From Hirudinaria manillensis (lineage: Eukaryota > Annelida > Clitellata > Hirudinida > Hirudinidae), in contig CM067526.1 in the NCBI GenBank assembly GCA_034509925.1, positions 14,691,600 through 14,755,599 of the forward strand: a DNA stretch of 64,000 nucleotides. The letters are read 5' to 3'. How positions within the stretch are numbered: the first letter of the stretch is position 1; every line of letters starts with the position of its first letter. Below are positions 1 to 64,000 of this stretch, one piece after another. A model generated the notes under the pieces. The model was not told the DNA's origin and searched no databases. It was given only the letters and a program-made list of their open reading frames with translations. The position numbers and the translations under genes were made by a program.

Positions 1-3
1 TAG

Positions 4-891
4 TTGAATCCATCACGGCTCTCTATAACTGCCGTGGTGGTGGAATATGTCACCAAGCTCAACAGACCCATGATGGGTGTAGCAACTGGAATGTTGAGGG
101 GCATAGAGCCCTCTGAAACCCTTAATCCAAAGGTGCCAGTTTTTGTAAGAAGGTCACAATTCAAGCTCCCTTATAAATCATCTCTTCCTATCATCATGGT
201 TGGGCCAGGAACAGGTCTTGCACCTTTTATGGGATTTCTTCAAGAGAGGCTGTATCAGAAGCAAGAGGGTATCCCTTCTTATATCTTGCCATTTCATGTC
301 ATATTAAAATGCTTATAAGGTCATGAGAATGTCATCTTTATTTCAATTCTGATTCATGCTAAACTGCCAAAGATCACTTTCACCTCAACAAATTCCTAGG
401 TAAACCAATTGGGGATATGTATCTTTACTTTGGATGTCGTCACAAGAGCAAAGATTTCATATATGAACAAGAACTTCAAAGGTTTTTGGATGAAGGGGTC
501 CTGACAAAGTTACATGTCGCCTTCTCCAGGGATCAGGAGAAAAAGGTCTATGTACAGCACCTGATGGAGCAAAATGGGAAAGAAATCTGGGAAGCCTTGG
601 AGCAAAAGGGACACTTTTATGTTTGTGGGTTAGCACTCTCATTGAAACTAATGGTGCTTGAGGCTTAGTCTATGTAGAAACAAATATCCAATATCAGACC
701 ACATAAATACAGACAATAACCACTTCATACCTGTTTCAACTTTCAGAGATGCAAAAAACATGGCTCATGATGTTGACCTGACAATGCACAAAATAGTTAC
801 TGAGTATGGAAATTTGGACTCAGTTTCTGCCTCAGATTACATAAAAAGGATGAGATCTTCTGGAAAATACTCATGTGATGTCTGGAGCTGA
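4..891 (+). CDS. POR: NADPH-cytochrome P450 reductase, C-terminal part (5' end outside window)
   Basis: POR is an ER-anchored diflavin enzyme that passes electrons from NADPH through FAD and FMN to P450s. Only the C-terminal FAD/NADPH-binding half is present. Three exons can be joined by GT-AG introns with matching phases: 4-268, 400-628 and 747-891. The TAG at 1-3 looks like an upstream splice acceptor. Diagnostic motifs are MVGPGTGLAPFMGF (NADP-ribose/pyrophosphate loop), YFGCRHKSKDFIYEQEL, VAFSRDQEKKVYVQHLM, HFYVCGDAKNMAHDV (the conserved catalytic-region CGDA across the last splice) and the C-terminus KYSCDVWS, whose last aromatic residue normally stacks on FAD. Nothing is broken in the visible part. 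The 5' exons with the FMN domain and membrane anchor must lie upstream of the window. Family identity is near certain. Confidence 0.93.
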
Positions 892-1199
892 AAACCTCCA
901 AAGAATTATTAGAACATTTGCTTTGACTCACATATGCTTCTAGGACAAAGATATTTTAGGATTTGCCTCAACTTCGGTTTCATTTTGCCTTCCACCCAGT
1001 GAAAATAATTTTGTCGTCTATTGATTTGTTTTTATCAGATATTGACAAATAGTGCTAACCAAATTCAGTTTCAAAATTTCTTTTTAGACAATTAAGTGTT
1101 GTGTAAGAATCATAAGCTTGAGTTACAAGCAAAAGCCTGGAAGAAGTCTTTTCTAGCCAAAAACCAGGAAACAATGCCAAGAATTAACTTCATTGGCTA
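892..1199. other. Short intergenic spacer between convergent genes
   Basis: AT-rich sequence between the POR stop and the stop of the convergent minus-strand gene. It should hold both 3' UTRs. I see no further coding signal. Confidence 0.6.
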
Positions 1200-1820
1200 T
1201 TAAATGATTGAGAAGTTTATGAACTTTTTTTCTGTGTCAGAGATTGGCCTGATGGAAAGACAATTTAATGTAGCTCTGTCCTTAGAGTTAATGCGGCCTA
1301 CGCATCGGTAGTGACCCCCTCGCAGGATTCCCGGTCCAACATTGTGCTCATAATAAATGCAAGATATGGCATCGGTTCCGTCTTTAAGTACGAATTCGGT
1401 TGCATCAAAAGTGGGGTGCTTAACTACAGGGGAGTCGATTTTTCCGAAAATTTCAAATAATACGAGGTGGGTACTTTTCGAATAGATTTCCACAACTTTG
1501 GAGATGCTGCACATAACTAATTGGAAGTCCCTTGCATCGAACGTTGAAGGATTCCTGGATGAGCGATTCGATCCCGAGCAAACATGTCTGAAGGTGCTCC
1601 TTTCGCCTTGAGGAGCAGGGTTCTTATAATGTGGACTTCTAACCGTAGAAGAGACGGCATTGAGAATATAATTGTGACCGTCCTCACTGAAGTTACTATT
1701 CTGAGACTGTATCCGAAGGAATGGCGGAATTGTATTTAGAACCAAGGGTTTCTCTCCTAACATTTCTTCTACGTCTTCATTCGAAAATATCCTGCTGGAT
1801 TCATAAAATAACGCAGACAT
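1200..1820 (-). CDS. OB-fold protein, SPATA22-like (206 aa, single exon)
   Basis: A continuous ORF from an ATG to a TAA. The first ~90 residues are polar and serine/asparagine-rich, so probably disordered. The last ~110 residues read as a compact beta-rich domain: FQLVMCSISKVVEIYSKS, HLVLFEIFGKIDSPVV, EFVLKDGTDAISCIYYEH, RGGHYRCVGRINSKD, LNCLSIRPISDTEKKFINF. The order (partner strand, 'FLLKDxxG', 'CIYYE', 'HRCVGR', 'CVSVRP', helix) is that of the RPA2-type OB fold found at the C-terminus of SPATA22, the partner of MEIOB in meiotic recombination. That assignment is from memory of the family pattern, without an alignment. It is shorter than vertebrate SPATA22, and an upstream exon could be missing. 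It is divergent to the innexin, 654 bp away. An unrelated OB-fold protein remains possible. Confidence 0.45.
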   Translation of the reverse strand: MSALFYESSRIFSNEDVEEMLGEKPLVLNTIPPFLRIQSQNSNFSEDGHNYILNAVSSTVRSPHYKNPAPQGERSTFRHVCSGSNRSSRNPSTFDARDFQLVMCSISKVVEIYSKSTHLVLFEIFGKIDSPVVKHPTFDATEFVLKDGTDAISCIYYEHNVGPGILRGGHYRCVGRINSKDRATLNCLSIRPISDTEKKFINFSII

Positions 1821-2307
1821 CCTCCGCTCACCAACACGAACTTCCTGCTAACGGTGACAAAACGCCCAAATCGCGTCTGCTACCAGTTCGCTGTTATGAT
1901 CCATATCAATGAGTCCAATTCTTAAATCTGTGACATATTTTTTTTATTTGCAGTCTGCTTAGCTCGGTTTTTATTTGCAATAAAATATAGACCCTATCCA
2001 AATTTTGTTTTAAAAGCAAAGGGCTTGGTCGCTTCTTTAAGTAGTTTTTAGGCTTCTCCCAAGGCATGCAAATTAATTTAATTCGTAAAATTAAATTAGA
2101 TTAAATTGCAATGCTGGGAGGCCGCCAAAATAGATTATATTTTTATCATAGTTTATCAGTAATATAAACAAATTCATGAAATATAAGATTTTATTTGGTG
2201 GTAAACTTTCCTTTTTGGAAATTTTTTCCATTAGACTTAGATAGTACAACGGATGATTCATGCTTGGTCATCGTCGAATTGCGTCAAAGCAGCGAAGCCT
2301 TGCTGCA

Positions 2308-2315
2308 TATAAAAG
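2308..2315 (+). promoter_or_regulatory. TATA box for the innexin gene
   Basis: TATAAAAG lies 160 bp upstream of the innexin ATG, in a locally GC-richer stretch (about 2270-2370) that stands out from the AT-rich flanks. Transcription would start near 2335-2345, giving a 5' UTR of about 130 nt. Position and sequence are seen; function is inferred. Confidence 0.5.
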
Positions 2316-2474
2316 CGTGACCTCCACCACGCTTTGGATTTCCAGACTGGTTGCGAGTCCGGATCGTTTCGTTTTGAACTTTAATAAATAAACAATCGCG
2401 TTTACGACTAATATTTTAAAAGTTTGCCAATCTGCAATTTTAAATAATTTGATAGAGTTAAAAATCTGAAAAAA

Positions 2475-4145
2475 ATGGTTACTACTATTGTTTCGACTCT
2501 GGCCTCCATAGGTGGTTTTGGGTGCCAGAAAGTTGAAAATTTCATTGATAGGTTGAACAGATATTACTCTTCCGCATTTCTTTTAATTCTAGCCTGTCTC
2601 GTGTCTTCTAAGCAACTAGTAGGAAATCCAATTGAGTGTTGGTGTCCCGCTCAGTTTACCGATAACCAAGTCCGTTACACAAATTCCTACTGCTGGGTTA
2701 GCAGCACTCACTACCTTTCCAAAGAACATGCTGTCATACCACGATCATTTTCCAAGGACGACGGCATCACCTATTACCAGTGGGTACCCCTGATGTTTCT
2801 ACTGCAATGTTTTCTCTGCCACATTCCTTACTTTCTATGGAAATTCTTACTACAACACAATGGTGCCAATGCATCTGATCTTTTGGAAGCTGCCTTAATG
2901 ACTAATGAAATCACTAAATTAGAAATGCGCGAAAAAACAATCGAACACATCGCCCATCAGCTTGACAGGTACACTTTAACCAGAAGATATTCCGACTCCA
3001 CTTGTTATAAGAGATTGATGAACGTTCTTTCCAAGAAGTTCTTTATGTTTGGTGGAAGAAGCTACGGCAACTTTCTTTCCAACTGCTACATGTTCATCAA
3101 GGTCGGATTACCTAAAACATAAAAATACATTAATGAATGGCATAAAAGCCTAAATCTGATATCTTGCCATTTTAGGTAGTCTACATTTGCCTTTCGGTGC
3201 TTCAGATTCATCTCTTGGAACTGTTACTAGGAGCAGAAAAAAATTATCATCTTTATGGAATCAAGGCCATCCACGGCATGTTTCTAAGAATGCCTTGGGC
3301 GGACCCGGACCACTTTCCCATCGGAACGTTATGCGAATTAGAAATTAGGGACCAATCGAGAATTCACAGCTATGTCGTCCAATGCGTCCTCAGTATAAAT
3401 ATCTTTAACGAAAAGATATTTGTAATTCTGTGGCTTTGGTTTTTTGCCCTGCTCACTGTTACCTCTATCGATTTCATCAAGTGGTTTGTTTATAACTTCT
3501 ACTGGAGAGGATCAACAAAGTACGAAAGTATATTTTTCTCTTATGATTATTGAATCATCGGTTAACTAAATAAAATTAACAACAATTTTAGACAGACGTT
3601 AATTAAATGTTTCGCACTTTTAATGTCGTTTGATGCTTCGTTTCTTAAACTTAGAAGACGATTTTTTCTTTAGATTGAATGAAACACCAATGGAAGTAAC
3701 AAACATGTTCGATTCATGCAATTCATTACAAAATACCGAAATTTCTACAAAAGTAGTTGACACGTCAAGATATCCATTCATTTTATGTATTTATGAAAGA
3801 GCTATTTCTTTAAATGAAATTTCTTCTTTTTTTATATTTAGTACATAAATCTTCAGGTTCATCTCTAAAAGACTATGCAAAAACACAGGTCGTAAGCTTC
3901 CTCCGAATCCAGTGCTTTTGTCGCGATTTGTCAGGAATTACCTGCGAAGAGATGGTATGACGATCATTCGCCTGATAGGATGCAATTGCGGTGACGTACT
4001 TATCAGCGAAATCCTAGAGCGGCTCTGGGTTCTCTATATGCCACAACCATTGCAAAAGAATTACATCAACGTCAGTCCAGGATTCAAAACAAAAGAAACT
4101 CTATCGTCGTTAAAGGAGAGCTCGTCAACCGCTCAACTCCTCTGA
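2475..4145 (+). CDS. Innexin (gap junction channel subunit)
   Basis: Innexins form invertebrate gap junctions and hemichannels in the plasma membrane, with four transmembrane segments. Three exons: 2475-3101, 3176 to about 3519, and 3857-4145. Exon 1 carries the N-terminal helix, TM1 (SSAFLLILACLVSS), an extracellular loop with CWCPAQF and NSYCWVSSTHY cysteines, and the family signature YYQWVPLMFLLQ leading into TM2. Exon 2 has TM3, the second extracellular loop (FPIGTLCELEIRD, VVQCVLSINIFNEKIF) and TM4. Exon 3 has the cytoplasmic tail (RFVRNYLRRDGMTIIRLIGCNCGDVLISEIL). The exon 2 donor is ambiguous: GTACGA at 3520 gives the phase needed for exon 3, while GTATAT a few bases later does not. 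The donor after exon 1 (GTCGGA) is weak. The product is about 420 aa, normal for the family. Confidence 0.94.
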
Positions 4146-4947
4146 AACTCGTATTTATTTAAATTTTTTTGAAAGGGGGGTGCACGAACAGTGAGTTGTA
4201 AGTGAAGCCGCAGAAACGTTTGTAACCGACTATAAATTATGTATAATCGTCGTCAAGCGAACTGATACAATCACATTTATTTAAACAACATTGCATCCAT
4301 CTCGACACACGTACGAATTGTTTATTATAGATGGGGTGAGAGTTATTTTTTTCCAAAGCAATTCCCGAAAGCAGCCCGAAAATTTACACATCACCCGAAT
4401 GTTCAATACAGAACGATTTTAAACCAGTCAACACTTTTTTATGACTTAAAACATTTCCAGATGAATTATTAAATACTTCTATTTGTGAACGCTTTATTTA
4501 ATTTGAGAGACGATTTTGGTCACTAGACATTCGGAACGATTTAAAAAGAGCGATCAAAATTATCGTTTTTAATGTAAACACGATAACAATAAACTACGAA
4601 ACTTCTTCAATAAATTCTAAAAAGTGAACACTGGCCTTGAAGTTTGAACAATTCGAAATTGCAAAGACGAAGAAATCCAACACATAAAGCTCGACTAAAT
4701 GAACATGGCAACATCAATCGAGGCATCCATTAATTAAACAAGGAATGGTCTCAATGTATTAGTCTTTGATGTAATCTGCACCAATCACAATTCACATTTA
4801 GCATTAAAATGGGTAACTACTACAAACTAAAATTAAAACTGTCTTTTGAGATAGAATTATCGAATAAGAGGAATTAAAGGATCGTGACCGGGCATTCCGC
4901 ACTTCTTCCGAATTCTAGGCGATTGTAAGTCTAGTTAGAGCCTTAAC
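4146..4947. other. Intergenic spacer between convergent innexin and WDR62-like genes
   Basis: AT-rich sequence with several TTTATT/AATAAA-like hexamers on both strands, consistent with two facing 3' UTRs. No ORF or RNA gene is supported. Confidence 0.6.
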
Positions 4948-7900
4948 TTAGAAGGTGGTAGGGGCAGAATCAATCTTCTTCTTAATGAGTTCATACATCT
5001 TCATAGTCAGATCTTCTAGTTGCGAGGAGGGCTGAGATGGACCGAACAGTTCCTGCAATTTCTTGCATTCTTTTTCCACAGCCGATTTTAGTTTCACTAA
5101 CACGGGATCATTTTCTTCTTTAAACTCTTTCAGCTGATTAAAGAAAAATAAACCTTTATATGAAGGACGCCATAATAACCAACTAGAAATAAAATGGCTA
5201 ATGTCATAAATAAGGACCTTTTCATAGATTTGAGATATGGTATTTACTGCATCCTCCAGTCTGTCACAGGCTTCTGAGGCCCTATCTGATTTATTAAAAG
5301 GTAGTTCAATGACCAAAAACAAATGACCAACAAATCCCAAATGCCTACCTTCTTCAGGAGTGGATTCAGCAGAAACCATACATACCACAGGTGAAAATGC
5401 CACTCTTGGTCTGTGTGGAAAGAGATTAACTGTAACTCAAACTACCAAAAAAATGAAAAATAATTATTGCTTATGCTGTTCTTTAGTTATGCAAATTGAT
5501 CCAATTGAAAAGCAAACCTGGTGCAATCCTTTCTACTTTTTATAACGCGAGAATCCCTAAGACCAGATAGCGGTTCCCCTTCTCTTGGCAATTCTTCATT
5601 CGATTGATAGCTACCGTCGGCAGAAGAGGTCCTCGTATGTTTAAGACTGCTTTTGTCTTCTTTTATATTCCAATCAAAATTTAACATGCTATGCCTTGAC
5701 CTATCATTAACAGAGAATTCAATCCCTGTATTATTGTTAGACGGGGAAGGTTCATGAGTTGTAAGTGAGTCCATGCTTTCAGAATGCCTGCTTTGAACAG
5801 CAGACCACCTTTGAGATTCTTGCTCTTCGTCACTAACGGTCCTAAATTTCTTGAAAATGAGTTTAGTTGCTAAATCTGATTGACCACTTTCTGTTGACTC
5901 ATTATTTCTGTGTTCCCATCTATGCTGGATTGTGTCTGCCCTCTTGACACGGTTTTGAAGTGTGTCAGGTGAATGAACGTATAGGTTACGAGAAGGAGGT
6001 CTTGCAAAAGTAATGTTGGCGTTGGTGGGTGATTTTAATGAACCCCATTTTGATTGGCTGTTTACCCTCTTTGGACTCAAGTCTATTTCCTTTTTCTGAT
6101 TGCTCACTGGTTGAGCAATATTAGAATTAATGCTAGAAACTTCTTTAAATTTCAGCATCTTGGTCGAGGAGATTAGACGTGGCTCCATGTAAGAAGTGCT
6201 TAATTTGCTTGCAGGATCTGATGGGAGAATCCTTTTCTGAAGCTGAGGCTTCATCTGAAGGTTGGAAGATAAAGGTTTGCTTATTTGCTTAGTTGGTTTA
6301 AGCAAAGTGCTGATGCTGGAATGTGATCTCCTTGAGCTATTAAAATCTCTTTCTGGTACTTCCAGCTCCTCTCTTGAAGAAATATGCAGTTTCATTGGTT
6401 CCCCAGGCATAGGATTATCTCCTTTTGGTGAATTCAATGTAACCATAGAATCGACTGAGCCGACTTCTCTCAAATCCATCACATCAGCCCCTGAAAGTCT
6501 TTCTTCAGGACAGGCAAAGGTCAATAGGCTGGACTCCTGCCTTGAGTCCGACATGTTATCATTTAAAATATCCATTTCTTTGGTATGTTCATTCTCTGAG
6601 ATATTGCAGGAAACTTGGGAGTTGTGAACATTCAGAGACAAGATTGCAGAATCACCTATAATTTCTTCATCTCCTTGATTTTTGGAAAGATGTTCATCTT
6701 CAATGAGGTTTGGAGTGGACTGAAATTGCTTTGCAGATCGAGGTAATAAAGGCCTGCTAAGTTGTAGTTCTTTGGACGAGCTTTGTTGCTTAGCCTGAGA
6801 ACTTTCAGTTGCCATACGATATGAACGAACTCTGGTAAGTGGTTTTCTTGATTCACCTTCCTTCTCAATCTTAGAATTCAAAGTCATCATAGAAATGGCG
6901 GTCATTGATCTTTTGGACTTCTTCTTGATGATGGAATTTTCTTGCCTGGAAAAACTATTGGAGGCTGCTAAAAAAAGAGTGTAAAAATCATTATAATGAG
7001 GTGAATCTCCAATAAATAATAATAACAATAATAATAATAATAATAACAGTATCAACAACAATTGCATTAAATCAGTGTTTGATTCAAATTAATAAGTTAA
7101 AAAGCACTCAGCTCAACTTTAAGAAATTAAAAAGCAAAACAATCACTAAATGGCATTATGATTTCATAAGGTAAAGGAAAAATATTCATTTGAAAATTTG
7201 AAATAGACCAAATCAGCAAATCATAATAAATCATTTAGAATCCACATCAGGGATTAATTTTCCAAGTAAATGAAATGATTAACAGTTTGGTTAGTATAAG
7301 GTGAAAAGCAAAAAATCTGCAGATTTGTTAATAATACTCAAAGGTCATTGCTTGGCTAATGTCCTTAAATTCACCAGTCTGAGGAGCCACATTGATATTT
7401 GGTGTTTGAGAGCGCAGGATGGATTTAAGCTTAACTTTTCCTCCAGTCACGGTTTGGACCTTTTCATTCCCGTCGTGTCCCCGTGAAACCCGTCCCTCAT
7501 TACCACCAACATAGCTCTTGTCGTGCAAATGAATGTCGACAAGAGATTTCCACTTTCGAGGTGATGACAAAGACGAGCATTTTGCTGGCCGAACGAGTTC
7601 GTCTGCCGATGTTAAAAAACTGCGAAATCAAGTTTCAATCCATGCACCTTTTTGTAGTTAGTCATCCGACAATTAAGGACATCGACAAAGAATTTTTATA
7701 TTTAATTCGTCGTATTTTAACGGCACGCGACGATTTTTTACATAAAATTAATGAAGATCAAGACGAGCCGAATCCTTCTTTTGTAATTATCGCTGCCAAG
7801 TCCGGTGGATATAATTTTTGTTTTGAACTTTAACCTATTTGTATTTGGAGAACATTTGCTTTCAAATCGTTCTAGTGGAATTGAAACTTCTCCATCTCGC

Positions 7901-10900
7901 ACTTACTCTCTTTTTTGTAAGTTTTGGGTAATTCAATAGTCTTAACAAGCTGCATTCGAAATTCAACCCATATGCCCTTAAGCCCTCCAGGGGAAGTGAA
8001 AAAAAATGCTTCTTATGCAGGTTATTCAATTAAAACAAAATACTTTTACAAAACGATTAACTGCAAGAACTATAATTTTTAACATTTCTAACATTTAAAG
8101 TTTGAATAAATAAAATATTTCACTTTCAATTGCAAGCTAAGAAATATTAATAAACTAAATGAACAATACAGAAATTTTAAATAAGAATTGTTGATAATAC
8201 TATACTATATTAATGGTTTGATCAACACCCCCAATATATTGGTGAATAAGTCATTTTTAAATGTTTTACTTTGGTATTAGCTACCACTTTTACCCAGCTT
8301 ACATATGCATAGAATTGAAATTTTTAACTAAATCAATAAAATTGAATGAGTCACTGAATCAAATCAATCATTTACCAGCCAGTCTCAGTTCAGACCCACC
8401 CAAAGATCTACCCTGCCTCCTGCCAAGCGAGCCGTTCGTATTTTCTTTAAAAGACCTGCTTATCTGATACTTAATTTTGATATTAATGTATTAATTTTTC
8501 TGACAGCAATTAAGGGCTTTAAGACTAACATTGAGTGCATGTTTCCTCTTTGACTCCTCCGAATCTTTCTTAATGTTTACGACCTGCGTGCAATTAATTT
8601 ATTATTATTATTATTATTATTATATTTATTACAAGACCATTTTCAATTGCTTCAAGCAGTATTTTGAACATCACCAACAAATCAAAGAGACTCAGACTCA
8701 CAGATATTCTGGGATCTCTGAAACAGGAATAACTTTAATTAAATCATTATGAAAGAAAAATGAAGACAAGAAAAAACAATCAAATCTGATGATCTACACT
8801 AACATAGTAAGGACTGCATCTGTCATGGAAGCATTGTTGTTGTTATTATTATTATTGTTATCGCCATCATTGTTGTTGGTGTTGTTGAAGTATTTGGCTG
8901 ACAGACTACATCTGTCCTTAGCTTCTGATCTATTGGTCACTTCATACTCGAGCCTTTTTAAGGTCATCTCGAATGTCTCGTGACTGAGGTCGAGATTCTC
9001 GATGCCACCGTCTTCTTCACCATGGAACAAAATGGACTCCAATTTTGGAATCTTTAATGAGGAATATAAATATCTGAATAGTCTTGGATGGGCCTAGTAA
9101 CTATTAGTATGTAAGGCAATTAATACAGTAATATTTGTTCAACATATAATAAAAGCAATTAACTAAAATGAAAATGTATGGAATTTTAATAGTATTCCGT
9201 CTAATATTATTAACCTGCTCAGACGACGATGGAGACGAGGGAACAGATTTCAATTCTGCATCCTCCTCATGGCTCAAGTAATTGTCATTATCACCTGTTA
9301 TTGTGATGATGTTAATTATTGTGTTGAAGGGAAAGCCAACAATACTAAAAGATAATCTCAAAATGAGTTCATTGACAGTTTGTACAGATATAATACAGTA
9401 GCTCACCAGATCCATCATCAAATTTGTCAGTGTTGTTTTCTTCTACTTTGAAAAGGCTTTAAAGATAAAGGTTTAGTCACGACTACGGTAATATTCGTTC
9501 GACGACGAAAAATATGGACGTCATCGACGACAACATAAGGAGATTCTGCCTACTTCTCAGAACTGCTCTCCGCAGGGAGAAACACGGTGTCCTCCTTGGC
9601 TTCTTCGTCGTTACTCTCTTCCTTTTCGGCATCGTCGTCGCAATCTCCGTCGTCCTCGTCGTTCTCTTCTAGATAACCATCTTCAGTGTCTCCTTGTCCA
9701 GAATGCTCACTCTCTAATATCTGAGAATGTTGGTCCTTCAAGAACTCATCATCATCTTCATCGTCATAGTCATCCCCTTGGTCAAGCTCGTCCTCTCTAA
9801 TGATGGGAACCTTTGCATAAAATAAAGAAAACTAGTGTTTGATGAAAAATCATAATTAGATCTAGTTGTATAGTTAAAGTAATGTGACCATCACAAGCAT
9901 CATTTTATGTGTAGAAATGTAATCCATACCCCTGTTTCTGAAGAATGTCCTGTTACCACATCTGAAAATCAATAACAAAGCATCATAAAAGCAATGCAAA
10001 TGCCTAAAAAGTAGCAAGGCCAATTAGAAATATCACTGCTAATTTTTTCAAACACTCATTGAGGATGATTCAAAGAATTAAATAATGTTAGATGTAAGGA
10101 AACAGATACAAATGAAAAACTATTATAATATTTATATCTTTGATCACCTTTTAAGCCAAAATAGGGAAGGCTCGGAGGAAGTGGATAATTCTGAGTGTTG
10201 ACATTCTGAGCCCATTTGCCCTTAGGGGGAAGTGGAACATTCCATGAAACAGAAGGTGGCAAGGATGATGATGATGATGATTGTTGCTGGGAAGGTTCTT
10301 TTGAGAACTGTAGAAAATTCAAATTGAAACAAAAAAATCAATAAATAATTAGAAACATTTATAGGCAATATTGTTGAATTATTTAATAATGCATGATAAA
10401 TTATGCTAAAACAATAATCACAATTTTTGAGAGTATGACTATTCCACCATTCAAATTTAAAATGTAAACCCAGTATTTGGAAATAATTCCAATCATTACA
10501 GCATAGGTTCGATTGTAAACTGCAACAAGTGTCGCAAAAAAAACTCTAAAAAAAAGAAGCTTTTAATGCTTAGTTTTTAAGTCTACCTTCATCCTGGCCC
10601 AAGAAGGCAGTTGCCCTGGAGAGAACCTGAAGACAAAGGAATTATCATCTGCAAGCCCATTTGGCTTGACTTCTGCTGGTTCTAAAGTCGACGGTACATC
10701 GACGAAGTTGAACGTAGTCCTAAATGCAAATAAAACTCATCTTATCTTCCATCGTTGATAATAAAACATCTTGCCCAATCGTATTTGACTGACTACAATC
10801 GCTACCATTCATCGATGATATAATCCAAAATTAATCATATTAATATGATTTACTATTAACCTCATTTGTTGGGCATCCACCTGATCCTTTAGATGAATTT

Positions 10901-13169
10901 TTCTCTTGCTCATCTGCTCTGACATTTCTGAATCCATTTTCCATATAAACATGCACCTGACAAAAAAGATGGGTTTAGAAATAAACAAATTGATTATGGA
11001 TGATTGGCCATCAAGCAATCATCAGGCATGCAGCAAAAAACAATAACAACGTCAGGAATCCAATACGGTACTCAACTCAATTAACTGCCTAACTGCCAAA
11101 AAAGGATGCTAATATGGTGCAATATGTTGCTAACACCATTAGTAGAAACTTTAGTCATTGGGAATTATAAACGAATTGGAAATTACCGCACTCGGATCGA
11201 ACGCGTCGAAAAATTATTTTACCCGTCCGCCCCGATCGAGACAAGGTGTCTGAGGTCGTCGAAGAATCGCACTCCCGTGGGCACTTCGGAGTGTCCCGTC
11301 GCGTGACCGGCACACTCTCCCGAAAAGAAGTTAAAAATCGCGAGCGTCTTGTCCGAGGAGGAAGTCGCCACGAACGAGGAGGTGGGGTCGAGCCGGAGCC
11401 GAACGAGGACGCCTTCGGTGCCGACCGAACCCCCGTAACACTTCTTCATCTTTCCCGTCCTCACGTTGTAGATCCTGGAAGGAACGAGATTTCAGACAAA
11501 AATTAGCTTCGGCGATCTGCTGTAGACTTTATGTCTTTAACCCTCGTCACCTGACGTTCCTGTCCTGGCAAGCGATGGCGACAAACTTTTTAGTCGTGTC
11601 GACCTCCATGTCGTACAGGGTCGTCCTGCTGACGACGTGCCGAGTCAACGTGAAGCGAAAATTAGGATCCTGACACGGTTTTTATGATGAAAAATTAGTT
11701 TCCACATCTTTTAGAAATAAACAACGTAATTAAACTATGATTTCAAGACATTTTGGAATGGAAACAGATGAAACTATAAATTTATGCAAGTTTTATTTCA
11801 GTACTTGGTATATCTTACTTATTTACAGGTTTCTGTACATAACTATACTATTATATGTACACTACAATGCAAATATATAGAATATGTACAAAATTTATGT
11901 GATATACATAATCTGTGCTATGCAACATTATACACATGTGTAGTTTAAATTAACTAATAGCTATTAGAAAATTTTACAATTATATTAACCACGCTAGCTG
12001 TCCTAAAGAGTATAGATTTATCGACGGAGCACGACACGAGTCCCAACTGTAGGTCCGAGATGACAAACTTCACGGCCGTCACTGCAGCAGAATGCTCGTC
12101 GAGAGTCTGAACGAGGGAATAGTTATTCTGGGCATCAAAAATGTGTATGAGACGGTCCCTGCTCCCGGATGCAAGAAGGTTCAGTCCTAGGATTAAGAGC
12201 AATTTAGCAGGTCAACCATTTTAAATTTATTATGAAAATGCAGGGAATTGATATGAATAACTTTGATGACTCACTACATTTTAAATTAAAAATCTGTCAA
12301 TACTTCCAATTACATTGATAAACCAGTAGATGTGACTAGAGTTATAGTTGGAGATAATTAATTATGTTGTTTATTTTTTAGATGTTCTGAAAATCTAGGC
12401 CTTAACATTGAAAATATCCTGTCAAGTTTCATTTTATTACAAGGACAAATATGTCTAAGAGGGATTTCCTTCACATATTACAGGATTCAACCAGCTAACC
12501 CTAACCTTAGGATTTTTGGAAATTAAAAAACTGAAAAATGTATCATCTGTGTGACTGAATTATAATGTCAATTACAAAAATAATATGCATGATGAATGAT
12601 AATAAGGCACTACAATATTAATATAAAAATTGCAACAGCATAATCATTTTTTTTTATCATCCCCTGCAATAAGAATATCATCACCTGCTTCGGGAGAGGT
12701 GAATTCAAGACACAAAACTTCAGAGTCATGGGCCTCAATCTGAGTAACTTGAGACATGGAAGACATGTCATGTATCCTATTTCAAGATTGATTATTGATC
12801 AAGATATTGTTATTATTGCTATTGTTCTATTATTCTAATAGTTATCTATTTTATTGTTGCCTGATTAGCATTGTTATCTCTAACACTGCTATCGTCTTCA
12901 TCCAACCTGATATTTCCGACTCTGTCGCCCGACGCCAGGTGTTTTCCATCTGGCTTGAACCTGATGCAACGAATTCCATTCTTTTCCTGGCTAATGGAAT
13001 CTGCTCTGTCCGTCCTGCCTAATCACATCAAATCACTCATTAGGATTAGCCTCAATGAAGTTATCTTCTGGATTAATTTGACTATGAACACCATCTTGGA
13101 ATGCCCAGAAGTATGAATAAGAATGAAGTTGGCTCAGAGGACTACCCCTACCCTCTGATAGTGTTGAAG

Positions 13170-13248
<79 letters not shown>

Positions 13249-16200
13249 AAATAAAGTGTGGCAAAGTTTGCAATTCATCTCATGCGCAACCCAACTCATG
13301 CTGCTATGCAGGTTTATATGTCTAAACATTTGACATCCATTGCCTCTTAATACACTCTATACACAGCACCATGCTGCTAAATGAAGTACCTCCTTGGTAA
13401 TTTCAGTGCCACACAATTTACCTGCTTGGAACTGTATATCTCTTAAATTAGAAAAGTCCTTGTCTATGTACAGCACTTTGATAAGCTCCTGGGAAAAAAC
13501 AATTTACACACGATGTTAATTGCAAATCGGCTCCGGCATGCAGAAATAACAGCAACCTTTGCAACGTGAAATTTTAATGTCAACATATTGCTTACGTTGC
13601 TGAAGATATTTTTCTTAATAGGAGTGTCGCCGCCACCGTGAGCATTATTATTATTGTTATTAATGCCGTTAAGTCTCCAGAATCGAACGGTGTCGTCGTT
13701 TCCACAAGTCGCAAAACTATTGACGGGCAGAGGGCCAAGGACTCCGATTCCAGGATAGATCTAAAGCACCACGTGTAACGATGACGTTCTAATGTTTGAA
13801 CATATGCCAAAGAATTATCAAACAACCTAGCATTAGTGTATGCGAGTCAATAATTTCTCATAAATCACTTTAATCATTACATTAACCTCTAAATCCCAAA
13901 TATATGACTCACATCTATTCCCCATATGGCACCATTGTGATAGAGGAATGATCGAATTTTTCCAATTTTCTTGATATCTGCAACATCCCAGAGGTACATG
14001 CTGTGGTCGTCGTATACGGAGCACAATCTGTTATTCGCTCGATCGTATCTCACTGCCACCGTGTCTGCATAAATTCGATCCGGTCCGTCGCCCGTTCTAC
14101 GTAACATGGAAAATTATAAATTTTGATAGGATTGACAGATAAAATGAAGGTAATTGAAATGACTAGTGATGCTATGGCCCAAGGTGGTTCATCAGTTATG
14201 ACAAGCTCATTTAACTTCATTAAGAAAGTAACTATTATGATCATTAATATATTAATGGGAACAATGATGCAGCTTGTTGAGAGACAGGGAAGATGATGAA
14301 ATCATCTCATGATGAGAGTTAGTTTGTGATCAATTCGCATAAACTAGCAACACGATTAGACAATTTTTACTTATCATATCGAAATATCAGAAATGAAAGT
14401 GTTAATCCATTAATTATCATTGCCATAAGGTAAACTTATCCTCATATTCAACTTACCCTGCCACATTTAGAGTAACATCAACTCCAAGAGGATGAGGCAA
14501 AGGCAAGGAGGCTATGAAATTCAAAGTAATAGAGCTGAAGATTCTCACTAGACCCCCAGAACATCCAACAAAGATGTACTTGTCACCCATGCTCAGGGCA
14601 TTTGCTTTATTTGTCTAAATTGAGTAATGGATTGTTAAGCAAACGATTGGTCGTGAAAATTATAATAGGTCAAAGTTAATTAATGAACTTTATCATTTTA
14701 CTTATTAACTATACGGAAAATATTAATTTGGCAATGAAAAAAAATGATTTTCCAAAGATTAATCTTGGAAAAGCCCTAAAGTATCTATAATCAGATACTT
14801 GCTAGATGTTACTATTTCCCAATGAGCTCTACTCAATCCAAGAAAATCAATTAAATCAAGACACCTTGAGTGGAACCCATTTCGTGAGCACCCTTTTGTC
14901 ATTGAATTGGCAGAGCATGCCGGCCTCTGCGATTGCAAAGACTCGATCGATGCCGTCCATCTTGTTGCAACAGACTCCGCAGAATGAATTGTTCTGATGC
15001 TCGCCTAAGATGCCGTTGCGGCCCAGGAGGGGCAGCGTTTCAAGCTGGTTCTGGGATCATTTATTCAGATGTAATTGTAACTTTCACAATTTTCTTAAGT
15101 ATTGTAGTATTAAGTTTCACATCAAAGGTCTTATAGATCATCAATATCGTTGCTGTTAATAACCAACCTTATTATTATTTATAAAGTTGATCATTCTAAG
15201 CAATTTCATATCATCACCTTAGACTTGCTTGCATTCAAGTACCAGAATTTAACATGTCTGTTTCCAACAGTAACAAACATGCTCCCATCTTCTGAGAAGG
15301 CGACGTCTAGTACCTTGAGTACAAAATTAAACAAAATTAGACTGAAATAATGATAGAATTACTTTACAAGTTAACACGTGACCAAGTTAGCTGACCTTCG
15401 AAGCGACCTTGTTACTGGCAACCTTTATATTCTTCTTCCAGTTCCAAACATTAACGACCATATCATGATGATATCCCACTGAGACAATGTATTTGAGATT
15501 TGGAGAGAATGCCTACCAAAACAATTGTTCTTCAAATTTAAAATCGTCTATCAAATCATACCTTATTCAATAAAATAAGAAATAGTCTGAAATGACTTAC
15601 TACACATCTTATACCAAACTTGTGTCCCTCAAACTCTGCCACTTGGGTCATCTCTTCCAAGTCCCAAACTCTCACTGCTGGCTGGTGACCGCTCTATTTG
15701 CAAGTGTAGTAGCAACTGTCACCACCCATCTCTCCGATCATCACAAGAATCATTTAAACCAACCTCTCCTGTGGCTAGGAACCTTCCATCACCAGAGTAG
15801 GCCAGACAACTAAGTGGCTTTTTGGAGCTGTTGAACAGGTGGCACTGCTTGTTCTTCTTGGAATTGTATATCACAGTCACACAGCTAATTGGAAAAATAT
15901 TAAAATAACTTTTTCAGTAAGCATACTGACAACCAAATGCTCTTTACTTAAAAGGAGTCATTAGATTATTTAAAATAACTTATAAATCAAAATAATAACT
16001 AAAGAATTATCAGGTTAAATTAATATTATTTTTGCAATACTTGACATGACAAAATATGTATAAATACCCTGAGAAATATGCCACATTGCCAGTGTTTCCA
16101 TCCAATGACAAACCTGAGTTTGAACTCACAGAAAGTCCTAGAACAGCTTCCAATTTTATCTACAATAAACATTAATTTTGGACATTTGAAGATGACAAAA

Positions 16201-18566
16201 TCGTTAATTAAAGACACCAAGATTGAAGACGGATTAATCTTTCAACTAGCTTTCCTAAAGTTTCTCAGAGCTCAGTTCAAGGGCAGATGGATGAGTTAAT
16301 TGCTAGGCAAATGAATGAATCAAGGAATTTTCATACTCTCAAACAAGCAAATCAGTAAGTACATTGAAGCACCTGCATAAACTAAAGGCAAATAATGATG
16401 AAAGGAAATATTCTGTAAATTGATGAACAAACTTAAATCAAACTATCTTAGAAAGAAAATGGAAGCAAAATCAAGGTAAACTGGGTTAGAGAGAGCAACT
16501 TTGATCAAAGCATTAAATTTTGAGCTAATTAAATGATGATGTGATTTATGAATGAACGAGTGTCCAACTGTTTCTTTGTACTCTGAAAGAATACAGAAGC
16601 AATTTCAGGAGGCCTTTGAATAATTATTTTAAGTTTAAATGTCAGACATAAGTTGGTTTCTGAGCATGAAATAAATATTACCAAAGAATACCATTTGAAC
16701 AAAGGTTATTTGTTCATATGCACATCTTCTAAGTAATAAAGCAAATCTAGGCACTACCTCCTAATTACAAACCCTATATATAATATCTCTAAGTACTGTT
16801 AGTATTTTAATTAGGACCAGTTACATCATTACAATTAAATTATTATTTATCCATCATTATTTAATATAATCAAAAACATAAAATCAATTGAACAAAAATT
16901 AGTTAAGGGTGTGAAGATTTTCAATCTGATTAGTTTAGATTTGCTAATTCATTCAGAATTAAAACCCATAAAACACTCAGCTTCATGAATATCATGCTAT
17001 CACAATCATTCAATTTTGACATATCTGAATCATTAAATAGTCAAAACAAGGGCACTGTCAAATTTACTTTAGGGGTTGCAATATTATGCAACAAAAATGG
17101 TTATTTTCTATTGTTGGCTCATTATTAATAGCTTAGGCACTGACTGACAAAATGTAGGAAAGGAGAATTATGCAAGAATGAATATACCATCAAAAGTTTT
17201 AAATTGGTACCAATTAACATTCGAAGATTTATGACTTGGAACTTAAGGCTTGTGAAAATTAGGGAAGGCATTTACTGAAGATTTTCTGCTGCAGCAATGA
17301 TTGGCGTTAGTGATATCTTAGTAAAAGTGGAGCACCATTATCAAAGAAATAATAAATATAGTTGTCATTTACTGTGGGCAGGGTTCATTCTATGGAACTC
17401 AGTCATGTCCACATGAGTGAAGTAGTTTCAATGACATTATTATCATTATCGACTAAATCATAGGTAAGTTTTAATGAGTCCACAATCCTAAAAAGCAACT
17501 AACAGGTCTTTGTTTATGGCAGTGACAGCCCTGAGGCACAGTCATCATTGACACTTTTCATTAATACATCCATTAAAGATCCCATTATATATTTATAATA
17601 ATTGGATTAAATTGGACTAGCTAATTATACAGGCAATGGTAAAAAAGGTGACTATAACATAAGTAAACCATTCCATAAAAAGGGTATGATGATTTAAAAT
17701 GGCATTACTAGTGAGGATTAAAGAGTCACTTGTGATAAACGTGCCTATGGAAAGTAACATTAGCTTTAATTACAAAACAAAGAATACATAACAATGCAAA
17801 GAGCATTATGAAAAATTGAGACAAACCTCCATTTGTATTAATAATAAAGGTAAACATCATTTAAATTAGATACTCGTAACACCACTGATTATCACATTGC
17901 TATTTTAGTCTTTAATCTTATTTACCATACTTACCATCATCCAATTGGCTCATTCATTTTCTCTAGTTAGCTTAGACTCTTATACTTGTCTAAAAGAATG
18001 CCACACCCAGGGTGACCACAAAAATTTTAATGTGCAAATGTCGAGATGATGGCTGCACTAGCATCAAATAAATTTGCTAATGAACTGCCAAACTTGTGGT
18101 TTTGGATATCTTAACTTCCTACCATTAATTAGAAATCCTTCTATTGTCTTAGATTATACAAAAAGTAATATTTCATGAATTTACTAAAAATTAGTTACAA
18201 AAAATGTACTATGTAAGTACTGTAGGTGAAAAAATCAATGAATGAAACAAATGAAATTCATGTAAGTTAGCTAGCTGCATACTAAAAGGAATAATGTGCA
18301 ACGCACAAAATCTTGCAATGCATCTTGTTCAAAATCCTACCACAAATTATATTATGAGAAATGCTATATAAATGATCTGTAAGTAATGAACTAAGACTAA
18401 GAAAGAAGCTTATCTCAGACCCAAACTAATTTTGGATTGTGAAAGGTGAAGCAAAGATACCCACTCTCTCATTCAATGGCACAAATTTCTTCTTCTGCTT
18501 CCTCCTGAGGTTTGGAGACTTCAGAATTTTAAACTTTGGTTGTTCTTTTGCTATATCACCAATCAT
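4948..18566 (-). CDS. WDR62 / MAPKBP1 family WD40 scaffold protein
   Basis: Family members bind JNK-pathway kinases and, for WDR62, act at spindle poles and centrosomes. I followed about 30 exons on the minus strand: 18566-18461, 16159-16068 ([15 protein letters not shown]), 15884-15764, ~15697-15603, ~15513-15399, ~15313-15222, ~15050-14867, ~14617-14458, ~14100-13914, ~13759-13605, ~13490-13421, ~13020-12888, ~12777-12688, ~12190-11995 ([20 protein letters not shown]), ~11672-11552 ([17 protein letters not shown]), ~11475-11219, ~10962-10862, ~10720-10588 ([14 protein letters not shown]), ~10306-10149, ~9962-9931, ~9811-9551 (acidic), ~9460-9407, ~9293-9216, ~9050-8790 (FEMTLKR, SLSAKYF), ~8465-8386, ~7560-7340, ~6970-5540 (long disordered exon with [12 protein letters not shown]), ~5288-5222 and ~5134-4948 (C-terminal helices). 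Two WD40 propellers precede a low-complexity tail and a C-terminal helical oligomerisation-like segment, as in the family. WDR62 versus MAPKBP1 cannot be decided. Internal exon ends are approximate. Confidence 0.92.
8594..8628. repeat. (TTA)n microsatellite in an intron of the WDR62-like gene
   Basis: A run of TTA triplets (TTATTATTA...) with one interruption near its right end. It lies between the exons near 8790-9050 and 8386-8465. Confidence 0.85.
8834..8866. repeat. Coding asparagine microsatellite in the WDR62-like gene
   Basis: GTTGTTGTTATTATTATT... on the plus strand, encoding a run of nine Asn residues (after NNNDGD) on the minus strand, within the exon at about 9050-8790. It is a likely site of length polymorphism. 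Confidence 0.8.
13169..13254. repeat. (TAAA)n microsatellite
   Basis: About 20 tandem AAAT/TAAA tetramers with two one-base-short interruptions, in an intron of the WDR62-like gene. Confidence 0.95.
16160..18460. other. First coding intron of the WDR62-like gene (2.3 kb)
   Basis: AT-rich, repeat-poor intron between the proposed first coding exon and the exon starting the WD40 region. It is the longest intron of this gene. No mobile element was recognised. A small exon may hide here, because the flanking phases do not match (see findings). Confidence 0.55.
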
Positions 18567-20054
18567 CGTTTTGTGATGATCAACATGCCTGAATGTTTAC
18601 TTTAAATGTCAAATATAGAAAGATTTAAATTCGACTAGTTCATAATTATTTATGATCTCTACAAATAAAATACACTATAGCTCCAATTCACTAGAACTAC
18701 ATAAATATTTATTTTCTTTCAATGTTCACGCTAAAATAATTTATGGTAGTAAACCTCTGAACTTGAACTTTCTGAACGTAAGCGAAAAAGTCTCCACAGA
18801 AATTCTCCTAGCCGCTACAGAATAAGTCCGAAAATTGTCCTAGAATTTAGTCAGAGATTTCTCAGAAAAACTTGATAAAAACGAGATATTAAGGGATTTA
18901 GTTAGTGGCTTGAAACATCGGAACACAAAACCTATAAGGCATTCGTCGCAAGCAAAACACAGGTCAAAAACTTCCGAGCATAAATTCAGGTTAAAAAGCA
19001 GGCGCCAAGATGTTGTTATTTTTCATGAATAGTATATGTAAAACTTTTAAATCTTTAGTCGCCAATATATATATAAAACTTACATTAGTTATATTAAAAA
19101 GTTGCTCAGACAGCTTTGTTAAGTGTTGATGAAAAATCTCAAGGCGATTCTAAAAGTTACTAAAGGACCTTTTTAAAGAGAGTCTTATCTCTCCGACCGA
19201 GTCATCATCCAATTTAAAATGCTTAGTTCGAGTGAAAGTATTTCCACGAGAATCGTAATAACCTGGAACCTAGAACAAAGGGATCCAAAGCAATAACAAC
19301 AAGAATAAAGAGTAATAAAGAATTAGTTTCGCAAATTGGCGAGGAAAGCACTGGAAAATTAAAGGGCTCCTGACCTATGACTCAGCGAAGGAACGAAGCC
19401 TGTCACTCAGTCCACTCGAAACATTAGTTTTCATATCCACTCTAACGATCATTAGAGGATCATTCAGAATTAGTCAGACTTTATCCAATGCATTTCAGAT
19501 ATCACATCTTTTCGTTCGTAATATAGCTTAACACACTGCATAATCTAATTGAGCAATATTGTCCTCTTTAGAAGTAATAAGATTGAAGCCCCAAAAAGTT
19601 CGATATTCGAAATTGACACTTGAGCAGATACCGACAATCACTCTAAAGCTGAATCAAAGCCCTTTTATGGATGACCCTCCTAACATTGGTACTTGGCATA
19701 ACGCAATCGACAAACATTCAAATCAATTTTATTCCACTCAAACTATTTATTTTTATAAAATCAAGTGGACTACCACGTGAACCATCACCTTTTGCAAAGA
19801 ACCATATCCTGCATTCATTAGTAATAGACATTTTTGAATATTGCATAAACATAAACCCAATGATTGAACTCCAAGATTCTGTTAACAGTGTATAATTACA
19901 ACAAGATTAGGCACAAAATTACAAACACCAGCTAATGTTTTGGGTTATTAGAGATCATAAATTATTCACAATGCTCAGCAGCATTACAACATTAACTCAT
20001 GTTTTATCAACTGCATTAAAATACTCCAACTGAATCAACAAAATTAGCTTGATA
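18567..20054. other. Intergenic spacer / 5' region of the WDR62-like gene
   Basis: It lies between the WDR62-like start and the TTC39-like stop; both genes read leftward. It should hold the WDR62 promoter and untranslated exon(s). A splice-acceptor-like TTCAG sits about 20 bp upstream of the proposed ATG. No supported gene or repeat. Confidence 0.5.
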
Positions 20055-28973
<8,919 letters not shown>

Positions 28974-30299
28974 ATCAAATTAACAACAGAAACAGACCAG
29001 GTTGTTATCAGAGATTTCCGCTGAAAAGCACAAATAGTCAATCCTGTGACTGATTAATGTTGAAATATTATTAAAATGTTGTTATTAACAATCAGAATTA
29101 CTTTCAAGTATTAATCAACTTTGCTGTTTTGGATTTGTTAGATAGAAGAAACTCATATTTCACATTAAATTTGTAAAAAAGAAGGCTAAATTACCAAACT
29201 AAAGACTCAAAATTTTTTTAAAGTCAAAAAGTTAATGCAAAAGTATCCTATTGTATAGGTGATTGATAAATTATCAAAATAAATCATCTTTATCGTTATT
29301 CCATATGATACACTTTTGTTCCCCAAAAAGACTCACCTCAAACCATTCAGGAGCACAAACAAAACCGTTAACTGTAAACGATGTTATTCGGAGCCATGCT
29401 GTCATTGGTAGAATTGTCGATTTAGCAGGTAAACCTGCTTGCACAACGTTTCACTTTTGTGACATTTTGATTTTCTGAATTACATAAAGAGTTTATATAA
29501 TTTATATTCTACTTCGTAGTTATAGTAGATAATACATTCTCTGATTGGTATGAAAAGTTTGTATTTAATAGAGTTCAATAACATAAAAATAACTAAATAA
29601 CAGAGTAAATATTTAATAGACTATTACACTATATAATGCAATAAAGGTCACAATGAAACCATTCCATTTTTAGAATCTATTACAGAATAAAGCAAAAATA
29701 AATATTTTTGTATTATTGTATCGTCAACCAAAACAAAATCATTAATTAAAAAACAAATTCCCAGGTTAAGACAGTAAAGATCCAACATGGACTAACGCTA
29801 TTTGATCTTTGGTTTGAATGATTTTGTTGCTGCCGGTCTTTGGGAGTAAATTTTTAAAGTAAGGCGGTTGCTTTGCGATTTGTTTTATTAATTTTCAACA
29901 TCTACACATATGTCAAATATTTTATTCTAATTTTCGTCGATTGTCAACCTATATCTTTAAGTTTTGATCTGTCTTGCAATTTTTGCCTGGGTACTTTCCT
30001 TGCCAGGGCTTACTCCAGAAGAAGGAATGTTTTCTACGTTTCAATATTACGTTAATTTTTAACCTTTACCTCTAAACATTTTGGGAGTACGTGATTAATA
30101 ATTATTCCACGAATTACTTGTTGGTGCTGATAAGAAACGTTTTGGTTCTTATTGATTGTTGTCTGGCGACACTTTTAAGAATGAGTGTCAAGTATAATTG
30201 CGTACTTGTAATATTTTCTTTAATCTAACGCCCTAATAACTTTGTTATCGAATATATCAGTCGATAAAAGAAGCAACAAAGTTGAGGTGTCAAAAGACT
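28974..30299. promoter_or_regulatory. Divergent intergenic region between the TTC39-like gene and SINHCAF
   Basis: The two genes diverge from this 1.3 kb segment, so both promoters must lie in it. It is AT-rich with no TATA box that I would defend and no recognised repeat. Short ORFs here look like chance. Confidence 0.45.
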
Positions 30300-33260
30300 A
30301 TGAAAAGACAGGAGCACAAATCTGCTAAGGGCTGCTGCATTTGTAGATGCAAGTCATCAACATCAAGATTTGCCAAAAGTGACATCTGGGAAAAGTTTTT
30401 CGGAAAATGTTTCCTTTTGAGAGAAGGAGAAAGAAAAGGAGATATGTGCAATGCTTGTGTTCTTGTGGTTAAAAGATTCTCGAGGGAGGCCAAGGAATCA
30501 TCATATGAATGGGTTGATAGAATTTATTTGATTCCTAAATGTCAATATTATGTTAATTTCTTTTCTTTTGCCTTTCAAATGGCTGAAGTGACTTCATTAG
30601 TTTTACTTAAGCGATAAACCTTTTTTTCTATGAATTGTAGATATTCTTAAAACCAATTTAAAATAATTGCTATCAGGTAGTGGACAGTAGGAGGGGTCCA
30701 GGCAGCAAGAATATGATGAAGATCAAGAAGTTAAGGAAGATGCAAAGAGAGAATGAGAACCCCCGTGAGTTTATGACAATTATATGTTTTTGTGAATGTC
30801 AATAACCCTGATAATAATTTTTGTTTTATTACAATGTATATTCCTTTCCTAAAGTCACTGTAGATTCTTTAATAATTTAACATTTGAAGTATGCTCAAAG
30901 AGCTAAAAGGTTACAAAGTATCAACTTTATCTCAATTTTACAAGTTTTTTACTCTAAAGATTGTTTATCAAAAATGACTGATTTTGAAGTCATGCGCCTT
31001 TTGTACAAAGTGTTTATTTGCTTGTAACTGTTTTGTATCCAGACGAGAGCTCAAGACGTTCATGACAGCCCCGATTAGCCATTAGCAACACCGAATTCAG
31101 ATAATCGCCCTTTAGATAATCCTATTTTTGTTGCGCCACGACTTCAGCGTCTTAGCGGTCTAAATGATCCGTGGCGAGACTTTGTTGCGGTCTTCGTTAA
31201 AATAAAAATGTTGCATGCCGCAAAAGGATTTCGAAGAAACTAATTATTCCTTTCGAGATTCGGGTTTCCACTAGAAGGGAATGCAAAGTCCGAGAAGCGC
31301 CGATTTTTTCATCGCTCGCAGCTTATCTTTTGACCGGATGCGCGGTCAAATCCTCTGGCATTTATTAATTGATAACTTTACAAATGCATTACCAGCAAAT
31401 CCATCATTTTGGATTCACACATTTTGTTTAGTAGGGTTTGCTCAATAAAATCATTAAAAAGGAGCAAACTTTGGAACGTTCATTTAAACATTTTTTACTC
31501 ATTTCTAATAAGAAAGAAATTTAGTGCATTTGGTGTTGTCAAATAAAGGGGTTTTTTCAGTTTTTATCAATATTGCTGTTATTTTATAAAATTTCTTTAT
31601 TTTGGCAAAGTGTGGTTCGATCTTAGGTATTTGGAAAATCAGGGAATTTTATTTGATTAAATCTTGAATTTGCTGTTTACATAATCAAAATTCTTTAATA
31701 TATTTATTATATTATTTACAATGGCTTACAATTTTGTTATAATTGCAGTCGAAAAGTTACTCGCAGAACTGCCGATAAAGGTGAGCCGCTCATTTTTTTA
31801 TATTCGTTTAGAGAGTACACGTATTCGGCATGAATTCCAAAAGTCGATAACGTGTAATAAGGAATGATGGCTGCTTATGTGCAAAGCCAAATCACCGGTG
31901 GAAACCTTAACCTTGAAAAGTCACAAACTGATGAAATTTGCTTTCAGTGACTTTTGCCTGTGACATCTCTGAGTACTCAGTATGTTGCAGTAATCATTGT
32001 TGGGAGTATTGAGATAAATAAATAAGATTGTTGTCTATTAAAAATGGAAATACAAATATGGAATGAGTAGAATTAGCCAGAATCTTTGTAAAGTTGTCTG
32101 CCTCCAAAATTGTTTGTTCATGTTGGATGGCAGTTGATACCTTAAATTGTAAATAAATTATAGAAGAAAGCACCCAGAAAACAATCAAAGAGCCAGATTC
32201 GAAAGAGAGGTAAAATTGTGTACGTGAATTTTGAATTTATATACAACGATAGTCTTCTTTCCAGACTCTCTTCCAAAAAGTTTCCTATTGTCTGATGATG
32301 ATGACAACTCCACTTCAAGAAGTCAAGAGGAGTTGGATGAAATGTGGAACAAGAGCTTCAGGAGGGAGTTACCAGTGCCTTCCCAGTATGGGAATGATCT
32401 CACTGGGTTTGTTGTGTTGTTTGTGATTTTCATATTATTTCTAATAATACAGTGGTGCATTTTTTCTTGTAGTGGTTATTGTTGTTATTGATGACATTTA
32501 CTCGTTCTTGTCATTAATAAGCCAAGTAGCTTAGATTTCCAATGATCTAGTTCATTTTTTGATTACTTTGACCTGCAATAGAATTATTTAGTAATTGTGT
32601 TTCAAGAAAGTGTTCAACAATAGGTTGCTGACTTCTTCAAGGATACTCTTGGCAATGCATGCTAGGTTGCAAATGTTATTCATACTTTTGTGTCAACTCT
32701 GATTGCATGGTTTTCTCAACACCTCAGACTGCATAATAATGTATATTCTTAGAAAAAAAACATTTCTGATGCTTATGTAGAGATGAAATATATTTAGCCT
32801 TCTTACCGTCACTTTAGGGATGCAATGGTTTGAGATAACTGGTATGCCAATGTCTTTTATATAGAGGATTTGGAGAATGTGAAATAAATGAGTAAAAACC
32901 ATTGTCACCTGTGATGGCAGCTTGTTCTTGCTGCATAAAATATTGTTTGTATTTGTACCTATTAATCAATGCTATTGAAGTATGTTAAATCAAAATTATT
33001 TTCCATACTCTTTCAGTTATGAGATGTGCTGTGGCATAATGCTCTATTCCTCGAAGGCCCGGACGGCCTTCTGCCTCAAGAAGTCCTACAAAATTTGTCC
33101 GATGCATCTACAACTGTCGAGGGAGAAACTACTTCATTCCAAAAACTCGTCGACCGTCACTTCGACGTGTTCCGAGGTTTCGGAGGATTCTTGCGACGCC
33201 CTTTCCGGAGGATCGCCCGAAACCCTTTCTTCCGCGGAAGTCGAGTCGCTGGGCAACTGA
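30300..33260 (+). CDS. SINHCAF: SIN3-HDAC complex-associated factor (FAM60A/SINHCAF)
   Basis: SINHCAF is a small nuclear subunit of SIN3-HDAC corepressor complexes. Four exons with consistent phases: 30300-30512, 30677-30764, about 32265-32406, and 33017-33260. The N-terminal zinc-binding family motif is clear: GCCICRCKSSTSRF, then KCFLLREGERKGDMCNACVLVVKRF, supplying CxxC pairs. Exon 2 gives VVDSRRGPGS followed by a lysine-rich tract, as in vertebrate SINHCAF (VVDARxGPS). Exon 3 is an acidic/serine linker. Exon 4 begins with the conserved MCCGIM motif and a CP-containing segment, then a serine-rich tail. The start is the ATG at 30300, just before the zinc motif. Vertebrate proteins have a few more residues there. 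The product is about 228 aa, the usual size. Confidence 0.93.
30765..32264. other. Intron 2 of SINHCAF (1.5 kb)
   Basis: Mostly AT-rich. A GC-richer patch (about 31040-31330) stands out but has no ORF or recognised motif. No element identified. Confidence 0.5.
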
Positions 33261-34957
33261 CGGTCGCGCGGATCGGGGTTTTATTTATTTATTCGGATGC
33301 ATCGATTCTCGATCGGTGAATAAGAATAACATGTTATGAAGCTCCTCCAGGCGCAACGGTATAATGATAGGATAATTGCTTATTTTTTCTTAGGATGGCT
33401 GTTGCTATGTGTGAATGTATTTATTTTGGATGCATGGGTGGTGAGCCATAGACAAATTTTTTTTCTTGCAGAGTAGGAAAATCTTTGTGAAACTGTTGTT
33501 TTGAGAATTTTTGCTTGCTATCTTGAATGTCAGAATTAGGAAAATTTTTAAATGTTTGTCTTTTCATTGGCTGGATGCTATCGATACAAGCACCTCTGAC
33601 TTGAAAGACACAATAGCAAGAGTAATTTTTTGGCAAGCTACCTACAAACTTCGATCATTTGTACGACTCGTTTAAACGTTCTTAGCTATTTGGTAAAGTG
33701 GGTTATCAAATGTAATTAATTCTTGTGGGGTGTCTTATGGTTGCCCATCCGAGCGGCCTATAGATTCTGGTAGAAAAATGGTTTGGTTGTCTGGTGAATG
33801 TGGTCGTTAAGATTGCTAAATTTGGTGTTATTTATATCTAATTCAACCATTTCTCTGTGCTCATGTGATCAAACGAATTTGGATTATTGTTCCGATTAGT
33901 GCTTGTAATGCATTATCTTTGTGATTTTGTCTTTGTTGTTTCTCGAACGACTTTGTGTAAATGTGTAAATCCTCACAAATAATTTCCTGAATGCAATAAC
34001 TTATTTGCAGGACTGTTGCAATGTAGTTAAGATTTAAATATTTCCTTTTATCAGGGCACTCAATCTGCCTAAATGTTATTATAAAGAGCAGTTTTTTTAT
34101 TTACTACAAGCAAACTGGTTAGGTATCCATTTAAATGTAATTTTTATTTAACTATTATTTTATATAACTTTATTATTTTAATAAATAATCGTTTGTATGT
34201 ATTTTTATTTTGCTCAGTTTGATTAATTCTGCATGTGTTTTAAATGTCTTCCTCAATTTGCACCATTAATTTGATTTCTTCATTCATTTGGCTAATATTT
34301 GCATTTACATTTAAATTTTTCACGGGCTTAGCCTCCCCTTAACTGACTTTGGCCTAAAGCTCGTTGCAGGGCGACGGCATATTATCCGCATTTATCCTGC
34401 GTACCTCTAGGGAAATGCCCTTCAAATATCTTCCAAACCATGTAATCTATGTGTTTGTTCTTAGGATCGCATTTTTCAATTCATTTCTTCATCCCTGTTT
34501 CGAATTCATATTCTCTCATTAAAGATGTCTAGATTTCTGCGATATTACTCATCTTTTTTTAGTTTGTTGCACTCGTGTTTTCTTTGCGCTTCGTTTTTGG
34601 CAACTTCCGAATGTTGGATTCAAACTGAAGTGACCTATATTCTGTTTCATCTTTTGAATACTTTGCTTTGGGTGAGCCAACAGAGGATGATGTAATTACA
34701 TTCAAACTGATTGAGAGCTATGCTCCAAAAGGGCATCATCAGAATGACTGGAGTCATCATTCTTACACCTAGTTATTTGCAGCCGTTTATTAAGAGTTGG
34801 ATTGTAAATCGCGTGTTTTTTTGTCCCTAACCCTGCCTAAGGAGTTTGGACAGGCTTATAAAAAATGCTCAGTAGCATTCGTTTCTGATTCAAAAAACGT
34901 TTTAAATTTGCTTCGAACAATTTATTTAGCGTGAGACTCGCGTCTCTATTCCTCGGC
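33261..34957. other. Intergenic spacer between convergent SINHCAF and transporter genes
   Basis: About 1.7 kb of AT- and T-rich sequence with only chance-length ORFs. It should contain both 3' UTRs. No repeats or RNA genes were recognised. Confidence 0.55.
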
Positions 34958-36888
34958 CTAGCCTTGCGATGTTCGACTGCCGATAATCGTATGGGTGTCC
35001 CGGTCATCTCTCTCCGGTATTTCTGTATAAGCGTCTTTGGCCCTGGTCATCCTGTCTGCTACAATCTTCAAGGCAAATACCAGTAATGCGCAGAACACAT
35101 TGATACCAACTAAGAAGTAAATCACATAGTAATTGCTCATCTCCATGAGATAGGCCCCTGCTATAGGGAGGACCATCTCGCCGAAAGCGGATCCCACGAC
35201 GAAAATGGACGCGTATCGGCCGCTAAGTTTCACGTAATTGCCAATCCAAGCCACTCCTGCTGGAAAAATTGAAGACATTCCCAAGCCAAGTAGTGCAGAC
35301 GAGAGGCATAATGTAGTGAAGGCCATAGCTTTTTCTTGTATCCACTTCGTTGATACGAGAATGATCAACGAACTGATGGATACCAACAAATCGCAGAGAA
35401 TCATTATCATCGGGGACATACATCCTGCTGCGAAGATAGACGAAAACCTACCGATAGAAAACATTGCCCAGAATATTGAAGCCACGTTAGCAGATCGCTT
35501 TTGAGACACGCCGAACTCCAGCTCCGTAAAAGGCGATACCAGACCACCATAAGTAACTTCCGATCCTATGTAGCAAAAAAATAACAGGGAAAGAACAAAG
35601 AGCAAGCACATTTCTAGAGATGTTGAATTTCTCTGGTTTTTCACCTCAAGTTCATCATTGATGATTTCAGCATTTTTGTTGTAGTCACTAGAATAACGAC
35701 TTAGAGTCAAAGACATTACAGCCACTACAGCCAGTAATACTGAAGTGGCCAAATACGGACATTTTATGGAACAAAAAATGAAGAAGGAATCTGGGCTTGA
35801 CAGTTCAGAACAGCTTTCTGGTTGGCGATGAAGTTCTAGAGAAGTTGAAAATGCCGTTCGATTGGATCCATTAAATTGGGCTACAGGTATGGATGATCTG
35901 CTCAACTCAGATTTGAGGAATGGCTCGGTCAAAGTCGGGGCAATAAAAGATCCTAACCCGAAAAAAAAGTGGAGAGTTTGTAGTGCTTTGTTGTTCTTTG
36001 ACCCCCATACTTCTATGCAGATGACATTTCCACCTGTTGAATTTGAAATTAATTTTTAGCTTTTGTATTTTTATTTTGATTGTTGATCGTTGCTTCGAAG
36101 TGCTGACGAATACAAGCAAGAATACATGCAAGAATGGTCAGAATTAAGACGATTAAGTCTTCTCGAAAAATGATTTCTTCGAACAATGTATGTTAAGAAA
36201 GAAATATGAAAAGTAATGATAATAACAATATCCGTGAACAATTCGATTTAATAATTGAGCATGAACAGCTAATAAGACGATAGCTCTAGAGATCAACACC
36301 GATAAGTGGTTGTATCATCAACCCATATCCGTCAGTAATCATCCATCAAAACCTCTTACCACAGTCCATGAATCCCATGGCAATTCCCTGGAAAACCACA
36401 AGGATGTTGAGCAGCCAAAGAGTAGTTCCCCAGGGTACTAGGGCCATGGAGATGGACGCAGACATGACAGCCACCCCTAGCAACAGGAGTCTATCTAGGC
36501 AGTCAAACAAAACTCCTGCTAGCATTGATCCTGCTAGGTAACCTGCAGATCTCGATGTGAAAATCCACGATGTTTCAACTATTGTTGAGCCGATGTTCTC
36601 GCTTAGGGCAGTTAAAGTTGGACCGTGGATGCTGATGCAAGCACCCTGTTTGAAATTAACAAAATTGCGAAATAGGTCTTTTGAAAAAGTTTCACAAATG
36701 ATCGGCTTCAGTTCCTATTATGAAATCAGTGAGACATAAATTAAAAGAAACTTCGGTAAACGTACCAATCCAAGATATGCTAAACATAATGTTACAGTAA
36801 CGAACATCTTAGGAGTACAGCAGTTTGACTCATGTCCATAAATTTTTTTTAATTCTCCAGCAATTATTTCGGTATTTCCATCGGCCAT
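34958..36888 (-). CDS. MFS transporter, sodium-dependent glucose transporter 1 / MFSD4 type
   Basis: A plasma-membrane major-facilitator protein. Relatives include NaGLT1 (Na+-coupled hexose transport); the substrate here is inferred only from family. Three exons: 36888 to about 36767 (MADGNTEIIAGELKKIYG, start of TM1), about 36647-36360 (ISIHGPTLTALSENIG, then RSAGYLAGSMLAGVLFDCLDR, the MFS loop 2-3 signature region), and about 36043-34958 (NVICIEVWG, LHFFFGLGSFIAPTL, then the C-terminal six helices). Helices such as SLEMCLLFVLSLLFFCYIGSE, IFWAMFSIGRFSSIFAAG, SALLGLGMSSIFPAGVAWIG and YYVIYFLVGINVFCALLVFAL are plain. It has a charged C-terminal tail and is about 490 aa, the family size. It is convergent with SINHCAF. 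Confidence 0.9.
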
Positions 36889-38130
36889 AGTAGCCTATTT
36901 GAAAACATCTAAGTTCCAAGAGCTTCAATGTAAACGTGGATTATAACTCTGGCGAGAACAGCTGAATACGTTTTATAAAAAATACATTCACATTTTAGAC
37001 AGCAGTCTTATTTTATTTTTTTCAGTGGATTACACTTTATAATTAATCACCTGAAAACACTGAAAGATGAAAAACAATGCTGAGTTATCCGGCTACAAAC
37101 AATACCGAGCGGTTATGGCAAAACAATCAACGGATGAAATCTTTAATTTTGCACCCAACGTCGGAAACTCAGCAGGACAATAAATTCTATTATTGAAAGC
37201 ATAAAATTGGTCCAGACACTGACACTTATAGAATGAGTTGTGCATGCATCTGTCACCGTTCTACTATGGTGATGTATCGACTATCTCGTCTTTCGATCGT
37301 GGTTAGCAAAAAAATCAGAAGAGTCGCATAGAATTTTTTTTTTAGGAAAATAAGTTCTAAATGAATTACATAGATGAGAAACACTTTAATAAAGTCAGCA
37401 TCGCAAAAAGTTATTTGAATGCAAACTGAATTAACATTTTCAATCTTATTAAAAACAATATCAATTTTATTTCTAAGTAAATCTGTACTGTACAGTTGTA
37501 CTCCAGTCCCATCAAATATTAGTCTTCAGTAGTAAATAAAAATCTAAAAAATAACGTGACTGTGATAAAGAAAATAGAAAATGTTGTTAAAAAAATGTCT
37601 ATCGAACGATAATCATGTAATGCTATGGTCTCAAACCCCTACTTGAATTTCAAATTTGCTCTGTATTATTTATTATCATTAATCACTGTATTATTGCCAG
37701 CATCACTATTAGTAGTAGTAACATAGAATCGCAATTGAAATGGTAAAACTGACAAATACCAACACAAAAAAATGGTTTGCGTCGTTTTATGTTTTATTTA
37801 TTGACCCGAAAATTAATTAAGATGTTATTTTTAGATAAAAATTCACAAAGGTATCGACTCTGGTGTAAAACATACCTGAATCGCTATGCTTCATTCTAAT
37901 TAACGCAACCTCGATTTATTGCAATAACATTCCGGGGGATAACAACGGCCACAATGAAAATGCTAGTTGAAACAGTAGTGATAACATTAGGGTCTTTTTT
38001 TCGCTAAATGTTCTTGAGATGCATTCGATAAAAAATTCTGAAAAAAAATGGACGGAATTTTAACAACAAAACATGAATTGCTTTAATAAGCGCTTCATTA
38101 TTAAACATTTCCATAATAATCTCCAATGTA

Positions 38131-38306
38131 CAGTAAAACCTGTTTATTAGGACGGCTACATTTTACATGATAAAGTTATCCATGCGAGCAGGTTGTCCCT
38201 CTTATCAGTTGTCTTTGTTAAACAATGGTAAAATCGGTTATTGAAAAAAGGTTCTAAGGGCAGGTTTTACCCTATTCTCGAGTGCCCCAATTCACAGGTT
38301 TTACTA
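38131..38306. mobile_element. Small pogo/Tigger-type MITE
   Basis: The left end CAGTAAAACCTGTTTATTAG (preceded by TA) is matched in reverse complement on the right by TAGTAAAACCTGTGAATTGG. The internal sequence (about 175 bp in all) has no ORF. CAGTAAAACCT...TATTAnGG termini and a TA target are typical of pogo/Tigger-class non-autonomous elements. The right terminus carries one change (CTA for CTG). No transposase source was seen in the window. Confidence 0.6.
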
Positions 38307-40049
38307 AACCTAACCCTTGCCAACGATACGATGTTCACCAACATCAGGCATCATGACTATTATCATTAATCTCGTTATTGTCATCACCATTAATGAAATA
38401 AAAACTGCACTCAAAGGTCAAACGGTCAACTGGAGATTCCAGAGACAGATCAATAGATCCAGGGAAGAACAAAAATAACGACAAAAAAAGGAGCGTGCCA
38501 GCACTAATATTATTTACGACAGCCGTTATTTAACCACCGAAAACAAAAATAAATCATTTTAGTGAAACATTAACAATGGTGATTTTGATTAACAAAATTC
38601 TAATAAATTTAAAAGCAAACTTTGAAAGCAAGTATCGCAGTGAAAATTACATTTTTTCGTATCTGATGTCTGATGATCTAATATTATAATAAATTATTAT
38701 TATTGTTATTTTTTATTCCATAATCTTAATAATAATTTATTATTTTATGTTATGTCACGTCACATTGTCATTGATCAGACAAATCATCATCACCACTCTC
38801 GATGTTAAGCATAGTGCAGCACCAAAATAAGGCTTATCTACTTCGAACAATAAGGAGCAAAAATTAAAGATCTTGGAAAACAAGGAAAGGAATCCAATTA
38901 GAATCAGCCAAAATATCTCTTTCTTTCTTTTCATCTCCTCCACGATTTTTCGTTCTTCGATGCTAAGTCCATCTGATTTTCACTTAAGTTGATTTGTTTG
39001 TGTGAATTTGTTTCAAAATAAGGCAAACGACTGACTTCATTGATTCGTTGACAAAGTTGTCGTTACGTTGTTCTCAAATAACAAATCGATATATACTTTA
39101 GTCATGAATTGTTACTATTTAATAACTCGACGCAAATTTATGCCAGTCGTCTAATTGGTTTTCATCATGCGATTTGAGGTAAATAAATAATATAATACCA
39201 ACCATTACCACCGATAAGTATTTTTTTTTTGAGGCGAAAACAGATCATTAATTTGACGATATCTGTTCAGCTTAAGAGGGAAAATTTTCTCGAAGCCTGG
39301 AATCGAAACATCGACCTTGAAATCGATAGATTTATTTTTACACCGCCACCTGGCAAGTACATTTGTACTCGTACAGAAAGTAAATTATACGATTATATTG
39401 GAAGAATATAATGTTAGGATAATTATGTAATTTTTCATAATTTTCAAATTACATTGTTGAGTTACTATAGATAGAATATAGATATATTTAGAGAATTGCA
39501 TTAATCCGCTCTGATGTTGCTATCGTTGTCGATTTTTCTTAACAGTATTTTAATATAATTCTATTTAGTATTTTGTAGTCGTAGTTGATATTGCAATATT
39601 TAAATCATCCAGATTTCAATTTGTATCGCATTTTACATTGCAATCTGTGCAAATAAAATCCTTTTTATTTGGTAAGGAGGCATGTACAATGGAAAGAAAA
39701 TTTCGAAGCGGATTAAATTAGAAATCGCTAACGTTGGCTGAAAGAGCTATCTGGAATTGGATTAATGGAATTTTCGGCTGAAATTTCCACTTCGAAAATA
39801 TAATAGTGATTTATCCACAACTTCATTGTTTAGGCGGTTGTAAAAAGTAAGTACATATATGTGTGTATATGTGTGTTACAAAAGAACTATTTGACTGTAT
39901 TATGAGGTAATTCTCTTATTGACATATTGTTTTAATAAATAAGGGTTAATTTCAATTGTATTATATCTCAACATTTTTGGGGGATTAACACTGTTAAATG
40001 ACACCGGTGCGAACTGTTGGAACGAAGAATAATCATTGTTAAAGCCCAT

Positions 40050-40076
40050 AACCCTAACCCTAACCCTAACCCTAAC
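40050..40076. repeat. Short interstitial telomeric tract, (CCCTAA)4
   Basis: AACCCTAACCCTAACCCTAA on the plus strand, about four units, flanked by unique sequence. The orientation is opposite to the arrays at 55.7-62.8 kb. Confidence 0.9.
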
Positions 40077-40216
40077 AACTAACGTTGTTAGTGCGCTCCT
40101 CGAGTTTTTGTGGAAATCACAAGGTATGACATCATCAACCACATGTAAGCAACAATGTTACCTATCTACCCCGACAAATTTTATAATCTTGGCTATGCCG
40201 TTGGTATAAGTAGATC

Positions 40217-40288
40217 AATGAATACAAATATATTTTAAGTTATTCCCTTTGTAATGAATACAAATATATTTTAAGTTATTCCCTTTGT
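40217..40288. repeat. Perfect 2 x 36-bp tandem duplication
   Basis: The 36-bp unit starting AATGAATACAAATATATTTT is present twice without mismatch (40217-40252, 40253-40288). It is non-coding. Confidence 0.95.
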
Positions 40289-41148
40289 AATGGGTTTATT
40301 TCTGGATGTAAGGGGAAAATTGGTTTGCTCTTTGAATATTCTTTTAATGGCGTTAATACACTAGTTTGAAATTGAATTAAACGAAAATATATAATTTACT
40401 GGCTATTTATCAAGTCCCAGAATTTGCTGCAAATGGATAAGTGAATGTGTTAGAGTTTGCAATGTACCGATGAATTATAGATCGATTAACTGTGAAAATA
40501 TAAAATGATAGACAAACAGATGAGGTGACTGATACCTTTCATGCTTTCTTTTAAAAATGTTTGAGAAATGAAGTCTGGCATTAACTATTTTTGTTAAAAT
40601 TTATTCAGCTTTATTCAGCGAAACAAATGTTATTTTGTTGAAACAAATAATAAGATTGTAACTGAGAATTTAGAGTAAAATACTTAAAAATACAAAAAAA
40701 AAACACCAAAGAACTATTTGCTGACTAAAGCGTAATTCGATATCGCTTCAAACTCAGAGAAGTATTTTCAGTAGATATAATAAAACCTCACGAACATCGT
40801 AAAGCTCTACATCCTCTTCATAAATTGATTTGGAAATATTAAACACGCAAATGAAAATTCTCTGCAAAAAAATTGAAAATTAAATCATTTTCACTGGGAA
40901 AACAACTGCAAAAATACATTGTCCATAGACTCAAGCATGGTATGTTTTCGTATATATTACACCATTATTTTAAATTGAATTCAGTTCAAAGCCTGCTGTT
41001 CTAAAAAAAAGCACAACATAAAAGAACACGCTGAAATGCGTCAAATATTATTTGAAAATAAAAATACCAACACTTGAGTGTGTTTGTTCGCTACCGAGCA
41101 AAAGTTTGTTATGAAACAAATACAAAGCCTCGTCTCATCTTTTCACAT

Positions 41149-44100
41149 TTATTCGCTCTGGCAACCGTTGGCGTGGACATTGCGCCGGGTCCAAACGTAT
41201 TCACTGCTATAGTCGACACTACGATTTCTGCGAAAGCTAATAAATCCTTGGCGATTGACAATCGACGAATCCGAATGAACTTCTGCTTCCGATTTGCGAC
41301 GACCTCTACTCCAATCCAGGTGGCATTTCCCGTGAGAACATCGGCAAGTCAAGCTGGCACAAGCATCACAACGACTATACGTGCTGCAACTGCTCGTGTC
41401 GATACGGTTGAGAATCGACCGACACCTCCTGATGGCGGTACACAGGAACGAGGGACTAGGGCGAAAATCTCGACCACGGCTGCACGTGGAACTGATTTTC
41501 TGCAGTCGTATTTCAACAAGACGTTTCAGGGTAACAAGGAACCTGTGGTTGAAGACGCAATACAGGACAAAGTTCAGAGAGAGATTACAATAAACGAGAA
41601 AGTTAGTGCCAGTTCTCAGCCTGTTGTAGAACCGTCCGCGTGTGAATTCAACCATGCTCAATCCTTTGCCGAACAAGGCCTTAGCTATGGGCCGATTCGA
41701 GAATGCAGAAGGGATTATACAGAGAAGAAAGAGACAAATAATGCTGATGCAAGTGACAGTCATTCTCATTTGTTCGCTGGAAAAGTAGCTTGATTGTTTT
41801 TGGATTAAGCTATATCTCGACTGTTGCTGTGTAAAGGAGGTGGGAAGGCCTTGGTAGAGAGTAGAGGCATGACGATGCCTCATCTCGCCTGAGAGGGATA
41901 CGCAGCTTATGTTGTTATTAGGTGGGCCAAAGATGAAGATGTCAGAGTTAGTGTATCTTCTCGGAAATAACTGTATAGATTTTCCCTTTATCTTTTGGAG
42001 TAGAACTGTTGAATTCGAGGCTCTCGAGTCCGTGATTCCGTCAAAGCATTTGATAGAACGGCTTTTTTCCTTTAGGTTGCTGGTTATCCTATCTTTCTCC
42101 CTGCCTAGCGTTTGAGGTATCTGACAGGTGCCACTTTTCAATGAATTCTGGGGGAAATGAAGATAGGAAAGACGAATGCGACAGTGGTAGTTTTCTTTCG
42201 TCTGGTACTCGTCATTTATCACTGAAGATGTTTTACAATTCAACCTTTTTCCTGGCCTTTGTCTCTTCATGTTTTTCCCGCTGATGTTATTATCACTCAC
42301 ACGATCATTAGTGTCGGTTTCAGCATTTTTGTGGTTGACGTTGAAACTTGGATCGTTGTCAAAAATGGATAATCGATGAGGAGCGACCCTAAGACTTTTT
42401 AAACTCCTGGAGATGCAGCGGAGAGATGATCTCTGCCGATTAGCCTTTAGAACCGTCAAGATGAGACCGGTATTGAGGTAGATGAGCAACATATAGGGTA
42501 GAAAATGTACGGTGCAAATGTAAATCCAAGTCATCGTGTTAAAACTCGGACTGGCCTCAAACGAGCTGGATACCTGATATTGTGATAATAAATTTATAAA
42601 TTTATGGTTATTTTCCACTAGAAAACAATTACAAGCAAAGTACTATGAAATAATTGCAGAACTCTGCTCTGTTATTCACTGGCATTTATATTCACTGACA
42701 AAAGTAAAATAACGAAAACTGCCAAGTATGACTTATGCTTGAACAGTCAAGACAAGAGGAAGAAAAGATGAGCATATTTATTTGATTAAAATTGTAAAAG
42801 TTCCATGGAAGTTAAGGATTTCTGACATATGCAGGCCCATCGGAATACTTTATCATTCTACGAAATTGATATTTCGAAGAATCAGTTTATCTCATTTACC
42901 TAGTACCTAAAGGGCAATATTCTAGAAGCTAGGAAAATTTCTGGCTTTTTAAAGATAATGGAATAAATTGGGATTATTATGAAATTATGTAGACGCATTA
43001 CTCGATCATTTAGCCTACTAGCCTACATTTAGCCTACATTTAGCCTGCATTGTAAAACTGTAAACTCATAAACTTGTTATTGTTATTATTATTATAAACG
43101 TTTTATTATTATAAAACTCTAAATATATTTTTAACCATAAATTTCAATTAAAATTACTGGTAGCCAGTAGGAAGATTCACTAGAATCAAAATTAATTAAA
43201 CTTGTACTTTCTATTAAATGCAGATTTACTTTTATTTATCTTGACCTCGCAAAGATATTAAAAATAATGACAAAAACATAGCCTAGTAGTCATTCAGAAA
43301 AACAAGCCACTGAACCGTCAATGAAGCTAAGGGTAACATTTATAAATGAAACTTTAAAATCCCTTTTTCGAGAACGATTCAAGTACAATCTGTGGCCCAC
43401 TCATCAATTACTCTTAATATAATTGGATATCCGAAACTTAATTAATTTTGCATTTACATATAAATAAGCTCAACCAAGATATAAAAGTATTATATCGTGA
43501 TCATTAAAAGATATTAGACGTTACTATTCTGTGAATCGAATTTAGCTTTTGCTTTAGTGTCATTAAATTAATTTTGTGAATTGATCTACTGCTTCAGTTA
43601 ATATTAGTGATCGTTTAACTAAACAATCACTTGAAACCTTTTCGTAGTGCTGGAGTCCACACTGTCTGACCTCGTATCCAAAGAATCTTGGAACGTTAAA
43701 TATCGATGCGAGGAAGACTACTAAGCAAATGGTCCTCTTGGCAAGCTTTCTTGTGCAGATTTCTTTGGCCTTAAGTGGATATCTGACAGAGATGTACCTA
43801 TAGCGGAAAATGGGTATTTCATATTTTCTTGTCTTTCGAATTAAATCACGTGATGGCAATGTCAACATGAAGGACGATATAAAAAAATTCTTTAATTTTC
43901 TTAGTATAAACGTGAAAAGATGCTTCTGTAATGTCATAATAACATGTAATACACAATGTAATTACACGGACAAAGTTTATTAATAAAAATAGTTTTATAA
44001 TATATACGAATGATTTTAATAGTCAAAGCGTTATGAAGAACGACAATTTAAAATCAAACTACGTCATTTCTCTGTTTAGGGGTCGTGAAATCACGGAAAT

Positions 44101-47100
44101 CACTCAAGAACTTGGAAAACGTACTTTATTTGCAAACGTTAATAAACCATGGACAATCGATTTATTGAGAAAATAATTATCCCTAATTTGCATTTGGTTC
44201 TCAATCCATTGAAGTTGAACCGATAAATATTTATCAAATTAACTTCTGCATAGTTCGCCCAGTTTATATTTATCCTTTCAATATTAATCAAACCGTTAGA
44301 AGTTCTCGGAGGAGTTTAACAACGTTACCAAATATTTGTCAGTATCAAAGCCAGCATATTGGGCGCAAATGTAAGTAAATCACCAAAACAAAAAAAAAAA
44401 TTTGAGGGAAAATGAACTTTTCAATTTTTTAACAAATTGAAGCAGTAATTGCATTAACTTGTACCTCTCTATAGCTTTAAAGCTCTGTTCGGGAATTCCA
44501 TTGCATCCGTGCAGAGGTTAAAGAAATCGCATGACTATCCAGAGTCAAAGCGTTTTTCGCTTCCAAACACTTCGAAGATTAAATTGCGCCGAAAGCATTT
44601 AACGCTGAAATTTATTAAAATCGCAAAATTTAATTTATAAACTATAAAAAATATTTTTACAGGTTCCGATTTTGGGAAAAGCTTTGCAATGCATTTTTCG
44701 AAACAAATTATAATTATTATATTATTTTTGAAGACGTTGAGAACCTCTTATGCTCTTAATACTACCAATAAATATTGAACAAATTAGTCACGATAGCATT
44801 AAAGGAGATGTTTTGTGAACTCCATTTCTGTATAAACCTGACGATTCAATCTTTTGTTTCTATCACTTGCTGACAACTGATTTGTGATTATCACTGAAAG
44901 TTTGCTCTTCTGAAAAATTTCCTCGCGCTTTTAGCAAGAAATGTTTCAATTTCATGACTTCTGAGCCATCTTTGCTGATCTCATTGAACGCTGTATTTAT
45001 GATTTGGCAACGTCGAACTCAAATTTAAGTTGATAAAAATGTTCATAAATGTTCGATTATATTTTTTGATGCACTGCTTCAGTAGAAAATTTTTAAAAAA
45101 ATGTCTTGCACAAAGAAAAAAAGATTGAATAAATGGCTTATTCGATGCAAAATATATTTGCAGTCGTAGAATAATTATTGAAACAAAAAGTGGTTACATC
45201 ACTGGCTTTTAATTCTGGTTCGGGTGGTATTTTCTTTGCTTTGGCATAGTTCTATCTAAACTTTTATATTTCTTGGTTGCTTTGTTTAAAATGTGTAACG
45301 GGTGAATAATGGATATTAGACATCTATTGATTAAAATAAATGCGATTATTTAATCATTTTCAACAATCACTGACCCTAGCCTAGGCCAGTCTAAGTTAAC
45401 GCTAACCCCTCCTTGTCCTAAGCCAAGGCTCACAAAAGACCCCTACCGATGTTTCCGTTTTCAAAGCAATTGCGACAACATTTACTTACAAATTAAAGGC
45501 TTGAAAGTTAAAATGCTGACCAAGGCTACAAATAGAACAATTGAACGTTTACATTTCAGAGCGCGACATTTTCTGAATTTGTGTGCTGCATAATCTTATC
45601 CAGAGTTGTTTATGAGAACGCTGATGTGTTCCAATAAATAGCTCGCGTTATTTGAGAGTTTTTATATGATATGAATAGCGACGATTCATGCATTTTATTA
45701 AAGCTTTTGTTGATAAAAATGTAAATTAATGTTTGAAATAACTTTCAGAATTTAAATTTAATTTAATAATTTTTAAGATAATTCCGCCTGTCAAAATTTG
45801 CTGGAGATTTTCAGGAATCTTGAAATTTTAGAAAAAAAAGTAAAGAAACGAATTAGGAATCATAAACAATTCTCAATCATTTTAAAAAATTTGTCATTAT
45901 CCTAAATATAGTAGTTTTGTTAAAGACCATCCTAAACTATAACTGGATTGTTCCTGTCCAAAAGAATTTCATTAAAATTTCATTTTCTTAACTAGAACTT
46001 TAATTATCGTGAACTATTGATAAATTTTCAGTAAAAGGAAAGCCGACTTTGTCGCACAAACTAACGCCGAAGTCCAAATTTTTAGTTGCGTAAAACTGAT
46101 TTTTCGTAAAATTCCATCCCAAGGATATGAAAAGACCCAGTTTTCCGTCTCAAAAGAATTATTTAATTTTCTGGCATACCATATTTAATTTCTGGATTTT
46201 AGACCGTTGTCATTCAACTCTGACGAGGTCTGTCTTGCTACATCAACAGAATATGGTTAAAGAACCACGCGTATGAATTTACTGTAACGCCATATTCAAC
46301 CTATTGCAGAAAATGGACTCCAATTTAGATTAGTAGTTTCACGCGAGTAGATTAAACATTATGCCTTCATCAACATCGTTTTTGGAACGATTTAATTATT
46401 GAGGTGATATCAGTCGGATGCTAATTTCCTTATTTGATACGTGTTTTTTTTTTCTAACTTTTCATTTAGTCCAGGTTTCAAATTCATTCACAGACAAATG
46501 TTTGCCAAAAATTGTTCAGGCTATTTCAATTAGGCAAGCACTAACTTTTATACATTTACTAACCTTTCCACTGTTAGTAACACCGTAATCCAGACGCTGG
46601 AGCTGCTGAAAATGTTGGAGATTGGATAGAAAATGAATGCATTAAACATAACCGACCAGTAACTGGTCGAATGAAGGGCAGACGAGAGGATAAAATCAAT
46701 CAATGAGAGGGAAAGCACGGTCATATCTGTGACAGCCAATCCCAGAAGGTATGTATAGGGCGAGCTGCGTCTCATTGGTTTTCTCGTCAGGATAGTTAGA
46801 TTGATGGTGTTTCCAAGGATACCAAACAGACAGACTGATGGCATGATGTACCTGTATTGTATTAAAATGCCATTGTGTCATTACGTTGAAATGAGCGACA
46901 TTGTGACATCGTAAGAAGTGCTAGAATTGTCAAGGTTAGTTATAATCTTCTTGTTACAAATACGATTAAGGATAGCGTCATTGAAGAATATTACTAGATA
47001 TACTTTGACATGCTTGTATTTGGAATTCCGACAGTAGCAAGAATTTTACGTGCTACAGGTGGCCAGGTGAAACACCAGATATATTTTTGTTAAAGTTGTG

Positions 47101-47825
47101 TTTAATTTATGCTTCTATCTTAATATAATAATATTTAGATGGATTTGTAAAATAAAATTTGAATACGGATGAAACTGTATGAAAAAATCACAAGATTATT
47201 CTTCCAGGAAATTAACTCCAATGTTTGGGAGTGCTACAAAGCAGTAAGCAGGTTAATATTTTAAAGCCTTAACCCAACCCTTTCTTGGGATCGATGACTT
47301 TATTTGCTTTATTTACGATATAATTTAGTTTTTTTTTATCTAGAAATTAAGGATTATTATTAAGACATTTTCGCTTTTTTTGCTCGAACCATAAAAGGCG
47401 TCGGTAATGAATGAAATGAATAGATGACTCGTAGACATCATAACAGTAATTAACAAACAATATGACAGCTGTTAACGATTACAAATTTTAGTGTCATAAC
47501 CTAAATTATTTTTCAACGAATGTTTATCTTTTTAAAATGTGTTTGCTAATTTCTCAATTTTAATTCGTTGGAGTAAATTCCAGACTATCACTCCGTTAGG
47601 TTTCTATTATTCAATTTGTTAAAATTGAATTTGTTCAATCCAAGTCAAATTCTTCACAGAAATTAAGCATTCTTACCTGCTACAGATGAGGATAGCCACA
47701 TCCCAATTTGAATCGTCAAAAGCGGGCGAGTTTGTTGCTGATATAGTCATAAATTCCAGGGTGACCAAAGAATTTGGAAGGTAATAATTGCTTACGACGT
47801 GCTGTTGCGCGGAATTATCGAACAT
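41149..47825 (-). CDS. Rhodopsin-class GPCR, FMRFamide-receptor-like
   Basis: A class A seven-helix receptor in four exons whose phases join exactly: 47825-47677 (extracellular N-terminus), 46851-46564 (TM1 to TM3), 43797-43638 (TM3 end to TM4) and 42573-41149. The second junction creates VERYISVRYPLKA, the ERY form of the DRY motif; the codon is split AG/G. TM1 has ILGNTINLTIL, TM2 has LGLAVTDMTVLSLSLID, TM6 FLLCIIPSAF, TM7 YCNLSLNFVLYCVFNHRF. The NPxxY position reads NFVLY. That pattern, with ERY and CxxP, resembles invertebrate FMRFamide-type receptors; the ligand is not determinable. Alanine sits where TM3 usually has the disulfide cysteine. Intracellular loop 3 is very long (about 200 residues). 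The cytoplasmic tail is about 130 residues and cysteine/arginine-rich. Total about 673 aa. Confidence 0.88.
42706..42750 (+). repeat. 45-bp dispersed repeat, copy 1
   Basis: AAAATAACGAAAACTGCCAA... recurs in direct orientation at 51523-51567 with one mismatch (G/A). It lies in the GPCR intron upstream of the last exon. No terminal repeats or ORF. Possibly the remnant of an unknown short interspersed element. Confidence 0.85.
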
Positions 47826-50800
47826 GTTTCTGTTTTCAATGTCCCACGAAATCCTAATGGCCCTTCGAATCCAAATACAAAGTGAACGTCAAAGATCAAG
47901 GAAAGTTCCACGAAAGTTCTACTTCAATTCTCAATGATGTATGGTGTATATGGTACATATGTTGAAGTTTGGTGTAATGATATATGATCATTAAATTGCG
48001 CTCAGTGCAATTAATCCGCATTTAAGCATATTTAATAATATTTATTTGCTATGCAATCTTAATGAATTTCCTCACTTCGAAACTCCTAGCGTTGTGAACA
48101 AGTCTTAAACATTTGTTACTGTTTGCTTTAATAAATAAATATTATTTTGATCTCTGGCATCACGTTCGACTGATTTGTTTATTTACATTATAGGATTTGA
48201 TGAAAAATCTTCAATGGTTTAAAATGATAAACACCTGTAATGTATTCTTGAAATTAATAGAAATGAAAAGTAATCTCAAGAAGTTGAAGTCGATACATTT
48301 AGATACTTTAGATTAAAAGACTCTTCTTGCTTATTAGGGCCAAGAAGAGAAATAGTATTTATCATTGAAAGCATTGGTGTACCTCCTACTGGCTGAATTT
48401 CATTATGGAATTCAATAGAGTTTGCGACTTTTCATTTATTTTTTGTTTAGTAACTTTTAAATTATTAAAATTTTTTTTAGTATTTATTTGAAATTCTCGG
48501 CAAGAGTGCCGAAATATTTTTCATAAAAAATTAAATTAGATTTTACTGCCTCAATTTTTACTTTGAACGAAGATCTCCATTCGTCTTTCAAAATTTGCCT
48601 TTCACAAGATTGTTGACATTATTTAGAATGAAGAATCTCAGAAGCCGATTGTATAATAAAGTATAATTAAAAAATCGAAAAAAAAATATATAGACATGTG
48701 GAGGCTGTATAATATTCTAAATCGAAAATCTGAAGCGGAAAATTATATTATGACTTTCAACTAAACTTATAATGTTTAATGTCATCAAAACGTCTTTTGC
48801 GAAAATTCAACAGTCAAATATTTAGTAAGATATCTGTAATAATTAAGGAGTACTAACTTAAAAGTGGTAACTGATCAGCATCATTGTCATCGGTGTTGTG
48901 TTCATCTCCTAAAAAGGAAAGCATAGGCAGTGTTAAAAATATAGTTCCAGAAACTGAACATGAGACCGAAGTCTCATTTATGTTTATTTTTGTCTTGGAA
49001 TTAACATTTGCATGAATAAGACTTTATTGCTTTATTGGCGATGTTCTGATTAGTATATAACCACAACTTGCATCTAAAAAAATGTTTAAAGAAACGTCCA
49101 ACCTTTTCCCTTGATTACCATGTAGGTAGCTAAATGTCTACAGTAAACATGTTTGCCCCTTGAAAGTTTGAGACTTCATTTTTAGTAAAATAAAATGTGA
49201 TTATCAATTTATTTAGACCACTCATCAATTCATTCATCAATTAACTTCTTTAGCTGCTATGAATAGTATTGAAAGACATCGTACAAAGAAGTTCTATTAA
49301 AATCCAACTACTAAAAGAAGCGTTCAGTCTCTGCTATGGTTTTGACGTAGTTAAAATCAATACTTGATAAAATTCAAAGTTTGAAATTACCTTAATTGTC
49401 GGGTGAATATTGATTCCACGACATCAACAATAAACGTGTGACTGGGACATTCTCTCGCATAATTTCGTGGAGCGCATCGTCTTACGATCTTTAAAGAGAT
49501 TCTGGGCGCCATACATTGCAAGAGAAGTCATGATTAAAAGGTTTGCTTCAAATGCCATTAGAACCTTTTTGTAATCGTACTAGCTTTAACCGTTCATTTA
49601 TTAATACCACAGTTAAATATAATAAAACTTAAAAAATTTAATATATCATGACTATTCTATATAATATTTCTGAGGGGAAAAGTCATTGAATCACTTTTAA
49701 AAATATTTCATTATTATCCGGCATCATATTTCTCAGCTCTTGAGTTTATTTGATTTTGATCCTTATACATAATTGGGAAAAGTATTTAAGAAAAGAGTGA
49801 CTTTCCTTCAGAGTGACAATCCCTTAAAACCAATATTTGTAAATATGACCAGCTTATAAATAAACACATTTAAACTCAAGTCACCCGTGTATTAGATTCT
49901 TATAATGACAATTAGTGAATCTGTGAGCAATGGCCACTGTACGTGGCTACATCTATACTGTCAAAATGTTGCAACTCAAGTTTTTTAATCTTAACTTTGT
50001 TGGTAGAAGTCATATATATATATACCAGTTATTGCTATGATACGTAGATGTTCATTAGCTACTCGAAGATCAAATGAAGTGATTTCAGATAACAATATTT
50101 TGTAATTTAAGCAAAATGCTGAATATATGATAAAAATAAAAGCGACCGATGTATGAGAGCAAAAATCTTTATTTTTCCGTATACAACCAGCGTTTAAAAT
50201 ATAAAATAAAGTGTATAAGTAAGTGGATTGTCACCGATTTTTAATTACTTGCTGAATTCGATCTTTCATTGATTCATGAAGGGTTTTATAGTCTGATTAT
50301 CGAATTTTATCTATTCCTGTATAACCTAGACACACCCTATATTTAGATGTACAGGCAAGTTTTACATTCCACGCATCCTCCAGTAGAAAGTAGCTCAAGA
50401 AACTTTCTCCAACGCTGCTTTTACATTCCGCGTTTATTCATTTTTATTCAAATAAATAAATCAATTGTGAAAACACAGCGAAGCAGTAACTTTGAGACAC
50501 TAAATGAATTGACGGAGAAAAACGCAATAATTAGAATTTTAAAAAAAATCACACACGTAAACAGCAGAAAAATAAAAATAGATTCAAAGTGCAATAATCA
50601 AGACCTTTAATATTTCAATATTATTCACAGAGTATCGGAATTTAGAGAAACTATTTAAATGACTGCACGGTTAGAAGCAGCAATTGTTCTTTTGCTGGCA
50701 GATCGATCTCCGCAATTTAAATATCGGGCTTTGGAGAAAGTAAAAATTCATTATTATTCATTTCTTTCCAAAACGTTATTTGTAAACCATGCAACAAATT

Positions 50801-50831
50801 TCATCTCACATCAACAAAGTTTAAATCTAAT

Positions 50832-50889
50832 GTTTAATCTTAGTTAATATATTTAATCTTAGTTAATATATTTAATCTTAGTTAAATTA
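50832..50889. repeat. Three tandem 19-bp units
   Basis: TTTAATCTTAGTTAATATA repeated three times, the last unit slightly diverged at its end. Confidence 0.9.
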
Positions 50890-51522
50890 TATTTAAACAA
50901 ATTTATAATAAATAATAGTAAATTCTTCGAAATGGTTTCGTGATGAGTCTCCTCAAGAAAATATTTTAAATTGAGAGAAAATGTCGATTGAATGGCGTCA
51001 TATCAAGTGTTTTTTAATCACTTTATAAAATCTTTTTAATAAAATTAGTTATCGTCATTTGCTTTGATTGTAAAAAATCTCTAAGAGAACATAAAACTCA
51101 ATTCAGCGATAACAATATGCCCATACAGAAAATTTGAGCAATGGTCTTACTATCTCGAGATTAAAACAGACATCTACAAATTTATTGATTGAAAATTTAA
51201 AATATATTTTTAATATAACATTAATAATTGTAAATGGTAAATCAGTTAAGAACTGCAGTTATGTGTCATTCGAACACACAGTGCACTCAAAAGATCGGCA
51301 AATGATATTTCTTACTTGATAAAATTCTTCCTATATTCACTGCATGAAATCCAAGAATACAGCGAGCGGAAAAGTCAAGAAAACGGCGAAGATCTAGTTT
51401 TTCTCCATTATACGCCTGAAAACAACTGAAATATCTTTATTCCCAATCGTATTGACCAAGTAAAACCGAGAATCTTTAATAATTAGCAGGCTTTCCTACA
51501 TTGTCAATATCAATTTTGAGAA

Positions 51523-51567
51523 AAAATAACGAAAACTGCCAAGTATGACTTATACTTGAACAGTCAA
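51523..51567 (+). repeat. 45-bp dispersed repeat, copy 2
   Basis: Same orientation as 42706-42750, one mismatch over 45 bp. Similarity stops abruptly on both sides. Confidence 0.85.
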
Positions 51568-52548
51568 AAGAGTTTTTATTACTCCACTTAATCTTGTGGA
51601 CAAGGACCAAATACATACTTTTCTATCCGTCTGATCTAAATGATCTAACAGGCATACTCGACACTTTTTCAAACATCTTTTACCTTATTATAACGGACTC
51701 TTGTTATCACTTAGCTATTTCAACTTACTATTTTTATATTCTCTTGGCGTAATATCAATTTTTGCTTGAACGCGGTTTACTTACCGGCTATTGGTTCTCC
51801 AAGTCACTTATTGATTTTTTTCTTTGTTTCCTTTTTGTGTCTGAGGACCATGCCTTACCATTACCAGTTTAGAATTAGAAATAATGATTAATTTAGTGGT
51901 GACATGGGAATTAGAGAAAATCATGAGAATACGGAGACAGAGGCGGCCGTTGGATTCAGCGATCAGCGCCTTGGATTCATTGAGTTCGCCACTTAATTTT
52001 CTCTCGGAATTTATTACATTATGTTAGACGATCGTCGTTGGATTGTTTTTGACTTTGATTTGTAAGAATATTTAATCTCGATACCGCTTAAAGTACTGAG
52101 GTGACGTTTGGCGGCAATTTGAAGTTGAGGGAATCTATTGCATCTACTCGACGTCAGAAATTATTCCTAATTAAGTTGTCCATCGAAATGCGGAAGGGTG
52201 GAGCTTTTAGAGTAATTTGTCGGGAACTCTTTGTCAATTAAGACCAACACGTCTACGTGACCTAAGCAAGGCAACGTTCTGTGTCACGACTTTCGACATT
52301 TTCAGTCATTTTTGCGACTAATCTTTTTTCTTCCTTCACCTTAATCCTTTGTTGTTTTAAATGATGTTTTATAATTTTAACATGACAATCTCGAATACAA
52401 AATTAAAAACTTTCCACCGTGTCATATTTTTGTGACTTTATTGTTTTAAGTTTTATAATTTTCAGTGAAACTTTCTCTCAGAACATGGCTGGAACCTTTA
52501 TGGATAACATTTTCCTTTTCAGTGTTCCTTGTCTGCTCTGCTATCATA

Positions 52549-52566
52549 TTCAAACATATGTTTGAA
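52549..52566. other. Perfect 18-bp palindrome
   Basis: TTCAAACATATGTTTGAA, a perfect inverted repeat with no spacer, about 1.1 kb beyond the stop of the IQCE-like gene. It could be a dimeric protein-binding site; no evidence beyond symmetry. Confidence 0.5.
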
Positions 52567-53690
52567 CAAAGGTCAGTAGTGACCTAGTACAGTTGAAATT
52601 ACTTTTATGTCACTGTAAACCAACCACTTACCTTTTTATTGTATTTTAATGTTTTGAGGACCATAATCATATTTTCATAAGTTTCCGCCAGCTGTTCTGA
52701 TTCTTATATGTTTCCATTGTGTAAAAGAACTCCAAAGAATCATTAAAAATCCCATTTCATTTGCATTGCAATGGAGTCTCAAATAACTTATCGATCCAGT
52801 GTTATTGTAACAGATAAAGGGGATATGAAGTCTTTCAAATATTGCATGAAAACACTGTCTCAGCATTTCTACACTGTGAGAGAGTTGTGCTGGTTGTCAG
52901 AATTTTTTTTGGTTTTCAAACATATTTCTAGAAGCAATAGGATGAAAAATTTGATAATTTTAAATTTTGCATGATGGCACTTATTTGCCAGATGAAACAA
53001 TAAATTAAAGTGCATTTTCAAGACAAAGGTGTCCATACCATTCCTTGTTATCTTTTAAATTTGATTCACCCTGTCACATAATATGTAATATTATTTTGGT
53101 AGTTGATGAGGAATGACATCTTCAGGCAATTTGGCACATTAATTCCTTTTATATTTTAATCATAACCACTATTATATTATACCTTTATTCATCATATAAA
53201 TATAATACACATATTTATTATATGATTAACACAACAATATTATTACATATAATAACTGCTCAGCGAGTTTTGCTGAATTTTTGTATAATGTTATGAAAAC
53301 AAAAAAAAACAACAACAGAGTACATGCAACTGTAGACTCCCATAAAAAAATCACCATAGTATAAACTATGAATAGCAAGATTCAGGTGATGCTACATCAT
53401 ATGAATGTTTTGAAGCTTAAAGAAATACTTTGTAATTTGATTTGCATGCAATTGCATAAAGTCATGGTGCCTATTCTCTCTGTTGTTGAGTCATAGAAGA
53501 AATTAGCATTGCATCAAAATGTTTAGACTTTAAAGATGTTCTTAAAATCAATAGAAATATATGAAGTGTCATTTTGGCTTGGTACATTACATCTTGAGCA
53601 GAGCCACATTAATATATAATAATTGAATTAGGAAAAATAAAGATAATTGAAACAATATTGAATGAAATTGAGTTTATACAGTTGTAGAGG

Positions 53691-54950
53691 TCACAGGTCT
53701 AGCAGTTTAATGTTCCTTGCTATGGACTGAATTAAATTGACAGCTTCACCGGTGCCATTCAGTTTGCTCAATGCTCCGGCAACATTCGATAAGTACAGAT
53801 TGTCATATCTAGCCTTGTGGTTTCTAATTAAAGATTGCATGAAATTTATAGCATCTTCGTCAGGCAATGTTTTCAATTTCCTTTGGGAATTTTCAGTCGT
53901 TTCAGCAATTATTTTGGTTTGTGCACAAGACATGGAAACAGTTCTCGATTCTTTCTTAGAGTTTTGATCTGCCAGTGTTGTCTCCATCACAAAGCACTTA
54001 TCTCTGTAAAAATTTCTTTCTTCTTTGATTTTGTCAATCTGTTTTGCCAATCTTTTTAGCTCAGATTTTAATTCTTTTTCATTTTCATGGTACTTTTCCA
54101 GCATCTTATGATTGATATTAGTTGAAGAAATGTTTGTTGAAGTAAAATTAACGTTCCCTGGTAAACTCTCGTGGAGCTCTGGCAAACTCGCACATTGCTC
54201 AATTTTCTCAAACGTGATTTCATGTTTCTTTCTAAGCTTTTCTTGCATCTCTAAGCTTTTCTGTAAGTCAATTTTAAGAGATTTGTTTTCAAGCATGAGA
54301 CGATTTTTGTCTGAGCTGATCTGTAATATAGTTGATGATAATTCCTTTATTCTTGTGGCATCATTCCTTGATACGTTACCTTTCTTAGTTCGTTTGAATG
54401 CATTATCTGAAGATTTGATAATTAATGATTTCTTACCCAGTATAGCTGTTTGATTCAACCTCTGCAATTCATTCTTTAGAGTTTCCATTGTTATTTTCAT
54501 TTCTGCAACATTGGTTGATTTTATGTCTTCCTGGAGCATTCTCAGAACTTCTTGTTTTTCTCTATATTTTTCTTCAATTTTTGCAACTTTCCTTTTCAAA
54601 TTATTTATCACATTGCCTGAGCCAAGTTCTTCTTGCTTGTATTTTTTAACATTTGAAAAATCATTTATGAGCTTCTGCTTCTTTGCTATTTCATCTTCAC
54701 TGTGCCTTAGCTTGGACTTCAAAAGTGAAATTTCTGAAACTAGTTCCCTATTTTGTTTCTTCATAGCTAAGATTTCTTCTTGATATTCTTCTTGAGATTT
54801 CATAACTATCTTGTTTGGAGTCTTTTTTATATTTTCTAATAAAGACGATTTTGCAAATTCGAGCACACCGACATTCTTCATATAATTGCTGCTAGCTAAG
54901 CTAGTCATCAGTTGGCTGTTTACGAAACCTCTTGAAGATGAAGCAGACAT
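53691..54950 (-). CDS. IQCE-like coiled-coil protein (419 aa, single exon)
   Basis: A continuous ORF from ATG to TGA, rich in Lys, Glu and Leu heptads from about residue 50 to 320. The segment EEYQEEILAMKKQNRELVSE, KSKLRHSEDEIAKKQKLIND, VINNLKRKVAKIEEKYREKQ and LQEDIKSTNVAEMKITMETL follows, in order and spacing, the conserved core of IQCE, a ciliary-base protein of the EVC-EVC2 Hedgehog module. In vertebrates this reads approximately WVINGLKQRILKLEQQCKEK and TNLEEMRIAMETY. No clear IQ motif is present; the C-terminal helix (NFMQSLIRNHKARYDNLYLS) is a poor match. Without an intron and near a subtelomere, it may be a retrocopy or a lineage-specific intron-loss copy. Family assignment is good but from memory. 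Confidence 0.68.
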   Translation of the reverse strand: MSASSSRGFVNSQLMTSLASSNYMKNVGVLEFAKSSLLENIKKTPNKIVMKSQEEYQEEILAMKKQNRELVSEISLLKSKLRHSEDEIAKKQKLINDFSNVKKYKQEELGSGNVINNLKRKVAKIEEKYREKQEVLRMLQEDIKSTNVAEMKITMETLKNELQRLNQTAILGKKSLIIKSSDNAFKRTKKGNVSRNDATRIKELSSTILQISSDKNRLMLENKSLKIDLQKSLEMQEKLRKKHEITFEKIEQCASLPELHESLPGNVNFTSTNISSTNINHKMLEKYHENEKELKSELKRLAKQIDKIKEERNFYRDKCFVMETTLADQNSKKESRTVSMSCAQTKIIAETTENSQRKLKTLPDEDAINFMQSLIRNHKARYDNLYLSNVAGALSKLNGTGEAVNLIQSIARNIKLLDL

Positions 54951-55682
54951 GATACTTATGTGCTTATAACTTTTGGCAAGTCTCTTGCAAATAGAAACCT
55001 TTGAAAACGAGATAATATCCGTAAAGTTTTATGAGTAATCTATTTGTGATATGTTATGTCGACTAACAATATGAAAACGTATGACATGCTGGCAACATGG
55101 GACACCTGTAACTAGTGGCAACGCTATAGCCAAAAATGGAGGTTATTAATGGTTCTTCTAATCGATAACAAATTAAATCTCAATCAGTAATGAACATTTG
55201 ATGTTCTTTTCTATCGTGTGAATAATTTAATGTCTCGATGAGTCAAGCACCACGGGACCTTCGGTGCCAACCTAATGGTACATATCTGATTGCGAATAAA
55301 TATTTTAGAATTTATTTCTATAGGAATAATTTAAATGAAATCGTAATTATAATTTAGTGTGTGCAGTAATCATTTTTTTATTTTTTAAAATTTGTCGAGA
55401 GTCATCTAATGATTGAAATAAAAATGACTAATTAAAGTGATTTTTTAATATTTTAAAATGTATTTGTATCAGCATAATCTAAATAAAATGGTAATTATAA
55501 CTTAGTCTGTGAAGTTATCATTAAAAAAATTTTTGTTAAATATTATAACATCATATTATTTTATTCTTATCAAAATGATTATTATTGTTAAACTCATTAT
55601 TATTATTAATATTATAGTTATTATTGTATTATTGTTGTTCTTGTTGTTATTATTATTGTTATACCATGATGATGATTATCAT
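54951..55682. other. Spacer between the IQCE-like gene and the telomere-repeat region
   Basis: About 730 bp of AT-rich sequence with AT-only microsatellite stretches (ATT/TTA runs at about 55560-55660). It should include the IQCE promoter. No other feature seen. Confidence 0.5.
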
Positions 55683-55703
55683 GGGTTAGGGTTAGGGTTA
55701 GGG
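55683..55703 (+). repeat. Interstitial telomeric tract, (GGGTTA)3
   Basis: GGGTTAGGGTTAGGGTTAGGG, followed directly by an A-rich stretch and a truncated S unit. Confidence 0.95.
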
Positions 55704-55795
55704 AAAGAGAACGAAAATAAAAAAAACATCACTTCCACTTTCTTTGTATCAGATTATCTAGCAATTATGTCCCGCAAGCGTCAAAATCGATAAAT
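55704..55795 (+). repeat. Truncated, diverged S unit (copy 1)
   Basis: After the short telomeric tract comes an A-rich stretch, then CACTTCCACTTTCTTTGT, then sequence similar to the start of the full S unit at 56596 (including ATTATCTAGCAATTATGT and the CGTCAAAA block). It ends before the next telomeric tract. Confidence 0.75.
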
Positions 55796-55807
55796 ATTAC
55801 TAAGTCA

Positions 55808-55890
55808 GGGTTAGGGTTAGGGTTAAAGTTAGGGTTAGTGTCAGGGTCACGGTTAGTGTTAGGGTTAGCATTAGGGTTAGGGTTAGGGGT
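55808..55890 (+). repeat. Degenerate telomeric tract
   Basis: GGGTTA units mixed with variants (GTGTCAGGG, GTCACGG, GTTAGCATTA), about 13 units in all. Confidence 0.9.
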
Positions 55891-55952
55891 TTTAACCATC
55901 ACTATATTTTCACTATTTTTCACCATCACCATTTTTTCACCATTTTCCACCA

Positions 55953-55993
55953 GGGTTAGGGTTAGGGTTAGGGTTAGGGTTAGGGTTAGGGTT
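55953..55993 (+). repeat. Telomeric tract, (GGGTTA)7
   Basis: Seven near-perfect units, running straight into AAGAGAAATTAAAAAGC and the ACTTCCACTTT block. Confidence 0.95.
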
Positions 55994-56080
55994 AAGAGAA
56001 ATTAAAAAGCTTGTACTTCCACTTTTTTCTTTAGGGTTAGGGTTAAGAGAAATTAAAAAGCTTGTACTTCCACTTTCGCT
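55994..56080 (+). repeat. Two short S-unit starts separated by two telomeric units
   Basis: AAGAGAAATTAAAAAGCTTG plus ACTTCCACTTT occurs twice, 51 bp apart, with TTAGGGTTAGGGTTA between. Each is a few tens of bases from a telomeric junction. Confidence 0.85.
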
Positions 56081-56201
56081 CCAGTAGTCTTAATTTAAAT
56101 ATCAGGATTCAATAAGGAAAAACCTAATAGACGGAAATAATTTCCCTTCGAAATAATCTTTAGGGAGAAAACAATTATTTTTCACAAATAATTGTTAAAC
56201 T

Positions 56202-56595
56202 GGGTTAGGGTTAGGGTTAGGGTTAGGTTAGGGTTAGGGTTAGGGTTAGGGTTAGGGTTAGGGTTAGGGTTAGGGTTAGGGTTAGGGTTAGGGTTAGGGT
56301 TAGGGTTAGGGTTAGGGTTAGGGTTAGGGTTAGGGTTAGGGTTAGGGTTAGGGTTAGGGTTAGGGTTAGGGTTAGGGTTAGGGTTAGGGTTAGGGTTAGG
56401 TTAGGGTTAGGGTTAGGGTTAGGGTTAGGGTTAGGGTTAGGGTTAGGGTTAGGGTTAGGGTTAGGGTTAGGGTTAGGGTTAGGGTTAGGGTTAGGGTTAG
56501 GGTTAGGGTTAGGGTTAGGGTTAGGGTTAGGGTTAGGGTTAGGGTTAGGGTTAGGGTTAGGGTTAGGGTTAGGGTTAGGGTTAGGGTTAGGGTTA
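56202..56595 (+). repeat. Long telomeric array, about 65 TTAGGG units
   Basis: Near-perfect hexamers, with only two TTAGG pentamer variants (near 56224 and 56398). The G-rich strand reads left to right, so the matching chromosome end would lie to the right. Confidence 0.98.
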
Positions 56596-57345
56596 GAATA
56601 GAAAATATAAATAAAACTGCACTTCCACTTTCTTTGTTAGTAGACAATCTAGCAAATTATGTATCGTGGTCGTCAAAAACACACAATATAAGTCTAACTA
56701 AATTAACAATGCATCAAGAGACAATATATCGGCAATTGATGATATAAACTGGCATTAAAGTTAATGGGAACCCATAAAAATAAGAGCCAGATATGGACAG
56801 AATGTTTAACTACAACGCCAAGAATTGCTAAGCAAGCTTGGAATTAAAGTAGTATTCGAGAGTCGTATGTTCTCAAAAAATTCTTAAAACGTGTTTATCG
56901 TAGAAAGAACCTAAGGAGAAAATAACGAAACCGATTGCAAATTCACTTAATAAATAATTACCCGTCGAAGCACGTTTTTTTTAAAAAAAACTATTAGATT
57001 AATAAGGGATGATAAATCATCGCCCAAAACAACAAATTAACTTAGTAGTTTTACCACGAATTCATCAATGAACGATAAATTAGTGTAACAACAAGAGATG
57101 AAATCTCAGCCCTTGGAAAAACCACAGAAATAAGTTGTTTATTTGGTAAAAAAATTATTATTGGGAACCCAAAAATTAAAACCAAAGATGCAATTAAATT
57201 AACTTAGTAGTTTTACAACGAATTCATCAATGAACGATAAATTAGTGTAACAACAAGAGATGAAATCTCAGCCCTTGAAGAAACCAAAGAAAAAGGTTAT
57301 TTATTTGGTAAAAAAATTATTGGGAACCCAAAAAAAATTTTTTAA
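56596..57345 (+). repeat. S unit, full-length copy (telomere-adjacent repeat)
   Basis: It starts AATAGAAAATATAAATAAAA immediately after the telomeric array and continues through the CACTTCCACTTTC block. Related copies occur at 55704, 62758 (direct) and 63310-63990 (inverted, nearly identical to 56590-57279). No ORF. If the Penelope-like element is the parent, this is its 3' UTR end, read on the minus strand. Confidence 0.85.
57034..57345 (+). repeat. Two tandem ~162-bp units inside the S unit
   Basis: AAATTAACTTAGTAGTTTTA starts at 57034 and again at 57196. Both units run through ATCTCAGCCCTTG and TTATTTGGTAAAAAAATTATT to GGGAACCC, with few differences. Confidence 0.9.
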
Positions 57346-58116
57346 AAACCAAAAGTACAATAAATTAAAATAAAATAGTTTATAACGTGCGTTTTTCAAA
57401 AAAAATCTAAAAACGTATTTAACGTTAAAGATTTTTGAGAATGACGAGCGAGGTATATTAAAATGCTAAAAAATACCAGGAAATGCTTCGCATTACAAGT
57501 ATCAAAGCTATACCGAAATATATAATATATTATATATTATATAAAAGTTCTACAAAATTCTAAAGCGTATTTCACGATAAAAAAGAATTTAAGAACAAAA
57601 GTGAAAAAAGCAATTAAAAAATTACGCTAAGAAATACCATTAAATTGCAACGCATAAAATGGTATCGAAGCAAAATAGAAGCAAGCACGTGTGTTTTGAA
57701 CAAAGCACTGATAACCACTAAGAAATATCTTAGGATTATCAAGCGACAAAAATACGAATACTTCAACAGACAAAATACAAGGCAAAATACCGTTAATACG
57801 ATTAAACTCACTAGGCCCTCGGCAGTTCTGCCCTCTAAGGTGAGCGAATAAGCGAAAAACGTAAAGATCGAAAAGCGGAAAATATTGTCCTTATATAGCC
57901 GAGGAAGGTCCAGTGTTGACCAATAGGAGACTCCTGAGCGGCGGTGGGAGCACTGCTTCCCCTGTCCTTTGAAGTGTTCATGCTGGCTAGCTTCTCTCTC
58001 CTCTAGAGGGGAGGTGGTGTCCTAGGAACTAGTTAATTAGTTATGCAGGCGTGACTCATTACATCGAGTTCAGGCCAGTCATTGTGTAATGCATCCTTGG
58101 CCTAGAACTAGGCGGT
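57346..58116. other. AT-rich stretch followed by a GC-richer, promoter-like stretch
   Basis: 57346-57800 is AT-rich with an AT-only palindromic run near 57520-57545. 57800-58116 is clearly GC-richer, contains TTATATAGCC (about 57890) and GACCAATAGG (about 57919), and leads into a short plus-strand ORF at 58122. A promoter on the plus strand is possible, antisense to the RT. Function unproven. Confidence 0.35.
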
Positions 58117-58510
58117 AAGATGGCTACGTTCCTTCGGACAGAAGTAACTTCCTTTTTCGAACGCCAAGATGACGGTGAGGTTCCTGAAGAGTTCATCCCT
58201 GGGGTGAACATTCCTGATGCTATCTTCTGTTGTTGTCTCCTGTCGTTCCCAGTGGTTTTTACCCAAAGGAACTATAACGGGTAAGACTTTAAAATACTAC
58301 TTAGACGATCGTCAGAAGCATTTGTAATTTCTATGAGAATACTTCTCAAAGTTAGGTGATTGTACAGTGGCGAAATATCTTTGTCGATAAGTTCAATAGA
58401 ATTTTCTAAGTAATATTCATTCTTAGAAGGTGATCTAATGAAACTATTGATTTCTGAGATAGCTGGATACCCAAACATATAATTTTGGGTGGCATGATTC
58501 AGCATTTTTT
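58117..58510 (-). pseudogene. Degraded copy of the Penelope-like element's 3' module (copy 1)
   Basis: The minus strand encodes SKNEYYLENSIELIDKDISP and EITNASDDRLSS, matching SKNEYFLKTSNELIHKQISL and EVANASDDRPSK at the RT C-terminus. The adjoining DNA (CTTCCTTTTTCGAA, ...GGAACTATAACGGGTAAGACTTT) aligns with 59790-59935. It is diverged and out of context, and lacks the RT core. Confidence 0.8.
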
Positions 58511-58601
58511 ATAAGGAAAGAAATCTCTAATTAATCTCCTTCTTTATTAAGAAATGTATTCGTATCAAGAATTATCAAGTTCACGGAAACCCGTTACATC
58601 C

Positions 58602-59591
58602 AAAAGATAATTATTGTCATAATATACTCCAAATTTTTTGAAAATTAATTTTTCAAAAATACAGAAATTTATTCTTAAAAAATTAAATTTTAAAAAATAA
58701 ATTCTTTTGTTTTATTCTAATAGATTCCTCAAAGTTACGCGGCCTCGAATGATCCGTTCCAATTATCGTTCTTGGTATATCTAACGATAATATGACGTTG
58801 AGGTTCCCGACGAATTCCGTCATAGGAGACAAATCATCAATTATCCTCCTGGTTAATCGAAGAGAGTTATGAATGGTAAGAATTTCTTATATTCGAAAAA
58901 AAATGTCTTGACGATCGTCACAGGCATAGTGATTGTAACTTAGTGGAGTATATAAGGGGAGTATTCAGTCGACCAAGAAAATCTTTTTAAGATAATCTTT
59001 ATATCGAATGAGATGTGAATTGATACAACCACTTTTATTGGTTAGCATGATTCAGCATTTTTTCAATAAGAAATCTCTTATTGGAAATCTCAGAAAAGAT
59101 AATTATTGTCATAATATACTCCAAATTTATTGAAAATTATTTTTCAAAAATTTATTATACAAAAATTTATTCTTAAAAAATTAATTTTTAAAAATAAATT
59201 CTTTTGTTTTATCCTTGTAGATTCCTCAAAGTTACGCGGTCTCGAATGATCCGTTCCAATTATCGTTCTTTGTATATCTAACGATAATATGACGTTGAGG
59301 TTCCCGACGAATTCCGTCATAGGAGACAAATCATCAATTATCCTCCTGGTTTATCGAAGAGAGTTATGAATGGTAAGAATTTCTTATATTCGAAAAAAAT
59401 GTCTTGACGATCGTCACAGGCATAGTGATTGTAACTTAGTGGAGTATATAAGGGGAGTATTCAGTCGACAAAGAAAATCTTTTTAAGATAATCTTTATAT
59501 CGAATGAGATGTGAATTGATACAACCACTTTTATTGGTTTAGCATGATTCAGCATTTTTTCAATAAGAAATCTCTTATTGGAAATCTCAGA
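58602..59591 (-). repeat. Two tandem ~492-bp copies of a deleted 3' module (copies 2 and 3)
   Basis: The unit beginning AAAAGATAATTATTGTCATA at 58602 recurs at 59094, almost base for base, to about 59591. Each contains stretches alignable with the RT C-terminal region (GACGATCGTC, GATAATCTTTATATCGAATG, GCATGATTCAGC) and the same GGTAAGAATTTCTTA motif, with internal deletions. High identity between the two implies recent tandem duplication; divergence from the full element is older. Confidence 0.88.
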
Positions 59592-59888
59592 AGTGTTATT
59601 TAGTTGATATTAGCGTACAAAAGATAATTTTTATAATTATTCTGCTCACCATGTGTACAAATAATTCCTTTTCTTAAAAATCAATTATGATTTTCATTCG
59701 GTACAGGCTACAAGAGGTTTAGCATCATCGAGATGGATGTCCAGAATATCATCAAGAGTCCATTCGTTCAGAAGAATTTCGAGAGGAGATTACTTCCTTT
59801 TTCGAAGGCTGAGACGATCGTGAAGTTTCTGAAGAAATCATCTTCAGAGAGAACTCTTCTAACGCTGTTTACTGCCTTCCTCGAGGTT
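59592..59888. other. 3' flank of the Penelope-like RT reading frame
   Basis: Immediately downstream of the RT stop on the minus strand. On the plus strand it contains an open stretch (59733-59915) that ends at AAAAAG/GTAAGATTTTC, a strong splice-donor match, in the same place as in copies 1-3. It is either 3' UTR or an antisense exon. Confidence 0.45.
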
Positions 59889-61538
59889 TCACCAAAAGGA
59901 ATTACAAAAAGGTAAGATTTTCTTATCTTTATTTTTACTTGGACGATCATCCGAAGCATTCGCTACTTCTCTGAGAATTTTTCTCATAGTTTGGCGATTG
60001 TAACCCAGCGAAATTTGTTTGTGGATAAGCTCATTAGAGGTTTTAAGGAAGTATTCATTCTTAGAAGATAATCTTTTATATCGAATGAATTGTGATTTAA
60101 CAATACCACCAAAAGTATGTTTTGGGTGGCATGAGTCCGGGTTTAAAAGAAGTCTATTGTTAGTCTCCTTAAAAAACACCTTTGTACCAATGGAGTTATC
60201 TGGTTCGCGGAATACCGTTACATCCAGAAAATTGATTGCGTTTTTATCGCATTGTAATTCAATTTTAATGTCCGTTATTACATTGTTCATTGCAGATTCC
60301 AGAAGAGTAGCATCATCCGATGAACCCTTCCAGATCATGAAAATATCATCCAGATACCTAAGGTAGATTTTGGGTTTTAATTGATAATTTAGAACTAAAT
60401 TATCTAACGCTCTTAAGTAGAGGTTGGCTAAACCCGGTGAGTACTTTTTACCCATGGCACAACCACAAACTTGGAGGAAATAATCACCATTAAATTCAAA
60501 ATCATTTCTTTTCAAGGTGAATTCGAGCAGATCGATGATCAAAGAATCAGGGCGGTTACCGACCGGGTGCTTGTTAAACCAACGTTTAATGACAGCAACC
60601 GTTCTATTCAAATTCATATTGGTGTATAACGAACTAACGTCACCCGTTATAAAAATGTCATTATCATCCAAATGAATCCCTTTAATCTTTTGAATAAAAT
60701 CGAAGCTATCCCTCACATAAGAGGGAAGGTGTTGTGCGTATTTATTGATATGGTAATCAATAAATTGAGCAATACGTGACGATTCCGTTTTGACATCGGA
60801 AACTATCGGTCGACCGGGTGGGCAATTAGGATCAAACCATTTACTCTTCGGTTTATGAACCTTAGGTAAAAAGTAGAATTTTCTACTATTAAACGGTCTT
60901 GGGCCCGTAAGAAATTTAAACAATTTCGAACTAATTTGGTGTGTATCCAAGGCATTTTTCAATTTTTGTTCCAATAGTCGAGCGTTTTCTGGTTGTATTG
61001 ACTTTGTCAATTTAACGTAGAATTTCGTATCATTTAATTGCCGAATTGCCTCATCGAGGTATTTCTGTTTATCAAGGATTACAAAGGACGAACCTTTATC
61101 GGCCTTACGAATAGTAATTGACTTGTTATTAGCAATTTTATTGATACTTGCGTAATCAGAAAACCCATGTGTGATTTCGTTCAAAGTTCGAAAGGACGTC
61201 CGACTAGAATCGGTAGCATCTCTTACAATAAAATTATTCATTGTTTGGTAGAACTTATTTGTTACTTCATCGAGAATTAACCTCGTGTTGTAATCAAGAC
61301 ATTCGAGAGGTGGTTCCCACTCACTCGGTATTCTAAAGCTATCACTTTTAGGTAAATCACTTTTGAAAAACGCTTTTAATTTTAGCGTTCTAATAAAACG
61401 TTTAATAGCTTCATGGATTCTTTGTGAATTCACTTTACTATAACAAGGAACAAAGTAAATGCCCTTCTGTAAGACATTCAATTCTTTATTGTTAAACACA
61501 AAGTTAGAAAGGTTGAATGTCCTATTATCTGGATCCAG
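59889..61538 (-). CDS. Penelope-like reverse transcriptase (RT part)
   Basis: This makes cDNA from the element's RNA. It is open from the codon after the TGA at 61539-61541 (LDPDNRTFNLSNFVFNNKEL...) to the TAA/TAG-type stop at 59889, 549 codons. Motifs in order: NVLQKGIYFVP near the start, the PLE DKG motif (ITIRKADKGSSFVILD), FYFLPKVHKPKS, PPGRPIVSDVKTESSRIAQF, motif A GDVSSLYTNMNL, motif B QVCGCAMGKKYSPGLANLYL, motif C YLRYLDDIFMIW with both catalytic aspartates, then INFLDVTVF and the thumb (KNEYFLKTSNELIHK). YLDD replaces the more usual YIDD/YVDD. The core looks intact. After the thumb the frame ends within ~25 residues and no GIY-YIG endonuclease follows, so either the element belongs to the EN-lacking group or the domain was lost. 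The only ATG-like start downstream of the TGA is a GTG, so this part depends on the upstream frame. Confidence 0.9.
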   Translation of the reverse strand: MDPDNRTFNLSNFVFNNKELNVLQKGIYFVPCYSKVNSQRIHEAIKRFIRTLKLKAFFKSDLPKSDSFRIPSEWEPPLECLDYNTRLILDEVTNKFYQTMNNFIVRDATDSSRTSFRTLNEITHGFSDYASINKIANNKSITIRKADKGSSFVILDKQKYLDEAIRQLNDTKFYVKLTKSIQPENARLLEQKLKNALDTHQISSKLFKFLTGPRPFNSRKFYFLPKVHKPKSKWFDPNCPPGRPIVSDVKTESSRIAQFIDYHINKYAQHLPSYVRDSFDFIQKIKGIHLDDNDIFITGDVSSLYTNMNLNRTVAVIKRWFNKHPVGNRPDSLIIDLLEFTLKRNDFEFNGDYFLQVCGCAMGKKYSPGLANLYLRALDNLVLNYQLKPKIYLRYLDDIFMIWKGSSDDATLLESAMNNVITDIKIELQCDKNAINFLDVTVFREPDNSIGTKVFFKETNNRLLLNPDSCHPKHTFGGIVKSQFIRYKRLSSKNEYFLKTSNELIHKQISLGYNRQTMRKILREVANASDDRPSKNKDKKILPFCNSFW

Positions 61539-62423
61539 TCACCGTAGGGAGCGAGGCTCATCTCTTACGAGTCCTCTTGTTACTTTCCACCAGGGTTCCT
61601 GTGAAAAGAGTTCATTGAAGGTCAATTTCAGTCTAGAAACTCTAAGTTTATAGCCCACACAAACAAAACTATCGGATACCATAGATTTGCTTATATGGAT
61701 GGCCCAATCACGTAGCTCAATAATCGAATATTGTGAGGGGATCCTCTCACAACATTTTAAAGAATTATGGATTTCTGGGTTGATTTTCCCATTCAGGAAA
61801 GCCCACTCAGAATCCCGGTTTACCCCAAATGCTACTTTAAGTAGGCTGAGGACGACGTCGGCAATCACCGATACCGTGGAAAACCTCTTTAGTTTCACAG
61901 TACTAATACCATGGATTAAGCACAAACCTGTGTTAGGAGGACCACTGGGAACCCTGGTGGTCCTCGTGTTCATTTCCTCATTGGTTGGTACGATAGTAGG
62001 TCCGACGGTTGGTACGATAGTAGGTCCGACGGTTGGTTCGACGGTTGGTTCGATGGTTGGTCCGAGGGTAGGTCTGTTTGGGGAAGGGATGGAAAGGGAT
62101 TCCATTTCCTTCTCCAAGGAGTCGTCGAGTAAGCTCGGATCAAATGGGGGAGACAGGGGGCGGGCAGGGGTACTAGTGGATGGAATTGGGGGAGGCACCT
62201 CCACGGATTCCAAGAAAGGTATAGTGGTTTCCCTGCTAACCTTAACCTCAGGTCCACGAATCCTGCGTTTTTTTGCAGGAGCGACCTGTGCAGGGGTATC
62301 CTCAGCAGGTCGTTTTTCACCCAAGAGAGATCTCCAGGCTGTGAGAGCCTGGGGAATTTCTAAATAAGAAGTATGTTTGCACGGAGAATCCTCCAGTACA
62401 AAATCAAAGATGGATTTCTCCAT
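61539..62423 (-). CDS. N-terminal part of the Penelope-like protein, ending at an in-frame TGA
   Basis: ATG at 62423 ([20 protein letters not shown]), 294 codons, then TGA at 61539-61541; the RT part continues in the same frame. The first third is followed by a basic cluster, [17 protein letters not shown], that looks like a nuclear localisation signal. Next come a Pro/Ser-rich stretch, an acidic segment, a PT-repeat ([19 protein letters not shown]) and a folded-looking C-terminal ~110 residues ([40 protein letters not shown]). I do not recognise that domain. The ATG lies three bases from the telomeric array, and the frame stays open upstream through the array, so the true start is uncertain. 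Confidence 0.7.
61980..62072. repeat. Minisatellite coding a PT-rich repeat
   Basis: GGTTGGTACGATAGTAGGTCC-type units (24 bp, with 12-bp subunits GGTTGGTTCGAC) on the plus strand, encoding (V/I)(G/V/E)PT units on the minus strand of the Penelope-like frame. Confidence 0.85.
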
Positions 62424-62426
62424 TTC

Positions 62427-62757
62427 AGGGTTAGGGTTAGGGTTAGGGTTAGGGTTAGGGTTAGGGTTAGGGTTAGGGTTAGGGTTAGGGTTAGGGTTAG
62501 GGTTAGGGTTAGGGTTAGGGTTAGGGTTAGGGTTAGGGTTAGGGTTAGGGTTAGGGTTAGGGTTAGGGTTAAGGTTAGGGTTAGGGTTAGGGTTAGGGTT
62601 AGGGTTAGGGTTAGGGTTAGGGTTAGGGTTAGGGTTAGGGTTAGGGTTAGGGTTAGGGTTAGGGTTAGGGTTAGGGTTAGGGTTAGGGTTAGGGTTAGGG
62701 TTAGGGTTAGGGTTAGGGTTAGGGTTAGGGTTAGGGTTAGGGTTAGGGTTAGGGTTA
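62427..62757 (+). repeat. Long telomeric array, about 55 TTAGGG units
   Basis: Near-perfect hexamers with one variant (TTAAGG near 62571). Its left edge is three bases from the Penelope-like ATG; its right edge runs into another S unit. Confidence 0.98.
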
Positions 62758-63309
62758 AGACAGGAAATATAAATAAAACTGCACTTCCACTTTCTTTGTT
62801 AATAGATAATCCAGCAACTTATGTACCGTATTCGTCAAAAACACACAATGTAAAGCTAACTAAATTAACACTGCATCAAGAGACAATATATCGGCAATTG
62901 ATGATACAAACTGGCATTAAAGTTATTGGGATCCCAAATAAAAATTAGAGCCAGATACGGACAAAATGTTTAACTACAACGCCAAGAATTGCTAAGCAAG
63001 CTTGGAATTAAAGTAGTACTTGAGAGTCATATGTTCTCAAAAATTCTTAAAACGTATTTAACGTGAAAAGAATTTTAGGAGAAGATAACGAAACTGATTG
63101 CAAATTCACTTAATAAATACCCGTCGAAGCACGTTTAAAAACTATTAGATAAGTTGTTTATTTGGTAATAAAATTATTTGGAATCCAAATAAAATTAAAA
63201 CCAAAAATGCAGTTAAAATTAATTAAATTAACAAGGGATGATAAATCATCGCCCAAAACAACAAATTATCTTAGCAATTTTACCACGAATTCGTCAATGA
63301 ATCAAGGGC
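62758..63309 (+). repeat. S unit, diverged direct copy
   Basis: It begins AGACAGGAAATATAAATAAA, then CACTTCCACTTTCTTTGTT. It tracks 56596 onward with point changes and small deletions (for example GGGATCCCAAATAAAAATTAG against GGGAACCCATAAAAATAAG). It stops at about 63309, where the inverted copy begins. Confidence 0.88.
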
Positions 63310-63990
63310 TGAGATTTCATCTCTTGTTGTTACACTAATTTATCGTTCATTGATGAATTCGTTGTAAAACTACTAAGTTAATTTAATTGCATCTTTGGTT
63401 TTAATTTTTGGGTTCCCAATAATAATTTTTTTACCAAATAAACAACTTATTTCTGTGGTTTTTCCAAGGGCTGAGATTTCATCTCTTGTTGTTACACTAA
63501 TTTATCGTTCATTGATGAATTCGTGGTAAAACTACTAAGTTAATTTGTTGTTTTGGGCGATGATTTATCATCCCTTATTAATCTAATAGTTTTTTTAAAA
63601 AAAACGTGCTTCGACGGGTAATTATTTATTAAGTGAATTTGCAATCGGTTTCGTTATTTTCTCCTTAGGTTCTTTCTACGATAAACACGTTTTAAGAATT
63701 TTTTGAGAACATACGACTCTCGAATACTACTTTAATTCCAAGCTTGCTTAGCAATTCTTGGCGTTGTAGTTAAACATTCTGTCCATATCTGGCTCTTATT
63801 TTTATGGGTTCCCATTAACTTTAATGCCAGTTTATATCATCAATTGCCGATATATTGTCTCTTGATGCATTGTTAATTTAGTTAGACTTATATTGTGTGT
63901 TTTTGACGACCACGATACATAATTTGCTAGATTGTCTACTAACAAAGAAAGTGGAAGTGCAGTTTTATTTATATTTTCTATTCTAACCCT
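63310..63990 (-). repeat. S unit, inverted copy, nearly identical to 56590-57279
   Basis: The reverse complement of the 56.6-kb copy with very few differences (one length change in a T/A run). It begins abruptly at TCAAGGGCTGAGATTTC and ends in TTCTATTCTAACCCTAACCCC, the complement of the telomere junction. Together with 62758-63309 it makes a large imperfect palindrome. Confidence 0.9.
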
Positions 63991-64000
63991 AACCCCGTTA

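Follow-up and report, generated by a model that had tools for sequence, protein, structure and literature searches.

Probable end attachment of an endonuclease-less Penelope-like retroelement among the telomeric repeats of a leech chromosome

Introduction

The best-described animal cases of telomere-attaching Penelope-like retroelements (PLEs) come from bdelloid rotifers, whose telomeric repeats are not TTAGGG. Coprina is an endonuclease-deficient PLE group, Naiad is a PLE type with an N-terminal GIY-YIG, and the TRAS/SART elements have a LINE-type reverse transcriptase (RT) with an APE endonuclease. The rotifer Terminons are described as carrying a hammerhead ribozyme next to their 3' telomeric repeats and as reaching up to 40 kb. 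In the accounts of PMC6431247 and PMC3846280, the Athena/Terminon elements of bdelloid rotifers are endonuclease (EN)-deficient PLEs at chromosome ends with reverse-complement telomeric repeats at their 3' side, and their copies are 5'-truncated by telomeric repeats and arranged in head-to-tail arrays. Telomeric association of EN-less PLEs is reported in PMC3846280 for rotifers, fungi, protists and plants.

Here we describe an element in a 64,000-nucleotide stretch of the genome of the leech Hirudinaria manillensis, referred to as the window. Like Athena/Terminon, it is EN-less, terminal and 5'-truncated, carries CCCTAA repeats at its 3' end and occurs head-to-tail. It differs in that no hammerhead was found, a 15-nt tag common to RT-less repeats being present instead, in that leech telomeres are TTAGGG, and in that the longest leech copy seen, at 6.5 kb, falls short of the 40-kb upper size of Terminons. 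With Coprina and the other EN-deficient PLEs of fungi, protists and plants (kuruma shrimp has also been reported) it shares an EN-less RT, the leech host being an annelid; the canonical PLEs Neptune, Penelope and Poseidon have a related RT together with a GIY-YIG that the leech element lacks. Like HeT-A/TART of Drosophila it appears to add head-to-tail at chromosome ends, and like TRAS/SART of Bombyx it sits among telomeric repeats (in part from PMC10088271). Unlike either pair, it is a PLE rather than a LINE, in a genome with a telomerase gene match, and its PLE-type relatives and the lack of any Pfam endonuclease in ORF1 or RT place it outside the TRAS/SART definition. No telomeric PLE from a leech or other annelid was among the matches listed in the openly licensed (CC) literature.

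Results

Organization of the focal copy

The G-rich strand of the window points right, and C1, the chromosome-sized scaffold to which the window belongs, stops at window base 64000; the right side is therefore the scaffold end, which agrees with the initial annotation in placing the chromosome end there. Also as that annotation had described, two TTAGGG arrays flank a minus-strand RT and 3' region. The proximal array comprises 66 units with 98% matches and the distal array 55 units with 99% matches, the RT frame at 59889-61538 (549 aa) matches Pfam RVT_1 (E 7e-8), and the 3' region occupies about 3.3 kb of the minus strand between the proximal array and the RT. The features of the locus are as follows.

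55683..56100, minus strand: 3' remnants of older elements between short telomeric runs, comprising an S-like tail and D-type tails, including a 37-nt stub; a D-type 15-nt tag lies at 56063-56077 (minus)
56202..56596, plus strand: proximal (TTAGGG)~66 array, presumed former chromosome end and primer of the copy
56597..57300, minus strand: S unit, the 3'-terminal region of the element, its sense strand terminating in ...TTTTCTATTCTAACCCTAACCC
56618..56632, minus strand: 15-nt 3'-terminal tag GAAAGTGGAAGTGCA, A form; variant forms are common to other element types
57034-57334: 162-bp tandem duplication overlapping the S unit
57301..59770, minus strand: long 3' untranslated region in which the RT 3' end recurs as decayed partial copies (58147-58608; 58602-59095; 59094-59592)
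59771..61538, minus strand: PLE-type reverse transcriptase, ORF2; 549 aa open from 61538 to 59889
61539..61541, minus strand: in-frame TGA separating ORF1 from the RT, with one frame on both sides
61542 to about 62423-62432, minus strand: ORF1, 5'-truncated in the focal copy, with a PT-rich stretch
62424..62427, minus strand: 5'-truncation point abutting telomeric repeats; the G-strand reads ...CATTTCA up to the junction and GGGTTAGGG beyond it
62427..62757, plus strand: distal (TTAGGG)~55 array, presumed to be the cap that telomerase added to the truncated copy
62758..63150, minus strand: 3' end of another element (sister subfamily; about 90% to S), distal to the cap; its tag lies at 62780-62794
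63302..63995, plus strand: inverted S copy at the extreme contig end, in an orientation contrary to expectation

The inverted S copy is 99.9% identical to 56584-57278, and the decayed partial copies at 58602-59095 and 59094-59592 are 96% alike. The long 3' untranslated region was also found at loci L005, L010, L011 and L023. When a full-length copy was compared with the window (blastn, E up to 1e-3), no match lay left of 55,695, where the subtelomeric strip starts with a 92-bp S-like tail; below window position 55,000 a double telomeric repeat occurs at one site only (40052-40076).

Set against the 6,467-bp copy at the left end of C5 (L005:1533-7999), the focal copy begins at position 630, and longer copies have an ATG about 590 nt upstream of its first ATG. 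The initial annotation had placed the distal array three bases from the first ATG, which is literally correct; this ATG is a truncation scar, and the longer copies led us to reject a natural gene start at the array.

Coding capacity and relationships of the reverse transcriptase

ORF1 (492 aa in L019) and the RT (589 aa) occupy one frame interrupted by the TGA, which is also present in L005, L010, L019, L023 and the interior copy L027 (89% identity in the RT segment). In the focal copy a frameshift near the RT C-terminus cuts the frame short, and the final approximately 46 RT residues are out of frame; in ten other copies the RT frame is open over 589 aa. Comparison of the RT with an interior copy gave a dN/dS of 0.15 across 293 codons. 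Pfam revealed no RT or endonuclease domain in ORF1 and no endonuclease domain in the RT, and a database search for ORF1 homologues returned just one match, short and of low complexity.

The RT is of the PLE/telomerase type: its closest relatives show PLE architecture, and it is about 35–48% identical to relatives that carry GIY-YIG. In a Foldseek search with the RT model, ranks 1–10 were all telomerases, and the VIA Z scores of telomerase (17.4) and of DGR and group II intron RTs (16.6) did not separate them; no PLE structure was among the matches listed in the fold searches, which is no argument against relatedness. In a tree of relatives without family labels, the leech RT and nine database RTs formed one EN-less group (SH-aLRT 100) on a long stem. 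No relatives were confirmed in GTDB and IMG/VR contigs. One relative (P0008) has an NPNPNPNP stretch after the RT that could be encoded by CCCTAA repeats.

Absence of a GIY-YIG endonuclease

The RTs of nine of the ten members of the EN-less group stop at one alignment column, and the tenth runs on into low-complexity sequence. Searches of the genome with PF01541 (GIY-YIG) and PF12009 (the source of the TERT match), in six frames with introns ignored, gave one candidate each, and the single PF01541 hit lies away from any RT match. A GIY-YIG-bearing PLE used as query gave 54 matches, all to RTs of the leech family and none beyond residue 668, the GIY-YIG motif of the query beginning near residue 724. 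By these three approaches no GIY-YIG was found in the leech family, and the H. manillensis genome yielded no other PLE. The common end column and the lack of a GIY-YIG PLE in the genome led us to reject loss by the focal copy alone, so that the initial view of an endonuclease-less family, as opposed to one degenerate copy, holds. A Naiad-like N-terminal GIY-YIG, seen in two of the 120 relatives listed (P0010, P0018), is absent from the leech element.

Location and orientation of copies in the genome

With 79 of 138 candidates scored, the genome-wide RT search identified 11 copies, the focal one among them, at 99–100% identity covering residues 1-547 or more. All 11 lie no more than 49 kb from a scaffold end, and 10 are oriented as end attachment predicts; the initial annotation had named mostly internal or randomly oriented copies as the contrary outcome. 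A twelfth copy, at the right end of C7 (residues 1-549, 88% identity, 11 stops), also fits this orientation. Three copies are 99.6–99.9% identical to the L005 copy. Among the same scored candidates, partial or decayed interior RT copies (identity 54–90%) occur at eight places: C11 at 198 kb, C8 at 5.09 Mb, C9 at 5.17 Mb, C6 at 0.35 and 11.0 Mb, C2 at 13.2 Mb, C10 at 3.2 Mb and C7 at 2.0 Mb. Three interior places were read, and at the two mid-chromosome ones there was no telomeric hexamer. The copies are thus mostly confined to chromosome ends.

Two exact tag forms, A and B/C, were searched separately and gave 109 and 84 sites, of which 33 and 22 on small contigs (listed or inferred; 9 of one form's 109 sites were inferred to lie after C18:95,571) were excluded from the end count. 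On the 13 chromosomes, 132 of the remaining 138 sites, a set to which D-type sites do not belong, are no more than 80 kb from an end (1.9 expected), and 120 of these 132 are in the predicted orientation; these statistics are descriptive only, because the sites do not represent independent events and we fixed the 80-kb limit with the list already in view. Tags are present at 22 of the 26 chromosome ends, at 21 of which the majority is in the predicted orientation, and reversed-tag controls for A and B/C gave 0 and 1 sites. The 12 wrong-way tags comprise six at C2 left (within 13.4 kb), four at C3 left (1.4 and 24–30 kb), one at C10 left (10.5 kb) and one in the last bases of C1.

Junctions with telomeric repeats

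We read 10 kb at 18 ends (13 left, 5 right), 5 kb at 7 right ends and the window itself at the right end of C1. In the loci read and the window, the element 3' end adjoins reverse-complement telomeric repeats, (CCCTAA)n: the tag is followed by CCCTAA repeats in 40 of 41 cases and by TTAGGG in none. Genome-wide, the tag followed by TAACCCTAACC was matched 261 times with overlaps included, and its control 0 times. With both strands searched, the 20 matches to the element that border telomeric arrays in the loci read and the window all have sense polarity, which supports the attachment orientation first proposed from the window alone.

Truncated 5' ends bear telomeric caps. Five cap junctions, among nine matches with the element on the truncated side of an array, were checked base by base and represent five different truncation points. 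At C11 left, a truncated element is followed by about 1.5 kb of telomeric cap, with small interruptions, up to the contig start. Telomeric runs also enclose five stubs of 19–37 nt, each with its 3' end intact. Head-to-tail arrays are also present: complete-looking 5' ends join the 3' end of the next element through two telomeric repeats, a junction found 31 times (control, 0). Twenty-two of the 31 lie in the unplaced 106-kb contig C18, and two more lie at C11 left in an internally deleted 3.9-kb unit, which is repeated there and has about 20 copies in C18; this clustering indicates that recombination also multiplies units.

The 15-nt tag was also found on repeats in which RT was not detected. 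RNAalifold on ten 3' ends gave no pairs; a conserved 3' RNA hairpin was therefore rejected, and the tag is conserved in sequence only. A hammerhead ribozyme was likewise rejected, as Rfam gave no match at E up to 1 (window) or 5 (L005 copy) and the final 1.7 kb of the L005 copy, read in the sense direction, contain no CTGANGA core.

Discussion

Judged from sequence, the focal element is very probably one copy, cut short at its 5' end, of a chromosome-end PLE that has amplified recently, has no endonuclease and attaches to chromosome ends, and the end-attachment reading of the initial annotation is supported. We set this endonuclease-deficient telomeric PLE of an annelid host beside Athena and Coprina by their descriptions. 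From the junctions we infer that reverse transcription is probably primed by the telomere. The RNA 3' end, CUAACCCUAACCCU, would pair with the exposed G-rich overhang in the manner of a telomerase template, and the RT would then lengthen the chromosome 3' end by copying the RNA; copying would often halt early, which would leave a 5' truncation, and telomerase would afterwards cap the product. A TERT match is present in the genome, so that recapping is possible. Tag-bearing repeats without a detectable RT might, in addition, be copied in trans.

Arrays on both sides would, taken alone, equally fit insertion into a telomeric array, one array having been split by a target-specific endonuclease, as in TRAS/SART, with the enzyme supplied by another element or the host. 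Polarity fixed relative to the telomeric repeat suits such an insertion as well, and C9 left contains LINE-like RT ORFs. We nevertheless consider it unlikely, since neither the element nor another PLE was found to carry a GIY-YIG, and the two-repeat joins of complete-looking 5' ends and the short stubs with intact 3' ends are as serial end additions predict.

That subtelomeric blocks spread mainly by recombination, gene conversion or break-induced replication, with the RT as an old passenger, is in our view highly unlikely. Near-identical copies, blocks of several kb that are common to different ends at 93–98% identity, and the deleted unit shared by C11 left and C18 are in its favor; however, the 3' terminus is constant while the capped 5' end points vary, a pattern that recombination alone does not explain, and the ten open RT frames and the low dN/dS also argue against it. 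It is scarcely credible that misjoined or misoriented telomeric contigs have made the elements falsely terminal. Pieces in opposite orientation occur at four ends, N stretches of 2.5–5 kb open five scaffolds, and the assembly is described as Hi-C scaffolded and manually edited; but the same source gives the contigs as built from HiFi reads with a mean of 18.7 kb (PMC10671345), the array-element polarity is independent of scaffolding, and the pattern repeats at 22 of 26 ends.

Telomerase and PLE reverse transcriptases are described as having a common ancestry (PMC3846280), and no living system is nearer than telomere-attaching PLEs to the presumed transition that turned a retroelement into telomerase. 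The same lifestyle now appears in an annelid that has a telomerase gene and the vertebrate-type repeat and whose HiFi genome is chromosome-scale, and pieces of the element or its relatives adjoin most chromosome ends of this blood-feeding leech. The near-identical copies with open RTs and a short conserved 3' tag open the way to a biochemical test of what the RT needs of its telomere primer, and the RT-less repeats that share the tag suggest a simple recognition signal. It is possible, on balance doubtful, that a PLE lineage outside Athena and Coprina independently evolved telomere addition, with a telomerase-template-like RNA end, CUAACCCUAAC, beside an RT-recruiting 15-nt tag that RT-less repeats exploit. 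If so, telomerase would be joined by a telomerase-like retroelement and its followers in building the subtelomeres of an animal that has telomerase.

Structure and coding capacity of the element

The window corresponds to G000:C1:14691600-14755599, and C1 comprises 14,755,599 bases, so its right edge is the contig end. The assembly consists of 13 large contigs (8.3-14.8 Mb) plus ten small ones; the HiFi/Hi-C assembly description for H. manillensis gives 13 scaffolds of 14.76-8.30 Mb and a mitochondrion of 15,581 bp (PMC10671345). The window also holds an innexin gene; a transporter gene has its best named relative in the leech Helobdella (40% identity), both in keeping with a leech.

The copy at C5 left (L005:1533-7999; 6,467 bp) has a complete-looking 5' end that starts with GCCTAATACC, with an ATG at position 40. 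From 5' to 3' the element comprises an ORF1 region, an in-frame TGA, an RT region, and a 3' region of ~3 kb, and its sense strand ends in ...TTTTCTATTCTAACCC followed directly by (CCCTAA)n. The reading frames of the C5 copy are broken; ORF1 is open over 492 aa in locus L019 and the RT over 589 aa in locus L010. The window copy corresponds to positions 630-6467 of the C5 copy (99.6% identity), with its 5' end fused to the distal array and a frameshift near the end of the RT frame. The RT terminates in ...NLLSKFF. Of the ten RTs aligned from its group, 9 stop at this column; the tenth, the database relative P0008, continues into low-complexity sequence.

The TGA between ORF1 and RT (window 61539-61541, CGG TGA CTG) is common to L005, L010, L019, and L023 and is in frame in the interior copy L027, whose RT segment is 89% identical; its retention in so divergent a copy indicates an old feature. 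The TGA is a candidate for programmed readthrough; as no ATG lies near the start of the RT frame, readthrough would be the likely route of RT expression. The dN/dS of terminal versus interior RT was 0.15 (293 codons); between the terminal RT and the 68% identical RT at C11:198 kb, dS was saturated and pN was 0.20. Decayed part-copies of the RT 3' end lie within the 3' region (window 57301-59770) and are common to other copies; the element seems to have absorbed the 3' ends of earlier relatives.

Profile PF01541 (GIY-YIG) gave a single genome match, at C1:14,669,915, ~82 kb inward of the element, with no RT match beside it. A GIY-YIG-bearing PLE query gave 54 genome matches, every one at places of the leech element RTs, and none extended past residue 668, the GIY-YIG motif of the query starting near 724; no further PLE was detected in the genome with this query. 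TERT is present (PF12009, one genome match, within a 1042-aa open frame).

A conserved 3' tag marks most chromosome ends

Alignment of 3' ends (n = 15) revealed, in this order, GAAAGYGGAASKRCA, a T-rich stretch, and TAACCCTAACCC in nearly all rows. There are four tag types (A, B, C, and D): type A comprises the window element and its subfamilies, type D carries the coding sequence for a related RT (L028; 48% identity across residues 395-548), and type B terminates several-kb blocks that are 93-98% alike between ends. No RT match was found in the type B blocks of L006, L007, and L018 (the former two start with 2.5 kb of N), and the sole ORF of at least 150 aa in these loci was a low-complexity one in L018. 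The tag plus TAACCCTAACC downstream of it gave 261 genome matches (overlaps counted) versus 0 for the reversed control, and the tag alone gave 208 versus 6. In the fetched loci and window, CCCTAA repeats followed the tag in 40 of 41 cases and a one-base variant followed the 41st; TTAGGG followed in none of the 41.

The 13 chromosomes carry 138 exact A and B/C tags (76 + 62), 132 of which are within 80 kb of an end versus 1.9 expected, a limit chosen after the first tag list had been seen; because of amplification, these counts are not independent. The predicted orientation, 3' side inward, was found for 120 of the 132 end-proximal tags. Exact tags are present at 22 of 26 chromosome ends, with a majority in the predicted orientation at 21 of the 22; none of type A or B/C occurs at C5 right, C9 left, C10 right, or C12 right. 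Host-like ORFs were found at C10 right (5 kb read), and this contig may therefore stop short of the telomere. The LINE-type RT ORFs at C9 left (L009, 4488-10000), near an end without exact PLE tags, we take to resemble an R2-like element. Unplaced contigs C18, C19, and C22 show regular tag spacing (~3.9, ~7, and ~8 kb, respectively) and are probably telomere-proximal tandem arrays omitted from the chromosomes.

The 12 wrong-way end-proximal tags are at the left ends of C2, C3, and C10 and in the last 700 bp of C1, where the inverted element is window 63302-63995. The inverted pieces near these four scaffold ends may represent either genuine inverted end structures or assembly joins.

RT copies across the genome

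The genome search for the RT yielded 79 scored matches out of 138 candidates. Eleven matches that reach from residue 1 to residue 547 or beyond at 99-100% identity are located 3.3-49 kb from a scaffold end, all in the predicted orientation except one at C10 left (7.3 kb). A twelfth near-complete RT, at C7 right (88%, 11 stops), also has the predicted orientation. Among the 79 scored matches, those of at least 95% are all near ends or on unplaced contigs C14 and C18. Interior matches occur at eight places and are partial or decayed (54-90% identity); of three such places whose sequence was inspected, L026 (C11 198 kb) has one telomeric hexamer per strand, and none was found at L027 and L029.

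Around L026, three tags of type A or B/C lie together with a 67% identical RT in G000:C11:195487-210304, all in right-end orientation ~200 kb from the left end; the region may be what remains of a chromosome end that was internalised or inverted. At L029 (C9:5171000-5172600), RT fragments lie inside repeated units beside an ORF that is presumably Ulp1/C48-protease-like, suggesting capture by another repeat.

Junctions with telomeric repeats

The flanks of 78 arrays of at least 18 bases in the fetched loci and window were checked on both strands. Twenty matched the element, and all of these had sense polarity; 11 were at the 3'-end side of the element and 9 at its truncated side. Among the latter junctions, five were inspected, at positions 630, 3827 (a sister subfamily), 4665, 5446, and 5886. 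Four pass on the G strand from non-telomeric ...A directly into GGGTTAGGG, although one of them includes seven filler bases; the fifth shows an overlap between the telomeric repeat and a GTTA that belongs to the element. Five stubs with intact 3' ends (19, 22, 37, 22, and 37 nt) lie between telomeric runs. The outermost element at C11 left is truncated at 4665; its cap, ~1.5 kb of telomeric repeat with small interruptions, extends to the contig start.

At complete-looking 5' ends, elements are joined head-to-tail as CTAACCCTAACCCT abutting GCCTAATACC (31 exact cases, control 0). Because 22 of these joins are in C18 and two are in a 3.9-kb unit of C11 left common to C18, tandem amplification acts too. 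Satellites at C13 left (L013, ~452 bp per unit) and C4 right (L016, ~473 bp), ~87% alike, include some 5-11 CCCTAA repeats as a block in every unit.

Discussion

Published accounts of endonuclease-deficient telomeric PLEs describe priming at exposed ends, truncated 5' ends that gain telomeric repeats, head-to-tail arrays, and reverse-complement repeats at the 3' end (PMC3846280, PMC6431247). The features held in common by the leech element fit this description, and we file it in that subclass. A hammerhead ribozyme, an Athena/Terminon feature, was not found in the window and L005 copies; for this reason, and because that clade was compared through its description, the element is not filed as Athena/Terminon. 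Since PMC3846280 mentions endonuclease-deficient PLEs in kuruma shrimp, we do not claim that rotifers were previously the only animals with this subclass.

The element has a mostly terminal location and a prevailing polarity; its 3' end is constant, its capped 5' ends vary between copies, and copies are joined head-to-tail. It encodes a telomerase-like RT in a genome with TERT, and no endonuclease was found. We propose that the CCCUAA stretch at the 3' end of the element RNA would pair with the chromosome's G-rich overhang, which the RT would extend along the RNA, commonly stopping early. Telomerase would then cap the new end, and repeats without an RT may be copied in trans via the tag.
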